Made by a program: the position numbers and the translations under genes | Part shown: positions 1 to 64,000 of the stretch, piece after piece | Numbering within the stretch: position 1 is the stretch's first letter | Layout of the letters: the number at the start of each line of letters is the position of its first letter | The notes under the pieces: model-generated | Told to the model about the DNA's origin: nothing | The model's database searches: none | The model's input: the letters and a program-made list of their open reading frames with translations, nothing else | Source of the DNA: Loktanella sp. M215 | Lineage (GTDB): Bacteria > Pseudomonadota > Alphaproteobacteria > Rhodobacterales > Rhodobacteraceae | Direction: 5' to 3' | Length of the DNA: 64,000 bases | Assembly (NCBI RefSeq): GCF_021735925.1 | Contig: NZ_WMEA01000001.1 | Location: 2,386,001 to 2,450,000, forward strand

Positions 1-203
1 GTTGAACAGCGGGTGGCTGGCCCCCCCGATATGACCGGAGCCAGCCATGTATCCTGAGACCTACGATCGCACGATGAGCCGACATGTTTCCATACCTCAG
101 GCACCCTGCCTGAGCGGCGGGACCTGATGCGTCGGCCTGCGAACTTCTGACCAGACAAACCCATCGGCCCGCCTGACCTCTTCTTTAGATCGGGAACATC
201 AAC

Positions 204-452
204 GTGTCGAATATCCATCACATTCATGGCGGAGCGGCGCCGTCACCACAGCCAAAGAGCCGTGGTCCGTACCGCAAGGAGGCGACGGCTGCCGATATCA
301 CCCGCGCGATCCGTGCTGCCGAGATGGCGGGTTTGACAGTCTATAGCTTCAGCGTGGAAGGCGAGAGCGTTCAACTTCAGACCAGGCCTGGTCAGGATGC
401 GATTGGTTGCAAAGCCTCGTTGGCTGACGACTATTTTAACCGTCGTGGCTAA
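204..452 (+). CDS. small hypothetical protein upstream of integrase
   Basis: An 82-residue soluble protein of unknown function, starting at a GTG. The N-terminal third is basic and low-complexity (KSRGPYRKEA), followed by a predicted helix (ADITRAIRAAEMAGL) and a short beta-rich end. Its stop codon overlaps the likely GTG start of the integrase by 8 nt, which suggests translational coupling. Small proteins with the same layout (basic start, one helix with an AxxAG segment) often precede integrases of this type in Rhizobiales and Rhodobacteraceae. A role in DNA binding or excision is only inference. The ribosome-binding site is weak, so the start is uncertain. Confidence 0.5.
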   Translation: MSNIHHIHGGAAPSPQPKSRGPYRKEATAADITRAIRAAEMAGLTVYSFSVEGESVQLQTRPGQDAIGCKASLADDYFNRRG

Positions 453-1533
453 ACTCAGGGTGCAACTCAAGGGCGTCCATCGCGTCCGCAAGACGCTCGC
501 CGGCGGCACATTGGTCGAGTACCACTATGCATGGCGCGGTGGTCCCCGGATTTGGGATAAATCGATGGCCTATGGCCAGAACTCGATCGAATACGTCGAG
601 GCCTTCCGGCATGCCACTATGGCGCGCACGGTGACGAAAGGGACGTTCCAAGACATCATCAATGAATTCTTTGGCTCAAGTGAGTTTGCCAAGCTGGGAG
701 ACCGGACGAAGAAGGATAATTGGGGCAATGTCGCTCGCAAGGGTGGCATCGAGGAGGAATTCGGCAAGGCTCCGATTGCTGCATTCGAGGACAAGCGGAT
801 CCGACAGGAGATCCTACGATGGCGTGACAAGTTCACGTCTGGAACAGGCGACAACCTGATGTCCACGATGCAGCGGATCGTCTCTTTCGCCCACGAACGG
901 GGTCTGCTTTCCGAGCATTACTTGCTGAGGATCAAAAAGCAGGTGAAGTCGAACCGGGCCAGCATCATCTGGACACAAGCGGAGATCGATCTGATGGTAA
1001 AGGATGCCCCTCGCTATGTGAGCAGGATTCTGATCGCAGCGGTAGAAACCGGATTGCGTCCGGGTGATCTGCAGATGCTACAGCGATCCGATTTTCAGAA
1101 GTCAAACAGCAATGACGGGCGCATCATTTTGAAAACGCGGAAGAGCCGCGGCAAAAACTATGCTACAGTGCCAGTCAGTTGGCGTATGGCCGCTCTGATT
1201 GCGAAACTTCCGTTTGACCAAGGCCGGATTATCACTGCCGCAGATGGCAAGGATTTCGAGAATTCGGATTCAATGGGCCGTGCGATCACAGAGTGGCGGG
1301 ATCGCCTCGGGATCCGAAAGGAATTACGCTTGTACGATGCCAGGGGCACTGCCGTCACAAGATTGCTCAGGGCGGGATGTAACCTTGCTGAGCTCGCAAG
1401 TCATATGGGGTGGGGTTATCAACACGCAGCACAGATGGTCGAAAAGTATGCGGCACTTGACCCGGACATGACGGATGGCGTTCGGGAAAAGGTAGAACGG
1501 CGGGAGAGGCTTGACGCAGAGAAGGATTCCTAA
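445..1533 (+). CDS. tyrosine-type recombinase/integrase
   Basis: A site-specific recombinase of the phage-integrase family, expected to insert or excise a mobile element. The C-terminal catalytic domain shows the first arginine in ETGLRPGDLQML, a box-II variant LYDARGTAVTRLL in which the usual HxxR histidine is tyrosine, MGWG in place of the GH(S/T) segment, and the nucleophilic tyrosine in VEKYAAL. The N-terminal half is a SAM-like core-binding domain. An upstream ATG at 397 would add 16 residues lying inside the preceding ORF. The GTG at 445 gives MAKLRVQLKGVHRVR, close to the usual start of this family, so I use it. It converges with the broken PIN gene and overlaps it by 4 nt. Confidence 0.9.
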   Translation: MAKLRVQLKGVHRVRKTLAGGTLVEYHYAWRGGPRIWDKSMAYGQNSIEYVEAFRHATMARTVTKGTFQDIINEFFGSSEFAKLGDRTKKDNWGNVARKGGIEEEFGKAPIAAFEDKRIRQEILRWRDKFTSGTGDNLMSTMQRIVSFAHERGLLSEHYLLRIKKQVKSNRASIIWTQAEIDLMVKDAPRYVSRILIAAVETGLRPGDLQMLQRSDFQKSNSNDGRIILKTRKSRGKNYATVPVSWRMAALIAKLPFDQGRIITAADGKDFENSDSMGRAITEWRDRLGIRKELRLYDARGTAVTRLLRAGCNLAELASHMGWGYQHAAQMVEKYAALDPDMTDGVREKVERRERLDAEKDS

Positions 1534-2108
1534 AGGAACTCGATATCAACGCGCGCCGCTGCAGCCAGCTTCGGCAAGCCAGACTTCGTAAGGTCCAAGA
1601 TGAACTCTGCCGTCGTGAACGGGGGGGCTTGGTACATTTTCCTGACCATCCTAAGCGACCGGGCGCCGTCCGACCTGAACAGTGTATAAGTATTCACCAG
1701 GAAGTCGTCAGCCGTCAGGGCTTCAATGTCGTATTCCTCAAGCTTGTCTGCGGGGAAGTCTCGCAGGTTCTCCGTCACAATGACCTGGGCGCCAGAACGG
1801 ATTGCAGCCGCGAGGACATGTCGGTCATTTCTATCGGGCAGTTCAATTACGTCTATGAACGGCTCATGACCTGTCACCAGGCAGTCATCGAAAACCTTGC
1901 GGATAATCGCCTCCTGTTTCCTTACGCTGCCCTCGAACTAGGGCTTGGTACTGATCACGCTCCGCGTCCACTCATCGAGGATCTGGTTCGTGAAACGCGC
2001 CCTGAACAGTCCCTCCTGGCAGAATGTCAGTAGGACGTCCCGCACCCGGTACGGGTACAAGACATTGGCGTCGAGAACGGCCACAAAGGGGTTCGACCTG
2101 AAGCTCAT
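1530..2108 (-). pseudogene. PIN-domain toxin, broken by an in-frame amber codon
   Basis: Reading leftward from an ATG at 2108 gives a PIN-domain RNase-like toxin: the first acidic motif is in FVAVLDANVLYPYRVRDVLL, then ILDEWTRSVI. The frame continues to the late acidic residues in ELPDRNDRHVLAAAI and VTENLRDF. A TAG at 1940-1938 (codon 57, after STKP) interrupts it, while the reading frame continues unchanged on both sides, so this is a simple nonsense change. The remaining 3' ORF could only restart at a GTG (1877), without the first catalytic aspartate. It follows the antitoxin with an ATGA overlap, the usual layout of a type II pair. Toxin activity is probably lost unless the amber is suppressed. 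Confidence 0.8.
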
Positions 2109-2569
2109 CCGCGGTCGAATTCCTGTCCCAGCCGCGCAAGCTCGTTGAGGCCGGCGCTGCGCGCCGCGTAGCGCTTGTCTCGATACGCCATGAGGGCGGA
2201 CAGGGGGACGCGTCTGTGCTTGCCGACTGGCTCGAAGGCGATCTCACCCTCCTTGAGGAGCTTCGTCAGATGGGGGCGCGACACGTTCAGCATGTCAGCC
2301 GCTTCCTGCGTCGTCAGCATCGTGCCGACTGGCACCAGCGTCACCATGTTGCCGCTGGCTACGTGGCCAAGCAGCTCGATGATGAGCTCGCCCACGGCAG
2401 GCGCGATGTGGACGTCTTGGCCATCCTGACCGGAAACCCGGAGGACCCCATCGATGTCCAGAGCAACGGCGATCGCCGTTGCAGCGTGTGCGGCGCTGTC
2501 AATCTCTTCTGCGGTGGGCAGCCTTGTGTTGAGGCCCGCCGCATCGGCCTGGTCTCTCGTGTCAGTCAT
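2105..2569 (-). CDS. excisionase-type HTH antitoxin
   Basis: A 154-residue DNA-binding protein. The C-terminal half carries an excisionase/MerR-like helix-turn-helix (HTH_17 type) in LTTQEAADMLNVSRPHLTKL followed by the wing KHRRVPLSALMAYRDKR. The N-terminal part (VRVSGQDGQDVHIAP-like segment) resembles the prevent-host-death-like region of antitoxins paired with PIN toxins. The start is the ATG at 2569, preceded by GGGAG 8 nt upstream; the longer ORF frame upstream is not protein-like. The stop overlaps the toxin start by 4 nt. It probably represses its own operon and, when the toxin was intact, neutralised it. Confidence 0.75.
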   Translation of the reverse strand: MTDTRDQADAAGLNTRLPTAEEIDSAAHAATAIAVALDIDGVLRVSGQDGQDVHIAPAVGELIIELLGHVASGNMVTLVPVGTMLTTQEAADMLNVSRPHLTKLLKEGEIAFEPVGKHRRVPLSALMAYRDKRYAARSAGLNELARLGQEFDRG

Positions 2570-2990
2570 TTTGGTTCTCCCTAACCTTGAGACAGATATG
2601 GCTGTGATACGTATCTCAGGCAAGTGTAATAGGAGAAACAACTGAAATAAGTGTAACGACGTGTTTTGAGCGAAGGGTTGTCGAGACCGGACAGGCGATC
2701 CGGCAGGGGAGGCCTTCGAGTATCCGGTCTGGACTTGTTCCATTGATGCGGGGGTGGCACCGAGTTATGTCTAAAGAAAAGCCCATTCAAGCCGGACGTA
2801 AGTGGAATCTGCAGCGGCAATTTGTTTCCAGCCCTCTGTACCGAATGCCGTTCCGCAGCATTTTGCAAAAGCAGAAAAAATTGTTCTGCGCGAACGACCA
2901 ACAACGGCCGTTCAGATCCTGGAGATGCCGCGAGGCGGCATTCACTAAAGTGGCCACTCAGAGGAGCAGGTCGACGCCCAAAAAGACCAT
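2570..2990. other. intergenic region without a recognisable gene
   Basis: These 421 bases separate the toxin-antitoxin pair from the defence-like cluster. Apart from the operator-like repeats near 2606-2656, I see only short frames (for example at 2743-2994) with no recognisable protein character or good ribosome-binding site. The region is visibly lower in GC than the core chromosome further right. Confidence 0.6.
2606..2615. promoter_or_regulatory. candidate operator of the HTH/PIN operon
   Basis: A perfect 10-bp palindrome GATACGTATC lies 37 bp upstream of the antitoxin start, inside a wider imperfect TGAGATAC/GTATCACA dyad. Two direct AAGTGTAA repeats follow at 2622-2629 and 2649-2656. 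Autoregulation by the HTH protein is inferred from position only. Confidence 0.35.
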
Positions 2991-5294
2991 TTAGCGATCT
3001 ACGTCGTCGAAAATTGCCTGGATGTTCGAGCGTGCGCTGGCGGCTCGGCCGACCGGCGTTTCCACTCGATCTTCGACATCAGGGTCGCGGGTCTCATTCA
3101 GGTCCTCAATTGCCTTTCCGATAGATATTCGTCCACTATCAATCTTAGCTCGATCAGGGTCGTCAATCGGAAGCGCATCCTCGAAACCACTCAAAAAATT
3201 TGACAACTCATCGAAGTGACTATCCGGGTCGCTACTCTCGCAATTCGATTTCCAATCAGAAATATGGGTGTCAATTTGATTAAGAACGTCTCGTCTTGCT
3301 CGTTCGAGAAGATTGTCAAACTCGGCATCGGTCAGGAGCGACCGAAGAGACTCGTCGCAGAAAACACCACCATCAGGGACCGAAAGAGTCGTATCGACAA
3401 TGTGTTCTACGAGGCTGAGGCGCTTTTCGTCGGGTAAAAGTTCCGCCTGATGCAGCTTCGCCAATAGTCGATTTTCGGAGGAGTACGCCATGAACGCACC
3501 AGGGCGGAGATCGAGAACATTCGGCACCTGATCTACAACCATACGCAAGAACGCATCGTCGCAGCGTTGACCGAGAAAATAGCGGATGCGGTAGTCAATA
3601 GGATGGACGAGCAAACGATTGAGAAGCGCCGGGTACAGTGTAGGGCCGACGCGGACGCTTGCGCCACGCAACTCTACCCCGCCGCACACGACCTCCTCAA
3701 GCAACCGTTCGAATTTCGCGCCACGCAGGTAAATTTCGGTCAGTTCGGGTGAATTGGCTACGAGTGCAGCATAGGCATCACCGATAGTTGGGTGCTTGAA
3801 GGTCCATTTTGGTCCCTCTGTTGTATCGACAAACAGAGCAAGGCTGCCGCGAAGTGAATCCAGCGCAAGCCGGATTTCGGCAGCGGTGACGCCCAAGAGC
3901 TCCGTGATTAATGCTATACGGTCGTCATTCTCGATTGGTGACGCGAGTTGCCCGCCGTGCATGAAAATGAGTGCGACTGCGGCCGCTTCGCCGCGATCGA
4001 GATTACGCAGAACGTCTTTTAGGAAGTCGACGGGTCGCCGTGCAAAATCGAGCAAGCCCTCCTCTCCAAGTGTCACTTTCGCCGTGAAGAATGCGGACCC
4101 AAGGCGACGAGCTGTCTCAGGAAGAAAAGACGCATCTTCAGCAACTTTCGCCAAATGAGGCTTAATTGCCTTTTTAAACGCAGCGGGTTGATCACCACGT
4201 TTTATGTGATTGTACAGGATTTGTGCCTTCTCTGAGGTTGCCAAGCCTTGGACGTTGATGACCACCTGGGATTTGTCGAGAAGTGGAAATGCGCTGGTTT
4301 TGAGATCGCGATAAGCTGATCGCCAGATGTAGGTGCGGGATGTCAGCAAAAAGCGGGCGCCCTTACGCAGCGCGGCGGCCATCAGGGGCATCTGCCGATT
4401 CCAGCCATCGGCAATATGGCGTTGGTACTGAGTGGCGCCGAACGCATCATCTATCCAGAAGAACTGCTTTGGGTCAGCGGGATTCCAATGCCGCATTATA
4501 TCTTCAGGACTTGTTATGCGGATAGTCGGCGCGTGCCAGTGATCAAGCGCTCCCAAAGCAAGGCTCGCGGCGATAGTCGATTTCCCGGAAGCTGGATCCC
4601 CAAGCAGCAAGACAAAATTATGATCTAGTAGCGCGTCCACGCTCTGACGATGTGCATCTGTAACAACGAAACATGCCAGATCGTCCCCAAGCGCGCTTAA
4701 AATAGCCCGAGATTGCGCATAAGACCGCTCGTCAAGGATCTGGGAAAGGTCTCCCAATCCATAGACCCTCGGCACCATTACCCGTAGCCGTGAAGATTCC
4801 CGAATTTGCTGCGAGATCCAGTCACGGCCAAGAATGACGCAGTTCTTCACGCCCACCGCTTCGAACGCCGCAGCGATCGCGTCGGCCTGCAAGCCCGATA
4901 CGCCGTGGTTTGTGAGAAGGATGTAGTCTTCAGCCAACCCTCTGGCTGCGAGCCCTCCGGCCTTGCTCAGTTCGCCCTTCACCGCGCTCAGGCTTAGCGG
5001 CGCATCCGCTTTGCTCGTAAATTTGCACTGGATTGTCGAGCGACCGGCTGAATCTTTATTTGACCAACGGCCGAGAAATGCACCATCTCGCCCGCCATCC
5101 TTTGAGGGCAGAAATGTCTCAACAGACCGCTTCAGCACTTCCTGAGCGATTGCTACGCACAGGTCTTGAAATGACTTCCAACCTAAAGTGTGAAGAGCAT
5201 AATCGATTTGTGGTCCTTGCGCTGATGGCGACGATGAGCCGTCCACCTGTGTAGGGTCCGTTACTCGTTTCGCTTCCTCTTCATTGATTTCCAA
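2991..5294 (-). CDS. restriction-endonuclease-like/STAND NTPase (predicted defence protein)
   Basis: A 767-residue two-domain protein. The N-terminal part (about 30-170) looks like a Mrr-type PD-(D/E)xK nuclease: GGRDG supplies the acidic residue (D70), and IQCKF supplies a QxK motif (Q89, K91). From about 207 a STAND-type P-loop NTPase follows, resembling the nSTAND3 group, with Walker A GDPASGKST (232-240) and Walker B FFWIDD (278-283), then a long helical C-terminal half without obvious TPRs. STAND proteins with nuclease effectors (Avs-like) sense phage proteins and cut DNA; this one is much shorter than classical Avs. It starts at TTG after AGAGG, 71 nt downstream of the DUF3223 gene in the same direction. 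Its function is inferred. Confidence 0.8.
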   Translation of the reverse strand: MEINEEEAKRVTDPTQVDGSSSPSAQGPQIDYALHTLGWKSFQDLCVAIAQEVLKRSVETFLPSKDGGRDGAFLGRWSNKDSAGRSTIQCKFTSKADAPLSLSAVKGELSKAGGLAARGLAEDYILLTNHGVSGLQADAIAAAFEAVGVKNCVILGRDWISQQIRESSRLRVMVPRVYGLGDLSQILDERSYAQSRAILSALGDDLACFVVTDAHRQSVDALLDHNFVLLLGDPASGKSTIAASLALGALDHWHAPTIRITSPEDIMRHWNPADPKQFFWIDDAFGATQYQRHIADGWNRQMPLMAAALRKGARFLLTSRTYIWRSAYRDLKTSAFPLLDKSQVVINVQGLATSEKAQILYNHIKRGDQPAAFKKAIKPHLAKVAEDASFLPETARRLGSAFFTAKVTLGEEGLLDFARRPVDFLKDVLRNLDRGEAAAVALIFMHGGQLASPIENDDRIALITELLGVTAAEIRLALDSLRGSLALFVDTTEGPKWTFKHPTIGDAYAALVANSPELTEIYLRGAKFERLLEEVVCGGVELRGASVRVGPTLYPALLNRLLVHPIDYRIRYFLGQRCDDAFLRMVVDQVPNVLDLRPGAFMAYSSENRLLAKLHQAELLPDEKRLSLVEHIVDTTLSVPDGGVFCDESLRSLLTDAEFDNLLERARRDVLNQIDTHISDWKSNCESSDPDSHFDELSNFLSGFEDALPIDDPDRAKIDSGRISIGKAIEDLNETRDPDVEDRVETPVGRAASARSNIQAIFDDVDR

Positions 5295-5308
5295 AGAGAC
5301 CTCTATTT

Positions 5309-5320
5309 TTAAGCGCTTAA
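5309..5320. promoter_or_regulatory. 12-bp palindrome before the STAND gene
   Basis: TTAAGCGCTTAA is a perfect 12-bp palindrome just upstream of the ribosome-binding site (AGAGG) and TTG start of the STAND NTPase, in the 71-nt gap after the DUF3223 gene. It could be an operator giving this gene its own control. No regulator is identified. Confidence 0.3.
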
Positions 5321-5365
5321 CTTAGCTAACTGGACGGCCATCCAACCCAAAATCCTCAGACAGCG

Positions 5366-6085
5366 TCATTGGGTCAAGGAGACACGCCCGTCTTTCAGAC
5401 GATGTCGGCTCGCTTGTGCCAGATTGACGGTCTTACAAACGAGATCGAGCCGCGCCAAAGACGTGTGGTACAACCGAAACGCCTCGGACAACGTCTGGTC
5501 GGTCACCTCTGGGGAGACTTGATCGTCCTGCCCGGCCGTAAGCGGAACGTCGTCGAGCGATATGCCCCGACCGCAAAGAAATGTGGTCACGATTACCTCG
5601 AATGTCATCGGTGGGCGATGATCCATATGGGCATCTTCTCGGGTGATCCGCTCACCCGTCGCTGCGCAAGTAGCGTTGCCGTTGGCGTCGCCATGCTTCG
5701 CGAAGAAAGCGTCTCGGGCTTTATACAGATCAAATCGCACGGCCCGGCGAAACGCTTGCGACACCTCCTGCTTACGGCTGGGCGGCCGCTGTGTGATGCA
5801 GTGCGGATAGGAGAAATCCGTACCGCTGCCGTCCGTCCGGATGATGCGGAAACACTGCGTGCCATGTTCAGTCATCATCACTTGGAAGTGGCTGACGCCG
5901 CAGCCGACTTTCGCGACATATTCCGTATGCCGTTCGAGCAAAGCCGCGACGTCCAGAGCATCCTCGTCGTTGACTCGTTCACCTGGACGGTAGCGGTTCA
6001 GCATCGCCTTGAAGAAAGCCGTCGCGGCGCCTTGCTTTTCAAAGCTGCGCGTTGCCAGCTCGACGGGTTTCGATCGCCCTCCCAC
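5366..6085 (-). CDS. DUF3223 protein with HNH-like C-terminus
   Basis: A 239-residue protein. Residues about 22-100 match the DUF3223 fold (FKAMLNRYRPGERV, GVSHFQVM, CFRIIRTDG, FSYPHCI), a domain also found in plant DCL proteins and the RNA polymerase V tail. The C-terminal part has C140-AATGE followed by AHMDHRPPMTFEVIV, which looks like the core of an HNH-type nuclease with D155-H156 as candidate catalytic residues; further metal ligands are not obvious. The gene starts at a GTG that shares one base with the ATPase stop (TAGTG), so the two are translationally coupled. An ATPase plus an HNH protein recalls Septu, but the families differ. Nuclease activity is inference. Confidence 0.7.
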   Translation of the reverse strand: MGGRSKPVELATRSFEKQGAATAFFKAMLNRYRPGERVNDEDALDVAALLERHTEYVAKVGCGVSHFQVMMTEHGTQCFRIIRTDGSGTDFSYPHCITQRPPSRKQEVSQAFRRAVRFDLYKARDAFFAKHGDANGNATCAATGERITREDAHMDHRPPMTFEVIVTTFLCGRGISLDDVPLTAGQDDQVSPEVTDQTLSEAFRLYHTSLARLDLVCKTVNLAQASRHRLKDGRVSLTQ

Positions 6086-8562
6086 TATGCTGCTCCCGCG
6101 GCTGCGAACTCGAACTGGGTCTCACATCCGCCATGCGCGCATACTGGCTTCTTCAACGTGAGGGGCCGCTGGAATTTCGTGCGGCTGCATTTCTTGCAGG
6201 CGAACTGGCTGCGGAACGTCTTGAACTCATCCCATCGTGCCTTTTCGTCGCCAATCGAGCCATCGCCGTAAGGGACGTCCTGAAAATGGCTCCCAAAGTT
6301 TTCGATCGTGCCTGTTGCAAGGCTCGCGAGGAAACGGTTGTTCACGCCGGGCACCAGCGCCGGTTCCAGTTTCGCGTCTTTGAGCAAACCGCCGAGCGCA
6401 GATGCCAACTCGCTACGCTCATAGGAATAGGCCTTCTCCAGCGGTCGGATACGGACGCTGACGCCGAAATCACGGCATATGCCGAGCAGCCATTCCTCTT
6501 CGGCTTGGCGCATTTCATTGGCCGCCGACTGCCCGTCCGCCCAGCGCGTCTCGATCATGTCGTCGCTGACCTTGTGGTCAGCGAATCTTGGCCCTGAAGC
6601 GGGGTCGAGGCTAATGATGCGGGTGAAATGCCACGTCTTCGCTTCGAGTTGGTCCTTTAGATAGTTGAAGAACCGTTCGTCATGGGTGGTGATGAGGACT
6701 TGGCAATCGCCGAACATGGTGGCGATCAACCCGGCAATGGTGCGGCGATGATCGGCATCGTAAGACGTGACAATATCGTCCAGCGCGATGATGGGTGCGT
6801 CAGCGTTGAACTGCTTGATCGCCGCCATGCGCAGCGCCAGCGCCACAGAATGGATCTGGGAATCGCTCAAATAGCCGCCCGGCTGTACACCGGTCCGGTT
6901 CGCAGCAAAATCGATCAGCAGATTGAGGCGTTGCTGATTGCTATCGTCTTCCCCCGGTAGCTCCAGCCGGATCGGCTTGGCGCCCGCGCCTTGGATCATC
7001 TTGTAGATGTCGTTCATTGGCGTCTGGAGCTTATTGAGCAGCGCCTGGACCTTTTTGCGGATTTCTGCCGAGATCGTTGCCGCCTGCGTCGTAAGCGCCT
7101 CAGACAACTTCCCTAACTCCTCGCTTGTCCGCAGCGCCAGATTCCGTTCGCCTTGTAGCTCCAGCAGGCGATCAATCTTCGCTTTAGTTTTGAGATAGGT
7201 GTGATCCCCTTGCTTCGCCTCGATGTCGGAAATGGCTTTATCGAGGGTCGTCAGCAATTTGGAGATCGAGGCGACAATGCCATCGGAGGCTGGCGCGGCA
7301 CTTTTCGCCCAAACTGCGACGCAAGCCTGATACTCGACCAGCTCGCCTTTAAGCGCCGTGTCACTATCGCCAAGCAAGCCAATCAGTCCCGGCAGCGACG
7401 CCACCAGTTGGGTATGGGCGTTGGTCGCCGCCGTCTTAGCATCATCACGCATCTTCTTGGCTGCTGCGTAGTCGGCCAGTTCTTCGAGATGTTTGGCGAC
7501 GTGATCTCGGATCGCTTCTGCGCTGCTAGCCGCGGTGTCCGCGATAGGTGTGAGGCAGACTGGGCAAACCTCTGGTATCGGCGCGCCTTCGGCGAATAGC
7601 GGTTCAGCGGCTTTCCAGAGTGCCTGAAACACGGCTCCAGCCGCCTTGTCGCGCTCCTCTGCTTCCTTGCCTTCGGCCGTCGCAAGCGTCGTGACGGCGG
7701 AATCGAAGGTAGGAACTGCGCCGCTGACCACGGTTTCACCGCTATCGGCGTCAGTCGTCTCCAGCCACAAGCTGGCAGCCGCGCTGCGGATTTGCCGTAA
7801 GCCGGCGAGTCCGATCTTGTTCTCCTCCGCTTTGGCGCGCACCTCCAATTCGACATAGGCCGGATCAAGCGTGGCTAGGGCGGAGAAGACGAGCGCCGGG
7901 TCAAGCGGCGTGAGGATCACCATATTGGCGTGGGAGAGAACCATTGCTGCGTCCCATATTTTGACAGCCTGGCTCGTCTCCTTGGCGATCTGAGTATCAA
8001 CACGCTGGAGCGCTGTCTCGTCTTCGGCAGCGGTCTTGATCTGCGTGCGCAATGAACGAAGGTTCTTCTGGACATCGACCAGCGGGCCGAGTTGCAGCCA
8101 ATTGGCGACATCCGCGTAACGTTGCTCGGCCGTGTGGATTTCAACAAATGTGCGGAGTGCGTGGCCGCGAATGATTGGCGGCACCGCAAAACAAGCATTG
8201 ATGGTGGTCGCCACAGGCGGGATCGGCCGCTTTGCACCTGCCGCCGCGCGACTTCCACTCGTGATATCCTTGCCTGAGACGATGCCGATCGTCACGGTCG
8301 GGGAGATTTTTGCTTCTTCGGCAAGGTTGTGCGCCAAAGCGAACGGACCGGCCTGATTATTGATGGCGCGCTGGCCGAGCCGTTCAAGCGTGCCGTCCTT
8401 GGACAGTATGAACTCAAGTGCATCGATGACGCTTGATTTACCTCTCCCATTGGGCGCGAAGATCGCCAGACATCGCTTCTTGCTGAAATCGAAAGTCTTC
8501 GGCTGGAGATAGGCCCGGAAGCCAGTCAGGCCCAACGACTGGAAAAAATATGGATCAGTCAT
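6085..8562 (-). CDS. SMC/Rad50-like ABC ATPase with zinc-hook and zinc-ribbon motifs
   Basis: An 825-residue RecF/Rad50-type ATPase, predicted to bind DNA and drive an effector. It has Walker A APNGRGKSS (36-44), a central helical region containing CPVC (333-336) that resembles a Rad50 zinc hook, a second helical arm (about 430-515), an ABC signature variant YLSDSQIHS (564-572), Walker B IIALDD (591-596) and the switch histidine in ITTHDE (about 624-629). A C-terminal extension beyond the ATPase head ends in a zinc-ribbon-like CKKC...CAHGGC pattern. It lies between a 74-aa ORF (8-nt overlap) and the DUF3223 gene (1-nt overlap), indicating one translation unit. An antiphage role is inferred from architecture and context. 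Confidence 0.8.
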   Translation of the reverse strand: MTDPYFFQSLGLTGFRAYLQPKTFDFSKKRCLAIFAPNGRGKSSVIDALEFILSKDGTLERLGQRAINNQAGPFALAHNLAEEAKISPTVTIGIVSGKDITSGSRAAAGAKRPIPPVATTINACFAVPPIIRGHALRTFVEIHTAEQRYADVANWLQLGPLVDVQKNLRSLRTQIKTAAEDETALQRVDTQIAKETSQAVKIWDAAMVLSHANMVILTPLDPALVFSALATLDPAYVELEVRAKAEENKIGLAGLRQIRSAAASLWLETTDADSGETVVSGAVPTFDSAVTTLATAEGKEAEERDKAAGAVFQALWKAAEPLFAEGAPIPEVCPVCLTPIADTAASSAEAIRDHVAKHLEELADYAAAKKMRDDAKTAATNAHTQLVASLPGLIGLLGDSDTALKGELVEYQACVAVWAKSAAPASDGIVASISKLLTTLDKAISDIEAKQGDHTYLKTKAKIDRLLELQGERNLALRTSEELGKLSEALTTQAATISAEIRKKVQALLNKLQTPMNDIYKMIQGAGAKPIRLELPGEDDSNQQRLNLLIDFAANRTGVQPGGYLSDSQIHSVALALRMAAIKQFNADAPIIALDDIVTSYDADHRRTIAGLIATMFGDCQVLITTHDERFFNYLKDQLEAKTWHFTRIISLDPASGPRFADHKVSDDMIETRWADGQSAANEMRQAEEEWLLGICRDFGVSVRIRPLEKAYSYERSELASALGGLLKDAKLEPALVPGVNNRFLASLATGTIENFGSHFQDVPYGDGSIGDEKARWDEFKTFRSQFACKKCSRTKFQRPLTLKKPVCAHGGCETQFEFAAAGAA

Positions 8563-8779
8563 TGACCACCTCCGTCTTCGACGGGTCCGCTCGCTCGGAG
8601 GCGAGTTTCAAAATGGCGTCCTTAGCTTGAACAACGGCATTCTGCGCAGGAGTGGCTTTTAGAACGTGTTTCGTCAGGACTCCAGCAAGGTTCCTATCAA
8701 CACCTTCCTTGACAAGTCTCTCACCCAAGGCGTCGAGAAACTCTTCGGGCGTCTCAGATAGCTTTGCCTCATCATCCAT
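8555..8779 (-). CDS. small helical protein, first gene of the ATPase operon
   Basis: A 74-residue acidic, almost entirely helical protein of unknown function (MDDEAKLSETPEEFLDAL near the start). Its stop codon overlaps the ATPase start by 8 nt, so the two are very likely co-translated. No signal peptide, membrane segment or DNA-binding motif is visible. It could be a small partner or inhibitor of the ATPase, by analogy with other compact defence operons; that is inference. Confidence 0.6.
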   Translation of the reverse strand: MDDEAKLSETPEEFLDALGERLVKEGVDRNLAGVLTKHVLKATPAQNAVVQAKDAILKLASERADPSKTEVVND

Positions 8780-9446
8780 GATCGCCGTCTACTACATTTT
8801 CCGTCGTACCTTAGGTGACATTTTTCATTCTGGAACCCCCTCCAGTATTTTACTTGCCGCGCCCACTGATGGGCTAACCGAGAGTCTGCTTTTTGGGTCC
8901 GCAGACGTTTCGGCCAACCCTCGCGGCCCAGGCTTCAGCGTGGCAGTGCTTGCAACCTGCAGACAGCTTGGTGCAGCCCCACCATGGATTGAACGTGCGC
9001 GTCGTCCACGTGTTCGTCGAATTCGCGCCCATCGAAGCCTCCGTATAAGGCGTTCCTAAATCGTTCTTAGAGTCAGAACGTTTCGATTAATCAGCTCAAG
9101 TAAATATGCAAATGTGCAGCGTGTTAGATGCCTACAGAACATGACATCCAGACTGGAAGCCCTCAGGTTTCTAAGTCGCATCTCCGCCACCAGTGACGCC
9201 GATCGCCGGTTTCCAGTGCGCATCAAGATCGCCGTTCCGCCAACTGGCTTTTCTGCCAGCATTACCTTCGCGATACATGACGGGCGTCAAAAAAACTCTC
9301 AGCGCGTGAATGTCGTCCAACGTCCGATAATATCAGATTTTGGTGTCAAACCGGGCTTTGTAAGCTGAACTGTAAACTGCCGCCATGTCCGGCACCGTGC
9401 CGAAGAAAAGGCTGCCTGTAACACTTTGATTTTCTAAGAGGATCGC
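8780..9446. other. intergenic region, possibly decayed mobile DNA
   Basis: These 667 bases lie between the first gene of the defence operon and the tRNA-Gln remnant. Short frames exist on both strands (9056-9262 minus, 9114-9368 plus), but none has a recognisable family, strong ribosome-binding site or codon bias. The segment should contain the promoter of the leftward operon near 8780-8900. No repeat or insertion-sequence end was recognised. Confidence 0.5.
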
Positions 9447-9491
9447 TGGCTGGGGTGGTAGGATTCGAACCTACGGTACACGGTACCAAAA
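9447..9491 (-). pseudogene. 3' half of a tRNA-Gln(TTG), 5' half missing
   Basis: On the minus strand the sequence from the anticodon loop (TTTTGGT, anticodon TTG) through the T-arm (GTAGG TTCGAAT CCTAC), acceptor strand CACCCCA, discriminator G and encoded CCA matches a bacterial tRNA-Gln. The sequence on the 5' side cannot pair: the 5' anticodon strand reads GCGTA where ACGGT is expected, and no TGGGGTG acceptor strand is present. Loss of exactly one half at the anticodon loop is typical of att sites of integrases that use tRNA genes. It sits at the right edge of the integrase/defence region, although its orientation does not fit a simple single-insertion model. Confidence 0.65.
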
Positions 9492-9694
9492 TACGCTGAC
9501 GGCCTACCGCTCTATCGGCAGGAGGGTAAACACGGTGATCAAAGGTAGGAAAGCGATCTGTGCCACCGAGATAAATCGTAGGATCATGCGAACTGCGTAC
9601 AGGTGAACGCAAGAGCACACCCCTGATTGCGGTCAGACACCGCAAGACAAAGGTTAGAAGGCCTTTATTTTCTGGGGTCTGACTAGAGTCCAGA

Positions 9695-9769
9695 TGGTGC
9701 TGTGAGAGAGGATTGAACTCTCGACCTCACCCTTACCAAGGGTGTGCTCTGCCACTGAGCTACCACAGC
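9695..9769 (-). tRNA. tRNA-Thr (GGT)
   Basis: A full cloverleaf on the minus strand: acceptor GCTGTGG pairs with the 3' strand TCACAGC with at most one mismatch, the D-arm is AGCTCAGTGGCAGAGC, the anticodon stem-loop is CACCCTTGGTAAGGGTG (anticodon GGT), and the T-arm is GAGAGTTCAATCCTCTC. CCA is encoded. It marks the start of core chromosome to the right of the accessory region. Confidence 0.95.
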
Positions 9770-9853
9770 ATCCGTGGCGCGGAATTAGCGGACCTTTTGG
9801 CAGGGTGCAAGCCCTGTCTGGACCAAAATTTGGGCAAATGCTAGGAATGGCAG

Positions 9854-10000
9854 ATGACCGAAAAACCTGACATTTCCGTTCGCCGCCCAAAGACAGCCGC
9901 CGAGGCGCGCGAGGCGCGGCTGAAGGCCGCCCTGAAGGCCAACATGGCCAAGCGCAAGGCGCAGGCCAAGGCGCGCAAGGTGGAAGACGACCCGGCCTGA
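9854..10000 (+). CDS. small basic, lysine/alanine-rich protein
   Basis: A 48-residue ORF too short for most gene callers. It starts MTEKPDISVRRPKTAAEAR and continues as a highly charged Ala/Lys/Arg helix, ending KVEDDPA. GC-rich codon use fits the neighbouring core genes. Similar tiny proteins (RPKTAAEAREARLKAAL pattern) are commonly annotated as hypothetical in Rhodobacteraceae upstream of murA. The function is unknown; the charge pattern could suit nucleic-acid binding. An overlapping ATG at 9848 in another frame stops at once. Confidence 0.6.
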   Translation: MTEKPDISVRRPKTAAEAREARLKAALKANMAKRKAQAKARKVEDDPA

Positions 10001-10147
10001 GGGTCTGTCCGGCATCATGGCGCTGACGGACCGTCCGGGATCCGGCATGCGAGGTGCCACTGTTGGTGCCGGCGCCTGCGACTGGACGATGCCGGGCAGG
10101 CGGGGTAACACCGCGGCCAACGGGCCGCAGCCAGGAAAGTTTGCATC

Positions 10148-11416
10148 ATGGATTCTATCGTCGTCACCGGGGGCAAGGCCCTGCACGGCCAGATCGCCAT
10201 TGCCGGGGCCAAGAACGCGGCGCTGGCCCTAATGCCCGCGACCCTGCTGTCAGAGGAGCCGTTGACCCTGACCAATGCACCGCGCCTGTCCGACATCAAG
10301 ACGATGACAGCCCTGTTGCAGTCCTTGGGGGTCGAAGTGACCTCGATGCAGAACGGCAAGGTGCAGGTGCTGTCGAGCCATGCCATGACCTCGACGACCG
10401 CGGATTATGAAATTGTGCGCAAGATGCGGGCGTCGAACCTTGTGCTAGGTCCGCTGCTGGCGCGGCATCATCAGGCGATCGTCTCGCTGCCGGGCGGCTG
10501 TGCCATCGGTGCGCGGCCCATGGACATCCACGTCACGGCGCTGGAGGCGATGGGCGCGCAGATCGAGCTGCGCGACGGCTATCTGCATGCCAAGGCGCCC
10601 GGCGGGCTGAAAGGGGCAAGGGTGCCGCTGCGGTTCGCGAGCGTCGGGGCTACTGAAAACGTGCTGATGGCGGCGACGCTGGCGCGCGGTACCACAGTCA
10701 TCGAGAACGCCGCGCGCGAGCCCGAGATCGTCGATCTGGCCCAGTGCCTGCGCCGGATGGGCGCACAGATCGAAGGCGAGGGGACGTCGACGATTACGGT
10801 GCAGGGGGTGGACCGGCTTGGCGCTGCGACGCACCCTGTCGTCACGGACCGCATCGAACTGGGCACCTACATGCTGGCGCCGGTGTTCTGCGGCGGCGAA
10901 GTGGAGTGTCTCGGCGGGCGCATGGACCTTGTCGCGGCGTTTGCTGAAAAGCTGGATGCGGCCGGTGTCGATGTGACCCAGACTGACAAAGGGCTGAAGG
11001 TCAAGCTGCGCGGCGACCGACCGCGGGCGGTGGACGTTGTCACGGAACCCTTCCCAGGCTTTCCGACAGATCTGCAGGCGCAGATGATGGCGATGCTGTG
11101 CCTGGCCGACGGCACATCGGTGCTGGAAGAGAAGATCTTCGAGAACCGCTTCATGCATGCCCCCGAACTGGTGCGGATGGGGGCGCGGATCGAGGTGCAT
11201 GGCGGCCATGCCACGGTGCAGGGGGTCGAGACGCTGAAAGGTGCGCCGGTCATGGCCACCGACCTGCGGGCCAGCGTCTCGCTGATCCTTGCGGGGCTGG
11301 CGGCACAGGGCGAGACGATCGTGAACCGGGTCTATCATCTGGATCGCGGATACGAGCATGTCGAGGACAAGCTGGGTGCCGTGGGCGCGCAGATCGAAAG
11401 GGTAAGCAGCACATGA
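10148..11416 (+). CDS. murA: UDP-N-acetylglucosamine 1-carboxyvinyltransferase
   Basis: MurA catalyses the first committed step of peptidoglycan synthesis in the cytoplasm, transferring enolpyruvate from PEP to UDP-GlcNAc. The 422-residue length is standard. The start [20 protein letters not shown] leads into the conserved GAKNAAL (substrate-binding Lys-Asn), and [12 protein letters not shown] carries the catalytic, fosfomycin-reactive cysteine. An AGGAAAG ribosome-binding site precedes the ATG. The stop overlaps the DUF2948 start (ATGA), so the two genes form an operon. Confidence 0.97.
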
Positions 11417-11889
11417 CCGAAGACGCGCGTTTCGAAGACGGTGTGGATCGCCCGCTGGCCCTGATGGCTCGCGATGCGGAGGATTTGCAGGTCATCTCGG
11501 CCCTCGCGCAGGATGCGGTGTTTCCGGCGTCCGAAATGCGCTGGACCCCGGCGGACCGGCGCTTTGCCATCCTGCTGAACCGGTTCCGGTGGGAAGATGC
11601 GCCCAAGGCGCAGGGGCGTCGCGATTTCGAACGGGTGCAGACGGTGCTGCTGATCGAGGATGTGATGGGTGTGCGGTCGCAGGGCGTGCCCAAGGGCGAT
11701 GCCGATACGATCCTGTCGCTGCTGGCGCTGGAGTTTCGGCCAGGCGAGGATGGCACCGGAGAGGTCGTGATGACACTGGCGGGGGACGGCGTGATTTCTT
11801 GCAGCGTCGAGGCGCTGGAGGTCATCCTGCGCGATGTGACTCGGCCCTATGTCGCACCGTCGCGCAAGGCGCCGCGACATCCGGACTGA
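11413..11889 (+). CDS. DUF2948 family protein
   Basis: A 158-residue cytoplasmic protein of unknown function, conserved after murA in Rhodobacterales. Visible family features are [18 protein letters not shown] near the start, [13 protein letters not shown] in the middle and [16 protein letters not shown] at the end. The start ATG overlaps the murA stop by 4 nt; longer frames starting further upstream lie inside murA and are not real. Coupling to murA and proximity to hisD are conserved, but no biochemical role is known to me. Confidence 0.85.
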
Positions 11890-11976
11890 TTGCGGCCGCC
11901 GTGAAAGATTCTAAGCCTCCGGCGGGAGTTTATCTGGTCAGATGAAAGGCTGCTCGTCGCAGCGGAAGGACATGAC

Positions 11977-13281
11977 ATGCCACAGTTTCTGGACGCGCAA
12001 GACGCGGATTTCGAGGCGCGGTTTCAGGCGCTTTTGAGTGCCAAGCGCGAGGACAGTCCCGATGTGGACGATGCGGTCGCGGCCATCATCGCGGACGTGC
12101 GGGGCCGGGGGGATCAGGCGCTGATTGACCTGACCGCGAAATTCGATCGCCTGACCCTGACAGCGGACCGTCTGCGGATCTCGACCGCCGAGGTCGATGC
12201 GGCCTGCGCCGAAGTCGGGGCCGAGGACCGCGCGGCGCTGGAACTGGCGGCGGCGCGGATCCGTGCCTATCACGCGCGCCAGATGCCGGAGGACCAGCAG
12301 TGGACCGATGACGCAGGCGCCCACCTGGGCTGGCGCTGGACGCCGGTGTCGGCGGCGGGGCTTTATGTGCCGGGCGGGTTGGCGAGCTATCCGTCGTCCG
12401 TGCTGATGAACGCGATTCCGGCCAAGGTGGCGGGCGTGGCACGGCTGGCCATGGTGGTGCCGACACCGGACGGCGTGCTGAACCCGCTGGTGCTGCTGGC
12501 GGCAAGGATCGCGGGCGTCGATGAAATCTATCGCATCGGCGGCGCGCAGGCGATTGCGGCGCTGGCTTACGGCACGCAAACCATTGCCCCCGTGGACAAG
12601 ATCACGGGACCGGGCAATGCCTATGTCGCGGCGGCCAAGCGGCGGGTGTTCGGCAAGGTCGGGATCGACATGATTGCGGGGCCGTCGGAGATTCTGGTCA
12701 TCGCGGACGGTGACAATGATCCGGACTGGATCGCGCTCGACCTTCTGTCGCAGGCGGAGCATGACGAGAGCGCGCAGTCGATCCTGATCACCACCGATGC
12801 CGCCTTTGGCCGGGCCGTGTCCGATGCGGTCGATGTGCGCCTGCAGACTCTGGAACGGCGCAAGATCGCCGGGGCAAGCTGGCGCGATTTCGGCGCAGTG
12901 ATCACGGTGCCTGACCTCGATACCGCTGTCGCCTTATCTGACCGGATCGCGCCGGAACACCTCGAACTTTGCGTGGCCGATGCGGATGCGTTGAGCCTGC
13001 GGATCGCGCACGCGGGGGCCATCTTTATCGGTGGCTGGACGCCGGAGGCAATCGGTGACTACATTGGGGGCCCGAACCACGTGCTGCCCACCGCCCGGTC
13101 GGCCCGGTTTTCCAGTGGATTGTCCGTCATGGATTTCATCAAGCGCACGACCCTAGCCCGGATGACCCCCGCCGCACTGGCCGCGATCGGGCCCACTGCG
13201 GCACGGCTGGCGCTGTCCGAAAGCCTGCAGGCGCATGGCTTGAGCGTGCAGGCCCGCCTTGATCGTTTGAACCGGCCATGA
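11977..13281 (+). CDS. hisD: histidinol dehydrogenase
   Basis: HisD carries out the last two steps of histidine biosynthesis, oxidising L-histidinol to L-histidine with NAD and zinc. The 434-residue length is usual. Visible motifs are the NAD-binding GPGNAYVAAAKR region, the zinc-binding AEHDESAQS, DRIAPEHLEL with the catalytic Glu-His pair, and GGPNHVLPT near the C-terminus. It is separated from its his pathway partners, as is common in this group, and its stop overlaps the UPF0262 start (ATGA). Confidence 0.97.
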   Translation: MPQFLDAQDADFEARFQALLSAKREDSPDVDDAVAAIIADVRGRGDQALIDLTAKFDRLTLTADRLRISTAEVDAACAEVGAEDRAALELAAARIRAYHARQMPEDQQWTDDAGAHLGWRWTPVSAAGLYVPGGLASYPSSVLMNAIPAKVAGVARLAMVVPTPDGVLNPLVLLAARIAGVDEIYRIGGAQAIAALAYGTQTIAPVDKITGPGNAYVAAAKRRVFGKVGIDMIAGPSEILVIADGDNDPDWIALDLLSQAEHDESAQSILITTDAAFGRAVSDAVDVRLQTLERRKIAGASWRDFGAVITVPDLDTAVALSDRIAPEHLELCVADADALSLRIAHAGAIFIGGWTPEAIGDYIGGPNHVLPTARSARFSSGLSVMDFIKRTTLARMTPAALAAIGPTAARLALSESLQAHGLSVQARLDRLNRP

Positions 13282-13757
13282 GCCGCATCGTCCACATCGC
13301 GCTGGACGATACCGGGCTTCCCGCGCCATCGCCCGAGATCGAGCAGGAGCGCCGCGTCGCGATCTTCGACCTGCTGGAAGACAACACGTTTGTCCTGCCG
13401 CCGCGCGCCGATCGCGACGTGCCGCCCGGGCCCTACCGGCTGGAGCTGTCGATCCGCGAACGGCGGCTGGTGTTTGATATCACCGACGCGGAACTGGGCG
13501 ATGCCGGTGCCTTTCATCTGTCGCTCGGCCCGTTCCGGCAGGTGGTGAAAGATTATTTCCAGATCTGCGAAAGCTATTTCGACGCGGTCAAGACCATGCC
13601 ACCCAGCCAGATCGAGACGATCGACATGGCCCGGCGCGGCATCCACAACGAAGGCGCCCGCGTCCTGCAGGAACGCCTCGACGGCAAGGCCGACGTGGAT
13701 ATCGATACCGCGCGCCGCCTCTTCACCCTGATCTGCGTGCTGCATTTTGGCGGATGA
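13278..13757 (+). CDS. UPF0262 family protein
   Basis: A 159-residue protein of an uncharacterised alphaproteobacterial family usually found directly after hisD. Features include an N-terminal SRIVHIALDD, PPRADRDVPPGPYRLELSI and a conserved FQICESYFDAVKTMPPSQIE, and the C-terminal MARRGIHNEGARVL. No signal peptide or membrane segment is seen. It starts at an ATG overlapping the hisD stop. The constant hisD linkage does not by itself prove a role in histidine synthesis. Confidence 0.88.
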   Translation: MSRIVHIALDDTGLPAPSPEIEQERRVAIFDLLEDNTFVLPPRADRDVPPGPYRLELSIRERRLVFDITDAELGDAGAFHLSLGPFRQVVKDYFQICESYFDAVKTMPPSQIETIDMARRGIHNEGARVLQERLDGKADVDIDTARRLFTLICVLHFGG

Positions 13758-13764
13758 CGGCGGA

Positions 13765-14226
13765 GTGAAGGCAGGCCGCCTGCCGCAGTCCGTTCTGTTT
13801 TGCTGCGACCACAACGCGGTGCGCTCGCCCATGGCCGAGGGCATCATGAAGAAACTTTACGGCACGCGTGCCTATATCCAGTCCGTCGGTGTGAACAACG
13901 ACATGGAGATCGACGGTTTCGCCATTGCGGTCTGCGAGGAGATCGGCGTCGAGCTGCACCGCCACCGGTCCCGCAGTTTCGACGAGATGGAGCAATGGGG
14001 CGATGACCTGTCGTCCTTCGATCTGGTGCTGGCCCTGTCGCCCGCCAGCCAGCGCCGGGCGCTGGATCTGACGCAGTTCTATCACCTTGACGTCGAATAC
14101 TGGCCGGTGCTGGACCCGACCGGCATGGTCGATCAGCGCGACGCCCGCATGGCGCTGTATCGCCAGACCCGCGATCAGATCATCGCGCGCCTGACCGAAC
14201 GATTCGGTCCGCCGCCGACAGATTAG
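13765..14226 (+). CDS. low-molecular-weight phosphatase family protein
   Basis: Resembles low-molecular-weight protein tyrosine phosphatase/arsenate reductase folds: VLFCCDHNAVRSPMAEG contains the P-loop CX5R(S), followed by a Gly/Val-rich beta strand and a C-terminal DPTGM segment that supplies a DP acid motif. The substrate is unknown. I chose the GTG at 13765 (VKAGRLPQSVLFCC), preceded by GGCGG; a TTG at 13747 would add six residues and overlap UPF0262. The gene is part of the conserved hisD-UPF0262-phosphatase run. Confidence 0.85.
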   Translation: MKAGRLPQSVLFCCDHNAVRSPMAEGIMKKLYGTRAYIQSVGVNNDMEIDGFAIAVCEEIGVELHRHRSRSFDEMEQWGDDLSSFDLVLALSPASQRRALDLTQFYHLDVEYWPVLDPTGMVDQRDARMALYRQTRDQIIARLTERFGPPPTD

Positions 14227-14292
14227 AGGAATGGATTGCGCGTGGACCCCTGCGCCATGGGTGTGTCCTCGCCATCGTCTGCAGAGGTCCCA

Positions 14293-14721
14293 GTGATCGC
14301 TTTCGTTGCCCTGTTTACCGCGGCTTTTCTGGCGGCGACCCTGCTGCCGTTGCAGTCCGAGGCGGTGCTTGCGGGCCTTCTGGCGGCGGGCGATCACGCG
14401 CCACTGGCGCTGATTCTGGTGGCAACTGCCGGAAATGTGCTCGGCTCTGTCGTGAACTGGATCGTGGGGCGATCGCTGTTGCGGTTCAGGCACCGACGCT
14501 GGTTTCCTGCGTCCGACCGGCAGCTTGACCGCGCGCAAGGCTGGTATAGCCGCTATGGGCGCTGGACCCTGCTGGGCAGCTGGCTGCCGGTCGTGGGCGA
14601 TCCGCTGACGCTTGTGGCAGGGGTGATGCGTGAACCCCTGATCCCCTTCGTGCTGCTGGTGACATTGGCCAAGGGGATGCGGTATGTCGTGCTGGCGGCC
14701 CTTGTGCTGGCGTGGGTTTGA
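14293..14721 (+). CDS. YqaA family (DedA-like) membrane protein
   Basis: A 142-residue inner-membrane protein of the YqaA/SNARE-associated family related to DedA. Predicted membrane segments include IAFVALFTAAFLAATLLP, LALILVATAGNVLGSVVNW and the C-terminal VLLVTLAKGMRYVVLAAL. The motif GNVLGSVVNWIVGR and the re-entrant-like SWLPVVGDPLTLVAGVMR are typical. I chose the GTG at 14293, five bases after AGAGG; upstream starts (14257 or 14236) would add a non-conserved tail. The transported substrate is unknown. Confidence 0.85.
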   Translation: MIAFVALFTAAFLAATLLPLQSEAVLAGLLAAGDHAPLALILVATAGNVLGSVVNWIVGRSLLRFRHRRWFPASDRQLDRAQGWYSRYGRWTLLGSWLPVVGDPLTLVAGVMREPLIPFVLLVTLAKGMRYVVLAALVLAWV

Positions 14722-14925
14722 TATATGCCGCGCCACCCGACCGGTCTGGCGAGGCTGGGCCGGGACGTCAAAGGCCCCCGTCTTGCCCGCCTGACGCACG
14801 GTTTTTCCAAACCATCTTTGGTATGGGAACAGTGACGCGTCTTTTGCCCTTGAAAATTGCGGAAATGAGGCGCATTTACACGCCGCAGCCGCTGCGACGC
14901 GGCAAAAATCCAGACAGGAGACCAC

Positions 14926-15144
14926 ATGGCCAAGGATGAACTTCTCGAATTTCCGGGCGTCGTGAAGGAACTGCTGCCGAATGCGACATTCCGGGTCGAG
15001 TTGGAAAACGGCCATGAAATCATCGCACATACGGCTGGCAAGATGCGCAAGAACCGCATCCGTGTCCTCGCAGGCGACAAGGTGCAGGTCGAAATGACCC
15101 CCTATGATCTGACCAAGGGTCGGATCAACTACCGCTTCAAATAA
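14926..15144 (+). CDS. infA: translation initiation factor IF-1
   Basis: IF-1 binds the A site of the 30S subunit during initiation. The 72-residue length and the S1/OB-fold are diagnostic: [38 protein letters not shown], and [19 protein letters not shown] strong AGGAG lies upstream of the ATG. It is followed at once by a hairpin terminator (15147-15168), so it appears to be a single-gene transcription unit between yqaA and maf. Confidence 0.97.
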
Positions 15145-15146
15145 AC

Positions 15147-15168
15147 AAGGGCGCGGTGTCGCGCCTTT
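15147..15168 (+). terminator. hairpin terminator after infA
   Basis: AAGGGCGCG-GTGT-CGCGCCTTT forms a 9-bp stem with one G-T wobble and a 4-nt loop, starting two bases after the infA stop. The T-run is part of the stem end rather than a long tail. Confidence 0.6.
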
Positions 15169-15225
15169 GCGGGCCTGCGGTTTGCGTCCAGCAGACCGCG
15201 ACCGACACCCGGCACGAACACTCGG

Positions 15226-15825
15226 GTGCATGACATGATCAACAGACCGCAACTGATCCTAGGCTCCGGCTCGCCCCGGCGGCTGGAACTGCTGGCGCAG
15301 ATCGGCGTCGTGCCGGATGCGGTGACGGCGCCTGACATCGACGAGGAGGTGCGCCGCGCCGAGTTGCCACGCGACTACGTCAAACGGATTGCGGCCGAAA
15401 AGGTCGCGGCCGTTGTCGCGCCTGACGATGCCATCGTGCTGTGCGCCGATACGACCGTGGCACTGGGCCGGCGCATCATGGGTAAACCGGCGGACGCGGC
15501 CGAGGCGCGCGCCTTTCTCGCCCTGCTGTCGGGCCGCCGTCACAAGGTCATCACCGCGGTGACGGTGCGTCGGAACGGCCGCGTGACGGCCCGCGACGTG
15601 CAGACGACTGTGATGATGAAACGCCTCTCTGACGCCGAGGTCGACGCCTACATCGCCTCGGACGACTGGCGCGGCAAGGCGGGGGGCTATGCCATTCAGG
15701 GGCCTGCCGGTGCGTTCATCCCGTGGATCAACGGCAGCTTTACGTCCGTCGTCGGCCTGCCACTGGCGGAAACCGCCACCCTGCTGACCGCCGCAGGTTA
15801 TCCCATATACGGAGTCCCCGCATGA
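15226..15825 (+). CDS. maf: Maf family nucleotide pyrophosphatase
   Basis: Maf proteins hydrolyse non-canonical or modified NTPs to NMP and pyrophosphate in the cytoplasm. Key features are [16 protein letters not shown] at the N-terminus, the acidic [10 protein letters not shown] segment, [17 protein letters not shown] and the C-terminal [15 protein letters not shown]. The 199-residue length is normal. A second in-frame ATG at 15235 (MINRPQLIL) is an equally plausible start. The stop overlaps the RNase E/G gene by ATGA, so it leads a maf-RNase E/G-yacG operon. Confidence 0.92.
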
Positions 15826-16853
15826 AGGGCCGCACCATCATCCTCGACGATCTGAACGGGATTGAGGCCGCCGCCCTGCTGGTGGACGGCCAACTTGACG
15901 ATCTGCTGATCGACACGCCCGACGCGCCGCGCCCCGGTGCGATCTATCGCGCCGTCTGCGACCGGCCGCTGAAGGGGCAGGGCGGCATGATGCTGCGCCT
16001 GCCCGAAGGCGGCACAGCCTTCCTGCGCAGCGCCAAGGGCCTGCGCCCCGGGCAGCCGATGCTGGTGCAGGTCACGGGCTACGCCGAGGATGGCAAGGCC
16101 GTCCCCGTCACCGACCGCGTGCTGTTCAAAAGCCGCTTTGCGATTGTCACCCCCGGCAAGCCGGGCGTGAACGTCAGCCGCCAGATCACCGACGACGACC
16201 AGCGCAACGCGCTCTTGGCCGTCGCACACGGCGTTTTCGATGACGCGGACGGCGCCGGTCTGATCCTGCGTTCCTCCTGCGCCCATGCGACCGAAGACGA
16301 GATTGCCGAGGATATCGGTGCGATGCAGGACCTTGCTGCCGCGATCATGGCCGAGGGCGAGGGGGCCGAGCCCGAAGCCCTGACCGAAGGCGACGGCCCG
16401 CATGCATTGGCCTGGCGCGAATGGGTGATCCCGGCTGAGGTCGTGACCGAACCCGGCGGATTCGAACGCCTTGGCGTCATGGACCAGATCGACGATATCT
16501 CGCAGCCCCGCATCGCCCTGTCCGACGGCACGATGTATGTCGAGGCGACACGCGCGCTGGTGGCCGTTGACGTCAATACCGGTGGCGATACCTCTCCGGC
16601 GGCCGCACTCAAGGTGAACCTTGCCGCCGCCCGCGTGCTGCCGCGCGCGTTGCGCCTGCGCGGCTTTGGCGGGCAGATCGCCGTGGACTTCGCGCCGATG
16701 TCCAAGGCGCACCGCAAGCAGGTCGAACAATCCCTGCGCGCAGCCTTCCGCGCCGACACGGTGGAAACATCCCTCGTGGGCTGGACGACCATGGGCCTGT
16801 TCGAACTGCAGCGCAAACGCGAGCGGCTGCCGTGGCAGGGTCTGCCCACATGA
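15822..16853 (+). CDS. ribonuclease E/G family protein, short form
   Basis: A 343-residue member of the RNase E/G family, expected to cut single-stranded RNA in the cytoplasm. Catalytic aspartates are visible in [10 protein letters not shown] and in IAVDFAPM of the DNase-I-like subdomain, preceded by the 5'-sensor-like [10 protein letters not shown]. It is much shorter than E. coli RNase G or E; there is no clear CxxC zinc-link, and the S1-type region at the N-terminus is reduced ([21 protein letters not shown]). This short form is usual beside yacG in Rhodobacteraceae. The ATG overlaps the maf stop and the TGA overlaps the yacG start; longer frames begin inside maf. Confidence 0.88.
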
Positions 16854-17023
16854 CCTGCCCGATCTGCGACCGCGATACCGATCCGAAATACAAACCCTTC
16901 TGCTCGCGTCGCTGCGCCGATGTCGATCTGGCAAAGTGGCTGACGGGGTCCTACGCGATCCCAGCCGCGCCGGAAGAGCAGGGGGATGACGACGATTGGC
17001 ACGACCCCGAAAAACCCCACTGA
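16850..17023 (+). CDS. yacG: DNA gyrase inhibitor YacG
   Basis: A 57-residue zinc-finger protein. Four cysteines in MTCPICDRD and FCSRRCADVDLAKWL make the CxxC...CxxxC zinc site; LAKWLTGSYAIP is the family tail that contacts GyrB in E. coli, followed by an acidic end. The start at 16850 overlaps the RNase E/G stop (ATGA); an in-frame ATG at 16832 lies inside the upstream gene. By family knowledge it blocks DNA binding by gyrase. Confidence 0.93.
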   Translation: MTCPICDRDTDPKYKPFCSRRCADVDLAKWLTGSYAIPAAPEEQGDDDDWHDPEKPH

Positions 17024-17100
17024 TTTGCGCGAAATCCCTCTGGACACCCCCGCGCGGCTGACCTAGAACGCCGCTACCCGATGGCGTTGGCCATCCCGGT

Positions 17101-17175
17101 GCCCGGGTAGCTCAGGGGTAGAGCAGTGGATTGAAAATCCTCGTGTCGGTGGTTCGATTCCGCCCCTGGGCACCA
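17101..17175 (+). tRNA. tRNA-Phe (GAA)
   Basis: Cloverleaf with acceptor GCCCGGG/CCTGGGC, D-arm GCTCAGGGGTAGAGC, anticodon loop TTGAAAA (anticodon GAA) on stem GGATT/AATCC, T-arm GGTGGTTCGATTCCGCC and encoded CCA. It follows yacG by 77 nt. Confidence 0.96.
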
Positions 17176-17484
17176 TTAAAGCGAACAGACATATAAGAAT
17201 TTTGGCTGCTTTCAAAAAGCCGAAGCTGTCACAGGTAGCTACAAACGCTTCATCTCGCGCATCCTGCGTTGTCTGGTTGTCTACTGCCTGCATCCGCAGT
17301 GCGCGGCGGGCCGGGGGTGGTGACAGTCTCGGGGGGGGGGACGCGCCGCCGGGGGTGGCCATGTCGTTTCGCCTGCGCCACATGTTTGTCACCGAAGCAA
17401 GCCCGTCGCGATGGCATGGCCCCTTGCAAAATCGTGCCTTACGGGCCATTGACGGTCTCTAATTCAGACCCTTGGGGCCGCGCC
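17176..17484. other. intergenic region with a 10-G tract before lepA
   Basis: These 309 bases between tRNA-Phe and lepA hold no recognisable gene. An ORF frame open from 17269 into lepA is an artefact of the GC-rich sequence. Positions 17331-17340 are ten consecutive G residues, an unusual homopolymer here. The lepA promoter should lie in this segment, but no clear -35/-10 was identified. Confidence 0.6.
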
Positions 17485-19284
17485 ATGACCGAACTCTCGC
17501 ACATCCGCAATTTCTCGATCGTGGCGCATATCGACCACGGGAAATCCACGCTGGCCGACCGCCTGATCCAGTCCACCGGCACCGTCGCCGACCGGGACAT
17601 GAAGGCGCAGATGCTGGACTCCATGGATATCGAGCGCGAGCGGGGCATCACGATCAAGGCGCAGACCGTGCGCATCGACTACAAGGCCGACAACGGCGAG
17701 ATGTATGTCCTCAACCTGATCGATACCCCCGGTCACGTCGATTTCGCCTACGAGGTGTCGCGGTCCATGCGCGCCGTAGAAGGATCCTTGCTGGTCGTCG
17801 ACAGCACGCAGGGGGTCGAGGCGCAGACGCTGGCCAACGTCTATCATGCGCTGGACGCGGACCACGAGATCGTGCCGGTGCTCAACAAGATCGACCTGCC
17901 CGCCAGCGAATGTGACCGGGTGGCGACGCAGATCGAGGATGTGATCGGCATCGACGCGTCCCAGGCGATCCGGGTCAGCGCCAAGACCGGCGTCGGCATC
18001 CACGAAACGCTGGAGGCCGTCGTCCACCGTCTGCCCGCCCCCAAGGGCGAGCGCGATGCGCCGCTCAAGGCGATGCTGGTGGATTCGTGGTATGATGCCT
18101 ACCTCGGCGTCGTCGTGCTGGTGCGGATCATCGACGGGGTGATCAAGCTCAAGGACCGGGTGAAGTTCATGTCGAACGACACCGTCCACCTGATCGACCG
18201 CCTTGGCGTGTTCAAACCCGGCATGCTGCCGATGGACGAACTCGGGCCCGGAGAGATCGGGTTCTTCACCGCCCAGATCAAAGAGGTGCGCGACACCCGC
18301 GTCGGTGACACGATCACCAGCGAGCGCAAGGGCGCCACGCAGGCGCTGCCCGGCTTCAAGCCTGCGCAACCCGTCGTGTTCTGTGGTCTTTTCCCCGTCG
18401 ACTCCTCGGAATTCGAGGATCTGCGCAACGCGATCGACAAGCTGGCACTCAACGACGCCTCCTTCAGCTTCGAGATGGAGACCTCGGCCGCCCTCGGCTT
18501 CGGCTTCCGCTGCGGCTTCCTTGGCCTGCTGCATCTGGAGGTCATCCGCGACCGGATCGAGCGGGAATACAACATCGACCTGATCACCACCGCGCCGTCC
18601 GTGGTTTACCACATCTTCATGAAGGACGGGTCAGAGCAGGACCTGCACAACCCCGCCGACATGCCCGACCTGACCTATGTCGACCATATCGAAGAGCCGC
18701 GGATCAAGGCGACGATCCTTGTGCCCGACGAATATTTGGGCGACGTGCTGAAACTGTGCCAGGACCGCCGCGGCGTGCAGCTGGACCTGACCTATGCGGG
18801 CAGCCGCGCGATGGTCGTCTATGACCTGCCGCTGAACGAGGTTGTGTTCGACTTCTACGACCGCCTGAAATCCGTGACCAAGGGCTATGCGTCCTTTGAT
18901 TACAACCTGACGGGCTATCAAGAGGACGCGCTGGTCAAGATGTCGGTGCTGGTCAACGACGAACCCGTGGACGCGCTGTCGATGATGGTCCACCGCGACC
19001 GGGCCGAGATGCGGGGCCGCGCGATGGTCGAAAAGCTGAAGGACCTGATCCCCCGCCACATGTTCAAGATTCCGATCCAGGCGGCCATCGGCGGCAAGGT
19101 GATCGCGCGCGAGACTTTGAGTGCGCTGCGCAAGGACGTGACGGCCAAATGCTACGGCGGCGACGCGACGCGGAAACGCAAGCTGCTGGACAAGCAGAAG
19201 GCGGGCAAGAAGAAGATGCGGCAGTTCGGGAAAGTCGATATTCCGCAGGAGGCCTTTATTAGCGCACTGAAAATGGACAGCTAA
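17485..19284 (+). CDS. lepA: elongation factor 4 (LepA)
   Basis: A ribosome-associated GTPase that back-translocates or aids ribosome assembly. The 599-residue length from this ATG is exactly the family norm. GTPase motifs are AHIDHGKST (G1), [10 protein letters not shown] (G2), DTPGHVDF (G3) and NKIDLP (G4); the LepA-specific C-terminal domain ends in [18 protein letters not shown]. The longer upstream frame to 17269 is not protein-like. A hairpin terminator straddles the stop codon. Confidence 0.97.
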
Positions 19285-19297
19285 GCTGTTCATTTTT
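19270..19297 (+). terminator. terminator hairpin enclosing the lepA stop codon
   Basis: AAAATGGACAGC-TAA-GCTGTTCATTTT forms a 12-bp stem with one G-T wobble; the 3-nt loop is the lepA TAA stop itself, and the T-run (19293-19297) ends the hairpin. The terminator therefore starts inside the last codons of lepA. Confidence 0.75.
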
Positions 19298-19418
19298 GGC
19301 GCTGATAAAGGCCGGTGCGGGTAAGCGGTTGGCGCAGCCAACTGCGGCCGCACTGGGTTGCGTTTGTAGTCCTGCAACTTTCGCGTGACTTGACCGCGCG
19401 CACTGCTAACCTGTCACT

Positions 19419-19661
19419 ATGCCGACGGTTTTCAGACAGGACGGGTTCCGGTTTTTCTTCTATTCTAACGAAGGCGACCCTCGCGAACCGATACATGTCC
19501 ACGTCATGAAGGACGGGGCGGAAGCGAAATTCTGGGTCAGCCCAGCCGCCTGCGCCCGCAGCCACGGCTTTGACGCGCGGACCCTGAAGGCACTGGCCCG
19601 GATTATCACCGACCGCGCTGCACAGATCGAGGAGGCTTGGCATGACCATTTCGGCCATTGA
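19419..19661 (+). CDS. DUF4160 domain protein
   Basis: An 80-residue protein with the DUF4160 pattern: RQDGFRFFFYSNEGDPREP, then the conserved PIHVHVMKDGAEAKFWV with a His-x-His pair, and a C-terminal helix ending IEEAWHDHFG. It overlaps the next gene (DUF2442) by 20 nt. This pairing is widespread and often listed as a possible toxin-antitoxin module, but I know of no firm functional evidence. It lies just after the lepA terminator, so it needs its own promoter. Confidence 0.85.
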   Translation: MPTVFRQDGFRFFFYSNEGDPREPIHVHVMKDGAEAKFWVSPAACARSHGFDARTLKALARIITDRAAQIEEAWHDHFGH

Positions 19662-19875
19662 GGCACATTGCGACGACGAGATGCTGTGGGTCGGCCTTGC
19701 CGATGGCCGCCGCCTTGGCGTGCCGCTGGCATGGTTCCCCCGTCTGCTGGACGCATCGCCAGAGGATCGGGCCGGGGTAGAAGTCAGCCCCTTTGGCCTT
19801 CATTGGGCGGCGCTGGACGAGGATATTTCCGTGCCGGCGCTATTGTCGGCGGATGGGGTTGGGGTGGCGGCTTGA
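19642..19875 (+). CDS. DUF2442 domain protein
   Basis: A 77-residue DUF2442 protein. The family pattern is visible in DEMLWVGLADGRRLGVPLAWFPRLLDASPEDRAG and SPFGLHWAALDEDISVPALL. It starts inside the DUF4160 gene (20-nt overlap), so the two are made together. DUF2442 proteins are small NE0471-like DNA-binding-fold proteins in some structures; a regulator or antitoxin role for DUF4160 is inference. Confidence 0.85.
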   Translation: MTISAIEAHCDDEMLWVGLADGRRLGVPLAWFPRLLDASPEDRAGVEVSPFGLHWAALDEDISVPALLSADGVGVAA

Positions 19876-19894
19876 AAACAGTGTTATATTGAAG

Positions 19895-20701
19895 ATGAAA
19901 GTCTCTAGTTCTAACGCAAGAATTATTAACAGCGATGCCCACAGCTATTTTCCTGCTTTCGACTGGGAGGCGCTAAAGTCGATACTAGACAATAAAATTG
20001 TTGCATCAACTAACATTTGGGTATTTGTTTTGCCTGCTATTATGGTCTTGACCGAAAAATTCCCTGTTTCGCTTCAAATTTTTCCATTTGGGGCGCAAGC
20101 TCCATTGGAGTTGAGCTTGAAGATCCCGTACAATTGGTTTCTATTATATTTTGCGGCTATGGCTTTCTTTTGCGCAAGGCTAATCTATGTCATTCGTTGT
20201 CCGAATTTTCTAAGACAATATAGATCTGCTGCTGATGCGGTGAATAATGGCGTCACTGCGGAAATTTTGAGGGAGAGAGTAAAAGAGTTTTTAGTCGATT
20301 ATCAGAAAAAGAAATTACACATATTAAGTGATGAATATGAAAAAATTACAAGATTAATCGAATTAATCTTGCCTGAAAATGCTAAACCCGCAATTATTAT
20401 GAAATTGGGCCAGTTCGCGGATTTCGGTGGTGTTTCAATGGAAAATTCCATTCACGAAGTTGCGGGGGAAGGCACTTATTACGTTGATGTTTCAGACTCC
20501 GATGGAGTGAATCGTTTTGGATATTCCCCTAATCGACAAATAACTAGTCTTTTAATATTTAGGCTTTTGGATCTTCAAAATATTTCGCGGCGTTCAGGGC
20601 GCATGGCTGCGTCTATCCTAGTTTCTGCAGGTTTTTTGCTTGTCGCCGTGCCAATCTTGCAAGGTTTTTGTGCGGTGTTGTTAAACTTCCTACAAATATG
20701 A
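19895..20701 (+). CDS. AT-rich membrane protein of unknown function
   Basis: A 268-residue protein I do not recognise. Two membrane segments near the N-terminus (WVFVLPAIMVLTEKF and WFLLYFAAMAFFCARLIYVI) are followed by a charged, probably helical cytoplasmic region (about 105-235) and a third segment near the C-terminus (AASILVSAGFLLVAVPILQG). The start is the first ATG in the shifted composition, 19895; the frame upstream is inside DUF2442. Base composition is strikingly AT-rich, with many AAA, ATT and TTA codons, unlike every neighbour, which marks recent transfer. A transmembrane effector or sensor role is possible but unsupported. Confidence 0.75.
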   Translation: MKVSSSNARIINSDAHSYFPAFDWEALKSILDNKIVASTNIWVFVLPAIMVLTEKFPVSLQIFPFGAQAPLELSLKIPYNWFLLYFAAMAFFCARLIYVIRCPNFLRQYRSAADAVNNGVTAEILRERVKEFLVDYQKKKLHILSDEYEKITRLIELILPENAKPAIIMKLGQFADFGGVSMENSIHEVAGEGTYYVDVSDSDGVNRFGYSPNRQITSLLIFRLLDLQNISRRSGRMAASILVSAGFLLVAVPILQGFCAVLLNFLQI

Positions 20702-20714
20702 TTGAGCTTTAATT

Positions 20715-21227
20715 ATGACCTGCCCCCTCTGCGCCACCCCCGCGACCCCGCTCATCCCCACACCCGTCTCCGGCGGTCCGGCGGACGCGAGTGTGGACCT
20801 CTGCGGCATCTGTGCGGACCAGATCGCGGCGGACAGCCCGAATCCGGACCACTTCCGCAGCCTCGCCACGACCATGTGGTCTGAGGATGCCGCCGTGCAG
20901 GTGCTCGCCTTTCGCACGCTGCAAAAGATCGATGCCCCCTGGGCGGACGATCTGCTGGGGCAGCTTTACCTTGATGACGACACGCGGGCCTGGGCCGAGA
21001 ATGTCGCGGGCGAGAGCCAGCACACCGACGCCAACGGGGTGACTCTGCACACCGGCGACACGGTCACGCTGATCAAGGACCTGACCGTCAAGGGCGCGAA
21101 TTTCACGGCCAAGCGCGGGACGGCGGTGCGGCGGATCTCTCTGGTCGCCGATAACCCCGCCCATATCGAAGGCCGGGTCGAGGGGCAGCGCATCGTGATC
21201 CTGACGGAATTCGTGAAGAAGTCCTGA
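20715..21227 (+). CDS. phnA: PhnA family zinc-ribbon protein
   Basis: A 170-residue protein of the PhnA/YjdM family. An N-terminal zinc ribbon (CPLCATPATPL and DLCGICADQI) is followed by a middle helical region unique to the long alphaproteobacterial form and the C-terminal PhnA domain (LHTGDTVTLIKDLTVKGANFTAKRGT). The name comes from phosphonate operons, but the protein is not the phosphonoacetate hydrolase and its function is unclear. It begins 13 nt after the AT-rich gene and returns to GC-rich codon use. Confidence 0.88.
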   Translation: MTCPLCATPATPLIPTPVSGGPADASVDLCGICADQIAADSPNPDHFRSLATTMWSEDAAVQVLAFRTLQKIDAPWADDLLGQLYLDDDTRAWAENVAGESQHTDANGVTLHTGDTVTLIKDLTVKGANFTAKRGTAVRRISLVADNPAHIEGRVEGQRIVILTEFVKKS

Positions 21228-21288
21228 CAGCCGCTTCACATCCGCGCCAAAACCGCCATGCTGCGTCTCAAATAACAGGAGAGACGAC

Positions 21289-22155
21289 ATGAAGCTGGCA
21301 TTTCTGGGACTGGGCGTGATGGGCTACCCGATGGCGGGGCATCTGGCCAAGACGCACGACGTCACCGTCTATAACCGCACGACCGCCAAGGCCGACGCCT
21401 GGGTCAAGGAACACGGCGGTGCGATGGGTGCGACCCCGGCAGAGGCCGTGCGCGGGGCCGAGATCGTGCTGTCCTGCGTCGGCAACGACGACGACCTGCG
21501 CAGCGTGACGACAGGAGAGGGCGGGGCGTTTGGCGCGATGGACAAGGGCGCGCTCTACGTCGATCACACGACGGTCAGTGCTGCGGTGACGCGCGAGCTT
21601 TATGACGCGGCCAAGGCGGCGGGGCTGAACTTTGTCGACGCACCCATCAGCGGCGGGCAGGCGGGGGCCGAGAACGGGCAGCTGTCGATCATGTGCGGCG
21701 GGGATCAGGCCGCCTATGACAAGGCCGCGCCGGTGATGGAGATCTATGCGAAGCTCTGCCGTCGCATCGGCGAGAGTGGCGCGGGCCAGATGACCAAGAT
21801 GTGCAATCAGATCGCGATTGCGGGGCTTGTGCAGGGGTTGAGCGAGGCACTGCACTTTGCCGACAAGGCCGGGCTGGACGGGGCGGCTGTGGTGGAGGTG
21901 ATCTCTCAGGGCGCTGCCGGGTCGTGGCAGATGAGCAATCGTTACAAGACGATGCTGGACGATCATTACACCCACGGCTTTGCGGTGGACTGGATGCGCA
22001 AAGATCTGGGGATCTGTCTGGCCACGGCGGACGAGAATGGCGCGAGTCTGCCGGTGACGGCGCTGGTGGACCAGTTCTACAAGGACGTGCAGAAGTTGGG
22101 CGGCGGGCGCTGGGATACCTCCAGCTTGCTGAAGCGGCTGCAGGCGATGGGCTAG
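21289..22155 (+). CDS. NAD(P)-dependent beta-hydroxyacid dehydrogenase
   Basis: A 288-residue enzyme of the 3-hydroxyisobutyrate dehydrogenase/GLYR family. The Rossmann start is FLGLGVMGYPMAGHLAK; the substrate loop is DAPISGGQAGAENG; the catalytic lysine is in GAGQMTKMCNQ. It would oxidise a beta-hydroxyacid or reduce a semialdehyde using NAD(P). The precise substrate (hydroxyisobutyrate, tartronate semialdehyde or succinic semialdehyde) cannot be told from the sequence alone. A GC-rich hairpin separates it from the 3-hydroxybutyrate dehydrogenase gene. Confidence 0.88.
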   Translation: MKLAFLGLGVMGYPMAGHLAKTHDVTVYNRTTAKADAWVKEHGGAMGATPAEAVRGAEIVLSCVGNDDDLRSVTTGEGGAFGAMDKGALYVDHTTVSAAVTRELYDAAKAAGLNFVDAPISGGQAGAENGQLSIMCGGDQAAYDKAAPVMEIYAKLCRRIGESGAGQMTKMCNQIAIAGLVQGLSEALHFADKAGLDGAAVVEVISQGAAGSWQMSNRYKTMLDDHYTHGFAVDWMRKDLGICLATADENGASLPVTALVDQFYKDVQKLGGGRWDTSSLLKRLQAMG

Positions 22156-22167
22156 GACCGGCCGATG

Positions 22168-22194
22168 CCGCGCCGCGGCGGAACCGCGGTGCGG
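22168..22194 (+). terminator. GC-rich hairpin between two dehydrogenase genes
   Basis: CCGCGCCGCGG-CGGAA-CCGCGGTGCGG forms an 11-bp stem with one wobble, 13 nt after the stop. There is no T-tail, so it may be a transcript-stability element or a Rho-assisted terminator rather than an intrinsic terminator. Confidence 0.4.
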
Positions 22195-22248
22195 CACGAC
22201 TGGTTTGACTGAAGACGCCCACAAAGCGGGCGCGAAAGGACATCTATC

Positions 22249-23031
22249 ATGAACATGACCGGAAAGAACTGCATCGTGACGGGCGCCGCCAGCGGCATCG
22301 GCCGCGCGATTGCCGAGAAATACATCAGCGACGGCGCGAACGTCTGCATCGCCGACCTGAAGCTGGAGTCGGCGCAAAAGGTTGCGGACGAGCTGACCGC
22401 CAAGGGCCCCGGTCGTGCGATCGCGGTCGAGATGGACGTGACCGACGAGGATGCGGTGAATGCGGGTGTCGCGCAGACGGTCAAGGAGCTGGGCAGCGTC
22501 GATGTGCTGGTCAGCAACGCTGGCATCCAGATCGTGCACCGGATCGAGGATTTCCCCTATGCGGAATGGAAGAAGCTGCTGTCGATCCACCTCGACGGGG
22601 CGTTCCTGACGACAAAGGCCTGCCTGCCGCACATGTACAAACAGGGGTCCGGCACGGTGATCTACATGGGGTCGGTGCATTCCAAGGAAGCTTCGCCGCT
22701 GAAGTCGGCCTATGTCACCGCCAAGCACGGGTTGCTGGGGCTGGCGCGGACATTGGCCAAGGAGGGCGGACCGAAGGGCGTGCGCAGTCACGTGATCTGT
22801 CCGGGATTCGTGAAGACTCCGCTGGTCGAAAAGCAGATCCCCGAGCAGGCCCGCGATCTGGGGATCTCGGAGGAAGAAGTCGTGAGCCGCGTCATGCTGG
22901 GCCAGACCGTCGATACGGAATTCACGACCGTTGAGGATATCGCGAACCTCGCCTGGGTCTTCGCGGCCTTTCCGACGAATGCGCTGACGGGCCAGTCGCT
23001 GGTGGCGAGCCACGGTTGGTACATGAACTAA
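22249..23031 (+). CDS. bdhA: 3-hydroxybutyrate dehydrogenase
   Basis: A 260-residue short-chain dehydrogenase converting D-3-hydroxybutyrate to acetoacetate with NAD, a step in PHB breakdown. Motifs: [15 protein letters not shown] (cofactor loop), SNAGIQ, and the catalytic tetrad in [10 protein letters not shown] and [10 protein letters not shown] (Tyr-x-x-x-Lys). The SVHSKEA and [13 protein letters not shown] segments and the lid region [14 protein letters not shown] are typical of this enzyme rather than of generic SDRs. The ATG is preceded by GCGAAAGGA. Confidence 0.9.
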
Positions 23032-23197
23032 GCATTCCGCGCGGGTGGTCCGGACCGGGCCGCCGGGGCACATCAATCGGTCTTGCCATAAAGCTGGCGC
23101 TCTGGATCGCATTGAAAGGCTTGATCGCCAGAGCAGGGGCCGCATTCTTGCGGTAAGCCGGATGGTCGGCCCAAGACCACGTCTGGCGATTTAAAGA

Positions 23198-23617
23198 GTG
23201 GAACCCGTCACGATCCTGATGGACCCTGTCATCCTGCGTACCGATCAGGACGTGCATCGGGTGACGGTGATCTGCGGCGTGGCCTAAGACGTGGACGCGG
23301 CGCGTGAGGTGATCAGCGCTGCGGTCAAGGCCGGCAAGACGGTTCGCTCGGAAGATCACCCGGTGCAAATCTTCGCGCAGGAGTTCGCTGCATCGTCGAT
23401 CAATTTCAAGATGACGTGGTGGACGGAATCCGCGCAGCTCGACGTGCGGACCTCGCGCGACGCGGTGATCTCTGCGGTCAGGCGCGCGCTGGAAGTTGCG
23501 GGCATCGGAATCCCGTTCCCCTGCCGCAACCTGACCTTCAAGGAGCCGCTGCCGCTTGCTCGCGGTGCAGCGGCTGCCAATGAACGAGAGCCGGAGGCCG
23601 CGGACCTCGGCGACTGA
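23198..23617 (+). pseudogene. C-terminal remnant of an MscS-type channel
   Basis: The frame reads VEPVTILMDPVILRTDQDVHRV and then GVA, a TAA stop (23285-23287), and DVDAAREVISAAVKAGK, continuing to FAASSINFKMTWWTES and GIGIPFPCRNLTF. This is the beta/C-terminal cytoplasmic domain of small-conductance mechanosensitive channels. The stop replaces what is usually the tyrosine of a GVAYD motif, and the membrane-spanning N-terminal part is missing, since no membrane-like frame precedes 23198. I therefore call it a decayed fragment. Confidence 0.8.
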
Positions 23618-23647
23618 GGATGCGCAGCGCCGGGGGCTGTGCCTGTC

Positions 23648-23974
23648 CTAGGTCGGGACCACGTGCAGGGCAAAGCTGCCCAGCATGACGAAAAGCGCCA
23701 GCACGAGGGCCAGCAGGAAGATGTCGGCGAGGGTGGAATTGTCGTCAAGCACGGCGTCCGACCTGATCCGTTTCCGCACCAGGCGCATGCGCAGGAAGGC
23801 GATCAGGATGACGGTCGCGCCGCTGAGCAGCAGGGCGATGGATGTCACAGGGCTGGGTGTGGGGCTGCCGAGACGCGCGATGGCAAGGCCGAAACCCACG
23901 ACCGACATTGCGGTCCGGACCCAGGCCAGAAACGTCCGCTCGTTCGCCGCATGGTCTGCGTAATTGGCAATCAT
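23648..23974 (-). CDS. DUF202/YidH family membrane protein
   Basis: A 108-residue inner-membrane protein of the DUF202 family. The signature is ANERTFLAWVRTAMSVVGFGLAIARL, followed by two more hydrophobic segments (SIALLLSGATVILIAFL and IFLLALVLALFVMLGSFAL). Its ATG overlaps the mprF stop (ATGA), so it is co-transcribed behind mprF. A role in membrane stress is possible; the function is unknown. Confidence 0.88.
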   Translation of the reverse strand: MIANYADHAANERTFLAWVRTAMSVVGFGLAIARLGSPTPSPVTSIALLLSGATVILIAFLRMRLVRKRIRSDAVLDDNSTLADIFLLALVLALFVMLGSFALHVVPT

Positions 23975-26601
23975 ATGTCGCGCTTTCGCCGGATGACGCC
24001 GGGCAAGCCGCCGGAGATCAGGGTGTTCACCTCGTAAAGCGTGCGCGCCGCGTCAAGGCGACCGGGGCTGGCAAGGTAGTTGGGTGACCAGACCGGATCG
24101 AATTTCTGCTTGAAGCTGCGCAGGCCCTCGAAATTATAGAATCGCTCTCCGTGGGTGTAGATGAAGCCGCCGACGCGGTTCCAGACCGGGGCATGGGGGC
24201 GGTTTTCGAGGCCCGCGAGCGGTGCAGCCCCCAGCGAAAACCATGTATATCCCGCGTCCTTGGCCCACATCAGCATCTCGGCGAACAGGCCGTCCATGGC
24301 GGCGGGTGTCGTCGTGTGGTCATAGCGCATCAGGTCGATGGCGATTTCCTGTGTCGTGCCCCCGCGCAGCAGGGTGGCGAAGGACGCGATCTGCCCGGTT
24401 TCCGTGTGGCGCAGGACAGCGTGATCGAAGTGAGACAGGTAATCGGGATCGAAAGCGCCGAGCGCAAAGGATTTCTCTGTCCCCGCCTTCAGCGCGAGCC
24501 ATTTATCAGAAACCTGACGCAGCGCGTCGATGTTGTCCGCGACCTGATCCGCCGGGATGATCGCGAAGGCGTAGCCATCGCGGGTGGCGCGGGCCTTGGC
24601 GTGGCGCCAGTCCTTGCGTTTCGATCCCTCCAGCGAGAAGGCGGCGAGGGGGACGCGGGCGATTTCCCCGATCTTGACCACCGACAGGCCAAGGTCGATG
24701 TAGGTCGGCAGATAGGCGGTCTGCACCGCGTAAAAGGCGCAGCGGCGGCCCATTCGGTCGGCCTGATCGCGTAAGCCCCAGATCAGCGCCTCTCCTGCCA
24801 CCGGGTCGCCGACGGGATCGCCCTTGGCGATCAGGCTGGTGCCGGTGTCGGCATAGGCGATGAAGGCGCTTTGGTCGTCGGCGATCAGGAATCGCTTGTC
24901 GCCGGTCAGGGCCATCGCAGCCTCGGTGTCCGGGCTGGCGAGGGTCAGCCGGCGCACGACATCGGGGATGGGTTCGGCGGACAGGCGCATGCTGGACCGG
25001 CTGATCAGCGCGTTCAATGCGACGGCCGTCAGGATCACGACGACGGCCAGCGTGGCGCGCAAGAAGCGTGGTGCATCGCCGTTCCACGCAAAGCGCCACC
25101 AGAGCGCGTCGGTGTAATCGATATTGCGGTAGGCGAAGAAGCCGATCCACGTGATGCCGGCAACCAGCAGGGCGACACTGACCAGCCAGCGCGGGTTCAG
25201 GCGCATCGCGGAGCCGAGGCCGACACGGTAGAACACGCTGCGGAAGGTCCACAGGATCGCCAGCGACAGCGCCAATGCGACGGCGGTCCCGAGTTCTGCC
25301 GCCTTCAGCAGCGACAGGATCAGCCCGGCGCCCAGCAGGGCCATGGCGATGAACCAGGCCCGCGCCATGCGGCGGTAAAGCCCGCGCGCCACGATCAGCA
25401 GCAGGACGCCCGCGACGCTGGCCAGCAGGTGCGATGTCTCGACCAGTCCCAACGGCAGCAGGTCGCGCAGGGCGGCGGCATGGCCTTCCTCGGTCGGCAG
25501 GTCGCCGCGCAGCAGCAGGGCCGCACCCGACAGTAGGGCAAGCGCCGCCGAGAGCACCGGCACGATGGGCCGGGTCGCGCGGACCAGCGTCTGGCGGGCG
25601 GCACTGGCGCGGTCGCGGTTGGTCAGACCCCAGGCCAGCGACAGGCCCGCCACGGCGATGACGAAAGGCAGCACGGTATAGATCATGCGGTAGAACAGCA
25701 GCGCCACCAGCAGGTCCGACCGTCCGGTGCCGCCAAGGCCCGCGATGATCGCCGCCTCGAACACGCCCAGACCGCCGGGCGCGTGGCTGGCGACGCCCAG
25801 CCCCAGCGCACCGATGAACAGCACGAAGAACAGCACGAAGTTCTGCGCGAGATCGTCCGGCAACAGGACGTAAAGCGTCAGCGCCGTCGCCGTCAGGTCG
25901 ATCAAGGCGATCGCCATCAGCACCAGCATCTGGCGCGCCGCAGGCAGGGTGATCTGGACGGCGCGCAGCCTGATGCTGCGTGGCCCCCGCGCGGTCCAGA
26001 TGAGCAGGGCCGCGACAGCGACAAGGATCAGGCCCCCCACGGCGGCCTCTGATCCCGCGGGCAGGCGGATCACGGCGCTGAGGCCGGTGGGGTGAAAGAT
26101 GAAGAGCCCGCCCAGCAGAACCAGCAGGCCCAGCAGGAAGGCGAGCCACGATGTGGCGATCAGCTTGGCCACGGCACCCACATCGACGCCGAAGGCCGCA
26201 TAGACTCGGTAGCGGATCGCGCCGCCGGTCAGCCACGAAAACCCAAGCAGGTTCGACACTGCCATGGAACTGACGCCGGTCAGCACCGGCACGTAACCGG
26301 GCATGGGCGGGGCGTGCAGGCTGCGCAGGATGACCGGATCGTAAAGCGCAAGCGCCGCATAGCTGGCGAGCATCGCTGCGATGGAAAGGGCGATCCGGTC
26401 CCAGCCATAGCCGTCCAGATCGCGGCGCAGATCGCCCAAGTCGATGTCGCGGCTCAGGTCGCGCAACACCACCAAGGCGATCATCGTGATCGCCAGCGGC
26501 ACGATCAGGCGCCACCCGTCCCAGCCCAGAACCTTTGCAGGCCAGCCCGCCTGCGCGTCCGAGGGGGGCGGGGTCGTCTTGTCTGGCGCGGTCAGGGGCA
26601 T
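23971..26601 (-). CDS. mprF: phosphatidylglycerol lysyltransferase/flippase MprF
   Basis: An 876-residue inner-membrane enzyme that adds an amino acid (typically lysine or alanine) from aminoacyl-tRNA to phosphatidylglycerol and flips the product, lowering surface negative charge against cationic peptides. The N-terminal half has about 14 hydrophobic segments (flippase domain, e.g. FFVLFIGALGLGVASHAPGG). The C-terminal third is the DUF2156 synthase domain (SFALGAFDPDYLSHF, AYTWFSLGAAPLAGLENR-like, GERFYNFEGLRSFKQKF). I chose the ATG at 26601, 9 nt after GGAG; a TTG at 26652 is less likely. Whether it makes lysyl- or alanyl-PG cannot be told. Confidence 0.92.
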   Translation of the reverse strand: MPLTAPDKTTPPPSDAQAGWPAKVLGWDGWRLIVPLAITMIALVVLRDLSRDIDLGDLRRDLDGYGWDRIALSIAAMLASYAALALYDPVILRSLHAPPMPGYVPVLTGVSSMAVSNLLGFSWLTGGAIRYRVYAAFGVDVGAVAKLIATSWLAFLLGLLVLLGGLFIFHPTGLSAVIRLPAGSEAAVGGLILVAVAALLIWTARGPRSIRLRAVQITLPAARQMLVLMAIALIDLTATALTLYVLLPDDLAQNFVLFFVLFIGALGLGVASHAPGGLGVFEAAIIAGLGGTGRSDLLVALLFYRMIYTVLPFVIAVAGLSLAWGLTNRDRASAARQTLVRATRPIVPVLSAALALLSGAALLLRGDLPTEEGHAAALRDLLPLGLVETSHLLASVAGVLLLIVARGLYRRMARAWFIAMALLGAGLILSLLKAAELGTAVALALSLAILWTFRSVFYRVGLGSAMRLNPRWLVSVALLVAGITWIGFFAYRNIDYTDALWWRFAWNGDAPRFLRATLAVVVILTAVALNALISRSSMRLSAEPIPDVVRRLTLASPDTEAAMALTGDKRFLIADDQSAFIAYADTGTSLIAKGDPVGDPVAGEALIWGLRDQADRMGRRCAFYAVQTAYLPTYIDLGLSVVKIGEIARVPLAAFSLEGSKRKDWRHAKARATRDGYAFAIIPADQVADNIDALRQVSDKWLALKAGTEKSFALGAFDPDYLSHFDHAVLRHTETGQIASFATLLRGGTTQEIAIDLMRYDHTTTPAAMDGLFAEMLMWAKDAGYTWFSLGAAPLAGLENRPHAPVWNRVGGFIYTHGERFYNFEGLRSFKQKFDPVWSPNYLASPGRLDAARTLYEVNTLISGGLPGVIRRKRDI

Positions 26602-26778
26602 CGGTGTCTCCGTCCTTGTCAGGGTGATGGGCGATGTGGTGCGCGCGGTCAATAGATGCGCGTTTTTAGCCGAAAAGCTTATGGATTTCAGGGGTGGACC
26701 TTCGATCCGGATTAACGCGGCTGTGCCATGATCGCAGCATCAGATCGCACCCCGGTCCCATCCTGAAAGGTTCGCCCC

Positions 26779-27006
26779 ATGCCCCGCGTCACCCGCCTTG
26801 CCCTTGTCGCATGTCTGTCGCTGTCAGGTGCAGCACACGCCGACCCCGCCCGGACAGAGGGTCCTGCCGCGACGCTGCCGCAGGTGCTGCGGGTCTTGAA
26901 GGCAGCGCCGCAGGCTGCGGGCGGCTGTTCCCAGCCCTTGCACCGCGCACCGTTGCTTTGCCGCGCGGACGTGGAGTCGACACAGGTGGCGTCATCGCGG
27001 CTGTGA
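26779..27006 (+). CDS. small putative secreted protein
   Basis: A 75-residue ORF with a good Sec signal peptide (MPRVTRLALVACLSLSGAAHA, cleavage expected after AHA) and a short Ala/Pro-rich mature part with two cysteines (GGCSQPLHRAPLLCRAD). AAAGG lies 11 nt before the ATG. No family is recognised. It could equally be a chance ORF in GC-rich sequence; the signal peptide and ribosome-binding site are the only support. Confidence 0.4.
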   Translation: MPRVTRLALVACLSLSGAAHADPARTEGPAATLPQVLRVLKAAPQAAGGCSQPLHRAPLLCRADVESTQVASSRL

Positions 27007-27023
27007 CCCGCAAGGTCGGGCGC

Positions 27024-27923
27024 TCAGGCGTTCCAGACCACCAAACCGGCAGCCGTGACGTCGTAGCCGCCGCATGATGCGGCGCGCGCATGAAAGGTAT
27101 CGGACCGCCAGAAGGCCAGTAGCGTCTGGAACGGCGGATCGAACCAAGCCTTGCGGTCGACCAGCAGCGCAAAGCGTTCGTCGATGACCGGGCTGAAATC
27201 CAGCCCATAGCTGCTGGCGGCGGCCTGCAGGCCAAAGGCCACATCGGCGTCGCCCCGACGCACGGCCTCGACGGCGTCATCCTCGGTCCGTGCCACGTCC
27301 GTCAGGGTCAGCTGCGACATATCCAGCCCCTGCCGTTCGGCCAGTTCCGCAAACAGCGTGTCCGTCCCCGATCCCGGCTGGCGCGGTACGAGGCGCATTC
27401 CGGTCAGATCTGCTAGGGATGCGGGGCGCTTACTGTCCGGCCGAAAGACCAGCCCGCGCTGCCTGACGGCAAAGGACACCAGAACGGCGTTCCTGTCGGC
27501 GGCCCGCGTCAGCACCGCCGGCACGTTCCAGTCGCCGGTCCGCGCATCCCGGATATGCAGGCCCGCCGCGATGCCTTCGCCGCGCACGAACCGGTCCAGC
27601 CCATCGCTTGACCCGTCGTAGAACGTGGCCAGACCGCAGCCGGACTGGCGGATCGCCCAGTCGAGCAGCGGGTCGTGACTGCCCAGCACGATGGGCGGCA
27701 GCGCAGTCTGCGTCAGGGCAGGCTCGGCGCTGCCGCCGGATTTTGCCCGTTCGATCCAGTCGCGGATTTCGGCTGCGGGGAACAGCAGCTTGCCCGTCGC
27801 CCGCGAACACGGCACGGCGCCGGATGCGGCCAGATCATAGACCTTGCGGTCCTTGAGCCGCAGCAGGGCAGCCAGTTCCTTGACCGTCAGATAGGCGGGA
27901 TCGGTGGGCGGGGTTTCGGGCAT
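27024..27923 (-). CDS. HTH/periplasmic-binding-like transcriptional regulator
   Basis: A 299-residue cytoplasmic regulator. Residues about 10-60 form an excisionase-type HTH (LTVKELAALLRLKDRKVYDL, then KLLFPAAEIRDWIE). The rest is a PBP-like ligand domain (PIVLGSHDPLLDWAIRQSGCGLATFYDG, RLVPRQPGSGTDTLFAELA, DVAFGLQAAASSYGLDF). This combination commonly sits next to molybdate or tungstate ABC genes and is thought to sense the oxyanion. It ends the tup operon (49 nt after tupA); the start at 27923 avoids overlap with tupA's coding end. Confidence 0.85.
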   Translation of the reverse strand: MPETPPTDPAYLTVKELAALLRLKDRKVYDLAASGAVPCSRATGKLLFPAAEIRDWIERAKSGGSAEPALTQTALPPIVLGSHDPLLDWAIRQSGCGLATFYDGSSDGLDRFVRGEGIAAGLHIRDARTGDWNVPAVLTRAADRNAVLVSFAVRQRGLVFRPDSKRPASLADLTGMRLVPRQPGSGTDTLFAELAERQGLDMSQLTLTDVARTEDDAVEAVRRGDADVAFGLQAAASSYGLDFSPVIDERFALLVDRKAWFDPPFQTLLAFWRSDTFHARAASCGGYDVTAAGLVVWNA

Positions 27924-27972
27924 CGTGTCCTTGGCGTCGGTGCGGCGCAGACCGGCCGCACCGACAGACCTA

Positions 27973-28791
27973 TCAGTTCTTGGGGGCGTTCGGAAAGAAA
28001 AGCTGCTGGCCGTCGATCCGGTAGTCGGCGATCGCGGTCTGGCCTGCGTCCGACAGCAACCAGTCGGCAAAGGTCTGCGCGGCCGTGACCTTGACGGAAG
28101 GGCATTTCGCCGGGTTGATCGGGATCACGCCGTACTGGTTGAACATGTCCTCATCGCCCTGCACGTCGATTGCGTAATCCTGCTTGTTCTCGAAGCTGAT
28201 CCATGTGGCGCGGTCGGTCAGGACGTAAGCCCCCATGCCGATGCCCGCGTTCAGCGTGGCGCCCATGCCGGACCCGGTCTCGCGGTACCATTCACCGGAC
28301 GCGGCCTTCGGATCGATGGCGGCATCGGCCCAAAGCTGCATTTCCTTCTTGTAGGTGCCTGAATCGTCGCCGCGCGACGCAAACATGGCCCCCTTGGCCG
28401 CGATCTGCGACAGGGCGGCCTCTGCGTCCTCCATCCCCTTGATGCCGGCGGGATCGCTGGCGGGGCCGACGATGACGAAGTCATTGTACATCAAATCCGT
28501 CCGTGTCGTGCCAAAGCCCGCCGCGACAAAGGCCTCTTCGTCCGGCTTGGCGTGGACCAGCAGCAGGTCGCCGTCGCAGTTCTCGGCGTTGGTGATCGCC
28601 TGACCCGTGCCGACGGCCACGACATTGACCTGAATGCCGGAGTCCTTTTGAAACAGCGGCAGCAGATAGTCGTAAAGGCCGGAATTGGCCGTCGACGTGG
28701 TGGACTGGACGATGATGGACTGGTCCTGCGCCAGCGCCGCACCGGCGAAGGTCAGCGCGATGGCGGTGGCAGCGAATGTCTTGCGTAACAT
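27973..28791 (-). CDS. tupA: tungstate ABC transporter substrate-binding protein
   Basis: A 272-residue periplasmic protein with a Sec signal (MLRKTFAATAIALTFAGAALAQ). VQSTTSTANSGLYDYLLP is the TTTS-type oxyanion-binding start typical of TupA, and SRGDDSGTYKKEMQLW and GSGMGATLNAG are further ligand-loop motifs. It delivers tungstate, or possibly molybdate, to the TupB/TupC transporter. The ATG at 28791 has AAGGAAAG 7 nt upstream; longer frames upstream are not protein-like. Cys at positions around 80 and 240 may form a disulfide. Confidence 0.9.
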   Translation of the reverse strand: MLRKTFAATAIALTFAGAALAQDQSIIVQSTTSTANSGLYDYLLPLFQKDSGIQVNVVAVGTGQAITNAENCDGDLLLVHAKPDEEAFVAAGFGTTRTDLMYNDFVIVGPASDPAGIKGMEDAEAALSQIAAKGAMFASRGDDSGTYKKEMQLWADAAIDPKAASGEWYRETGSGMGATLNAGIGMGAYVLTDRATWISFENKQDYAIDVQGDEDMFNQYGVIPINPAKCPSVKVTAAQTFADWLLSDAGQTAIADYRIDGQQLFFPNAPKN

Positions 28792-28810
28792 GAGGGTCTT
28801 TCCTTGGTGG

Positions 28811-29566
28811 TCAGATGACGATCTTGCCGTCGAGGTAATCCCGCGCCGCACGGCTGCGCGGCGCGGGAAAGAAGTCGTTGGCCGCGGCATGCTCTGCCAC
28901 GCGGCCTCCGTGCAGGAACACGACGTCATCGGCCATCCGCCGCGCCTGTCCCCGGTCGTGGGTCACGAAGATGATCCTGACGCCGCGCGCGCAGGCCTGC
29001 TGCACGATCCGCTCGATCATCAGGACCGATGCGGGATCGAGGCTGGCCGTGGGCTCGTCGAGGAACAGCACCTCCGGGTCGGTGGCCAGCGCCCGGGCCA
29101 GCGCCAGCCGCTGCGCCTCGCCGCCTGACAGCAGGCGGGCCGGTTGCTGCGCCTTGTGCGCCAGCCCGACGTGATCGAGGATCGCCGTGGCGCGGCTGCG
29201 GTCCTTGCCCCGCGCCTTCAGCACGAAATCAAGGTTGCCTGCGACCGACCGGCGCAGCAGCACCGGTTTCTGAAATACCAGCGCCTGCCGGGATCTGACC
29301 GCATCTGGGTCTTGGCCGTGCCATTCGATCCGGCCCGCGGTGGGGTGTGCAAGGCCGTGCAGCAGCTTGAGCAGTAGGGTCTTGCCGGCGCCGTTCGCCC
29401 CCATGATGACGGTGCAACCGGTCGGCCCGAGGTCCAGATCCAGCCCGTCCAGCACCGCCGTGTCGCCGAACCGGAGGCACAGGTCGCGCACCCGCAGCGG
29501 CAACAGGGTGACGGGCGGTGACGCCGTGCGGGCGTGCTGGCCGGTTATGGCGATTGCGTCAGACAT
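28811..29566 (-). CDS. tupC: tungstate ABC transporter ATP-binding protein
   Basis: A 251-residue ABC ATPase energising the tup transporter on the inner face of the membrane. Motifs are Walker A MGANGAGKTLLLK, the Q-loop in LVFQKPVLLRRSV, signature LLSGGEAQRLALARA, Walker B EVLFLDEPTASLDP and the switch FVTHDRGQARR. It overlaps the permease gene by 8 nt and precedes tupA by 19 nt, so the order is tupB-tupC-tupA-regulator. Confidence 0.9.
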   Translation of the reverse strand: MSDAIAITGQHARTASPPVTLLPLRVRDLCLRFGDTAVLDGLDLDLGPTGCTVIMGANGAGKTLLLKLLHGLAHPTAGRIEWHGQDPDAVRSRQALVFQKPVLLRRSVAGNLDFVLKARGKDRSRATAILDHVGLAHKAQQPARLLSGGEAQRLALARALATDPEVLFLDEPTASLDPASVLMIERIVQQACARGVRIIFVTHDRGQARRMADDVVFLHGGRVAEHAAANDFFPAPRSRAARDYLDGKIVI

Positions 29567-30266
29567 GGGCGTGACGGGCTGCGGTCAGGCGCACGGACTG
29601 CACGGCGGCATTCACGCCCAGTGCGATGACCAGAAGGATGAGGCCAAGCGCGAGGGCGAGGGCCAGATCGCCCTTCGATGTCTCTAGCGCGATGGCGGTG
29701 GTCATGACGCGTGTCAGATGATCGATATTGCCGCCCACGATGATGACGGCCCCGACCTCTGCCACGGCGCGCCCGAAGCCTGCGAGGCCCACCGTCAGCA
29801 GCGGATACCGTCCGTCCCAAAGCAGCGCCAGCACCGTCTGCACCCGCGTCAGGCACAGGGATCGGAACTGTTCGGCATATTCGGTGTGCAGACCCTCTAG
29901 TACCTGACGGGACAGGGCGGCGATGATCGGCGTGATCAGGATGGTCTGCGCGATGATCATGGCGGTGGGCGTATAAAGCAGCCCCAGAAACCCCAGCGGT
30001 CCGGAACGCGACAACTGCAGATAGACCAGCAGACCCACCACGACGGGCGGCAGTCCCATCAGCGCGTTCATGACGATCAGCACCGCGCTGCGCCCGCGAA
30101 ACCGGGCGATGGCCACCAGCGCCCCCACGGGCAGCCCGATCAGGCAGGCAAGGGCGGTGGCCGTCAGGCTGACGCGCAGTGACAACAACACGATGTGCAA
30201 AAGATCACCGTCACCGGACAGCACCAGTGCAATCGCAAGACTGAAGGCTTCGCTGATGTTGTGCAA
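29559..30266 (-). CDS. tupB: tungstate ABC transporter permease
   Basis: A 235-residue inner-membrane permease with about five or six membrane segments (LHIVLLSLRVSLTATALACLI, LIVMNALMGLPPVVVGLLV, MIIAQTILITPIIAALS, LILLVIALGVNAAVQS). The EAA loop that docks to TupC is in GFGRAVAEVGAVIIVGGNI. I chose the TTG at 30266, preceded by AGAGGGA; it gives LHNISEAFSLAIALVLSGDG, matching TupB-type N-termini. A longer frame to 30332 also begins at a TTG but runs through a hairpin in the leader. Confidence 0.88.
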   Translation of the reverse strand: MHNISEAFSLAIALVLSGDGDLLHIVLLSLRVSLTATALACLIGLPVGALVAIARFRGRSAVLIVMNALMGLPPVVVGLLVYLQLSRSGPLGFLGLLYTPTAMIIAQTILITPIIAALSRQVLEGLHTEYAEQFRSLCLTRVQTVLALLWDGRYPLLTVGLAGFGRAVAEVGAVIIVGGNIDHLTRVMTTAIALETSKGDLALALALGLILLVIALGVNAAVQSVRLTAARHAHV

Positions 30267-30583
30267 GATTTCCCTCTGACTGCAAAATTTATGCCGCGTT
30301 GCATCTTTTTCATCCTGCGGGATGAAATGCAAGGTAGGCGCTGTGCGCGATATTCCGCGACCCCGGCGCCGGTCCCTGTCACGTCTGCACGTATAGCGGC
30401 AACGCGGGACGGGTCACGCGGACCTGCCGTTTCGGCTCGGACACCTGTTTCTGCGGGCAAACCGGAAACCCGTTCCAACTTAATCTGCGGCAGAGGTGAT
30501 TTTTGCGCAGCACACGCTTGACGGGGCTGGGGGGCTTGCATAGAAGCGCGACACGTTCGGTGCAGACGCTGAACGGGTCAAGG
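30267..30583. other. tup operon leader region, no gene
   Basis: These 317 bases between tupB and the first tRNA-Asp hold the tup promoter/leader (the hairpin at 30299-30332 and the AGAGGGA ribosome-binding site). No protein-like frame is seen; frames on either strand here lack a recognisable family. Confidence 0.6.
30299..30332 (-). promoter_or_regulatory. inverted-repeat leader element of the tup operon
   Basis: Two nested inverted repeats: TTGCAT...ATGCAA on the outside and TTCATCC-TGCG-GGATGAA inside, giving a hairpin of about 13 bp with a small bulge, 33 nt upstream of the tupB start. It could be an operator for the HTH/PBP-like regulator encoded at the operon end, or an RNA control element. 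No known riboswitch consensus was recognised. Confidence 0.45.
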
Positions 30584-30660
30584 GCGGTTGTAGCTCAGTT
30601 GGTTAGAGTACCGGCCTGTCACGCCGGGGGTCGCGGGTTCGAGCCCCGTCAACCGCGCCA
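30584..30660 (+). tRNA. tRNA-Asp (GTC), copy 1
   Basis: Cloverleaf with acceptor GCGGTTG/CAACCGC, D-arm GCTCAGTTGGTTAGAGT, anticodon loop CTGTCAC (anticodon GTC) on stem CCGGC/GCCGG, T-arm GCGGGTTCGAGCCCCGT and encoded CCA. Identical to copy 2, 36 nt downstream. Confidence 0.96.
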
Positions 30661-30696
30661 TTGACCCCGTAAATGTCTGAATCGTCGTTGAAACGC

Positions 30697-30773
30697 GCGG
30701 TTGTAGCTCAGTTGGTTAGAGTACCGGCCTGTCACGCCGGGGGTCGCGGGTTCGAGCCCCGTCAACCGCGCCA
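30697..30773 (+). tRNA. tRNA-Asp (GTC), copy 2
   Basis: Base-for-base identical to the tRNA-Asp at 30584-30660, including the encoded CCA. The tandem pair is probably one transcription unit and a recent duplication or gene-converted pair. Confidence 0.96.
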
Positions 30774-30819
30774 TTTCACCTTTTCGGTCAGACCTAACCG
30801 GGTAAGCCGATCTGTTGGT

Positions 30820-30890
30820 GAAACATCGAAATGGGGGCCAGCCCCCGCCCGCTATGCGGACTCCCCCGAAGTATTTTTGACCAGAAGAAC
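30820..30890 (+). repeat. interspersed repeat, copy A
   Basis: GAAACATCG is followed by the dyad GGGGGCCAGCCCCCGC, then GCGGACTCCCCCGAAGTATT and a tail ending GACCAGAAGAAC. The same unit recurs at 31380-31451 and, inverted, at 52543-52590. This type of short GC-rich unit is common between genes in Rhodobacteraceae genomes. Confidence 0.75.
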
Positions 30891-30921
30891 GGGGGACCGT
30901 GTGAACAGGACCCTTATCTTT

Positions 30922-31245
30922 TCAATATTCCTGTCCGAGGGCCACGCCGCCGATCAGGACACATGCGTCAATCATAAGCACGATTTCGATCAGGGTCAGC
31001 ACGCATGTCGTGGCGGCCGCGACCAGCAGCCCCATCACGACCCAGTGGAAGGCCGCGCAGCTGAAGACCGCCATGACCAAGCGCTCTGTCCGGGTGACGA
31101 GGCCAAGATCGGCGATCTGGTCGGTGATCATCTGGCGGCCGCCGGCAAGTTCGGCGAGGTGCAACCGGTAGAGCACGCGGGTCATCGGGACCCATACCCG
31201 TGGATCTATTGTCGTATGCGCTGTGCTGCTGGCGGATCGGGTCAC
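30922..31245 (-). CDS. small hypothetical membrane protein
   Basis: A 107-residue protein with two adjacent hydrophobic segments (VMAVFSCAAFHWVVMGLLVAA and LTLIEIVLMIDACVLIGGVAL) after a charged N-terminal half (TRVLYRLHLAELAGG). It starts at a GTG with a near-perfect AGGAGG 9 nt upstream, which makes it more convincing than other short ORFs. It lies between two copies of the interspersed repeat. No family or function is recognised. Confidence 0.6.
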   Translation of the reverse strand: MTRSASSTAHTTIDPRVWVPMTRVLYRLHLAELAGGRQMITDQIADLGLVTRTERLVMAVFSCAAFHWVVMGLLVAAATTCVLTLIEIVLMIDACVLIGGVALGQEY

Positions 31246-31379
31246 TCAGGACATCCTCCTGTCAATGCGGGACAGGGTGTCGGCGGTGGCCGGGACGTTC
31301 AAGGGTGTGAACGTCAACGCGAGGGCGCGATGACGTTTGATGGATGACGTTCAACAGTGCGGCGTGCCTATTTGGCGGC

Positions 31380-31451
31380 GAAACATCGGCGGGGGGCCAG
31401 CCCTCCGTCCGCGGTGCGGACTCCCCCCGAAGTATTTGGAACCAGAAGAAG
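31380..31451 (+). repeat. interspersed repeat, copy B
   Basis: Second copy of the repeat seen at 30820: GAAACATCG, then GGGGGCCAGCC, GCGGACTCCCCCCGAAGTAT and a tail AACCAGAAGAAG. It differs from copy A by a few substitutions and one extra C. It lies downstream of the M20 peptidase stop. Confidence 0.75.
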
Positions 31452-31490
31452 AGACCCGCGGTGCAAATCCGGACAGCGCCGTGCCTTTGG

Positions 31491-32873
31491 TCAGGCCGTC
31501 ATGGCGTGCAAAATCCTCGCCCAGCTGCGCGTGCCCTTGTGGAACGACGACAGGTCGTATTTTTCGTTGGGCGAATGGATCTGGTCGTCGTCCTTGCCGA
31601 AGCCGATCAGCATCGCGTCCATGTCGAGGTATTGCTTGAAGTAGGCAGCGATCGGGATCGAGCCGCCGCAGCCGACGTAGGCCGCCGCTTGCGGCCATTC
31701 GTCGGACAGCGCGTGCCGCGCCTGAGCGAAGGCGGGGTGTGTCGTGCTCATCTGGCCCGCGGCAGAGGCGCCGTGGCTGTGGAATTCCACCCGGCAGTCA
31801 GCGGGAATCATATCTGTCACCATCTTGCGAAAGCTTTCGCGGATGGCGTGGGGATCCTGCTGGCCCACGAGGCGGAAGCTGATCTTGGCGCGTGCCTCTG
31901 CCGGCAGGACGGTCTTGAAGCCGTCGCCGGTGTAGCCTGCCGTCATGCCGTTCACCTCGCAGGTGGGGCGGGACCAGATCATTTCGAGCGGACGGCGGCC
32001 CTGTTCGCCGGCGGGCAGTTTCAGGCCGACCTCGCCCAGGAAGGCCTCTGCGTCGAACTTCAGGTCGTCCCAGCTGGCGGCCAGCTCGTTCGACAGTTCA
32101 GGCACCCCGTCGTAGAACCCCGGGACGGTGATGCGGCCGGTGTCGTCGTGCAGCCCGGCGATCACCTTGGCCAGGACGCGGGCCGGATTCATCGCGATAC
32201 CGCCGTACATGCCAGAATGCAGGTCCTTGGACGGGCCGTGGATCGTCACCTCCTCGCCCAGAAGGCCACGCAGCTGGGTGATGATCGCGGGCGTGCTGTC
32301 GCCATACATGCCGGTGTCGCAGATCAGCGCGATGTCGGCGGTCAGGATGTCGGCGTTGTCCTGCAGGAAGGGGATCAGCGACGGCGAACCCGATTCCTCC
32401 TCGCCCTCGCAGAAGATCGTGATGTTGGCCGGCAGGGTGCCGTGGACGGCCTTCCAGGCGCGGCAGGCCTCAAGGAACGTCATCAGCTGGCCCTTGTCGT
32501 CGGAGGCGCCGCGGCCGCGGATGACGCGGCCCTTGGGCGTATCTTCCACCTGCGGATCGAAGGGGTCGCGGTCCCACAGGTTCAGCGGATCGACGGGCTG
32601 CACGTCGTAGTGGCCATAAAACAGCACCTTGGGGCCGTCCCCGCCCGAGTGGGCGACGACCATCGGGTGGCCCGGCGTAGCATGCTTTTTCGCATCGAAT
32701 CCCATCGATTGCAGGTCGGCCACCAGCCAATCGGCGGCGCGGTCGCAGTCGGCCTTGTAGGCGCGGTCGGTCGAGATCGACGGGATGCGCAACAGGTCCA
32801 GCAGGCGGTCGGTTGCCGCGTCGAGGTCGGTGTCGATCTTGTCCAGCACGGGGTCGAGGATGGTGTCGGTCAT
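31491..32873 (-). CDS. M20 family dipeptidase
   Basis: A 460-residue cytoplasmic metallopeptidase of the M20 (PepV/carnosinase-like) family, expected to cleave dipeptides with two zinc ions. Metal-binding and catalytic residues sit in LFYGHYDVQPVDP (His, Asp), GRGASDDKGQ (bridging Asp), CEGEEESGSP (catalytic Glu pair) and ALICDTGM. A dimerisation domain with TVTIHGPSKDLHSGMYGG-like sequence is present. Start at ATG 32873; the frame further upstream is not conserved. It is a stand-alone gene. Confidence 0.9.
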   Translation of the reverse strand: MTDTILDPVLDKIDTDLDAATDRLLDLLRIPSISTDRAYKADCDRAADWLVADLQSMGFDAKKHATPGHPMVVAHSGGDGPKVLFYGHYDVQPVDPLNLWDRDPFDPQVEDTPKGRVIRGRGASDDKGQLMTFLEACRAWKAVHGTLPANITIFCEGEEESGSPSLIPFLQDNADILTADIALICDTGMYGDSTPAIITQLRGLLGEEVTIHGPSKDLHSGMYGGIAMNPARVLAKVIAGLHDDTGRITVPGFYDGVPELSNELAASWDDLKFDAEAFLGEVGLKLPAGEQGRRPLEMIWSRPTCEVNGMTAGYTGDGFKTVLPAEARAKISFRLVGQQDPHAIRESFRKMVTDMIPADCRVEFHSHGASAAGQMSTTHPAFAQARHALSDEWPQAAAYVGCGGSIPIAAYFKQYLDMDAMLIGFGKDDDQIHSPNEKYDLSSFHKGTRSWARILHAMTA

Positions 32874-32932
32874 GGGGCAGGGCCTTGGGATTGGAAGAAT
32901 TGCCGCAAGGCTCTGCCCCTTTCGGGTCAAGG

Positions 32933-33550
32933 TCAAGCGGCCGGAAAGACGCCGATGATCTGGCCGCTGTGGGCCGCATTCTCAACCTCGTCGATCAGAG
33001 CCACGGCGTAATCTTCGGCAGAGATCTCGCCCGGGCCACCGGGGACGGTGCGGTCGCTGATGCGGTAAGCACCGGTGCGCGGCCCCGGCTGGATCATGAA
33101 GGGCGGTGTGACGAAGGTGAGGTTCAGCGCTGACGGCGCGAGGAACCTGTCATAGGCGCGGCGCATGGCCTTCGCCTCGTCCGCGTAGGCGTCGGGCAAC
33201 GTGTCGGCGACGGGTGTGCCATCGGGCAGATTCAGCGATCCCGCACCGCCGACCATGATCAGGCGGGTATCGCCCAGGCCGTCGACCAGCGCCTGCGCAT
33301 AGGCGTTGGTTTCTGCATAGGGGTCGTCGGTCTTGCGGGCCGATGCGGTGGCGATGACGACGTCCTGTCCCGCGACGGCCTTCTGCAGCGCCGGGATGTC
33401 ATGCAGGTCGAGGGCCAGCGGCGCGACGTTGTCCGACGCGGGCGCTGTGCCGCTGCGGGATGCGGCGGTGACGTGGTGGCCGCGGGATGCGGCCTCTGCC
33501 GTGATGCGGCTGCCGATCATGCCGGTGGCGCCGAGGATGAGGATTTGCAT
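32933..33550 (-). CDS. NmrA-like NAD(P)-binding protein
   Basis: A 205-residue atypical short-chain dehydrogenase. [16 protein letters not shown] supplies the dinucleotide-binding GxxGxx[11 protein letters not shown] and [15 protein letters not shown] are typical of the NmrA/SDR_a5 NAD(P)H-binding group, which lacks the usual YxxxK pair. It is transcribed divergently from an HxlR-type regulator (106-nt gap), a common arrangement in which the regulator controls the oxidoreductase in response to electrophiles or redox signals; that link is inferred. Confidence 0.88.
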
Positions 33551-33656
33551 GGGATGTCTCCGTCTTGTGCTTACTGATAGGAAGCAGGTATTGAAATGCC
33601 AGCATCGGCGAAAGACGCACGCCGCGTGCATATGGTTACACCGAAGGAAGTACCTC

Positions 33657-34016
33657 ATGCCTGCACGGACCAATGCGCCCCATGCCTGCCCGATCCGCGA
33701 TGTGCTGGACCGGGTGGGCGATGCGTGGTCGGTGCTGGTGCTGACGGAACTGGCGCAGGGGCCGTGCCGGTTCAACGCGCTGGGACGGGTCGTTGCGGGG
33801 ATCAGCCCGCGCATGCTGGCGGTGACGTTGCGGCATCTGGAGCGCGACGGTCTGGTGACGCGCACGGTGCTGGACACCAAGCCGCCGCAGGTCGAATACA
33901 CGATCACCGCGCGGGGCACGTCGCTGCATGCGGCACTGGGCGGGCTGGTCGACTGGGCGGCCCGGCATCAGGTCGCCATCAACGAAAGCAGGCAAGTTTT
34001 TGATACGAAGGTCTGA
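33657..34016 (+). CDS. HxlR-type transcriptional regulator
   Basis: A 119-residue winged-helix regulator of the HxlR/MarR-like group. [19 protein letters not shown] is the family start with its sensing cysteine, [20 protein letters not shown] the recognition region and [16 protein letters not shown] the wing. Members sense aldehydes, quinones or redox stress through this cysteine. The gene diverges from the NmrA-like gene, and the ATG at 33657 follows GAAGGAAG. Confidence 0.9.
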
Positions 34017-34057
34017 TGAACCCATCGACTAAAGTCAGGCGACATCTGGTCGCGTGT

Positions 34058-34074
34058 TGATCCAATGGGGATCA
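34058..34074. promoter_or_regulatory. inverted repeat upstream of hemA
   Basis: TGATCC-AATGG-GGATCA is a perfect 6-bp inverted repeat with a 5-bp spacer, about 79 nt before the hemA GTG. It does not fit the FNR box (TTGAT-N4-ATCAA). It may be an operator for oxygen or heme control, but no regulator is identified. Confidence 0.3.
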
Positions 34075-34152
34075 CCCTATATGCATGCTGAAATCAAGAT
34101 ACGTCCCCGCCTGCTGGTTGCCGAACGTGTCGCGTATTCGAAAGGACAACCG

Positions 34153-35376
34153 GTGAATTACGACGCAGCCTTGGGCACAGCCATCCAACGTTTGCATGAC
34201 GAGGGGCGCTATCGCACCTTCATCGACATCGAACGCACCCGCGGTCAGTTTCCCCATGCGGTCTGGAACCGGCCCGACGGGTCCAAGTCTCCGGTCACCG
34301 TCTGGTGCGGCAATGACTACCTCGGGATGGGGCAGCATCCGGTGGTGCTGGCTGCCATGCACGAGGCGCTGGATGCCACCGGTGCAGGCTCCGGCGGCAC
34401 GCGCAACATTTCCGGCACCACCGTTTATCACAAGCGGCTGGAGGCGGAACTCGCTGACCTGCACCACAAGGAAGCGGCGCTGCTGTTCACCTCCGCCTAC
34501 ATCGCCAACGACGCGACGCTCAGCACGCTGCCGAAGCTGTTTCCGGGGCTGATCATCTATTCCGACGCGCTGAACCATGCAAGCATGATCGAGGGCGTGC
34601 GCCGCAACGGCGGGCAAAAGCGCATCTTCCGCCACAACGACGTGGCCCACCTGCGCGAACTGCTGGCCGCCGACGACCCGGAGGCGCCCAAGCTGATCGC
34701 CTTTGAGTCGATCTATTCGATGGACGGCGACTTCGGCCCCATCGCCGCATTCTGCGATCTGGCCGAGGAATTCGGCGCGCTGACCTATATCGACGAGGTC
34801 CACGCCGTCGGCATGTATGGCCCGCGCGGGGCAGGGGTGGCGGAACGCGACGGCCTGATGGCGCGGATCGACATCATCAACGGCACGCTGGCCAAGGCCT
34901 ACGGCGTGATGGGCGGTTATATCGCTGCGAGTGCGAAGATGTGCGACGCGGTGCGGTCCTATGCGCCGGGGTTCATCTTTACCACGTCGCTGCCGCCGGC
35001 GGTGGCCGCCGGTGCCGCCGCCAGCGTCAAGCATCTGAAGACCGATCAGGCGCTGCGCGACAGCCAGCAGACTCAGGCCAAAATCCTCAAGCTGCGGCTG
35101 AAGGGACTGGGCCTGCCGATCATTGACCACGGCAGTCATATCGTGCCGCTGATGGTGGGCGATCCCAAGCATACCAAGCTGATGTCTGACATGTTGCTGA
35201 CCCAGTTCGGGATCTACGTGCAGCCGATCAACTTTCCTACCGTGCCGCGCGGCACCGAACGGCTGCGGTTCACGCCGTCGCCGGTCCACGGTCCGAAAGA
35301 GATGGACCGTCTTGTCGCGGCACTGGACGATTTGTGGGCACATTGTGCGCTAAATCGCGCCGAAATGGCTGGCTAA
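34153..35376 (+). CDS. hemA: 5-aminolevulinate synthase
   Basis: ALAS condenses glycine and succinyl-CoA to 5-aminolevulinate, the first step of heme (and bacteriochlorophyll) synthesis in alphaproteobacteria. From the GTG at 34153 (AAAGGA 7 nt upstream) the protein is 407 residues, the standard length, starting [23 protein letters not shown]-binding lysine is in [24 protein letters not shown] and [11 protein letters not shown] are further family motifs. The upstream in-frame ATGs (34054, 34081) would add a non-conserved tail, so the GTG is preferred. Confidence 0.95.
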
Positions 35377-35393
35377 GGTTTCTGCATGTGCAT

Positions 35394-35409
35394 CACACGG
35401 TTCCGTGTG
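35394..35409 (+). terminator. hairpin after hemA
   Basis: CACACGG-TT-CCGTGTG is a perfect 7-bp inverted repeat 18 nt after the hemA stop. The loop is very short and no T-tail follows, so termination is only possible. Confidence 0.35.
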
Positions 35410-35504
35410 CTACCTCCTGATTTAATCAGTTCGTAAAAGGTGATTCGACAAGGTCGGTTGCCTTGGATAGGCTGAATCAGGGGCAGGCACACGGCGGAAC
35501 GACG

Positions 35505-36719
35505 ATGATCGGAAAAAGCTTTCGGCGCCAAAAGGCGGCTGAGGACGTGGAAACCAAGGGTTTCGACGCCTTTGACATGCGCCTTGGTGACCTGATGCGC
35601 GGCGAACGGGCGACGCTTGGCAAAAGCCTTCTGGATGTACAGCGCGAGCTGAAGATCAAGGCCGCCTATATCGCCGCGATCGAGAATGCCGACCCCTCTG
35701 CCTTTGACACGCCCGGCTTTATCGCGGGCTATGTTCGATCCTATGCCCGCTACCTGAAGATGGACCCGGACTGGGCGTTTGACGTGTTTTGCCGCGAAAG
35801 CGGCTTTACGACCGCACACGGCATGTCGGCGGCGGCCTCATCGACCAAACCGGCCCGGTTCGAGGTGAACCGCACGCCGATGGGCAAGGACATCTTCTCG
35901 GCCTCGGCGACCCCCTTCATCCCGCAGGGCGACGCGATGTTTTCCGGCATCCAGCCCGGTGCCGTGGGATCGGTCCTCGTGCTGGTGGCCCTGATCAGCG
36001 GTCTGGGATACGGCGGCTGGTCTGTCCTGCAAGAGGTGCAGAAGGTCCGCCTTGCCCCCGTCGATCAGACGCCGGTCGTGCTGTCAGACCTCGACCCGCT
36101 GGCCGGTGCATCACAGGTGGCCTCCGCCGATGGCGATGCCTCTCCGGATTTCGGGACGCCCACGCCAGAGGCGCTGGACCGGCTCTATCGCCCGCAGGCG
36201 CTGGACGTGCCGGTAATGGTGGCACGCGATGCGCCAATCTCGACCCTGATGCCGTCCGCCCCCAGCGCGCTGGGCCTGGCCGGTGTCGATCACGGTCTGG
36301 CGCAGGCCGTGACAGATGCGGTCAAGATGGCGGTCGACACACCCGCCGCCGACGCCCCTGCCATTCAGGTCAGCGAAGGCCCGGTGCCAGAGGTCCAGCT
36401 GGTCGCCGTGCGTCCCGCTTGGGTGCGCGTGCGGGCGGCCGACAATTCGGTGATCTTCGAAGGTATCATGAATGCCGGCGACACCTTTGCCTTGCCGCCG
36501 ACCGAAGAACCCGCGACCCTGCGTGTCGGTGAAAGCGGTGCGGTCTACTTTGCCGTGAATGGCCAGCATTACGGCCCCGCCGGCCCTAACGGTCAGGTGA
36601 CATCGAATCTGGCCTTGTCTGCCGCCAACCTGACCACCAAATACGCGCTGGCCGATCCGGACCGCGACGGCGATCTGAAGGCGATGGTGAACGTGGCCGA
36701 GGCGGTCGTCACGGAATAA
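35505..36719 (+). CDS. RodZ-like helix-turn-helix membrane protein
   Basis: A 404-residue protein of the RodZ type, which anchors MreB and cell-shape machinery. Residues about 20-90 form a cytoplasmic HTH_25 domain (GDLMRGERATLGKSLLDVQR, FDTPGFIAGYVRSYARYL); one membrane segment (VGSVLVLVALISGLGYGG) follows at about 150; the periplasmic end carries a DUF4115-like domain (RPAWVRVRAADNSVIFEGIMNAGDTFALP). The ATG at 35505 is chosen over a TTG at 35463. Placement just before ispG recalls the rodZ-ispG order of gammaproteobacteria. Confidence 0.85.
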   Translation: MIGKSFRRQKAAEDVETKGFDAFDMRLGDLMRGERATLGKSLLDVQRELKIKAAYIAAIENADPSAFDTPGFIAGYVRSYARYLKMDPDWAFDVFCRESGFTTAHGMSAAASSTKPARFEVNRTPMGKDIFSASATPFIPQGDAMFSGIQPGAVGSVLVLVALISGLGYGGWSVLQEVQKVRLAPVDQTPVVLSDLDPLAGASQVASADGDASPDFGTPTPEALDRLYRPQALDVPVMVARDAPISTLMPSAPSALGLAGVDHGLAQAVTDAVKMAVDTPAADAPAIQVSEGPVPEVQLVAVRPAWVRVRAADNSVIFEGIMNAGDTFALPPTEEPATLRVGESGAVYFAVNGQHYGPAGPNGQVTSNLALSAANLTTKYALADPDRDGDLKAMVNVAEAVVTE

Positions 36720-36794
36720 CGACCCGGACCCCGGTTGTCGGTGGCCCCGTGACGTCATAGGTTACGGGCAATATCCCAACCGGAAGTCCGTTTC

Positions 36795-37928
36795 ATGTCG
36801 TCGCTGCATTCCATCCGTCCCTGGCGCCAGATCGACCGCCGCCCCAGCCGCAAGATCATGGTGGGCAACGTCCCCGTGGGGGGTGATGCGCCGATCACGG
36901 TGCAGACGATGACCAACACCCTGACCACGGACGTCAAGGCCACGATCGCGCAGATTCAGGCCGCGGCGGATGCGGGGGCCGACATCGTCCGCGTCTCCGT
37001 CCCGGACGAGGCCTCGTCGAAGGCGCTCAAGCTGATCGTGCCAGAGGTCAGCGTGCCGCTCGTCGCGGACATCCATTTTCACTACAAGCGCGGGATCGAG
37101 GCGGCACAGGCCGGTGCGGCCTGCCTGCGGATCAACCCCGGCAACATCGGTGACGAAAAGCGTGTGCGCGAGGTCATCAAGGCCGCCAAGGACAACAATT
37201 GTTCCATCCGCATCGGCGTGAACGCAGGCTCGCTAGAACGGCACCTGCTGGACAAATACGGCGAACCGACACCCGACGCGATGGTCGAAAGCGGCATGGA
37301 TCACATCAAGATCCTGCAGGACAACGATTTTCACGAGTTCAAGATCAGCTGCAAGGCGTCCGACGTGTTCATGGCCGCCGCCGCCTATCAAAAACTGGGA
37401 GAGTTGACCGACGCCCCGATCCACCTTGGCATCACCGAGGCGGGTGGTTTGATTTCCGGCACCGTCAAATCCGCCATCGGCATGGGCAGCCTGCTGTGGA
37501 TGGGGATCGGTGACACGATCCGGGTGTCCCTGTCCGCCGACCCGGTGCAAGAGGTCAAGATGGGCTTCGAGATCCTCAAGTCGCTGGGACTGCGGCACCG
37601 CGGCGTCAACATCATCTCTTGCCCGTCCTGCGCGCGTCAGGGGTTCGACGTCATCAAGACCGTCGAGGCGCTGGAGCAGCGACTGGAACACATCAAGACG
37701 CCGATGAGCCTGAGCATCATCGGCTGCGTCGTCAACGGACCCGGAGAGGCGCTGATGACCGACGTCGGTTTCACCGGTGGCGGAAATGGGTCCGGTATGG
37801 TCTACTTGGCAGGCAAGCAAAGTCACAAGTTGGACAATGCCTCGATGATCGATCACATCGTCGAACAGGTTGAACGAAAGGCTGCAGCTCTTGACGCCGC
37901 TTCGCAGGATGATCAGGCGCAGGGGTGA
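36795..37928 (+). CDS. ispG: 4-hydroxy-3-methylbut-2-enyl diphosphate synthase
   Basis: IspG (GcpE) reductively opens methylerythritol cyclodiphosphate to HMBPP, the penultimate MEP-pathway step for isoprenoids. The 377-residue length is usual. The TIM-barrel start is [19 protein letters not shown]; the 4Fe-4S cluster ligands are in SCPSCARQ and [10 protein letters not shown]. Other conserved segments: [13 protein letters not shown] and [12 protein letters not shown]. It follows the RodZ-like gene by 75 nt on the same strand. Confidence 0.96.
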
Positions 37929-37949
37929 TGCCAGCGCAGGTCGGCCGCG

Positions 37950-38420
37950 ATGGCGCACTCAGATCTGGGTGCCGTGCTGGGCATATCGATCCCTTGTGAT
38001 CTGACGCAGCCCAGGCGGTTCAGACCCTTTTTTGACCGCATCGATGACGCGACCTTTACCGGGGTCAGTGTCACATTCTGTGTGATATGGCTCCTCTATC
38101 CCGTGCCGCTGATGCTGTAGATGCTCAAGATCGTTGTGTTGCGGGGGCTGGGTTTGATGGCCTGTTTCGGACTGTCCCTGTCTCTGCCCGCGAAGGTCGG
38201 CGCACGCGGGGTGGCGGTCTAGGCGGCCGCGCTGATCGCGGCGAATTCTACCGTTGTCATTGCTGCCGGATATTTGTGGATGACGCCCGGATTGCAGGTA
38301 TTGGCGAACTTCGGGATTGGCCTTGCGATGCTGGCGTCGATTGCCTCCACGAGGCTGGAACCTCTCTATACGTTCTTGGAAATCGTCATGACCGACGGCG
38401 CCTGCGCGCGGATGCCATGA
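37950..38420 (+). pseudogene. decayed membrane-protein ORF with two amber codons
   Basis: A single reading frame of about 156 codons starting at ATG 37950 is interrupted by two TAG codons (38118-38120 and 38220-38222) and ends at TGA 38420. Between them the frame keeps strong membrane-protein character (IVVLRGLGLMACFGLSLSLPA, ALIAANSTVVIAAGYLW, LANFGIGLAMLASIAS), so the stops look like recent nonsense changes. I cannot name the family. The next remnant (histidine-kinase-like) overlaps its end, so the two may once have been parts of one sensor gene. Confidence 0.55.
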
Positions 38421-38800
38421 CACGGCCGTTGCTGGCCTATTCCCGCCGTGCCCCGCTGCATCCCGAACCCATCGACGTCGTGCACTGCCTGATAGAGCTT
38501 GAGGTGCTGATGCGATGTGTTTTGAAGCCTGACATCGGCCTGACCTGTCGCAGCAGCCCGCAGCCGCTGATGGTCTTTGTGGACCGGATGCAGTGCGATA
38601 CGGTTCTGTTGGACCTGTGCATCAACGCCAGAGTTGCCATCGGTGATCGCGGAACGACCCGCGCGATGCGTCAAAATACATGAAAGACGCCCAGGCCGCC
38701 GGGCGATTCCGTCAGTATCACCGTTGCGGACGAGGGGACGGTCGCCACGCTGCTGCTGCTCGCGATCAACGGTAACACAGGCGCGATTCCGGCTGTCTGA
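38417..38800 (+). pseudogene. histidine-kinase remnant
   Basis: The frame from ATG 38417 reads LLAYSRRAPLHPEPIDVVHC, then LKPDIGLTCRSSPQPLMVFV and LLDLCINARVAIGDRG: the linker after an H-box, and the N-box (normally LxNLxxNARDAM) of a hybrid sensor histidine kinase. It stops at 38683; a frame-shifted ITVADEGT follows, resembling the G1 box. The H-box dimerisation helix and the receiver domain are missing. I read it as a degraded kinase, not a functional one. Confidence 0.55.
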
Positions 38801-38840
38801 GGTCCGAGAAGTCGACCCGACGCCGGGCGTTGCGGTATGC

Positions 38841-38868
38841 AAAAGGGCGCCGGCCTGCGCCGACGCCC
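38841..38868 (-). terminator. terminator of the MBL-fold gene
   Basis: On the minus strand GGGCGTCGGC-GCAG-GCCGGCGCCC-TTTT forms a 10-bp stem with one wobble followed by four T, 23 nt after the stop of the MBL-fold hydrolase. Confidence 0.75.
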
Positions 38869-38890
38869 CGTTGCCAATCTTGTCGTAAGG

Positions 38891-39682
38891 TCAGGCGGGC
38901 ATGACCTCGTCGCCATACCAATTGCCGATCTTGACCTGCGCCGTGTCGCCGACCAGTGCCGCGAACTCCTCGGGGTTCTGGGTGCCGCCATCCTGACCGC
39001 GGTAGTGGTAGGGATAGACATAGGTCGGCTTGAATTCGGCCACGGCAGAGGCCGCCGCTTCCTTACCCATCGTGTAGGGCAGGTTCATGCAGATGAACGC
39101 CACGTCGATGTTTTCCAGCGCGCGCATCTCGGGGATGTCCTCGGTGTCGCCAGAGATATAGACCCGCAGCCCGTCGAATGTCAGCACATAGCCGTTGTCG
39201 CGGCCCTCGGGGTGGTTCTGAAGGCGGCCCTCGGTCGTGTTGTAGGCCGGGATCGCGTCGATGGTCATGCCGTTGTATTCGGCCGTCGCCCCATTCGCCA
39301 TTTCGGATGCCTTGGCCTTCATGTCGTCGGACAGCATGGCAAAGACGGCGGGGTTCGCGATGATCTGGGTATTCTCGCCCACGATGGCCACGAGCGTGTC
39401 GGCGTTATAGTGGTCGCCGTGCTCGTGCGTGATCAGGATCAGGTCGGGGGCGGGATAATCGGCATAGAGCGACGCGTCGCCGACCGGATCGTTGTAGATC
39501 GTGCCGACCGGCGTTTCCATCACGAAAGAGGCGTGCTCGACGGGATGCACCGTCACATCGCCCGCGGTCGTCGGGAACATGTCGGCGGCATGGGCTGCGG
39601 CGCTGGCCGCATAGGGCAGCAGCGTGATCGCGCTTGCCGCAGCGGCGGAGGTGGCGAGGAAATGGCGGCGTGTGGTCGTCAT
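38891..39682 (-). CDS. MBL-fold metal-dependent hydrolase, Tat-exported
   Basis: A 263-residue UlaG-like metallo-beta-lactamase-fold protein. TTTRRHFLATSAAAASAITLLP is a twin-arginine signal peptide, so it is exported folded. Metal ligands are in ITHEHGDHYN (HxHxDH), with further ligands likely in YISGDTEDI and YPYHYRG. The substrate is unknown. The ATG at 39682 follows GGGAGAG; it is preferred over an ATG-like start 8 codons upstream. A clear terminator follows it. Confidence 0.87.
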   Translation of the reverse strand: MTTTRRHFLATSAAAASAITLLPYAASAAAHAADMFPTTAGDVTVHPVEHASFVMETPVGTIYNDPVGDASLYADYPAPDLILITHEHGDHYNADTLVAIVGENTQIIANPAVFAMLSDDMKAKASEMANGATAEYNGMTIDAIPAYNTTEGRLQNHPEGRDNGYVLTFDGLRVYISGDTEDIPEMRALENIDVAFICMNLPYTMGKEAAASAVAEFKPTYVYPYHYRGQDGGTQNPEEFAALVGDTAQVKIGNWYGDEVMPA

Positions 39683-39753
39683 GGAACTCTCCCGTTCGGT
39701 TTGCATTGCGGCTAACCTAGGGCAAGTTCCATGACAGGCCAGTCACGGACGCG

Positions 39754-40482
39754 TCAGCCGCGTAACTGGTCCACCAGCTTCTGCAACTGGTCGGCGGGGA
39801 CATAGCCGCGGACCATCTGGTCCTGCACCACGAAGGTCGGCGTGCCTGAAATATTCAGCGCATCGCCCAAGGCGCGGTTCGCGGTGATGCGGCGCGCGAC
39901 CTCGGGGTCGTCCACCTTGGCCATGATCGCCTCGCCGTCCAGCCCCAGCGTGCCGGCCAGCCGCGTCAGGCTGTCGCGCGTGATCTCTCCGTTATAGCTC
40001 ATCAGCGTGTCGTGGACGGATTTGTAGGCATCCTCGCCTGCGACGATCTGCGTGGCGATGGCAAACTGCGAGCCCAGCACCGATTGCTCTCCCAGGATCG
40101 GGAATTCCTTGACGATGAACTTGATGTTGCCGTCCGAGGACAGCAGGCTTTCGACCTCCGGGAAGGCCTTCTTGCAGTAGCCGCAGCGGTAATCCATGAA
40201 CTCGACCACGGTGATGTCGCCGTCGGGATTGCCGCCGACCCAGGAAAAGCCGTCGTCGGTCAGCGCGTCGGCCTGTGCCGCCACCATCTGCTCGTCCGCC
40301 TGCACGGCCGCGGCCTCCTCGCGCTGCTGCAGCACGCCGACGGCTTCCATGATGACCTCCGGGTTGGCCATCAGATAGGCGCGCACCCGCTCGCCGAAGG
40401 CGGCGTCGTCGGTCGTATCCTGCGCCAGCGCGGGCAGGGCCATTGCACAGGTCAGGGCGGCGGCGGTCAGGGTGCGGAACAT
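39754..40482 (-). CDS. DsbA family thiol-disulfide protein
   Basis: A 242-residue periplasmic thioredoxin-fold oxidoreductase. The signal peptide is MFRTLTAAALTCAMALPALA; an N-terminal helical region (ERVRAYLMANPEVIMEAVGV) typical of the ScsC/Com1-like DsbA group comes next; the active site is DYRCGYCKKAFPE (CxxC) and the cis-proline loop is ISGTPTFVV. It probably forms or isomerises disulfides in exported proteins. It sits 71 nt upstream of the MBL gene on the same strand. Confidence 0.9.
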   Translation of the reverse strand: MFRTLTAAALTCAMALPALAQDTTDDAAFGERVRAYLMANPEVIMEAVGVLQQREEAAAVQADEQMVAAQADALTDDGFSWVGGNPDGDITVVEFMDYRCGYCKKAFPEVESLLSSDGNIKFIVKEFPILGEQSVLGSQFAIATQIVAGEDAYKSVHDTLMSYNGEITRDSLTRLAGTLGLDGEAIMAKVDDPEVARRITANRALGDALNISGTPTFVVQDQMVRGYVPADQLQKLVDQLRG

Positions 40483-40614
40483 CGGGTCACTTTCATCTGG
40501 GTTGCACGGATTATGCGCAGATCGGGGCGGACCTGCCAAGGTGCGGCGGCGCGAAGTGTTGACGCGGCCCCCCGCGGCCATGCACAAGGTTGCGAAAAGC
40601 AGTAAGGGCAGACC

Positions 40615-41769
40615 ATGCGCAGCTCAACCCGGGGGGACGTCGATCCCTTTATCGTGATGGACGTGATGGAGGCCGCCCGCGCCGCCGAGGACGCAGGCCG
40701 TTCGATCATCCACATGGAAGTCGGCCAGCCCGGCACCGGCGCGCCGCAAGAGGCGCTGGAGTTGCTGCGCGCGGATCTGGACCAGCCGCTGGGCTATACC
40801 GTAGGCCTTGGCCTGCCCGCGCTGCGGCGCCGGATCGCGCAGCATTACGGCGATATCTACGACGTGGACCTCGATCCCGGCCGGGTGGTGATTACGGCGG
40901 GGGCGTCGGGGGCCTTCATCCTCGCGTTCTCGGCCCTCTTCGACAACGATGCGCGGGTCGGTCTGGGGCTGCCCTGCTATCCCAGCTATCGCCAGATCCT
41001 GCGCGCGGTGGGCCTCAAACCGGTCGAGATCGAAACCCGCGCCCGGGGTCGGTTCCAGCCGCAGCCCGAGGATGTCGCGGCCCACGACCTGGCTGGCCTG
41101 ATCGTCGCCTCGCCCGCCAATCCCACCGGCACGATGCTGAACGAAGCTGAATTGACCGCACTTGCGGACGCCTGTGCTGCCCGCGACGCGGCGCTGATCT
41201 CGGACGAGATTTATCACGGCATCGGCTACGGCACCCGTGCCGTATCCGCGCTGGAGGTGACGCAGGAGGCCTATGTCATCAACAGCTTTTCCAAGTATTT
41301 CAGCATGACCGGCTGGCGCTGCGGCTGGATGGTGGTGCCAGAGGATCATGTCCGCACGGTCGAACGTCTGGCGCAGAACCTTTTCATCTGCGCGCCCCAC
41401 GCCAGCCAGCGTCTGGCGCTGCACGCGATGGATTGCCGGTCGGAACTGGACGGCAACCTCGCCGTCTATCAGGCGAACCGGACGCTGCTGCTGGACGGTC
41501 TGGCACACGCGGGGTTCGAGACGATGGCCCCGCCCGACGGGGCCTTCTACATCTACGCCGACGTGTCCGCCTATACCGACGACAGCCGGGTGATGGCGGC
41601 CGACATCCTCGACAAGGCCGGCGTGGCGGTGACGCCCGGACTTGATTTCGATCCGGTCGCCGGGCACCGGTGGCTGCGGTTTTCCTACGCCGGACGCACC
41701 GCCGACATGGCCGAAGGGCTGGACCGCCTGCAACGCTACATGAAGGCGCACGGACGCACAGAGGCATGA
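40615..41769 (+). CDS. class I/II pyridoxal-phosphate aminotransferase
   Basis: A 384-residue fold-type-I aminotransferase. The PLP lysine is in NSFSKYFSMTGWRCGWMVVP; TAGASGAFILAF binds the cofactor phosphate; ASPANPTGTM and DEIYHGIGYG are conserved. The substrate is not clear; alanine or aspartate/aromatic amino acids are possible. Its TGA overlaps the amidase ATG (ATGA), so it is co-transcribed with a cell-wall amidase, an unusual pairing of metabolism and envelope. Confidence 0.9.
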   Translation: MRSSTRGDVDPFIVMDVMEAARAAEDAGRSIIHMEVGQPGTGAPQEALELLRADLDQPLGYTVGLGLPALRRRIAQHYGDIYDVDLDPGRVVITAGASGAFILAFSALFDNDARVGLGLPCYPSYRQILRAVGLKPVEIETRARGRFQPQPEDVAAHDLAGLIVASPANPTGTMLNEAELTALADACAARDAALISDEIYHGIGYGTRAVSALEVTQEAYVINSFSKYFSMTGWRCGWMVVPEDHVRTVERLAQNLFICAPHASQRLALHAMDCRSELDGNLAVYQANRTLLLDGLAHAGFETMAPPDGAFYIYADVSAYTDDSRVMAADILDKAGVAVTPGLDFDPVAGHRWLRFSYAGRTADMAEGLDRLQRYMKAHGRTEA

Positions 41770-42959
41770 TCCGTGCCCTCGCCCTGTGCCTCGCGCTCGC
41801 GGGTCCTGCTGTGGCGCAGGACTTTTCGGCGCTGGCCCGGATCGACCCGGTGCACAGCCGTATTGCCGATGCGGGGCAGGGGTTGGGGATCACGCTGGCC
41901 CTCAGCCAGACCGTGCCCTACCGCGTCTTCACGCTGGACGATCCGATGCGCCTGATCGTCGACTTTCAGGAGGTCGACTTCGGCGGCCTGATCCCGGCGG
42001 ACCTGTGGCAGGCGGGGCTGGCGGCGGACGTGGCCTTTGGCGTGTTGCGCCCCGGCTGGTCGCGGCTGGCCGTGACGCTGGCGCAGCCGCTGCAGGTGGC
42101 GCAGGCGGGTCTGTCGGTGGACGCCGACACCGGTGCCGCGGTGCTGTCATTGCAGTTGTCTCCTACGGATGCGGCGGGCTTTGCGGCGATGGCGGGCGCG
42201 CCTGATGCAGAGGCGCTGCCGGATGCCGCGTTGACCGCCGCCGCTCCGCGCACCGGCCCGCTGGTCGTAGCGATCGACCCCGGGCACGGCGGCATCGACC
42301 CCGGTGCGCTGCGGGGTCGTGTCCACGAGGCGGACCTGATGCTGCAACTGGGGATCGAACTGGCCGACGCGATCAATCGTGGCGGCGAGATGCGCGCGGT
42401 GCTGACCCGCGACAGCGATACTTTCGTGTCCCTTGAGGGGCGCATGACCATCGCCCGCGCGGCGGGTGCCGGCGTGATGCTGTCGCTGCACGCGGACGCG
42501 CTGGACGACGATGTAACCCGCGGCGCCTCCGCCTATACCCTCAGCCCGGAAGGCGAGGACCGGTCGGCGCAGCGCATGGCGGAACGGCACGAGCGCGGTG
42601 ACCTGCTGGCGGGGCTTGACCTGACCGGTCAGGACGACCGCGTGGCGACGGTGCTGATGGACATGGCGCGCGCCGATACGGCGCCGCAGTCGGACCGTCT
42701 GGCGGACGCGCTGATCGCGGGCCTGCGCGCCAGTGGTGCCACCGTCAATAACCGCCCCCGGCGCGAGGAGCGTCTGGCGGTGCTGAACGCCGCCGACTTC
42801 CCCTCTGTCCTGCTGGAGGCGGGGTTTTTGTCCAACGCCGCCGACCGCGCCGCCCTGTCCACGACCGCAGGCCGCGCGCCGCTGGTTGCGGGCATCACGA
42901 CCGCCCTGCGCGACTGGACAGCGGACGAGGCGGCCCGCGCGCCCCTGAAGCGGCAATAG
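41766..42959 (+). CDS. N-acetylmuramoyl-L-alanine amidase (AmiC-like)
   Basis: A 397-residue periplasmic zinc amidase that splits septal peptidoglycan to separate daughter cells. A Sec signal (MIRALALCLALAGPAVAQ) precedes an AMIN domain (RIADAGQGLGITLALSQ, YRVFTLDDPMRLIVDF) and an Amidase_3 domain with zinc/catalytic residues in IDPGHGGIDPGA, HEADLMLQ, LSLHADAL and LEAGFLSNA. It precedes the PBP1A gene by 127 nt on the same strand, fitting a cell-wall function. EnvC-type M23 activators of such amidases exist elsewhere in the window (50-51 kb). Confidence 0.92.
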   Translation: MIRALALCLALAGPAVAQDFSALARIDPVHSRIADAGQGLGITLALSQTVPYRVFTLDDPMRLIVDFQEVDFGGLIPADLWQAGLAADVAFGVLRPGWSRLAVTLAQPLQVAQAGLSVDADTGAAVLSLQLSPTDAAGFAAMAGAPDAEALPDAALTAAAPRTGPLVVAIDPGHGGIDPGALRGRVHEADLMLQLGIELADAINRGGEMRAVLTRDSDTFVSLEGRMTIARAAGAGVMLSLHADALDDDVTRGASAYTLSPEGEDRSAQRMAERHERGDLLAGLDLTGQDDRVATVLMDMARADTAPQSDRLADALIAGLRASGATVNNRPRREERLAVLNAADFPSVLLEAGFLSNAADRAALSTTAGRAPLVAGITTALRDWTADEAARAPLKRQ

Positions 42960-43086
42960 CGGGCGCAACTGGCGGTATTGTGACCGCTTGCCGGGCCGCT
43001 TATCGCGCGCAACGGGCCGATCTGCTTTTGACGCGGGGCGGGGTGCGCCCTATAAGCGGCCAACTCCCGACAGAAGGTCCACGTCC

Positions 43087-45606
43087 ATGCTGCGTTTCAT
43101 CATGTCGTTCTTCGGTGCGATCTTCTCGATGCTGTGCCTTGGCGTGGTCATGGCGGCGCTGACCCTTGGCGCGGTGTTCTACATGTATGGCCGGGATTTG
43201 CCGTCCTATGACACACTGGCACAATACACCCCCAAGACGATCAGCCGGATCTATTCGGGTGAAGGGCAGATCATCGACGAATTCGCCGTCGAACGCCGCC
43301 TGTTCACCCCCGCCGAAGATATTCCCGACGTGGTCAAGCAGGCGTTCATCAGCGCCGAGGACAAGAACTTTTACACCCACGGCGGCTATGACGCGGGCGG
43401 CATGGCGGCGGCATTTGTCGCTGCCGTGCAATCGCGCGGGCAGGACGTGCGCGGCGCATCTACGATCACCCAGCAGGTGATGAAGAACTTCCTGCTCGAT
43501 GGCTCGCGCAGTGTGGAGCGCAAGATCAAGGAAATCATCCTCGCCACCCGGATCGAGGGGGCGATGCCCAAGGACAAGATTCTGGAACTGTATCTGAACG
43601 AGATTTTCCTCGGAAAGAACAGCTATGGCGTGACCGCCGCGGCGCTGACCTATTTCAACAAGTCCCTGTCCGACCTGACGGTGGAAGAGGCAGCGTATCT
43701 CGCCGTGTTGCCCAAGGCGCCGTCCGACTACGACCCCGTGCGGCAGTACGACCGGTCCATCGCGCGCCGTGACTATGTCCTGACCGAGATGTGGCAGAAC
43801 GGGTATATCGAGGACGCCGCCTACGAGACAGCCAAGAACACGCCGCTGCGCACGGTGCAGTCGGGCGATTACGAAAGCTTCCGGTCCGAGCTGCCGCCGC
43901 GGGATTATTTCACCGACGAAATCCGCCGCCAGCTGAGCCAGAACTTCGGCGAGGACGAATTCTTCTCCGGCGGCCTCGCGATCCGTGCCACCATCGACGA
44001 GGAATTGCAGGTCGAGGCAGCCCATGCGCTGCAGAGGGCGCTGGAGTCCTACGACCGGGGGCAGGGGCGCTGGCGCGGTACGGGCAAGACGATCGACCCG
44101 GCCCAATTGGGCAACGAGGCCGCATGGCGCGCCGCACTGGGTGCCGCGGAGGTTCCCCGCGACATCACGCTGGAAAACGCTTGGCATCCCGCCGTCGTGC
44201 TTGAAGTCGGTGACAGCCAGATGCGCGTCGGCATCGAGAACGTGAAGGAAACCGAAGCCGAACCCTTTGTCATCCCGCGCGACGACATCGCGTGGATCAA
44301 GGGCGGGTTTGGCGACAACTTCAAGGTCGGCGACGTCGTGCTGGTGCGCCGCATGACGCAGGACAGCGACGGCAGCTTCATCCGCTGGACGCTGCGGCAG
44401 GTGCCGCAGGTGCAGGGCGCCTTCATGGCGATGGACGTGAACACCGGCCGCGTGCTGGCGATGCAGGGCGGCTTTTCCTATCAGGCCAGCGTCTTCAACC
44501 GCGCCACGCAAGCGAAACGCCAGCCGGGGTCTTCGTTTAAACCTTTCGTCTATGCGGCGGCACTCGATTCCGGCTATTCCCCCGCCACCATCGTCGTCGA
44601 CGCCCCGATCGAGATCAACACGCCCCAGGGCGTCTGGCGTCCGCAGAACTATTCCAACAAGTTCTACGGCCCCACCCCGCTGCGCACCGGGATCGAACAG
44701 TCGCGCAACCTGATGACCGTGCGTCTGGCCCAGGAGGTCGGCATCGACACCGTTGCCAATTACGCCGAGAAATTTGGGGTCTACGACCACATGAACCGCG
44801 TGCTGGCGGCCTCGCTGGGCTCTGACGAGACCACGCTGTTCAAGATGGTCGCAGCCTACGCCATGTTCGCCAACGGCGGCGAGCGGGTGGAGCCGACGCT
44901 GGTCGACCGGGTGCAGGACCGCTACGGCAAGACCGTCTATCGCCACGACCAGCGGGTCTGCAATGATTGCCAACTGGCCAGCCTGCCGACAGGAGAGGCG
45001 CCGACCATCGTCAGCAACCGCCAGCGCGTGATGAACGAGATCACCGCCTATCAGTTGACCTCGATGCTGGAAGGCGTGGTCAAGCGCGGTACCGCCAAGC
45101 ACGCGATCAACCTGCCTGTGCCGATCGCCGGCAAGACCGGCACGACGAATGACGAAAAGGACGCGTGGTTCGTCGGATTTTCGTCCAACATCGTTGCGGG
45201 CTGCTACATCGGCTACGACAACCCGCGCCCAATGGGAAAGTCGGCCTCGGGTGGCGGCATCTGCGCGCCGGTGTTCCAGACCTTCATGAGCCAGGCGATC
45301 AAGAAATACGGCGGCGGCGCGTTCCACGTCCCCGCGGATTGCCAGTTCATCAACATCGACCGCTTTTCCGGCGCGCGCCTGCCGCCGGGGGCATCGGGCG
45401 ACAACGTCATCGCCGAATGCTTCCGCCCGGGTGAAGAGCCGGTCTTCGGCATCACCTTCGACGGTGGTTTCGCGATGGCCGCCGACCTGCCACTGGTGGA
45501 CGAGGTGCCGCAGGCGTCGCGTCAGGTCCAGACCTCGACCGGGGGTACCGCGACCGTGGGGCCGAAGGCGTCCTTCGGCACGCTGTCGTCGGGCGGCCTT
45601 TACTGA
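43087..45606 (+). CDS. mrcA: penicillin-binding protein 1A
   Basis: An 839-residue class A PBP, inner membrane with the catalytic domains in the periplasm. One membrane segment (FFGAIFSMLCLGVVMAAL) is followed by the GT51 glycosyltransferase (SAEDKNFYTHGGYD, STITQQVMKNFLL) and an OB-like insert (about 300-430, VLEVGDSQMRVGIEN). The transpeptidase has SxxK in PGSSFKPFVYAAA, SRN in EQSRNLMTV and KTG in AGKTGTTND. Start at ATG 43087 after GAAGG; the frame to 42988 upstream is not conserved. Confidence 0.95.
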   Translation: MLRFIMSFFGAIFSMLCLGVVMAALTLGAVFYMYGRDLPSYDTLAQYTPKTISRIYSGEGQIIDEFAVERRLFTPAEDIPDVVKQAFISAEDKNFYTHGGYDAGGMAAAFVAAVQSRGQDVRGASTITQQVMKNFLLDGSRSVERKIKEIILATRIEGAMPKDKILELYLNEIFLGKNSYGVTAAALTYFNKSLSDLTVEEAAYLAVLPKAPSDYDPVRQYDRSIARRDYVLTEMWQNGYIEDAAYETAKNTPLRTVQSGDYESFRSELPPRDYFTDEIRRQLSQNFGEDEFFSGGLAIRATIDEELQVEAAHALQRALESYDRGQGRWRGTGKTIDPAQLGNEAAWRAALGAAEVPRDITLENAWHPAVVLEVGDSQMRVGIENVKETEAEPFVIPRDDIAWIKGGFGDNFKVGDVVLVRRMTQDSDGSFIRWTLRQVPQVQGAFMAMDVNTGRVLAMQGGFSYQASVFNRATQAKRQPGSSFKPFVYAAALDSGYSPATIVVDAPIEINTPQGVWRPQNYSNKFYGPTPLRTGIEQSRNLMTVRLAQEVGIDTVANYAEKFGVYDHMNRVLAASLGSDETTLFKMVAAYAMFANGGERVEPTLVDRVQDRYGKTVYRHDQRVCNDCQLASLPTGEAPTIVSNRQRVMNEITAYQLTSMLEGVVKRGTAKHAINLPVPIAGKTGTTNDEKDAWFVGFSSNIVAGCYIGYDNPRPMGKSASGGGICAPVFQTFMSQAIKKYGGGAFHVPADCQFINIDRFSGARLPPGASGDNVIAECFRPGEEPVFGITFDGGFAMAADLPLVDEVPQASRQVQTSTGGTATVGPKASFGTLSSGGLY

Positions 45607-45694
45607 CCACCCGCTTGCCGCAGGCGTCGCGGCGGGCTAAGACCCTGACGCACCGCCCGCGGGCGATGACACATCTATCCAAGGACCAAGAGCC

Positions 45695-46822
45695 ATGCGC
45701 GCCGAAACCCAGAACACCATCGAAGCGATTGAAAAGTCGCTGTCCCTTCTGGCGCAGCGGCTGGACTACGGCACCGCGCCGCACCGGCTGGAAGAATTCA
45801 ACGCCCGTGTCGAGGATCCGACCCTGTGGGACGATCCCGCCCATGCGCAAAAGCTGATGCGCGAACGGCAGATGCTGGTCGATGCCGTCGACAGCTATGA
45901 AGGCATCCGTCAGGAACTGGCCGACAACGTCGAGCTGATCGAGATGGGCGAAAGCGAGAACGACACCGAGATCGTGACCGAGGCCGAAGCCGCGTTAGCC
46001 GCACTCAAGAAGAAGGCCGCCGAAAAGGAGCTGGAGGCGCTGCTGAACGGCGAGGCCGATGGCAACGACACCTTCCTTGAAATCAACGCGGGCGCCGGCG
46101 GGACCGAGTCCTGCGACTGGGCCAACATGCTGGCGCGGATGTACGTCCGCTGGGCCGAGAAGAAGGGCTACAAGGTCGAACTGCAGTCCGAAAGTGCGGG
46201 TGAAGAGGTCGGCATCAAGTCCGCCGCCTACAAGATCACCGGGCCGAACGCCTATGGCTGGCTGAAGTCCGAATCCGGCGTGCATCGTCTGGTCCGCATC
46301 AGCCCCTACGATTCGGCGGCCAAGCGGCATACGTCCTTCGGGTCCGTCTGGGTCTATCCGGTCGTCGACGACAACATCGAGATCGAGGTGCAGGACAAGG
46401 ATATCCGCATCGACACCTACCGGTCGTCCGGTGCCGGTGGTCAGCACGTCAACACCACGGACTCGGCCGTGCGGATCACGCACCACCCCACGGGCATCGT
46501 CGTGACGTCGTCGGAAAAGTCCCAGCACCAGAACCGCGACATCGCGATGAAGGCCCTGAAGAGCCGTCTGTATCAGATGGAACTCGACAAGCGGAACGCG
46601 GCGATCAACGAAGCACACGACAACAAGGGCGATGCGGGCTGGGGCAACCAGATCCGGTCCTACGTTCTGCAGCCCTACCAGATGGTCAAGGACCTGCGCA
46701 CGCGGCACGAGACCTCGGATACCTCTGGCGTGCTGGACGGCGACCTCGACGCCTTCATGGCGGCCACGCTGGCGATGGACGTCAGCGGCAAAAGCCGGGC
46801 CGAGGCCAATCTGGAAGACTGA
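45695..46822 (+). CDS. prfB: peptide chain release factor 2
   Basis: RF2 ends translation at UGA and UAA. The 375-residue protein reads without any interruption: there is no in-frame UGA or shift near codon 25, so the usual autoregulatory frameshift is absent, as in many alphaproteobacteria. The catalytic GGQ is in [13 protein letters not shown]. The coiled N-terminal domain ([15 protein letters not shown]) is intact. It is followed 42 nt later by an amidase gene. Confidence 0.96.
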
Positions 46823-46864
46823 CACCCGCTTGTCTTTTCGCGCGCGGCAGGCTCTGCTGCGCGC

Positions 46865-48250
46865 ATGGATATAGACCTCGATCAACCCGCCCATGTGATT
46901 TCGGACGCGCTGGCATCCGGAAATCTGACCGCCGCTGCCCTGATGCAGGCCACGCTGGACCGGATCGCCGCGCGCAACCCGGACCTGAATGCCATCGTGT
47001 CCCTGCGCGATGCGGAAACCCTGATGGCCGAGGCCGCGACCGCCGATGCGACTCCGCGAAAAGGCTGGCTGCACGGCATGCCGCTGGCAGTCAAGGATCT
47101 GGCCAACGTCGCTGGTCTGCCGACGACCATGGGCTCGCCCGCGTTCCGCGACCGGATCGCGCCGACATCGGACATCATGGTGCAGCGGATGCAGGACGCG
47201 GGCGCCATCGTCATCGGAAAGACCAACACGCCGGAATTCGGTCTGGGTAGCCACACGTTCAACCCCGTGTTCGGCGCGACACAGAACGTCTATCTGCCCG
47301 GTCGCACGGCTGGCGGGTCGTCCGGTGGCGCTGCCGTGGCGCTGGCGGCGGGGATGATTGCCGTGGCCGATGGATCCGACATGATGGGGTCGTTGCGCAA
47401 TCCGGCAGGCTGGAACGGCGTCTACGGTATGCGGCCCACTTGGGGGCGCGTCCCGTCGGAACCCTTGGGCGACATGATGTTGCATCCCCTGTCGACCAAT
47501 GGCCCCATGGCCCGGCACCCCCGCGATATTGCCTTGCTGCTTGACATCATGGCCGGCCCCGATCCGCGCCAGCCGCACGGTCTGGATCACGACCCCCTCG
47601 CGCCGCACCTTGATGCCGACCTGACCGGACGGCGGATCGGCTGGCTGGGCGACTGGGGTGGGGCCTATCCGATGGAGGACGGCGTGCTGGACCATTGCGC
47701 CACGCAGGTCGCGCGTTTCACCGACCTTGGATGCGTGGTCGAGGGTGTACCTCCCCCTTTCGCGGCAGGCGCGCTTTGGGACAGTTGGATCACCCTGCGG
47801 TCCTATGCCGTGGCGGCCTCGCTTGGTCCGCTTTACGACCAGCCGGCGACGCGCGCTGCGCTGAAGGACACGGCGATCTGGGAAATCGAACGGGGGCGCG
47901 CCTTGTCCGCGTCGGCGGTCCAGCGCGCCAGCCTGATCCGGTCGGACTGGTTCCGCGCCGCGGCACGGCTGTTCGACGATTTCGACGCGCTGGTGCTGCC
48001 CACGGCGCAATGCTGGCCTTTTCCGATCGACTGGACATGGCCGCACAGCATCGCCGGCCACCCGATGGACACCTATCACCGCTGGATGGAGGTCGTGGTG
48101 CCGGTCAGCCTGATCGGCCTGCCGTCCCTTGCCGTGCCGCTGCCATTGTCAGACGGGCGGCCCATGGGTCTGCAGCTGATCGGGCGGTCGCGGGGTGATC
48201 TGGGTCTGCTGCAACTGGGGCAGGGATGGCAGGCGCTTAACGCCGCCTGA
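46865..48250 (+). CDS. amidase signature family protein
   Basis: A 461-residue Ser-cisSer-Lys hydrolase. The catalytic lysine is in GMPLAVKDLANVAGLPTTMGS, the cis-serine and nucleophile serine are in GRTAGGSSGGAAVALAAG, and a further conserved segment is DGSDMMGSLRNPAGW. It hydrolyses an amide, but the substrate (e.g. an aryl or acyl amide) is not evident; it lacks the GatB/GatC partners of tRNA amidotransferase. The gene converges with and overlaps the MFS exporter by 14 nt at the 3' end. Confidence 0.88.
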   Translation: MDIDLDQPAHVISDALASGNLTAAALMQATLDRIAARNPDLNAIVSLRDAETLMAEAATADATPRKGWLHGMPLAVKDLANVAGLPTTMGSPAFRDRIAPTSDIMVQRMQDAGAIVIGKTNTPEFGLGSHTFNPVFGATQNVYLPGRTAGGSSGGAAVALAAGMIAVADGSDMMGSLRNPAGWNGVYGMRPTWGRVPSEPLGDMMLHPLSTNGPMARHPRDIALLLDIMAGPDPRQPHGLDHDPLAPHLDADLTGRRIGWLGDWGGAYPMEDGVLDHCATQVARFTDLGCVVEGVPPPFAAGALWDSWITLRSYAVAASLGPLYDQPATRAALKDTAIWEIERGRALSASAVQRASLIRSDWFRAAARLFDDFDALVLPTAQCWPFPIDWTWPHSIAGHPMDTYHRWMEVVVPVSLIGLPSLAVPLPLSDGRPMGLQLIGRSRGDLGLLQLGQGWQALNAA

Positions 48251-49718
48251 TGCCCAGGGCCGCGGTGACAGAGGCGATCACGGCCATCGCCGCCGCGATC
48301 CATGCGATGACCGCAAAGGCGGTGCCCATCGCGGTGACATGTCCGGCCCCTGTCGCCCGCTCGCCAAAGGTCGCGGGACCGCCGGACAGGTTATAGGCGA
48401 TGGTTGCAACGGAACTCATCGCGGCGACGGCGACAAGGCCGCCGATCCGGCTGATGGCGTTGTTGACACCGGATGCGATACCCGACTGCCCGTCGCCCGC
48501 AGCCACCATGACGGCGGTCGACAGCGGGGCGACGACCATGCTCATGCCAAAGCCCACGATTCCCATGGCGGGCAGCACGCCCAGCCAGAAATCGCGCCCC
48601 GGCACCACCAAGGCCAGCACGCCGTAGCCGATGGCCACGACGGCCGCGCCCACGGCGATCACCGGGCCGGGTCCCCGCCGGTCCGCCAGCAGGCCAAACC
48701 GCGTGGACAGCAGGGCGATGAACCCCGACAGCGGACCGAAGGCAAAGATCGTCTTGAACTCTGACAGGCCCCAGCCCGCGACGGTCAGCATCGGCAGATA
48801 GAACAGGATCGCGCTCATCCCGAAATACAAAAGGAAGGTCGCAAGGTTCGCCGCACTGAACGCGCGGTTGGCGAACAGACGAAGCGGCATCATCGGGTGG
48901 GATGTGCGCGATTCGTGCAGAATGAAACCGGCCAGCGCCGCCGTCCCGGCTATGGCCGTGGCGATTGTGATGCGAACGTCATTCGTGGCTTCCAGATGGG
49001 TCAACGCCCAGGCCAGCAGGCCCAGTCCGGCCACGGCCAGCACGGCGCCGATCAGGTCGATCGGTTCACCGCTGCGGCGGGCGTCCTGCGATACGGCGCG
49101 GCGGATCAGCAGCAGCGCGATCAGGCCCAGTGGCAGGTTGATGGCAAAGATCCAGCGCCAAGCGTCCTGTCCCATGACCGACAGCAACACGCCCCCGATC
49201 AGCGGCCCCGCCGCGGTGGTCAGGCCGGACGCTGCCGCCCACATCCCGATCGCGCGGCCCCGGATATCGCGGGGATAAGCACGGCTGATCATCGCCAGCG
49301 CGCCCGGAATCATCAGTGCGGCGCCCGCGCCTTGCGCCAGCCGCGCGCCGATCAGCCAGTCCGGTGTCGGTGCCAGCGCGCAGGCGAGCGAGGTCAGCAG
49401 GAAGAGACCAACACCTAGGCTGAACACCCGCGCCAGACCGAAGCGGTCGCCAAAGGCCCCCCCGGTCAGGATCAGCGCGGACAGCGTGACCATGTAGGCG
49501 TTATTGATCCACGTCGCCTGATCAAGGCTGGCACCCAGGGACGCGCGAATCGCCGGGATCGCGATGCCCACGACGGTGCCATCGATGAACCCCATCGACG
49601 ACGCCAGCACGGCAGCGGCCAGCACGAAGGGCCGCTGCCGTTCCGTGCAGAAGTCAGGCACGAAAACGGGCCGCGCCCGATCAGACGTGGCCCGCGGGGC
49701 TGATTTGGACGTGGGCAA
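48237..49718 (-). CDS. MFS transporter, DHA2 family (multidrug efflux type)
   Basis: A 493-residue 14-helix major facilitator exporter. The N-terminal part has the DHA2 pattern: ASSMGFIDGTVVGIAIPAIR, then the loop-2 motif GAFGDRFGLARVF, and GAGAALMIPGALAMISRAYP (motif C-like). It probably expels small molecules or drugs from the cytoplasm by proton antiport. It starts at a TTG three bases beyond the bactofilin stop, so it may be co-transcribed with the M23-bactofilin pair. Its 3' end overlaps the amidase tail. Confidence 0.88.
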   Translation of the reverse strand: MPTSKSAPRATSDRARPVFVPDFCTERQRPFVLAAAVLASSMGFIDGTVVGIAIPAIRASLGASLDQATWINNAYMVTLSALILTGGAFGDRFGLARVFSLGVGLFLLTSLACALAPTPDWLIGARLAQGAGAALMIPGALAMISRAYPRDIRGRAIGMWAAASGLTTAAGPLIGGVLLSVMGQDAWRWIFAINLPLGLIALLLIRRAVSQDARRSGEPIDLIGAVLAVAGLGLLAWALTHLEATNDVRITIATAIAGTAALAGFILHESRTSHPMMPLRLFANRAFSAANLATFLLYFGMSAILFYLPMLTVAGWGLSEFKTIFAFGPLSGFIALLSTRFGLLADRRGPGPVIAVGAAVVAIGYGVLALVVPGRDFWLGVLPAMGIVGFGMSMVVAPLSTAVMVAAGDGQSGIASGVNNAISRIGGLVAVAAMSSVATIAYNLSGGPATFGERATGAGHVTAMGTAFAVIAWIAAAMAVIASVTAALGIRRR

Positions 49719-49720
49719 GC

Positions 49721-50242
49721 CTAGCTCTTGGCTGGCTCTGCACCCGGGGCGCCGCTGCCGGACGTGCTGCCCGTGGGCATCTTGGCCTTGCCGCCGGTGG
49801 TCAGCGGATCGTCCTGACGCTGAACCGACCCTTCGAAATGGGCACCCGATTCGATGGCGATGGTCTTGTGGATGATGTCACCCTCGACCCGCGCGGTGGA
49901 GGTCAGACGGACCTTCAGGCCGCGCACGCGACCGACGATGCGGCCATGGATCACGACGTCGTCGGCCATGACCTCGCCCTTGACGGTGGCACCTTCACCG
50001 ATCGTCAGCAGGTGGGCGCGGATGTCGCCGTCGACCTGACCCTCGATCTGGATGTCGCCGGTCGTCTTCATGTTGCCCGTGACCAGCAGGTCGGCGGACA
50101 GGATCGACGCGGGCGGCTTGGCCTTGGGGGCGCTGGCCTTGTAGTCGCTGCTGCTTGGGGCAGGGACGGGGGACGACGCGGGAACTGCGGGCGTCTCGGT
50201 GGCCTTGGGACCGGGTTCGTTGATCTTGGATTTAGAAAACAT
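49721..50242 (-). CDS. bactofilin
   Basis: A 173-residue polymer-forming cytoskeletal protein. The central right-handed beta-helix domain (DUF583) reads TGNMKTTGDIQIEGQVDGDI, then KGEVMADDVVIHGRIVGRV and TARVEGDIIHKTIAIESGAHFEG, flanked by disordered Pro/Ala/Ser-rich termini. Bactofilins form membrane-associated filaments that place cell-wall enzymes. The ATG overlaps the upstream M23 peptidase stop by 11 nt. Bactofilin genes linked to M23 endopeptidases (LmdC type) control cell shape in other alphaproteobacteria. Confidence 0.92.
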   Translation of the reverse strand: MFSKSKINEPGPKATETPAVPASSPVPAPSSSDYKASAPKAKPPASILSADLLVTGNMKTTGDIQIEGQVDGDIRAHLLTIGEGATVKGEVMADDVVIHGRIVGRVRGLKVRLTSTARVEGDIIHKTIAIESGAHFEGSVQRQDDPLTTGGKAKMPTGSTSGSGAPGAEPAKS

Positions 50243-51542
50243 CTTGTCCAGCTTTTATGAAGGTCATCGGGTTCACGGCTGTTCCGCCGACGCGCACCTC
50301 GTAGTGAAGGTGTGGTCCGGTCGAACGTCCAGAATTTCCCATATCACCGATCCGCTCGCCGCGCGAGACCCTTTGACCGACCTTCACCTTCAAGGCGTTC
50401 AAATGGCCGTAACGGGTTTCGATGCCGAACTCGTGCTGGATCTTGATCAGGCGACCGTAACCAGAGGACCAGCCGGCATGAACGACAACACCGTCGGCCG
50501 TGGCATAAACGGGCGTCCCGATGGGGGCGGCAAAGTCGGTGCCTTCGTGCATCCGGCCCCAGCGCTTGCCGAACCCCGAGGTAAAGCGGAACGAGGCCTT
50601 GACCGGCACATCGAACGGCGCCTTTTCGGCGGCGATCCGGTAAAGGTTGATCTCGTCCAGACGGTTCAGAATGCCGTTGGCGCGGGCGGCGTCCGGGTCG
50701 GGCCCGCCACCCATGGTGGAAAAGGACAGCGGCGTCAGCGGGCCACCGGCGCCGGAATAGCCGCGGCGCACCTGCGTCAACATGTTGTCGGGGTTCATGC
50801 CAGCGGCCTTGAACATCTTCTCCAACGGCTCGACCGAGACGGTCATCGCCTCTTCCAGCTGGCGGAAGATGTCGTCGTTGCGGTCATGCAACTGGCGCAA
50901 TTCGTTTTCCGTATCGGCCGCATGGTCGAGGGCAAAGCGCGCGTCCTCGGCGATCTTGTCACGCTCGGCGGCGGTTTCAGCCAATGCGGTGGCCAGCAGG
51001 TCGACGGTACCTTCCTGGGCTGCGGTCTGCGCTGCGGGTGTCGCGCTGCCCTCGCCTTCGGCCGTCAGGGCGGCCAGTTCCGTCGTCGCGGCCTTGCGCT
51101 GCTGCATGGTGTCGCGCAGCGTCGCCTGCACGACCTCCAGACCGGTTTCCAGCTCGCGGCGCTTATCCTCGGTCGCCAGAAGGTCGCTCTGCATGGTGGA
51201 AATCTGCGTCAGCGCTGCGCTGAAACGGGCCTGAGCGGCCACGGCCTCGGCCGCGCGGGCATCACGTTCTGCCGACAGGGCGTTCAGGCGCGCTTCATAG
51301 ATCATCTGGTCGCGCTGCGCCTGTGCGCGAAAGTTGCCGCTGCCGATGCTGTCCATCAGCAGGATCGCGGTCGAAATGATGGTCCATCCCACGACGGCGG
51401 TGGCGACGGTCCAGCCAACCAACTGATGCGAGGGCCGCAGGCGGATGAAGCGGGTTTCCGAGTCGGAGCGGATGAACAGCCGACGTTCCGGGAATCGGGC
51501 CTCGAGGCGCGTGTGGATGGCCTGCGTCAGTCGTGATCTCAT
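50232..51542 (-). CDS. M23 (LytM) family peptidase with coiled coil
   Basis: A 436-residue inner-membrane peptidase. A membrane segment (TVATAVVGWTIISTAILLM) near residue 50 is followed by a coiled coil (about 75-225) and a C-terminal LytM domain with intact zinc residues: MHEGTDFAAP (HxxxD) and PHLHYEVRVGG (HxH). FRFTSGFGKRWGRMHEG marks the domain start. The first 40 residues are cytoplasmic and basic, well placed to contact bactofilin. It is expected to cut peptidoglycan cross-links in the periplasm and is translationally linked to bactofilin. Confidence 0.92.
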   Translation of the reverse strand: MRSRLTQAIHTRLEARFPERRLFIRSDSETRFIRLRPSHQLVGWTVATAVVGWTIISTAILLMDSIGSGNFRAQAQRDQMIYEARLNALSAERDARAAEAVAAQARFSAALTQISTMQSDLLATEDKRRELETGLEVVQATLRDTMQQRKAATTELAALTAEGEGSATPAAQTAAQEGTVDLLATALAETAAERDKIAEDARFALDHAADTENELRQLHDRNDDIFRQLEEAMTVSVEPLEKMFKAAGMNPDNMLTQVRRGYSGAGGPLTPLSFSTMGGGPDPDAARANGILNRLDEINLYRIAAEKAPFDVPVKASFRFTSGFGKRWGRMHEGTDFAAPIGTPVYATADGVVVHAGWSSGYGRLIKIQHEFGIETRYGHLNALKVKVGQRVSRGERIGDMGNSGRSTGPHLHYEVRVGGTAVNPMTFIKAGQDVF

Positions 51543-51721
51543 GCGATAAGCTCCTGTCCCGTCCCAATTCCAGCCCGGCAGGTCCCACCCTGTTGTCGTC
51601 CCGCGCTGTCAGCCGTCTAGACAGCCTGCGGCGCAGGTGCAACATTTTTGAAAAATATTGGAACAATTCGGGGACTTTAGGCAGGATCACGCCGACGCCG
51701 CGCGCGGTTCGCGCCGAGGCA

Positions 51722-52531
51722 TTACAGCCTTTCCGACAGCGGCCAGTAGAAATCCGGCGGAAGGCCCGCTTCGGCCCTTTTTTCCTGATTGAACGGCGGC
51801 TTCAGCGTGCTGTGAAAATGCTGCCGGACAAGGGCGTGAAACACCACGACGGGGTCCAGATCGTGGCGTCCGCACAGAAAGTGGAACCATTTTGACCCGT
51901 AGGCCACGTGGTGCACCTCGTCCGCATAGATCACCTCCAGCGCCGCCACGACCGCAGAATCATCCGCCGCGCGGAAGATCTCGATCATGCCTGGGGTCAC
52001 GTCGAGGCCGCGCGCCTCCAGCACCATGGGCACGACGGCCAGCCGCGCCATCAGGTCATGCGCGGTGTCCTGCGCCGCCCGCCACAGGCCCGCGTGCGCG
52101 GGCAATGCCCCGTAATGGCTGCCATGTGCTTCAAGACAGTCGCACATCAGGTTGAAATGCTTTGACTCTTCGTCGGCTGCCTTCACCCAGTCGTCAAAGA
52201 ATCCGATGGGCAGGGCGGTGTCGGAAAACCGTGCAATGATGTCCCAGTGCAGGTCGACGGCGTTCAACTCGATATGGGCGACCGCGTGCAGCATCGCGAT
52301 GCGGCCCTGCGGACTGCCGCGCTTGCGGCGCGGCATCTCGCGCGGATCCAGCAGTGCAGGGGCGGCAGGACGCGCCGGCGTCTCCGGCGGCTCTGCCTGA
52401 CCTACGACCGGTCTCCCGTCCCCCTCGCGCGCCGCACGCCAAGACGCCGCGTGGCGGTGTGACAGGGCGGTCTTGGCCCGTCCGTCAGCGGTGCCAAGCA
52501 CCTCCAGCGCCATCTGCGCGAGAGGCATCAT
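51722..52531 (-). CDS. DUF455 ferritin-like protein
   Basis: A 269-residue protein of the DUF455/COG2833 family. The core is a ferritin-like four-helix bundle with carboxylate/His motifs: HAVAHIELNAVDLHWDIIA, DDWVKAADEESKHF, and YADEVHHVAYGSKWF, consistent with a di-iron site. The catalytic role is unknown, possibly in tRNA modification or fatty-acid-like oxidation. The start is one of two adjacent ATGs (52531 or 52528); its ribosome-binding site is supplied by the end of an interspersed repeat (AGAAGAAGGGG). Confidence 0.88.
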   Translation of the reverse strand: MMPLAQMALEVLGTADGRAKTALSHRHAASWRAAREGDGRPVVGQAEPPETPARPAAPALLDPREMPRRKRGSPQGRIAMLHAVAHIELNAVDLHWDIIARFSDTALPIGFFDDWVKAADEESKHFNLMCDCLEAHGSHYGALPAHAGLWRAAQDTAHDLMARLAVVPMVLEARGLDVTPGMIEIFRAADDSAVVAALEVIYADEVHHVAYGSKWFHFLCGRHDLDPVVVFHALVRQHFHSTLKPPFNQEKRAEAGLPPDFYWPLSERL

Positions 52532-52542
52532 GCCGGCATCCC

Positions 52543-52590
52543 CTTCTTCTGGTCGAAAATACTTCGGGGGTGCGGGGGCTGGCCCCCGCC
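52543..52590 (-). repeat. interspersed repeat, copy C (inverted)
   Basis: Minus-strand reading gives GGGGGCCAGCCCCCGC, CCCCCGAAGTATTTTCGACC, then AGAAGAAG: the core and tail of the repeat at 30820 and 31380 with the middle shortened. It lies in the leader of the DUF455 gene. Confidence 0.7.
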
Positions 52591-52616
52591 GCCACCGGCG
52601 CGGCAGGCCGAACAGA

Positions 52617-53099
52617 TCAAAGCTCGCGCACCGCGTCCAGCACCGCGCCTGCATGGCCCGGCACCTTCACCTTGCGCCAGATGCGCGCAATCGTGCCGTC
52701 CGGGCCGATCAGGAAGGTTGACCTTTCGATGCCAAAGTAGCTTTTGCCGTACATCTGCTTCTCGCCCCAGACGCCGTAACGCTCGCAGACGTCGCTATCC
52801 GCGTCCGACAGCAACGGAATGCCGATCTCGCGCTTGGCCACGAACTTGTCGTGCTTGGTCACCGGATCCTTGGACACGCCAAGGACCACGGCACCCGCCG
52901 CCGCGAAATCATCGCGTGACGCGGTAAAGTCCTGCGCCTCGGTCGTGCAGCCGGGCGTGTCGTCCTTGGGATAGAAATACAACACGACCGCCTTGCCCGC
53001 GAAATCGGACAGGTTCACGGTCGCACCGCCGTCGCGGGGCAGGGAAAAGTCCGGGGCGGTGTCGCCTTCGGACAACAGGGGGCCAGTTTCTGACAGCAT
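52617..53099 (-). CDS. bcp: thioredoxin-dependent peroxiredoxin (BCP type)
   Basis: A 160-residue AhpC/TSA-fold peroxiredoxin that reduces hydroperoxides in the cytoplasm. The peroxidatic cysteine is C51 in PKDDTPGCTTEAQDF. The resolving cysteine usual five residues later is replaced by Gln; C105 (DADSDVCERYG) is the only other cysteine, so it may act as an atypical 2-Cys or 1-Cys enzyme. It precedes DUF455 on the same strand; the repeat lies between them. Confidence 0.92.
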   Translation of the reverse strand: MLSETGPLLSEGDTAPDFSLPRDGGATVNLSDFAGKAVVLYFYPKDDTPGCTTEAQDFTASRDDFAAAGAVVLGVSKDPVTKHDKFVAKREIGIPLLSDADSDVCERYGVWGEKQMYGKSYFGIERSTFLIGPDGTIARIWRKVKVPGHAGAVLDAVREL

Positions 53100-53192
53100 G
53101 GTGATCCTCCTAACGGATACAAGGCGCGTTTCACGGGTTCAGTTCTAGCCCACAACGGGCAAAGATAAAGACCAAGAGGCCGAAAGCAGCGC

Positions 53193-56100
53193 ATGACCGA
53201 TCCCGACCCCGTTCAGCAGGCGACGCCGCCCAAGGCCAGGCGTGGGCGCACGCGCGGCCGCAGGCGTGGAAAGCGCTGGCACACGGCGCGCGTCGTGGCC
53301 TATCTGCTGACGCTGCCTGTCGTCTTCGTGCTGATGGCGGTCGTGATGATGTTCGACCGCGATATCACCGCGCCGCGCTGGGTCACGGACCAGGTCGCGG
53401 CGCGCGCGGGCGGCGTGCTGGGTGGCGGCACCGTCGGATTCGGCGATATCGCCGTCCGTCTGGGGCCTGACCTGCATCCCCGCATCCGGCTGATCGACAC
53501 GGTGCTGGCCGATGCCGCTGGCCGTCCCTTGGCCCGTATCGCCGAGATCGACGCCACCATCAGCCCGCGCGGCCTGCTGTTCGACCGCACCGCACTGGTG
53601 CAGCGGGTGGCCCTGCGCGGCACCGCCGTGGCGCTGACTCGTGACGCGCAGGGGCGCCTGCAACTGGCGTTCAATCTGCCCGACGGAGACCGCGGTGCCT
53701 TGCTGGCGGACGGCCTGCCGGGGCTGGTGCGACAGCTGGACACCCTGCGCGACCGTCCCGCCCTTGCGGCGCTCGAAAGCCTGACGCTCGCCGGACTGGA
53801 CATGACATATACGGACGCGCGGGCGGACCGGACGTGGACCGTGACCGATGGCGCCTTGCGTTTTGCCATCGACGCGGCGTCAACGAGCGCCGTGGCGGAC
53901 CTTGCCGTCGAAGGCGCGGCAGGGCGGACCCGGCTGTCGCTCGCCCTCGACAGTCCGCGTGACAGCCTCGCCGCGCGGCTGTCCGTGCGCGTCGACGAGG
54001 CGCAGGCCCGCGATCTGGCCAGCCAGTCTGCCGCCCTGCGTTTCCTCGGCGCCATCGACGCGCCGCTGTCGGCCACGCTGGACACGGCCCTCGATCCCCA
54101 AGGGTTGCTGGGGCCGCTGGACGTCACGCTGAAGATCGGCGCGGGGGCCCTGCAACCTGCCCCCGGCACCATCCCCCTGCGGTTCGAGGGGGTGACGGCG
54201 GCGCTGTCCTACGATCCGGCGGGGCAAGAGCTGACATTCGACGACGTCGCCGTGGTGTCCGACTGGGGCCGCCTGCACGCAAGCGGACAGGCGCTGGCCC
54301 GCGATTTCAGCCGCGGCCTGCCAGAGGCGCTGGTCGGCCAGTTCACACTGAGCCAGATCGCGCTGACGCCGGACGACCTCTACCCTGCGCCGGTGACCAT
54401 CGATCAGGCGGACATCGACCTGCGGCTGCGGCTGGACCCGTTCAGGCTGGACGTGGGGCAGGTAACGATCAGCGATCCGAACCTGCGCCTTGGGGTCGCG
54501 GGCCATCTGAATGCCACGCCGGAGGGCTGGGACGCTGCCCTCGACATCACCAGCCCTGCCTTGCAGACCGAGGATGTGCTGCGGCTGTGGCCCGCGCGGC
54601 TGCGCCCCGGCACGCGCAAATGGTTCGCCGACAATCTGCTGGCCGGTGGGATCAGCGATCTGACCGCCGGTTGGCGGATGCAGCCCGGGCAGAAGGCCCG
54701 GGTGGCGGCGGGCTTCGCCTATGAGGACGCCAGCGTGCGGTTCCTCCGTGAAGAGCCGCCCATTACCGACGGGGCAGGATTCGCCACGCTCAGCGACAAT
54801 GCCTTCGTGCTGCGGCTGGACCGCGGGCAGGTCACCGCACCACAGGGCGGCGCGATCGACGTGGCAGGCTCAATCCTGCAGATCCCCGACATCACGATCA
54901 AGAATGCCCCGCTCAAGCTGAATATCGCGACCACCGGCAGCATCACGGCGACCCTTGCGGTACTGGACCAGCCACCCTTCCGCTATCTGTCGAAGGCAAA
55001 CCTGCCGGTGACGCTCGCGGACGGCCGCGCGGCGGTGACGGCGCAGGTGGAACTGCCACTGCAGCGCAAGATCGGCCCGGGTGACGTCACCTTTGACGCC
55101 TCCGCGATCCTGACGCGGGTGCGTTCGGACACGCTGGTCAAGGGCCGCACGCTGGCGGGCAGCGATCTGGCCGTGGCGGTGGATCGCGGCGGATTGCGGA
55201 TTACCGGGGATGCGACGCTGGACGGCGTGCCGGTGCGCGGCGATTTCACGCAAGCGTTCGGAAAGGGCGCGGCGCCCACACAGGTCGCAGGCCGGGTTAC
55301 GATCACGCCGGACGCGCTGGACCGGTTCGGCATCGCCCTGCCGCCCGGATCGGTCACAGGCTCTGGCCCCGGACAGCTGACCGTGACCCTGCCGAAAGGC
55401 GAGGCCCCACGCTTCGCCCTGACCTCGACGCTCGAAGGTCTGGGTCTGTCGGTGCCGGCCATCGGCTGGTCCAAGGCCCGCGGAACGCCCGGCACGCTGG
55501 AGGTGTCGGGCGTGCTCGGCGCGCGTCCCTCCGTCGACAGCCTGAAACTCAAGGCACCGGGCCTGCAGGCGGTGGGCACCATCAGCCTGACCGATGCGGG
55601 CCAGTTGGACGCCGCGACCTTTTCCGACGTGAGCGTCGGCACTTGGTTCAATGGCCCTGTCACCCTGCGCGGCCGCGGTCAGGGTCGGACCGTCGGGGTC
55701 GCGGTGCGCGGTGGGACGCTGGATCTGGCCCGCGCCGATCTGGGCGGTGGCGGTGCGGGCGCCGGTGGCGGCACAGGCGAGGGCGCGCCGGTGCTGGTGC
55801 AGCTGGACCGGCTGACCATTTCCGATGGTCTTGCGCTGCGCAACTTCGCGGGCAACTTCAACACGGCGGGCGGCTTCAACGGCACGTTCACGGGTCTTTT
55901 CAACGGCAAGGCCGGGGTGGCGGGCGCGGTCTCTCCGTCAGAGGGACGCACGGCGGTCCGTATCCGGTCGGAGGATGCGGGCGCCGTCCTGCGGGCCGGA
56001 CCGTTTCTGGAGGGCGCGCTGGGTGGCACGCTCGACCTGACGCTGGTCCCTGCGAATGCGGCCGGCAGCTTTGACGGCACGCTGGCGTTGCGGGGCCTGC

Positions 56101-56522
56101 GGGTGCGCGATGCGCCCGCCATCGCCGAACTGCTGGACGCGATCAGCGTGGTGGGGCTGTTGCAGCAACTGGACGGGCAGGGGCTGGCTTTCGATACCGT
56201 GGACGCCGATTTCCGCCTGACGCCGCAGCAGATCATCGTGACGGAATCCAGCGCCGTGGGACCGGGGCTTGGCATTTCGCTGGACGGGATCTACACGCTG
56301 GCCAGTCGCGCGGTGGACTTTCAGGGCGTCATCTCGCCCGTTTATATCCTGAACGGCATCGGCAGCCTGCTGACCCGCCGGGGCGAGGGGCTGCTGGGGT
56401 TCAACTTCACCCTGCGCGGCACGCCGGGTGCGCCGCAGGTCGGCGTGAACCCGTTGTCGATCTTCACCCCCGGCATGTTCCGGGACATCTTTCGCCGCCC
56501 GCCGCCGGTGGTCACGAACTAG
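53193..56522 (+). CDS. YhdP/AsmA-like envelope protein
   Basis: A 1,109-residue AsmA-superfamily protein. A basic, Arg-rich cytoplasmic start is followed by one membrane segment ([21 protein letters not shown]) and a long periplasmic beta-rich region (DUF3971-like), ending with a conserved [20 protein letters not shown] tail. Such proteins form bridge-like lipid conduits between inner and outer membranes. A Gly-rich stretch ([14 protein letters not shown]) lies near residue 850. It precedes queA by 23 nt. Confidence 0.85.
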
Positions 56523-56545
56523 GTCCGCGCCGGAAAGGGTGCCAC

Positions 56546-57604
56546 ATGAAACTCTCGGACTTCGATTTCGATCTGCCCGAAGGGCTGATCGCCACGCGCC
56601 CCGCACGGCCCCGCACCGCGGCGCGTTTGCTGGTCGCGACCCCTTCGTCGATCACCGACGCCACGGTGGCCGACCTTGGCGACTGGCTGCGCCCCGGCGA
56701 CCGGCTGATCCTGAACGACACCCGCGTCATACCCGCACGTCTGGACGGTCTGCGCCACCGCAGCGGCGAGGCCGGCGATACCGCCGCTCGGATCGAGGTG
56801 ACGCTGCTGCAACCCACCCCCGAGGGGCACTGGATGGCGCTGCTGAAACCGCTGAAGAAGGTCCGCGACGGCGAGGAGATCGTCTTTGGCGACATCCTGC
56901 GCGCCACCGTCACGGGCCGGGCAGAGGGGCAGGCCATCCTGTCCTTCAACCTGACCGGCGACGCGTTTGATGCCGCGCTGAACAGCGTGGGCGCCATGCC
57001 GTTGCCGCCCTATATCGCCGCCCTGCGCCCGGCGGACGAGGCCGACCGCACCGATTACCAGACCGCATGGGCGCGGCACACGGGCGCCGTGGCCGCCCCC
57101 ACCGCCTCGCTGCACTTCGACGCGGACCTGCTGGACCGTCTGGCGGCCAAAGGCGTGCAGTTCACCCACGTCACGTTGCACGTCGGCGCGGGCACCTTCC
57201 TGCCGGTCAAGGTCGATGACATCAGCGAACACCGGATGCACAGTGAATGGGGGCAGGTGACCGCGCAGGCGGCGGAGGAGATCAACGCGACGAAGGCCGC
57301 CGGTGGCCGCATCATCCCCGTCGGCACCACCGCCCTGCGCCTGATCGAGACAGCGGCGACCGACGCTGGCGTGCAGCCGTGGGAGGGGCCGACGGACATC
57401 TTTATCACGCCGGGGTTCCGGTTCCGGGCCGCCGATGCGCTGATGACCAATTTCCACCTGCCGAAATCGACGCTGATGATGCTGGTCAGCGCCGTGATGG
57501 GTCAGGCGCGGATACGCGACATTTACAAACATGCGATATCCAGCCGATACCGCTTTTTTTCCTATGGCGACGCCTCGCTTTTGCTGCCAGAGGGCGATGC
57601 GTGA
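56546..57604 (+). CDS. queA: S-adenosylmethionine:tRNA ribosyltransferase-isomerase
   Basis: QueA adds the ribosyl group of SAM to preQ1-tRNA to give epoxyqueuosine in wobble position 34. The 352-residue length is usual. Conserved segments are [48 protein letters not shown] and the C-terminal [15 protein letters not shown]. It follows the AsmA-like gene and is ended by a strong terminator, so these two likely share a transcript. Confidence 0.96.
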
Positions 57605-57610
57605 CAAAGC

Positions 57611-57630
57611 CGACACGACCGTGTCGTTTT
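57611..57630 (+). terminator. rho-independent terminator after queA
   Basis: CGACAC-GACC-GTGTCG-TTTT: a 6-bp GC-rich stem, 4-nt loop and four T, starting seven bases after the queA stop. Confidence 0.8.
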
Positions 57631-57697
57631 CCATCCTGACGGGCACCGGGTTGCACCGTTAGACGACCCTGAACGAAGCCCCGAAAGGCCCCCCGCG

Positions 57698-58984
57698 ATG
57701 ATACAGGTTCTCGGCTCTTCCTGGGCATTGTTCCTTGGCATGTTCATGCTGATGATCGGCAACGGTCTGCAAGGCACCCTGCTGGGCCTGCGCGGAGAGT
57801 TGGAGGGATTCAGCACGCTGGAACTCTCTGTCGTCATGTCGGGCTATTTCGTGGGATTCCTGTTCGCGTCCAAGATGGCGCCAGAGATGATCCGCCGGGT
57901 CGGGCACGTCCGCGTCTTCGCCGCACTCGGTTCGACCATTTCCGCCGTGCTGATCATGTATCCGGTGCTGGCCGATCCGATCTCTTGGACGCTGGGCCGC
58001 GTCGTCATCGGGTTCTGCTTCTGCGGCGTCTACGTGACGGCGGAAAGCTGGCTGAACGATGCCTCCAGCAACGAGACGCGGGGGCAGGCGCTGTCGCTTT
58101 ACATGATCGTGCAGATGGCGGGCATCGTGACCGCGCAGTTCATCATCACCCGCGGCGACGTGTCGGGCTTTGTGCTGTTCATCGTGCCGTCGGTGCTGGT
58201 GTCGATGGCCTTCGCGCCGATCCTTTTGTCGATTAAGCCGACGCCGGCCTTCGGCCGTATCAAGCCGATGAATATCAAGCAGTTGATCGGCGCGTCGCCA
58301 CTGGCCGCGGTCGGCATGTTCCTGTTGGGCGGTGTCTTTTCGGCGCAGTTCGGTATGTCTGCGGTGTATGGCGCGCGGGCAGGGTTCAGCGTCGGGCAGA
58401 TATCTCTTTTCGTTTCGGCGATCTATCTGGCGGCACTGGTGGCGCAATATCCGATCGGCTGGATTTCGGACCGGCTGGACCGCCGCATCCTGATCATCGC
58501 CGTCGCCCTCGTGGGCGGTTTCGGGTCGATGGTGGCAGGCTTCTTCCCGGCTTCCTATACGCTGGCTGTCGTCTCTGGCGCACTGGTCGGCGGCACGTCG
58601 AACCCGCTTTACGCGCTGCTGATCGCCTACACCAACGACTACCTTGAAAAAGAGGATATGGCCGCCGCATCCGGCGGGCTTTTGTTCATCAATGGGGTCG
58701 GCGCGATCATGGGGCCGATCACGCTGGGTTACATGCTGGATGGCATGGGGCCGCGCGGATACTGGGTGTTCCTGTCGGTGCTGATGATCGGCGTGGGGCT
58801 TTACGGCATCTACCGGATGACGCGGCGCAGCCGGGCGGACATGCCGCTGGATACCACCAGCTATGCCAACTTGCCGATGACCACGACGCCGGTCGCGGCC
58901 CAGTGGGCGCAGGAGGTCTATAGCGACGCCGCCGACAGCGACGCGGCCACGGCTGCGAAGGATCCCGCCACAGCTGCGGAATAA
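57698..58984 (+). CDS. MFS transporter (YcaD-like)
   Basis: A 428-residue major facilitator with 12 membrane helices, of the YcaD/sugar-type group. MLMIGNGLQGTLLGLRGELEG opens helix 1; SGYFVGFLFASKMAPEMIRRVG is the loop-2 motif; FCFCGVYVTAESWLND is characteristic of this subgroup. The cytoplasmic tail is long and Ala/Asp-rich (about 35 residues, repeated AAD/ATAA). The substrate is unknown. Start at ATG 57698. Confidence 0.88.
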   Translation: MIQVLGSSWALFLGMFMLMIGNGLQGTLLGLRGELEGFSTLELSVVMSGYFVGFLFASKMAPEMIRRVGHVRVFAALGSTISAVLIMYPVLADPISWTLGRVVIGFCFCGVYVTAESWLNDASSNETRGQALSLYMIVQMAGIVTAQFIITRGDVSGFVLFIVPSVLVSMAFAPILLSIKPTPAFGRIKPMNIKQLIGASPLAAVGMFLLGGVFSAQFGMSAVYGARAGFSVGQISLFVSAIYLAALVAQYPIGWISDRLDRRILIIAVALVGGFGSMVAGFFPASYTLAVVSGALVGGTSNPLYALLIAYTNDYLEKEDMAAASGGLLFINGVGAIMGPITLGYMLDGMGPRGYWVFLSVLMIGVGLYGIYRMTRRSRADMPLDTTSYANLPMTTTPVAAQWAQEVYSDAADSDAATAAKDPATAAE

Positions 58985-59050
58985 GGCTTGTCATGGGATC
59001 GGGGCTCTGTTTTTCTGTCATAAATCGGGCCGGTTGAGGAGCGCAACGCC

Positions 59051-59632
59051 ATGAAAACCGCACAGGATGTTCTGAGCTTCTGGCTCGACGAGGTCGCCCC
59101 CGCCGACTGGTATCGGCAGGATGACGCACTGGACGCAAAAATCCGCGAGACCTTTGCAGAGACGTGGGAACGCGCCGCTGACGGGCATCTGGGCCTGTGG
59201 CTGACCTGCCCGAGCGAGGCGCTGGCCTATATCATCCTGACCGACCAGTTTCCGCGCAACATGTTCCGCGGCAGCAGCGAGGCGTTTTCGACCGATCCGC
59301 TGGCGCGGGCGGCGGCCAAGATGGCCGTAGACCGCGACTGGGATCTGCGGATCGACCCGCCGGCGCGGCAATTCTTTTATCTGCCGCTGATGCATTCCGA
59401 AAACCTCGCGGATCAGGACCGGGCCGTCCGCCTGTTCCACGCCCGCATGCCCGATGACGGCGCCGACAATCTGGATCACGCCCGCGCGCACCGTGCGGTG
59501 ATCCGCAACTTCGGCCGGTTTCCGCACCGCAACGAGGCCTTGAGTCGCCCGACGACGGCGGCAGAGCAGACTTTCATGCAGGACGGCGGCTACGGTGCGA
59601 TGCTGCGACAGGTGCAGGCCGAAACGGCCTGA
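59051..59632 (+). CDS. DUF924 family protein
   Basis: A 193-residue soluble helical protein of the DUF924 (TPR-like) family. Signature: VLSFWLDEVAPADWYRQDDALD, IILTDQFPRNMFRGSSEAFSTD, RQFFYLPLMHSENLADQDRAV and RNFGRFPHRNEALSR. The function is unknown; the fold is all alpha. Start at ATG 59051. It is followed by lpdA, 75 nt downstream on the same strand. Confidence 0.9.
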   Translation: MKTAQDVLSFWLDEVAPADWYRQDDALDAKIRETFAETWERAADGHLGLWLTCPSEALAYIILTDQFPRNMFRGSSEAFSTDPLARAAAKMAVDRDWDLRIDPPARQFFYLPLMHSENLADQDRAVRLFHARMPDDGADNLDHARAHRAVIRNFGRFPHRNEALSRPTTAAEQTFMQDGGYGAMLRQVQAETA

Positions 59633-59707
59633 CTGCCACCTCTGGTCATCGGCCGCGAAATGGTTCAGTATTAAACCAGTTTTCAACGGACCCGCAGGAG
59701 AGACCTC

Positions 59708-61108
59708 ATGGCCGCACAGAACTTCGACGTGATCGTGATCGGCGCGGGCCCCGGCGGCTATGTCGCGGCGATCCGTGCCGCCCAACTGGGTCAGAAGGTC
59801 GTGATCGTCGAACGCGAGCACATGGGCGGGATTTGCCTGAACTGGGGTTGCATCCCGACCAAGGCGCTGCTGCGGTCGTCCGAAGTGTTCCACCTGATGC
59901 ACCGGGCCAAGGAGTTCGGCCTCTCCGTGGAGAAGCCCTCCTTCGACTTGGCCGCCGTCGTGGCACGGTCGCGCAAGGTGGCGGGGCAGCTGTCGGGCGG
60001 CATCGGCCACCTGATGAAGAAGAACAAGATCACGACCGTGATGGGCACCGCCACGATCACTGCCAAGGGCAAGGTCAGCGTCAAGACCGACAAGGGCACC
60101 GAAGAGCTGACGGCCAAGAACATCGTCCTCGCCACCGGCGCGCGCGCCCGCAACCTGCCGGGGCTGGAGGCGGACGGCGATCTGGTCTGGGCCTACAAGG
60201 ATGCGCTGAAGGCGTCCCGCATGCCAAAGGACCTGCTGGTCATCGGGTCCGGTGCTATCGGGATTGAATTCGCCAGCTTCTTCAACACGATGGGGGCCAA
60301 GACCACCGTGGTCGAGGTGATGGACCGCATCCTGCCGGTCGAGGACGCCGAAATCAGCGCCTTTGCCAAGAAGCAGTTCGTCAAGCAGGGCATGACGATC
60401 ATGGAAAAGGCCATCGTCAAGCAGCTCGACCGCGACCCCAAGGCGGGCAAGGTCACGGCCCATATCGAGGTTGGCGGCAAGATCGAGAAGAAGGTCTTTG
60501 ATACCGTCATCAGCGCCGTGGGTATCGTCGGCAATGTCGAAAACCTCGGTCTGGAAGCGTTGGGCGTCAAGATCGACCGGACCCATGTCATCACCGACGA
60601 ATACTGCCGCACCGGGGTCGAGGGGCTTTATGCCATCGGCGATATCGCCGGCGCACCCTGGCTGGCGCACAAGGCCAGCCATGAGGGCGTCATGGTAGCC
60701 GAACTGATCGCTGGCGGCCATCCGCACCCGGTCAAACCCGAAAGCATCGCCGGCTGCACCTATTGCTATCCGCAGGTCGCCTCTGTCGGCTATACCGAGG
60801 CGAAAGCCAAGGAGCTCGGCTATGACATCAAGGTCGGCAAGTTCCCCTTCATCGGCAACGGCAAGGCCATCGCGCTGGGCGAACCCGAAGGCATAATCAA
60901 GACCATCTTCGACGCCAAGACCGGAGAGCTGCTGGGCGCCCACATGGTCGGCGCAGAGGTGACAGAACTGATCCAAGGCTACGTCGTCGGCCGTCAGCTG
61001 GAAACGACGGAAGAAGACCTGATGAACACCGTCTTCCCGCATCCGACCCTTTCGGAAATGATGCACGAAAGCGTGCTGGATGCCTTCGATCGCGTGATCC
61101 ACATGTAA
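59708..61108 (+). CDS. lpdA: dihydrolipoyl dehydrogenase
   Basis: The E3 subunit of 2-oxoacid dehydrogenase complexes, a homodimeric FAD enzyme re-oxidising dihydrolipoamide. The FAD-binding start is DVIVIGAGPGGYVAAIRAAQ; the redox disulfide is GGICLNWGCIPTKALL; an NAD-binding GSGAIGIEFAS follows; the C-terminal dimer domain has the catalytic His-Glu in HPTLSE. The 466-residue length is usual. No E1/E2 genes are in the window, so it appears as a stand-alone copy, often the PDH-type E3. A hairpin follows the stop. Confidence 0.95.
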   Translation: MAAQNFDVIVIGAGPGGYVAAIRAAQLGQKVVIVEREHMGGICLNWGCIPTKALLRSSEVFHLMHRAKEFGLSVEKPSFDLAAVVARSRKVAGQLSGGIGHLMKKNKITTVMGTATITAKGKVSVKTDKGTEELTAKNIVLATGARARNLPGLEADGDLVWAYKDALKASRMPKDLLVIGSGAIGIEFASFFNTMGAKTTVVEVMDRILPVEDAEISAFAKKQFVKQGMTIMEKAIVKQLDRDPKAGKVTAHIEVGGKIEKKVFDTVISAVGIVGNVENLGLEALGVKIDRTHVITDEYCRTGVEGLYAIGDIAGAPWLAHKASHEGVMVAELIAGGHPHPVKPESIAGCTYCYPQVASVGYTEAKAKELGYDIKVGKFPFIGNGKAIALGEPEGIIKTIFDAKTGELLGAHMVGAEVTELIQGYVVGRQLETTEEDLMNTVFPHPTLSEMMHESVLDAFDRVIHM

Positions 61109-61115
61109 GTTGGGG

Positions 61116-61141
61116 CAGGGTCGGGCGCAGGTCCGACCCTG
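61116..61141. terminator. hairpin between convergent lpdA and NTF2-like gene
   Basis: CAGGGTCGG-GCGCAGGT-CCGACCCTG is a perfect 9-bp stem with an 8-nt loop, 7 nt after lpdA and 12 nt after the stop of the leftward gene. Its position suits a bidirectional terminator, though T-runs are weak on both sides. Confidence 0.6.
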
Positions 61142-61153
61142 ATCTTGCAGGCC

Positions 61154-61618
61154 TCAGTTGCGCGGCAGGGTATGGATCAGGGCATTCACCAGTTTCGGTG
61201 CTTCGGCGATGGCATACTGGCAGTTGCCGACGCGCCATCCAGTCTCGGCCAAGTGCAGTTCAGTCAGCGCAGGGAAGGGGCGCAGGACAAGTTGCGACCC
61301 ACAGAGTACGCGGCTTTCGTAGTGCGATTGCACCAGCGTCGATGTGACGAACGTCGCGGCCGTGCAGTGCCGTTCCAGCAGTGTCACCCCCATGTTCATG
61401 TAGGTCTCTCGTACCGCATGAAATATCGACAGCAGCTCTGTCACGTTGTGGATGACGACATGCCCTTCGAAGGTGTGGACCGTATGCGGATAGATGAAAC
61501 TTGCTGCGAAATCATCCGGATCATTGTCGAGGATCGCGTGTCCTGTGCGGTCCAGAAGGGCCTGCGAGATCTCTCGCGGATCGGTATTTGCTGCTGTCAT
61601 GCCTGTCGTGATGTCCAT
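61154..61618 (-). CDS. NTF2/SnoaL-like protein
   Basis: A 154-residue soluble protein with the alpha+beta pattern of the nuclear-transport-factor-2-like superfamily: ISQALLDRTGHAILDNDPDDFAA, FIYPHTVHTFEGHVVI and a C-terminal WRVGNCQYAIAEA. Members range from small enzymes to ligand-binding proteins; the specific activity cannot be told. AGGATAGG precedes the ATG at 61618. It is transcribed toward lpdA. Confidence 0.65.
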   Translation of the reverse strand: MDITTGMTAANTDPREISQALLDRTGHAILDNDPDDFAASFIYPHTVHTFEGHVVIHNVTELLSIFHAVRETYMNMGVTLLERHCTAATFVTSTLVQSHYESRVLCGSQLVLRPFPALTELHLAETGWRVGNCQYAIAEAPKLVNALIHTLPRN

Positions 61619-62089
61619 GACCTATCCTTTCCAGACCGCTTCAAATGATCTGCGGCAGACGGCCAGATCGGCAAAAATCAAACGCACTGACATCTTCGTC
61701 AGTCCTTCGCGTTGCCTTAACTGTTCGTCCCATTGCCAACACGAGGATCGTTCCTCCGGCACCGCGCGCATCAACCGCGTGATATCAATGCGCAGGCAAC
61801 GGCATCTGTAGGACAGCCGTTGCACGGTCCAATGAGTAGAGAGACATCACCTGTCAGCATATAAGTCCGGTTTATTTAATAATTAAAATCTATTAACCAA
61901 ATTTTAACGTGTGGTGGGCCGTCTGGCAAGGTGGCTGCCTATTCTTCAGGCTTTGACGACGACATAAGGCAGGCCGAATGTCGTCATCCTCCGCGACAAA
62001 CAAAGCATGTTCATTCTTTGTTCATTTCTCGGACTGGCGAAATCCGGCGAAACCTCTATCTAAGGGGTCGGTATGCCTGTGGGGACGAT
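61619..62089. other. intergenic region with AT-rich segment and uvrA promoter
   Basis: These 471 bases separate the leftward NTF2-like gene from uvrA. No protein-like frame is seen. Positions about 61862-61912 are strongly AT-rich (TTTATTTAATAATTAAAATC), a likely promoter or bent region, and the uvrA SOS box lies at 62009-62023. Confidence 0.65.
62009..62023 (+). promoter_or_regulatory. LexA (SOS) box upstream of uvrA
   Basis: GTTC-ATTCTTT-GTTC fits the alphaproteobacterial LexA consensus GTTC-N7-GTTC exactly, 66 nt before the uvrA ATG. By family knowledge LexA represses uvrA here until DNA damage. Confidence 0.85.

Positions 62090-64000
<1,911 letters not shown>

Follow-up and report, generated by a model that had tools for sequence, protein, structure and literature searches.

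What are the four genes that run leftward beside an integrase in Loktanella sp. M215, do they form a single unit, and is that unit a defence system? The DNA analysed, referred to here as the window, is a stretch of 64,000 nucleotides of this genome. The four genes had been picked out in it by a sequence-only reading, which described them as defence-like.

The four genes and their surroundings

Four intact, co-directional ORFs lie at 2991–8779 on the minus strand in the ORF list of the window, and Pfam and PADLOC give most of the domain families that had been claimed for them. Gene 1 (8555..8779, minus strand) encodes a small core protein of 74 residues, which falls into no Pfam or PADLOC family and has only weak and irrelevant matches in NCBIfam. 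Gene 2 (6085..8562, minus strand) encodes a Rad50/SMC-like ABC ATPase of 825 residues (SMC_N/AAA_23 in Pfam), referred to below as the SMC. Its C-terminal domain (residues 650–825; 6088..6615, minus strand) consists of a helical bundle with an EN..SH motif, followed by a four-cysteine zinc ribbon. Gene 3 (5366..6085, minus strand) encodes a DUF3223 and HNH-like protein of 239 residues, and gene 4 (2991..5294, minus strand) a protein of 767 residues with an Mrr-like nuclease and an nSTAND3 NTPase, for which Pfam reports nSTAND3 and a weak Mrr_cat. Genes 1 and 2 overlap by 8 nt and genes 2 and 3 by 1 nt; between genes 3 and 4 there are 71 nt.

These spacings agree with those of the sequence-only reading, which had also placed the genes between an integrase and a tRNA remnant, in DNA poorer in GC than its flank. 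All of this is borne out. The GC content of the four genes is 56.4%, against 64.7% for window positions 10000–64000. A tyrosine integrase (Pfam) is found at 397–1533 and an excisionase-type HTH gene at 2105–2743. The PIN-domain ORF at 1530–1877 (minus strand) covers only positions 78–175 of the 177 of the RSP_2648 family model, and is probably a broken toxin gene adjoining the HTH/excisionase-type gene. On the other side, at 9441–9491 (minus strand), 51 nt repeat exactly the 3′ portion of a tRNA-Gln(ttg) gene that is intact elsewhere in the same genome (G000 C1:1,610 kb), while the 5′ half is degenerate. This looks like the integration scar of an element that used tRNA-Gln. A 27-base piece of the remnant matches the genome only twice, at itself and at the intact tRNA-Gln gene, so that the search did not reveal where the element ends on its other side. 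The remnant adjoins an intact tRNA-Thr gene (9695–9769); integration into the latter was considered and rejected, no 16-mer of 9300–9800 recurring between −15 kb and +64 kb.

Two further features of the surroundings may be recorded. At 8881–9031 (minus strand) there is an ORF of 50 residues followed by a stop, with no Pfam match, which we take to resemble the start of DUF5131 (phage Gp37/Gp68) proteins. The nine proteins of the left flank, searched with Pfam only, comprise type I R-M, AAA and integrase proteins; among them HsdM, HsdS, an HNH_2 protein and HsdR make up a type I R-M operon (L002:5719–13059, to the left of the window), in which the HNH_2 protein is an extra gene between HsdS and HsdR.

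The two putative nucleases have been further analysed. Gene 3 matches the PADLOC model HamC2 with an E-value of 2e-55 over almost its whole length. It had been read as DUF3223 and HNH: Pfam confirms the first of these and detects no HNH domain by sequence, so that the second depends on the predicted fold, which gives it modest support, and on conserved residues. D155, H156 and N221 are invariant in 52 of 52 aligned rows, and we count them as the DH...N catalytic-type residues of HNH endonucleases. In gene 4, the motifs D66-G-G-x-D70 and Q89-C-K91 and the P-loop residues G232, G237, K238 and S239 are invariant in 20 aligned proteins.

Comparison of the window with Brucella pseudogrignonensis (locus L004) gives one shared block, window 2991–8785, with 84.2% identity over 5810 columns. 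It opens 6 nt ahead of the start codon of gene 1 and closes with the stop codon of the STAND gene; no other DNA is common to L004 and window positions 1–12000. The two genomes belong to different orders, Hyphomicrobiales for L004 and Rhodobacterales for the window. For genes 1 to 4, dN/dS between the two (NG86) is 0.18, 0.094, 0.068 and 0.078, with dS of 0.64–0.92; by these estimates all four genes have a similar divergence and are under purifying selection in this pair. Since the same genes are found in the same order in one homologous block, with dN/dS of 0.07–0.18, the arrangement is beyond chance, and as read from these alignments the four genes are one compact cassette.

The two-gene core and its downstream partners

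A genome scan yielded 58 SMC loci, mostly from Alphaproteobacteria, with some from Beta- and Gammaproteobacteria, Chloroflexota and others. The sequence-only reading had treated the four genes as one set and proposed a search for their co-occurrence. They do occur together elsewhere, in L004, and a remnant is present in genome G042, so that this search does not refute the reading; the full set is however rare, L004 being the only one of the 58 loci to hold all four genes. What is constant is the gene upstream of the SMC. In all 50 testable loci, a profile search finds an orthologue of the small protein directly upstream (the weakest being L056, with an E-value of 2e-4); 33 of these loci seeded the profile and 17 are independent of the seeding. 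The remaining eight (L039, L049, L054, L055 and L058–L061) are without the SMC start or the upstream DNA. Because the small gene is constant while the downstream gene varies, the conserved unit, judged from gene order, is a two-gene core of small protein and SMC with exchangeable partners.

The alignment of SMC proteins covers 41 sequences, those of the window and L070 and those of 39 SMC loci out of the 58, three of them distant. Walker A, the CPxC hook, the LSDSQ signature, the LDD Walker B, the THDE H-loop, EN..SH and the four ribbon cysteines are invariant in all of them; the first zinc-ribbon spacing is shorter by one residue in L028 and in the greater part of its clade. Carriage of the SMC by phages was also considered, and rejected: neither a peptide-pattern scan of viral contigs nor a tblastn search of a phage collection found a relative.

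Directly after the SMC, HNH is found in 11 of the 58 loci (frameshifted in L022), HD-CE with HATPase in seven (truncated in L014, and running off the contig in L012) and Mrr-nSTAND3 in six, while PDC-M54A (L032), a Lon-like protease (L033) and an HNH stump (L005, with DNA homology up to window position 5948) occur once each. Twelve loci have a core without a recognised partner, and so do 13 distant loci, among which three downstream genes and one upstream gene in all were scanned; in six (L007, L038, L054 and L059–L061) the partner could not be assessed. HNH and STAND belong to a range of five or more types of partner found after the SMC. Partners may also be stacked, as HNH and STAND are in the window and L004, and as HD-CE and HNH are in L040 and L009, the HNH of L009 being split over two frames. 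The Lon-like protease of L033 (L033:11894–14872) carries about 230 extra N-terminal residues.

In the nine loci measured, HNH homology sets in at the SMC stop codon, give or take 1 nt. A block of 91.8% identity, common to L006, which has no partner, and L020, which has HNH, ends 7 nt short of this codon. On the tree of the 41 SMC proteins, the partner labels require 15 changes, against a minimum of 6 and a mean of 24.9 for shuffled labels (0 of 200 shuffles as low), and the partners are therefore clustered yet repeatedly exchanged. The clustering is strong for HD-CE and STAND (0 of 500 shuffles as low) and weak for HNH and for loci without a partner (49 and 47 of 500).

Some of the loci without a partner look decayed, or seem to carry ORFs of an unidentified kind: in L027, 95 nt resemble the DNA just after the SMC of L025, in L006 an integrase follows the SMC, and in L015 and L034 there are short unidentified ORFs. 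A supported clade without a partner unites L006, L011, L013 and L015. Within it, dN/dS of the SMC is 0.18–0.21 in the five pairs measured; among seven partner-bearing pairs it is 0.13–0.15 in five, and 0.18 and 0.35 in the other two, the last at a dS of only 0.02. The SMC is under purifying selection in this clade, and therefore the partner may be dispensable.

On the INDEPENDENCE of partners, plasmid relatives of HNH reaching at least 80% make up 4 of 37 records, and all four are SMC records as well (with partial matches in three of them); the other 33 are below 60%. Relatives of STAND are frequent. On plasmids they are present in 46 records, and of the 40 that were listed not one coincides with any of the 22 records that hold the SMC. 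STAND relatives are also present in G042 (91% identical) and G283 (47%), genomes with no SMC among the matches listed, and G283 holds a relative of HD-CE (38%) as well.

These figures bear on the possibility that two systems merely adjoin each other, one of small protein, SMC and HNH and the other an independent, hitch-hiking Mrr-nSTAND3. Such a reading differs from the one preferred below only in the role of gene 4, and we hold it to be possible, if somewhat short of probable. It agrees with the plasmid records, with the STAND genes of G042 and G283, with the 71-nt gap and with the fact that in 10 of the 11 HNH loci this STAND is lacking beside small protein, SMC and HNH. Against it, the block shared with L004 ends at the STAND stop codon, and distant STANDs (35–36%) are the third gene in six loci, with a further case in G236 (35–37%). 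Moreover, DNA homology of the G042 gene to the window extends to position 5449, inside the 3′ end of HNH; this STAND carries the end of the HNH gene, and therefore derives from the four-gene set.

Comparison with known systems

The sequence-only reading had recognised no named system in the whole set, and PADLOC 2.0 and NCBIfam give none either. Among the titles listed from the open-licence literature none describes the set, which is weak evidence of absence, and those listed for the HD-CE partner were unrelated to it.

The closest resemblance in design is to Lamassu/ABC-3C (LmuA-LmuC-LmuB, DdmABC). According to the published account, these systems combine an SMC-like sensor with varied effectors, HNH and Mrr types among them, and with a small component in the middle that some systems lack; the C-terminal domains by which the effectors dock are variable, and sensing of DNA ends or hairpins has been proposed (PMC10586767). 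The cassette is alike in having an SMC-like ATPase with a CPxC-type hook, a small partner and exchangeable effectors. It differs in several respects. The order is small protein, SMC, effector, whereas the small protein of Lamassu is the middle component; the SMC has 825 residues with an additional, conserved tail of helices and zinc ribbon, against about 650; and the 74-residue small protein has no LmuC match in PADLOC. The Walker B motif is LDD, with Asp in the 41 aligned proteins, whereas in Lamassu Glu is generally replaced by Gln. A match of the SMC to the LmuB model (E-value 1.3e-25, 88.7 bits) was considered as a sign of membership and set aside as unspecific, an SbcC-like control from L016 scoring higher (3.7e-28, 97.1 bits). 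A docking domain common to HNH, HD-CE and STAND was sought with BLASTP and hhalign, using shallow profiles, and none was found. Since the LmuB match is unspecific, LmuC gives no match, Walker B has Asp, the order is different and no docking domain was found, membership of Lamassu is unsupported, and the likeness appears to be one of design.

Other systems share single components. Gene 3 is related over its full length to HamC2 from Hachiman type II (HamA-HamB-HamC), but it adjoins an SMC instead of HamA and HamB, and neither of these is among the PADLOC matches listed for seven window proteins (for the SMC, the best 25 of 45). The role of HamC in Hachiman II is given as unknown (PMC8565338). 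Gene 4 comes closest to PDC-S73, a PADLOC candidate that it matches over residues 31–377, and to STAND NTPases with nuclease N-termini, but its C-terminal half is unmatched and it is linked to an SMC core. Septu (the ATPase PtuA with the HNH protein PtuB) was rejected: PtuA matches only at an E-value of 2.8e-4, over the P-loop, and gene 3 matches HamC2, with no PtuB.

The anticodon nucleases PrrC and RloC bear on the tail of the SMC. Like them, the SMC combines a Rad50-like ABC head with a C-terminal domain that may, weakly, be HEPN-like on the predicted model, and type I R-M genes are nearby; the cassette differs in adding a zinc ribbon and separate nuclease genes. The model of the domain has a pLDDT of 74.8, falling below 50 around the EN..SH motif. 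Pfam gives only a weak zinc ribbon and scattered matches for the tail, and Foldseek no match at E ≤ 0.001. The HEPN motif R-x4-6-H is absent, the sequence being E754-N755-x3-H759 with the Glu invariant in the 41 aligned proteins. We consider it unlikely that the core alone is the effector, its HEPN-like domain and zinc ribbon attacking RNA as in PrrC and RloC, with the small protein as regulator and the downstream genes as add-ons.

A possible role in defence

We think it probable that the locus is an anti-phage or anti-plasmid cassette, of the kind in which an SMC-like sensor is combined with an exchangeable effector. In its favour are the one block shared with L004, the purifying selection, the constant small gene, the exchange of partners, the kept catalytic-type residues of HNH and STAND, the defence-type neighbours of some loci and the likeness to the logic of Lamassu/ABC-3C. 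Less easily reconciled with it are the absence of a fitting PADLOC or NCBIfam system, the twelve cores that have no recognised partner, the STAND relatives that occur apart from any listed SMC, the failure of shallow profiles to show a common docking domain and the modest support for HNH in gene 3. The sequence-only reading had called the region a defence island; this is partly supported, by the defence-like character of the set and by the integrase and the type I R-M operon near it, while defence itself is something that we infer from the domains and the company they keep. The ATPase would form a zinc-hook dimer and, together with the small subunit, would sense structures or ends of foreign DNA. 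The heads would close in an ATP-dependent manner, and this would set off the adjacent effector. The DUF3223-HNH protein would be a DNA nuclease effector, perhaps positioned by its DUF3223 part, and Mrr-nSTAND3 would be a second nuclease effector of the cassette, either working in series with the first or serving as its back-up.

A more far-reaching proposal is made only tentatively, and we rate it as somewhat unlikely: that this is a not-yet-named immune chassis, whose two-gene sensor core, ranging from Alphaproteobacteria to Chloroflexota, can act alone through a HEPN-like tail and, at the stop codon of the SMC, gains, loses, swaps and stacks effectors (HNH, HD-CE/HATPase, Mrr-nSTAND3, Lon-like protease, PDC-M54A).

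If the cassette does serve in defence, it would widen SMC-based immunity beyond Lamassu and Wadjet, and add another case of one sensor with many effectors. Natural versions exist with zero, one and two partners, some of them about 92% identical in core DNA (L006 and L020), so that the switching of unrelated effectors by an SMC would be testable by gene swaps. The HamC/DUF3223 protein would gain a second setting outside Hachiman II, as a likely, though putative, nuclease effector.

A DNA repair or recombination module, similar to SbcC or RecF and carried on a mobile island with no part in immunity, would account for the generic SMC/RecF/Rad50 matches of the family. We regard this as very unlikely, given how patchy the distribution is: of the class, 3 genomes in 385 have an SMC match (at 26% identity in one of them), and of the family 3 in 394, the window's own included. 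The exchangeable nuclease and NTPase partners also speak against it, as do the defence-type neighbours of several loci. AbiE, SIR2 with a HerA-like protein, SbcCD-like proteins and methylase or R-M genes are found beside some of the SMC loci.

One other neighbour may be mentioned. A ParB_N protein and a Strawberry-notch-like helicase recur upstream of the SMC cassette, on the opposite strand, in four loci (L004:609–9445 and three others). Their domains were scanned in L004, and related genes are present in L008, L035 and L037.
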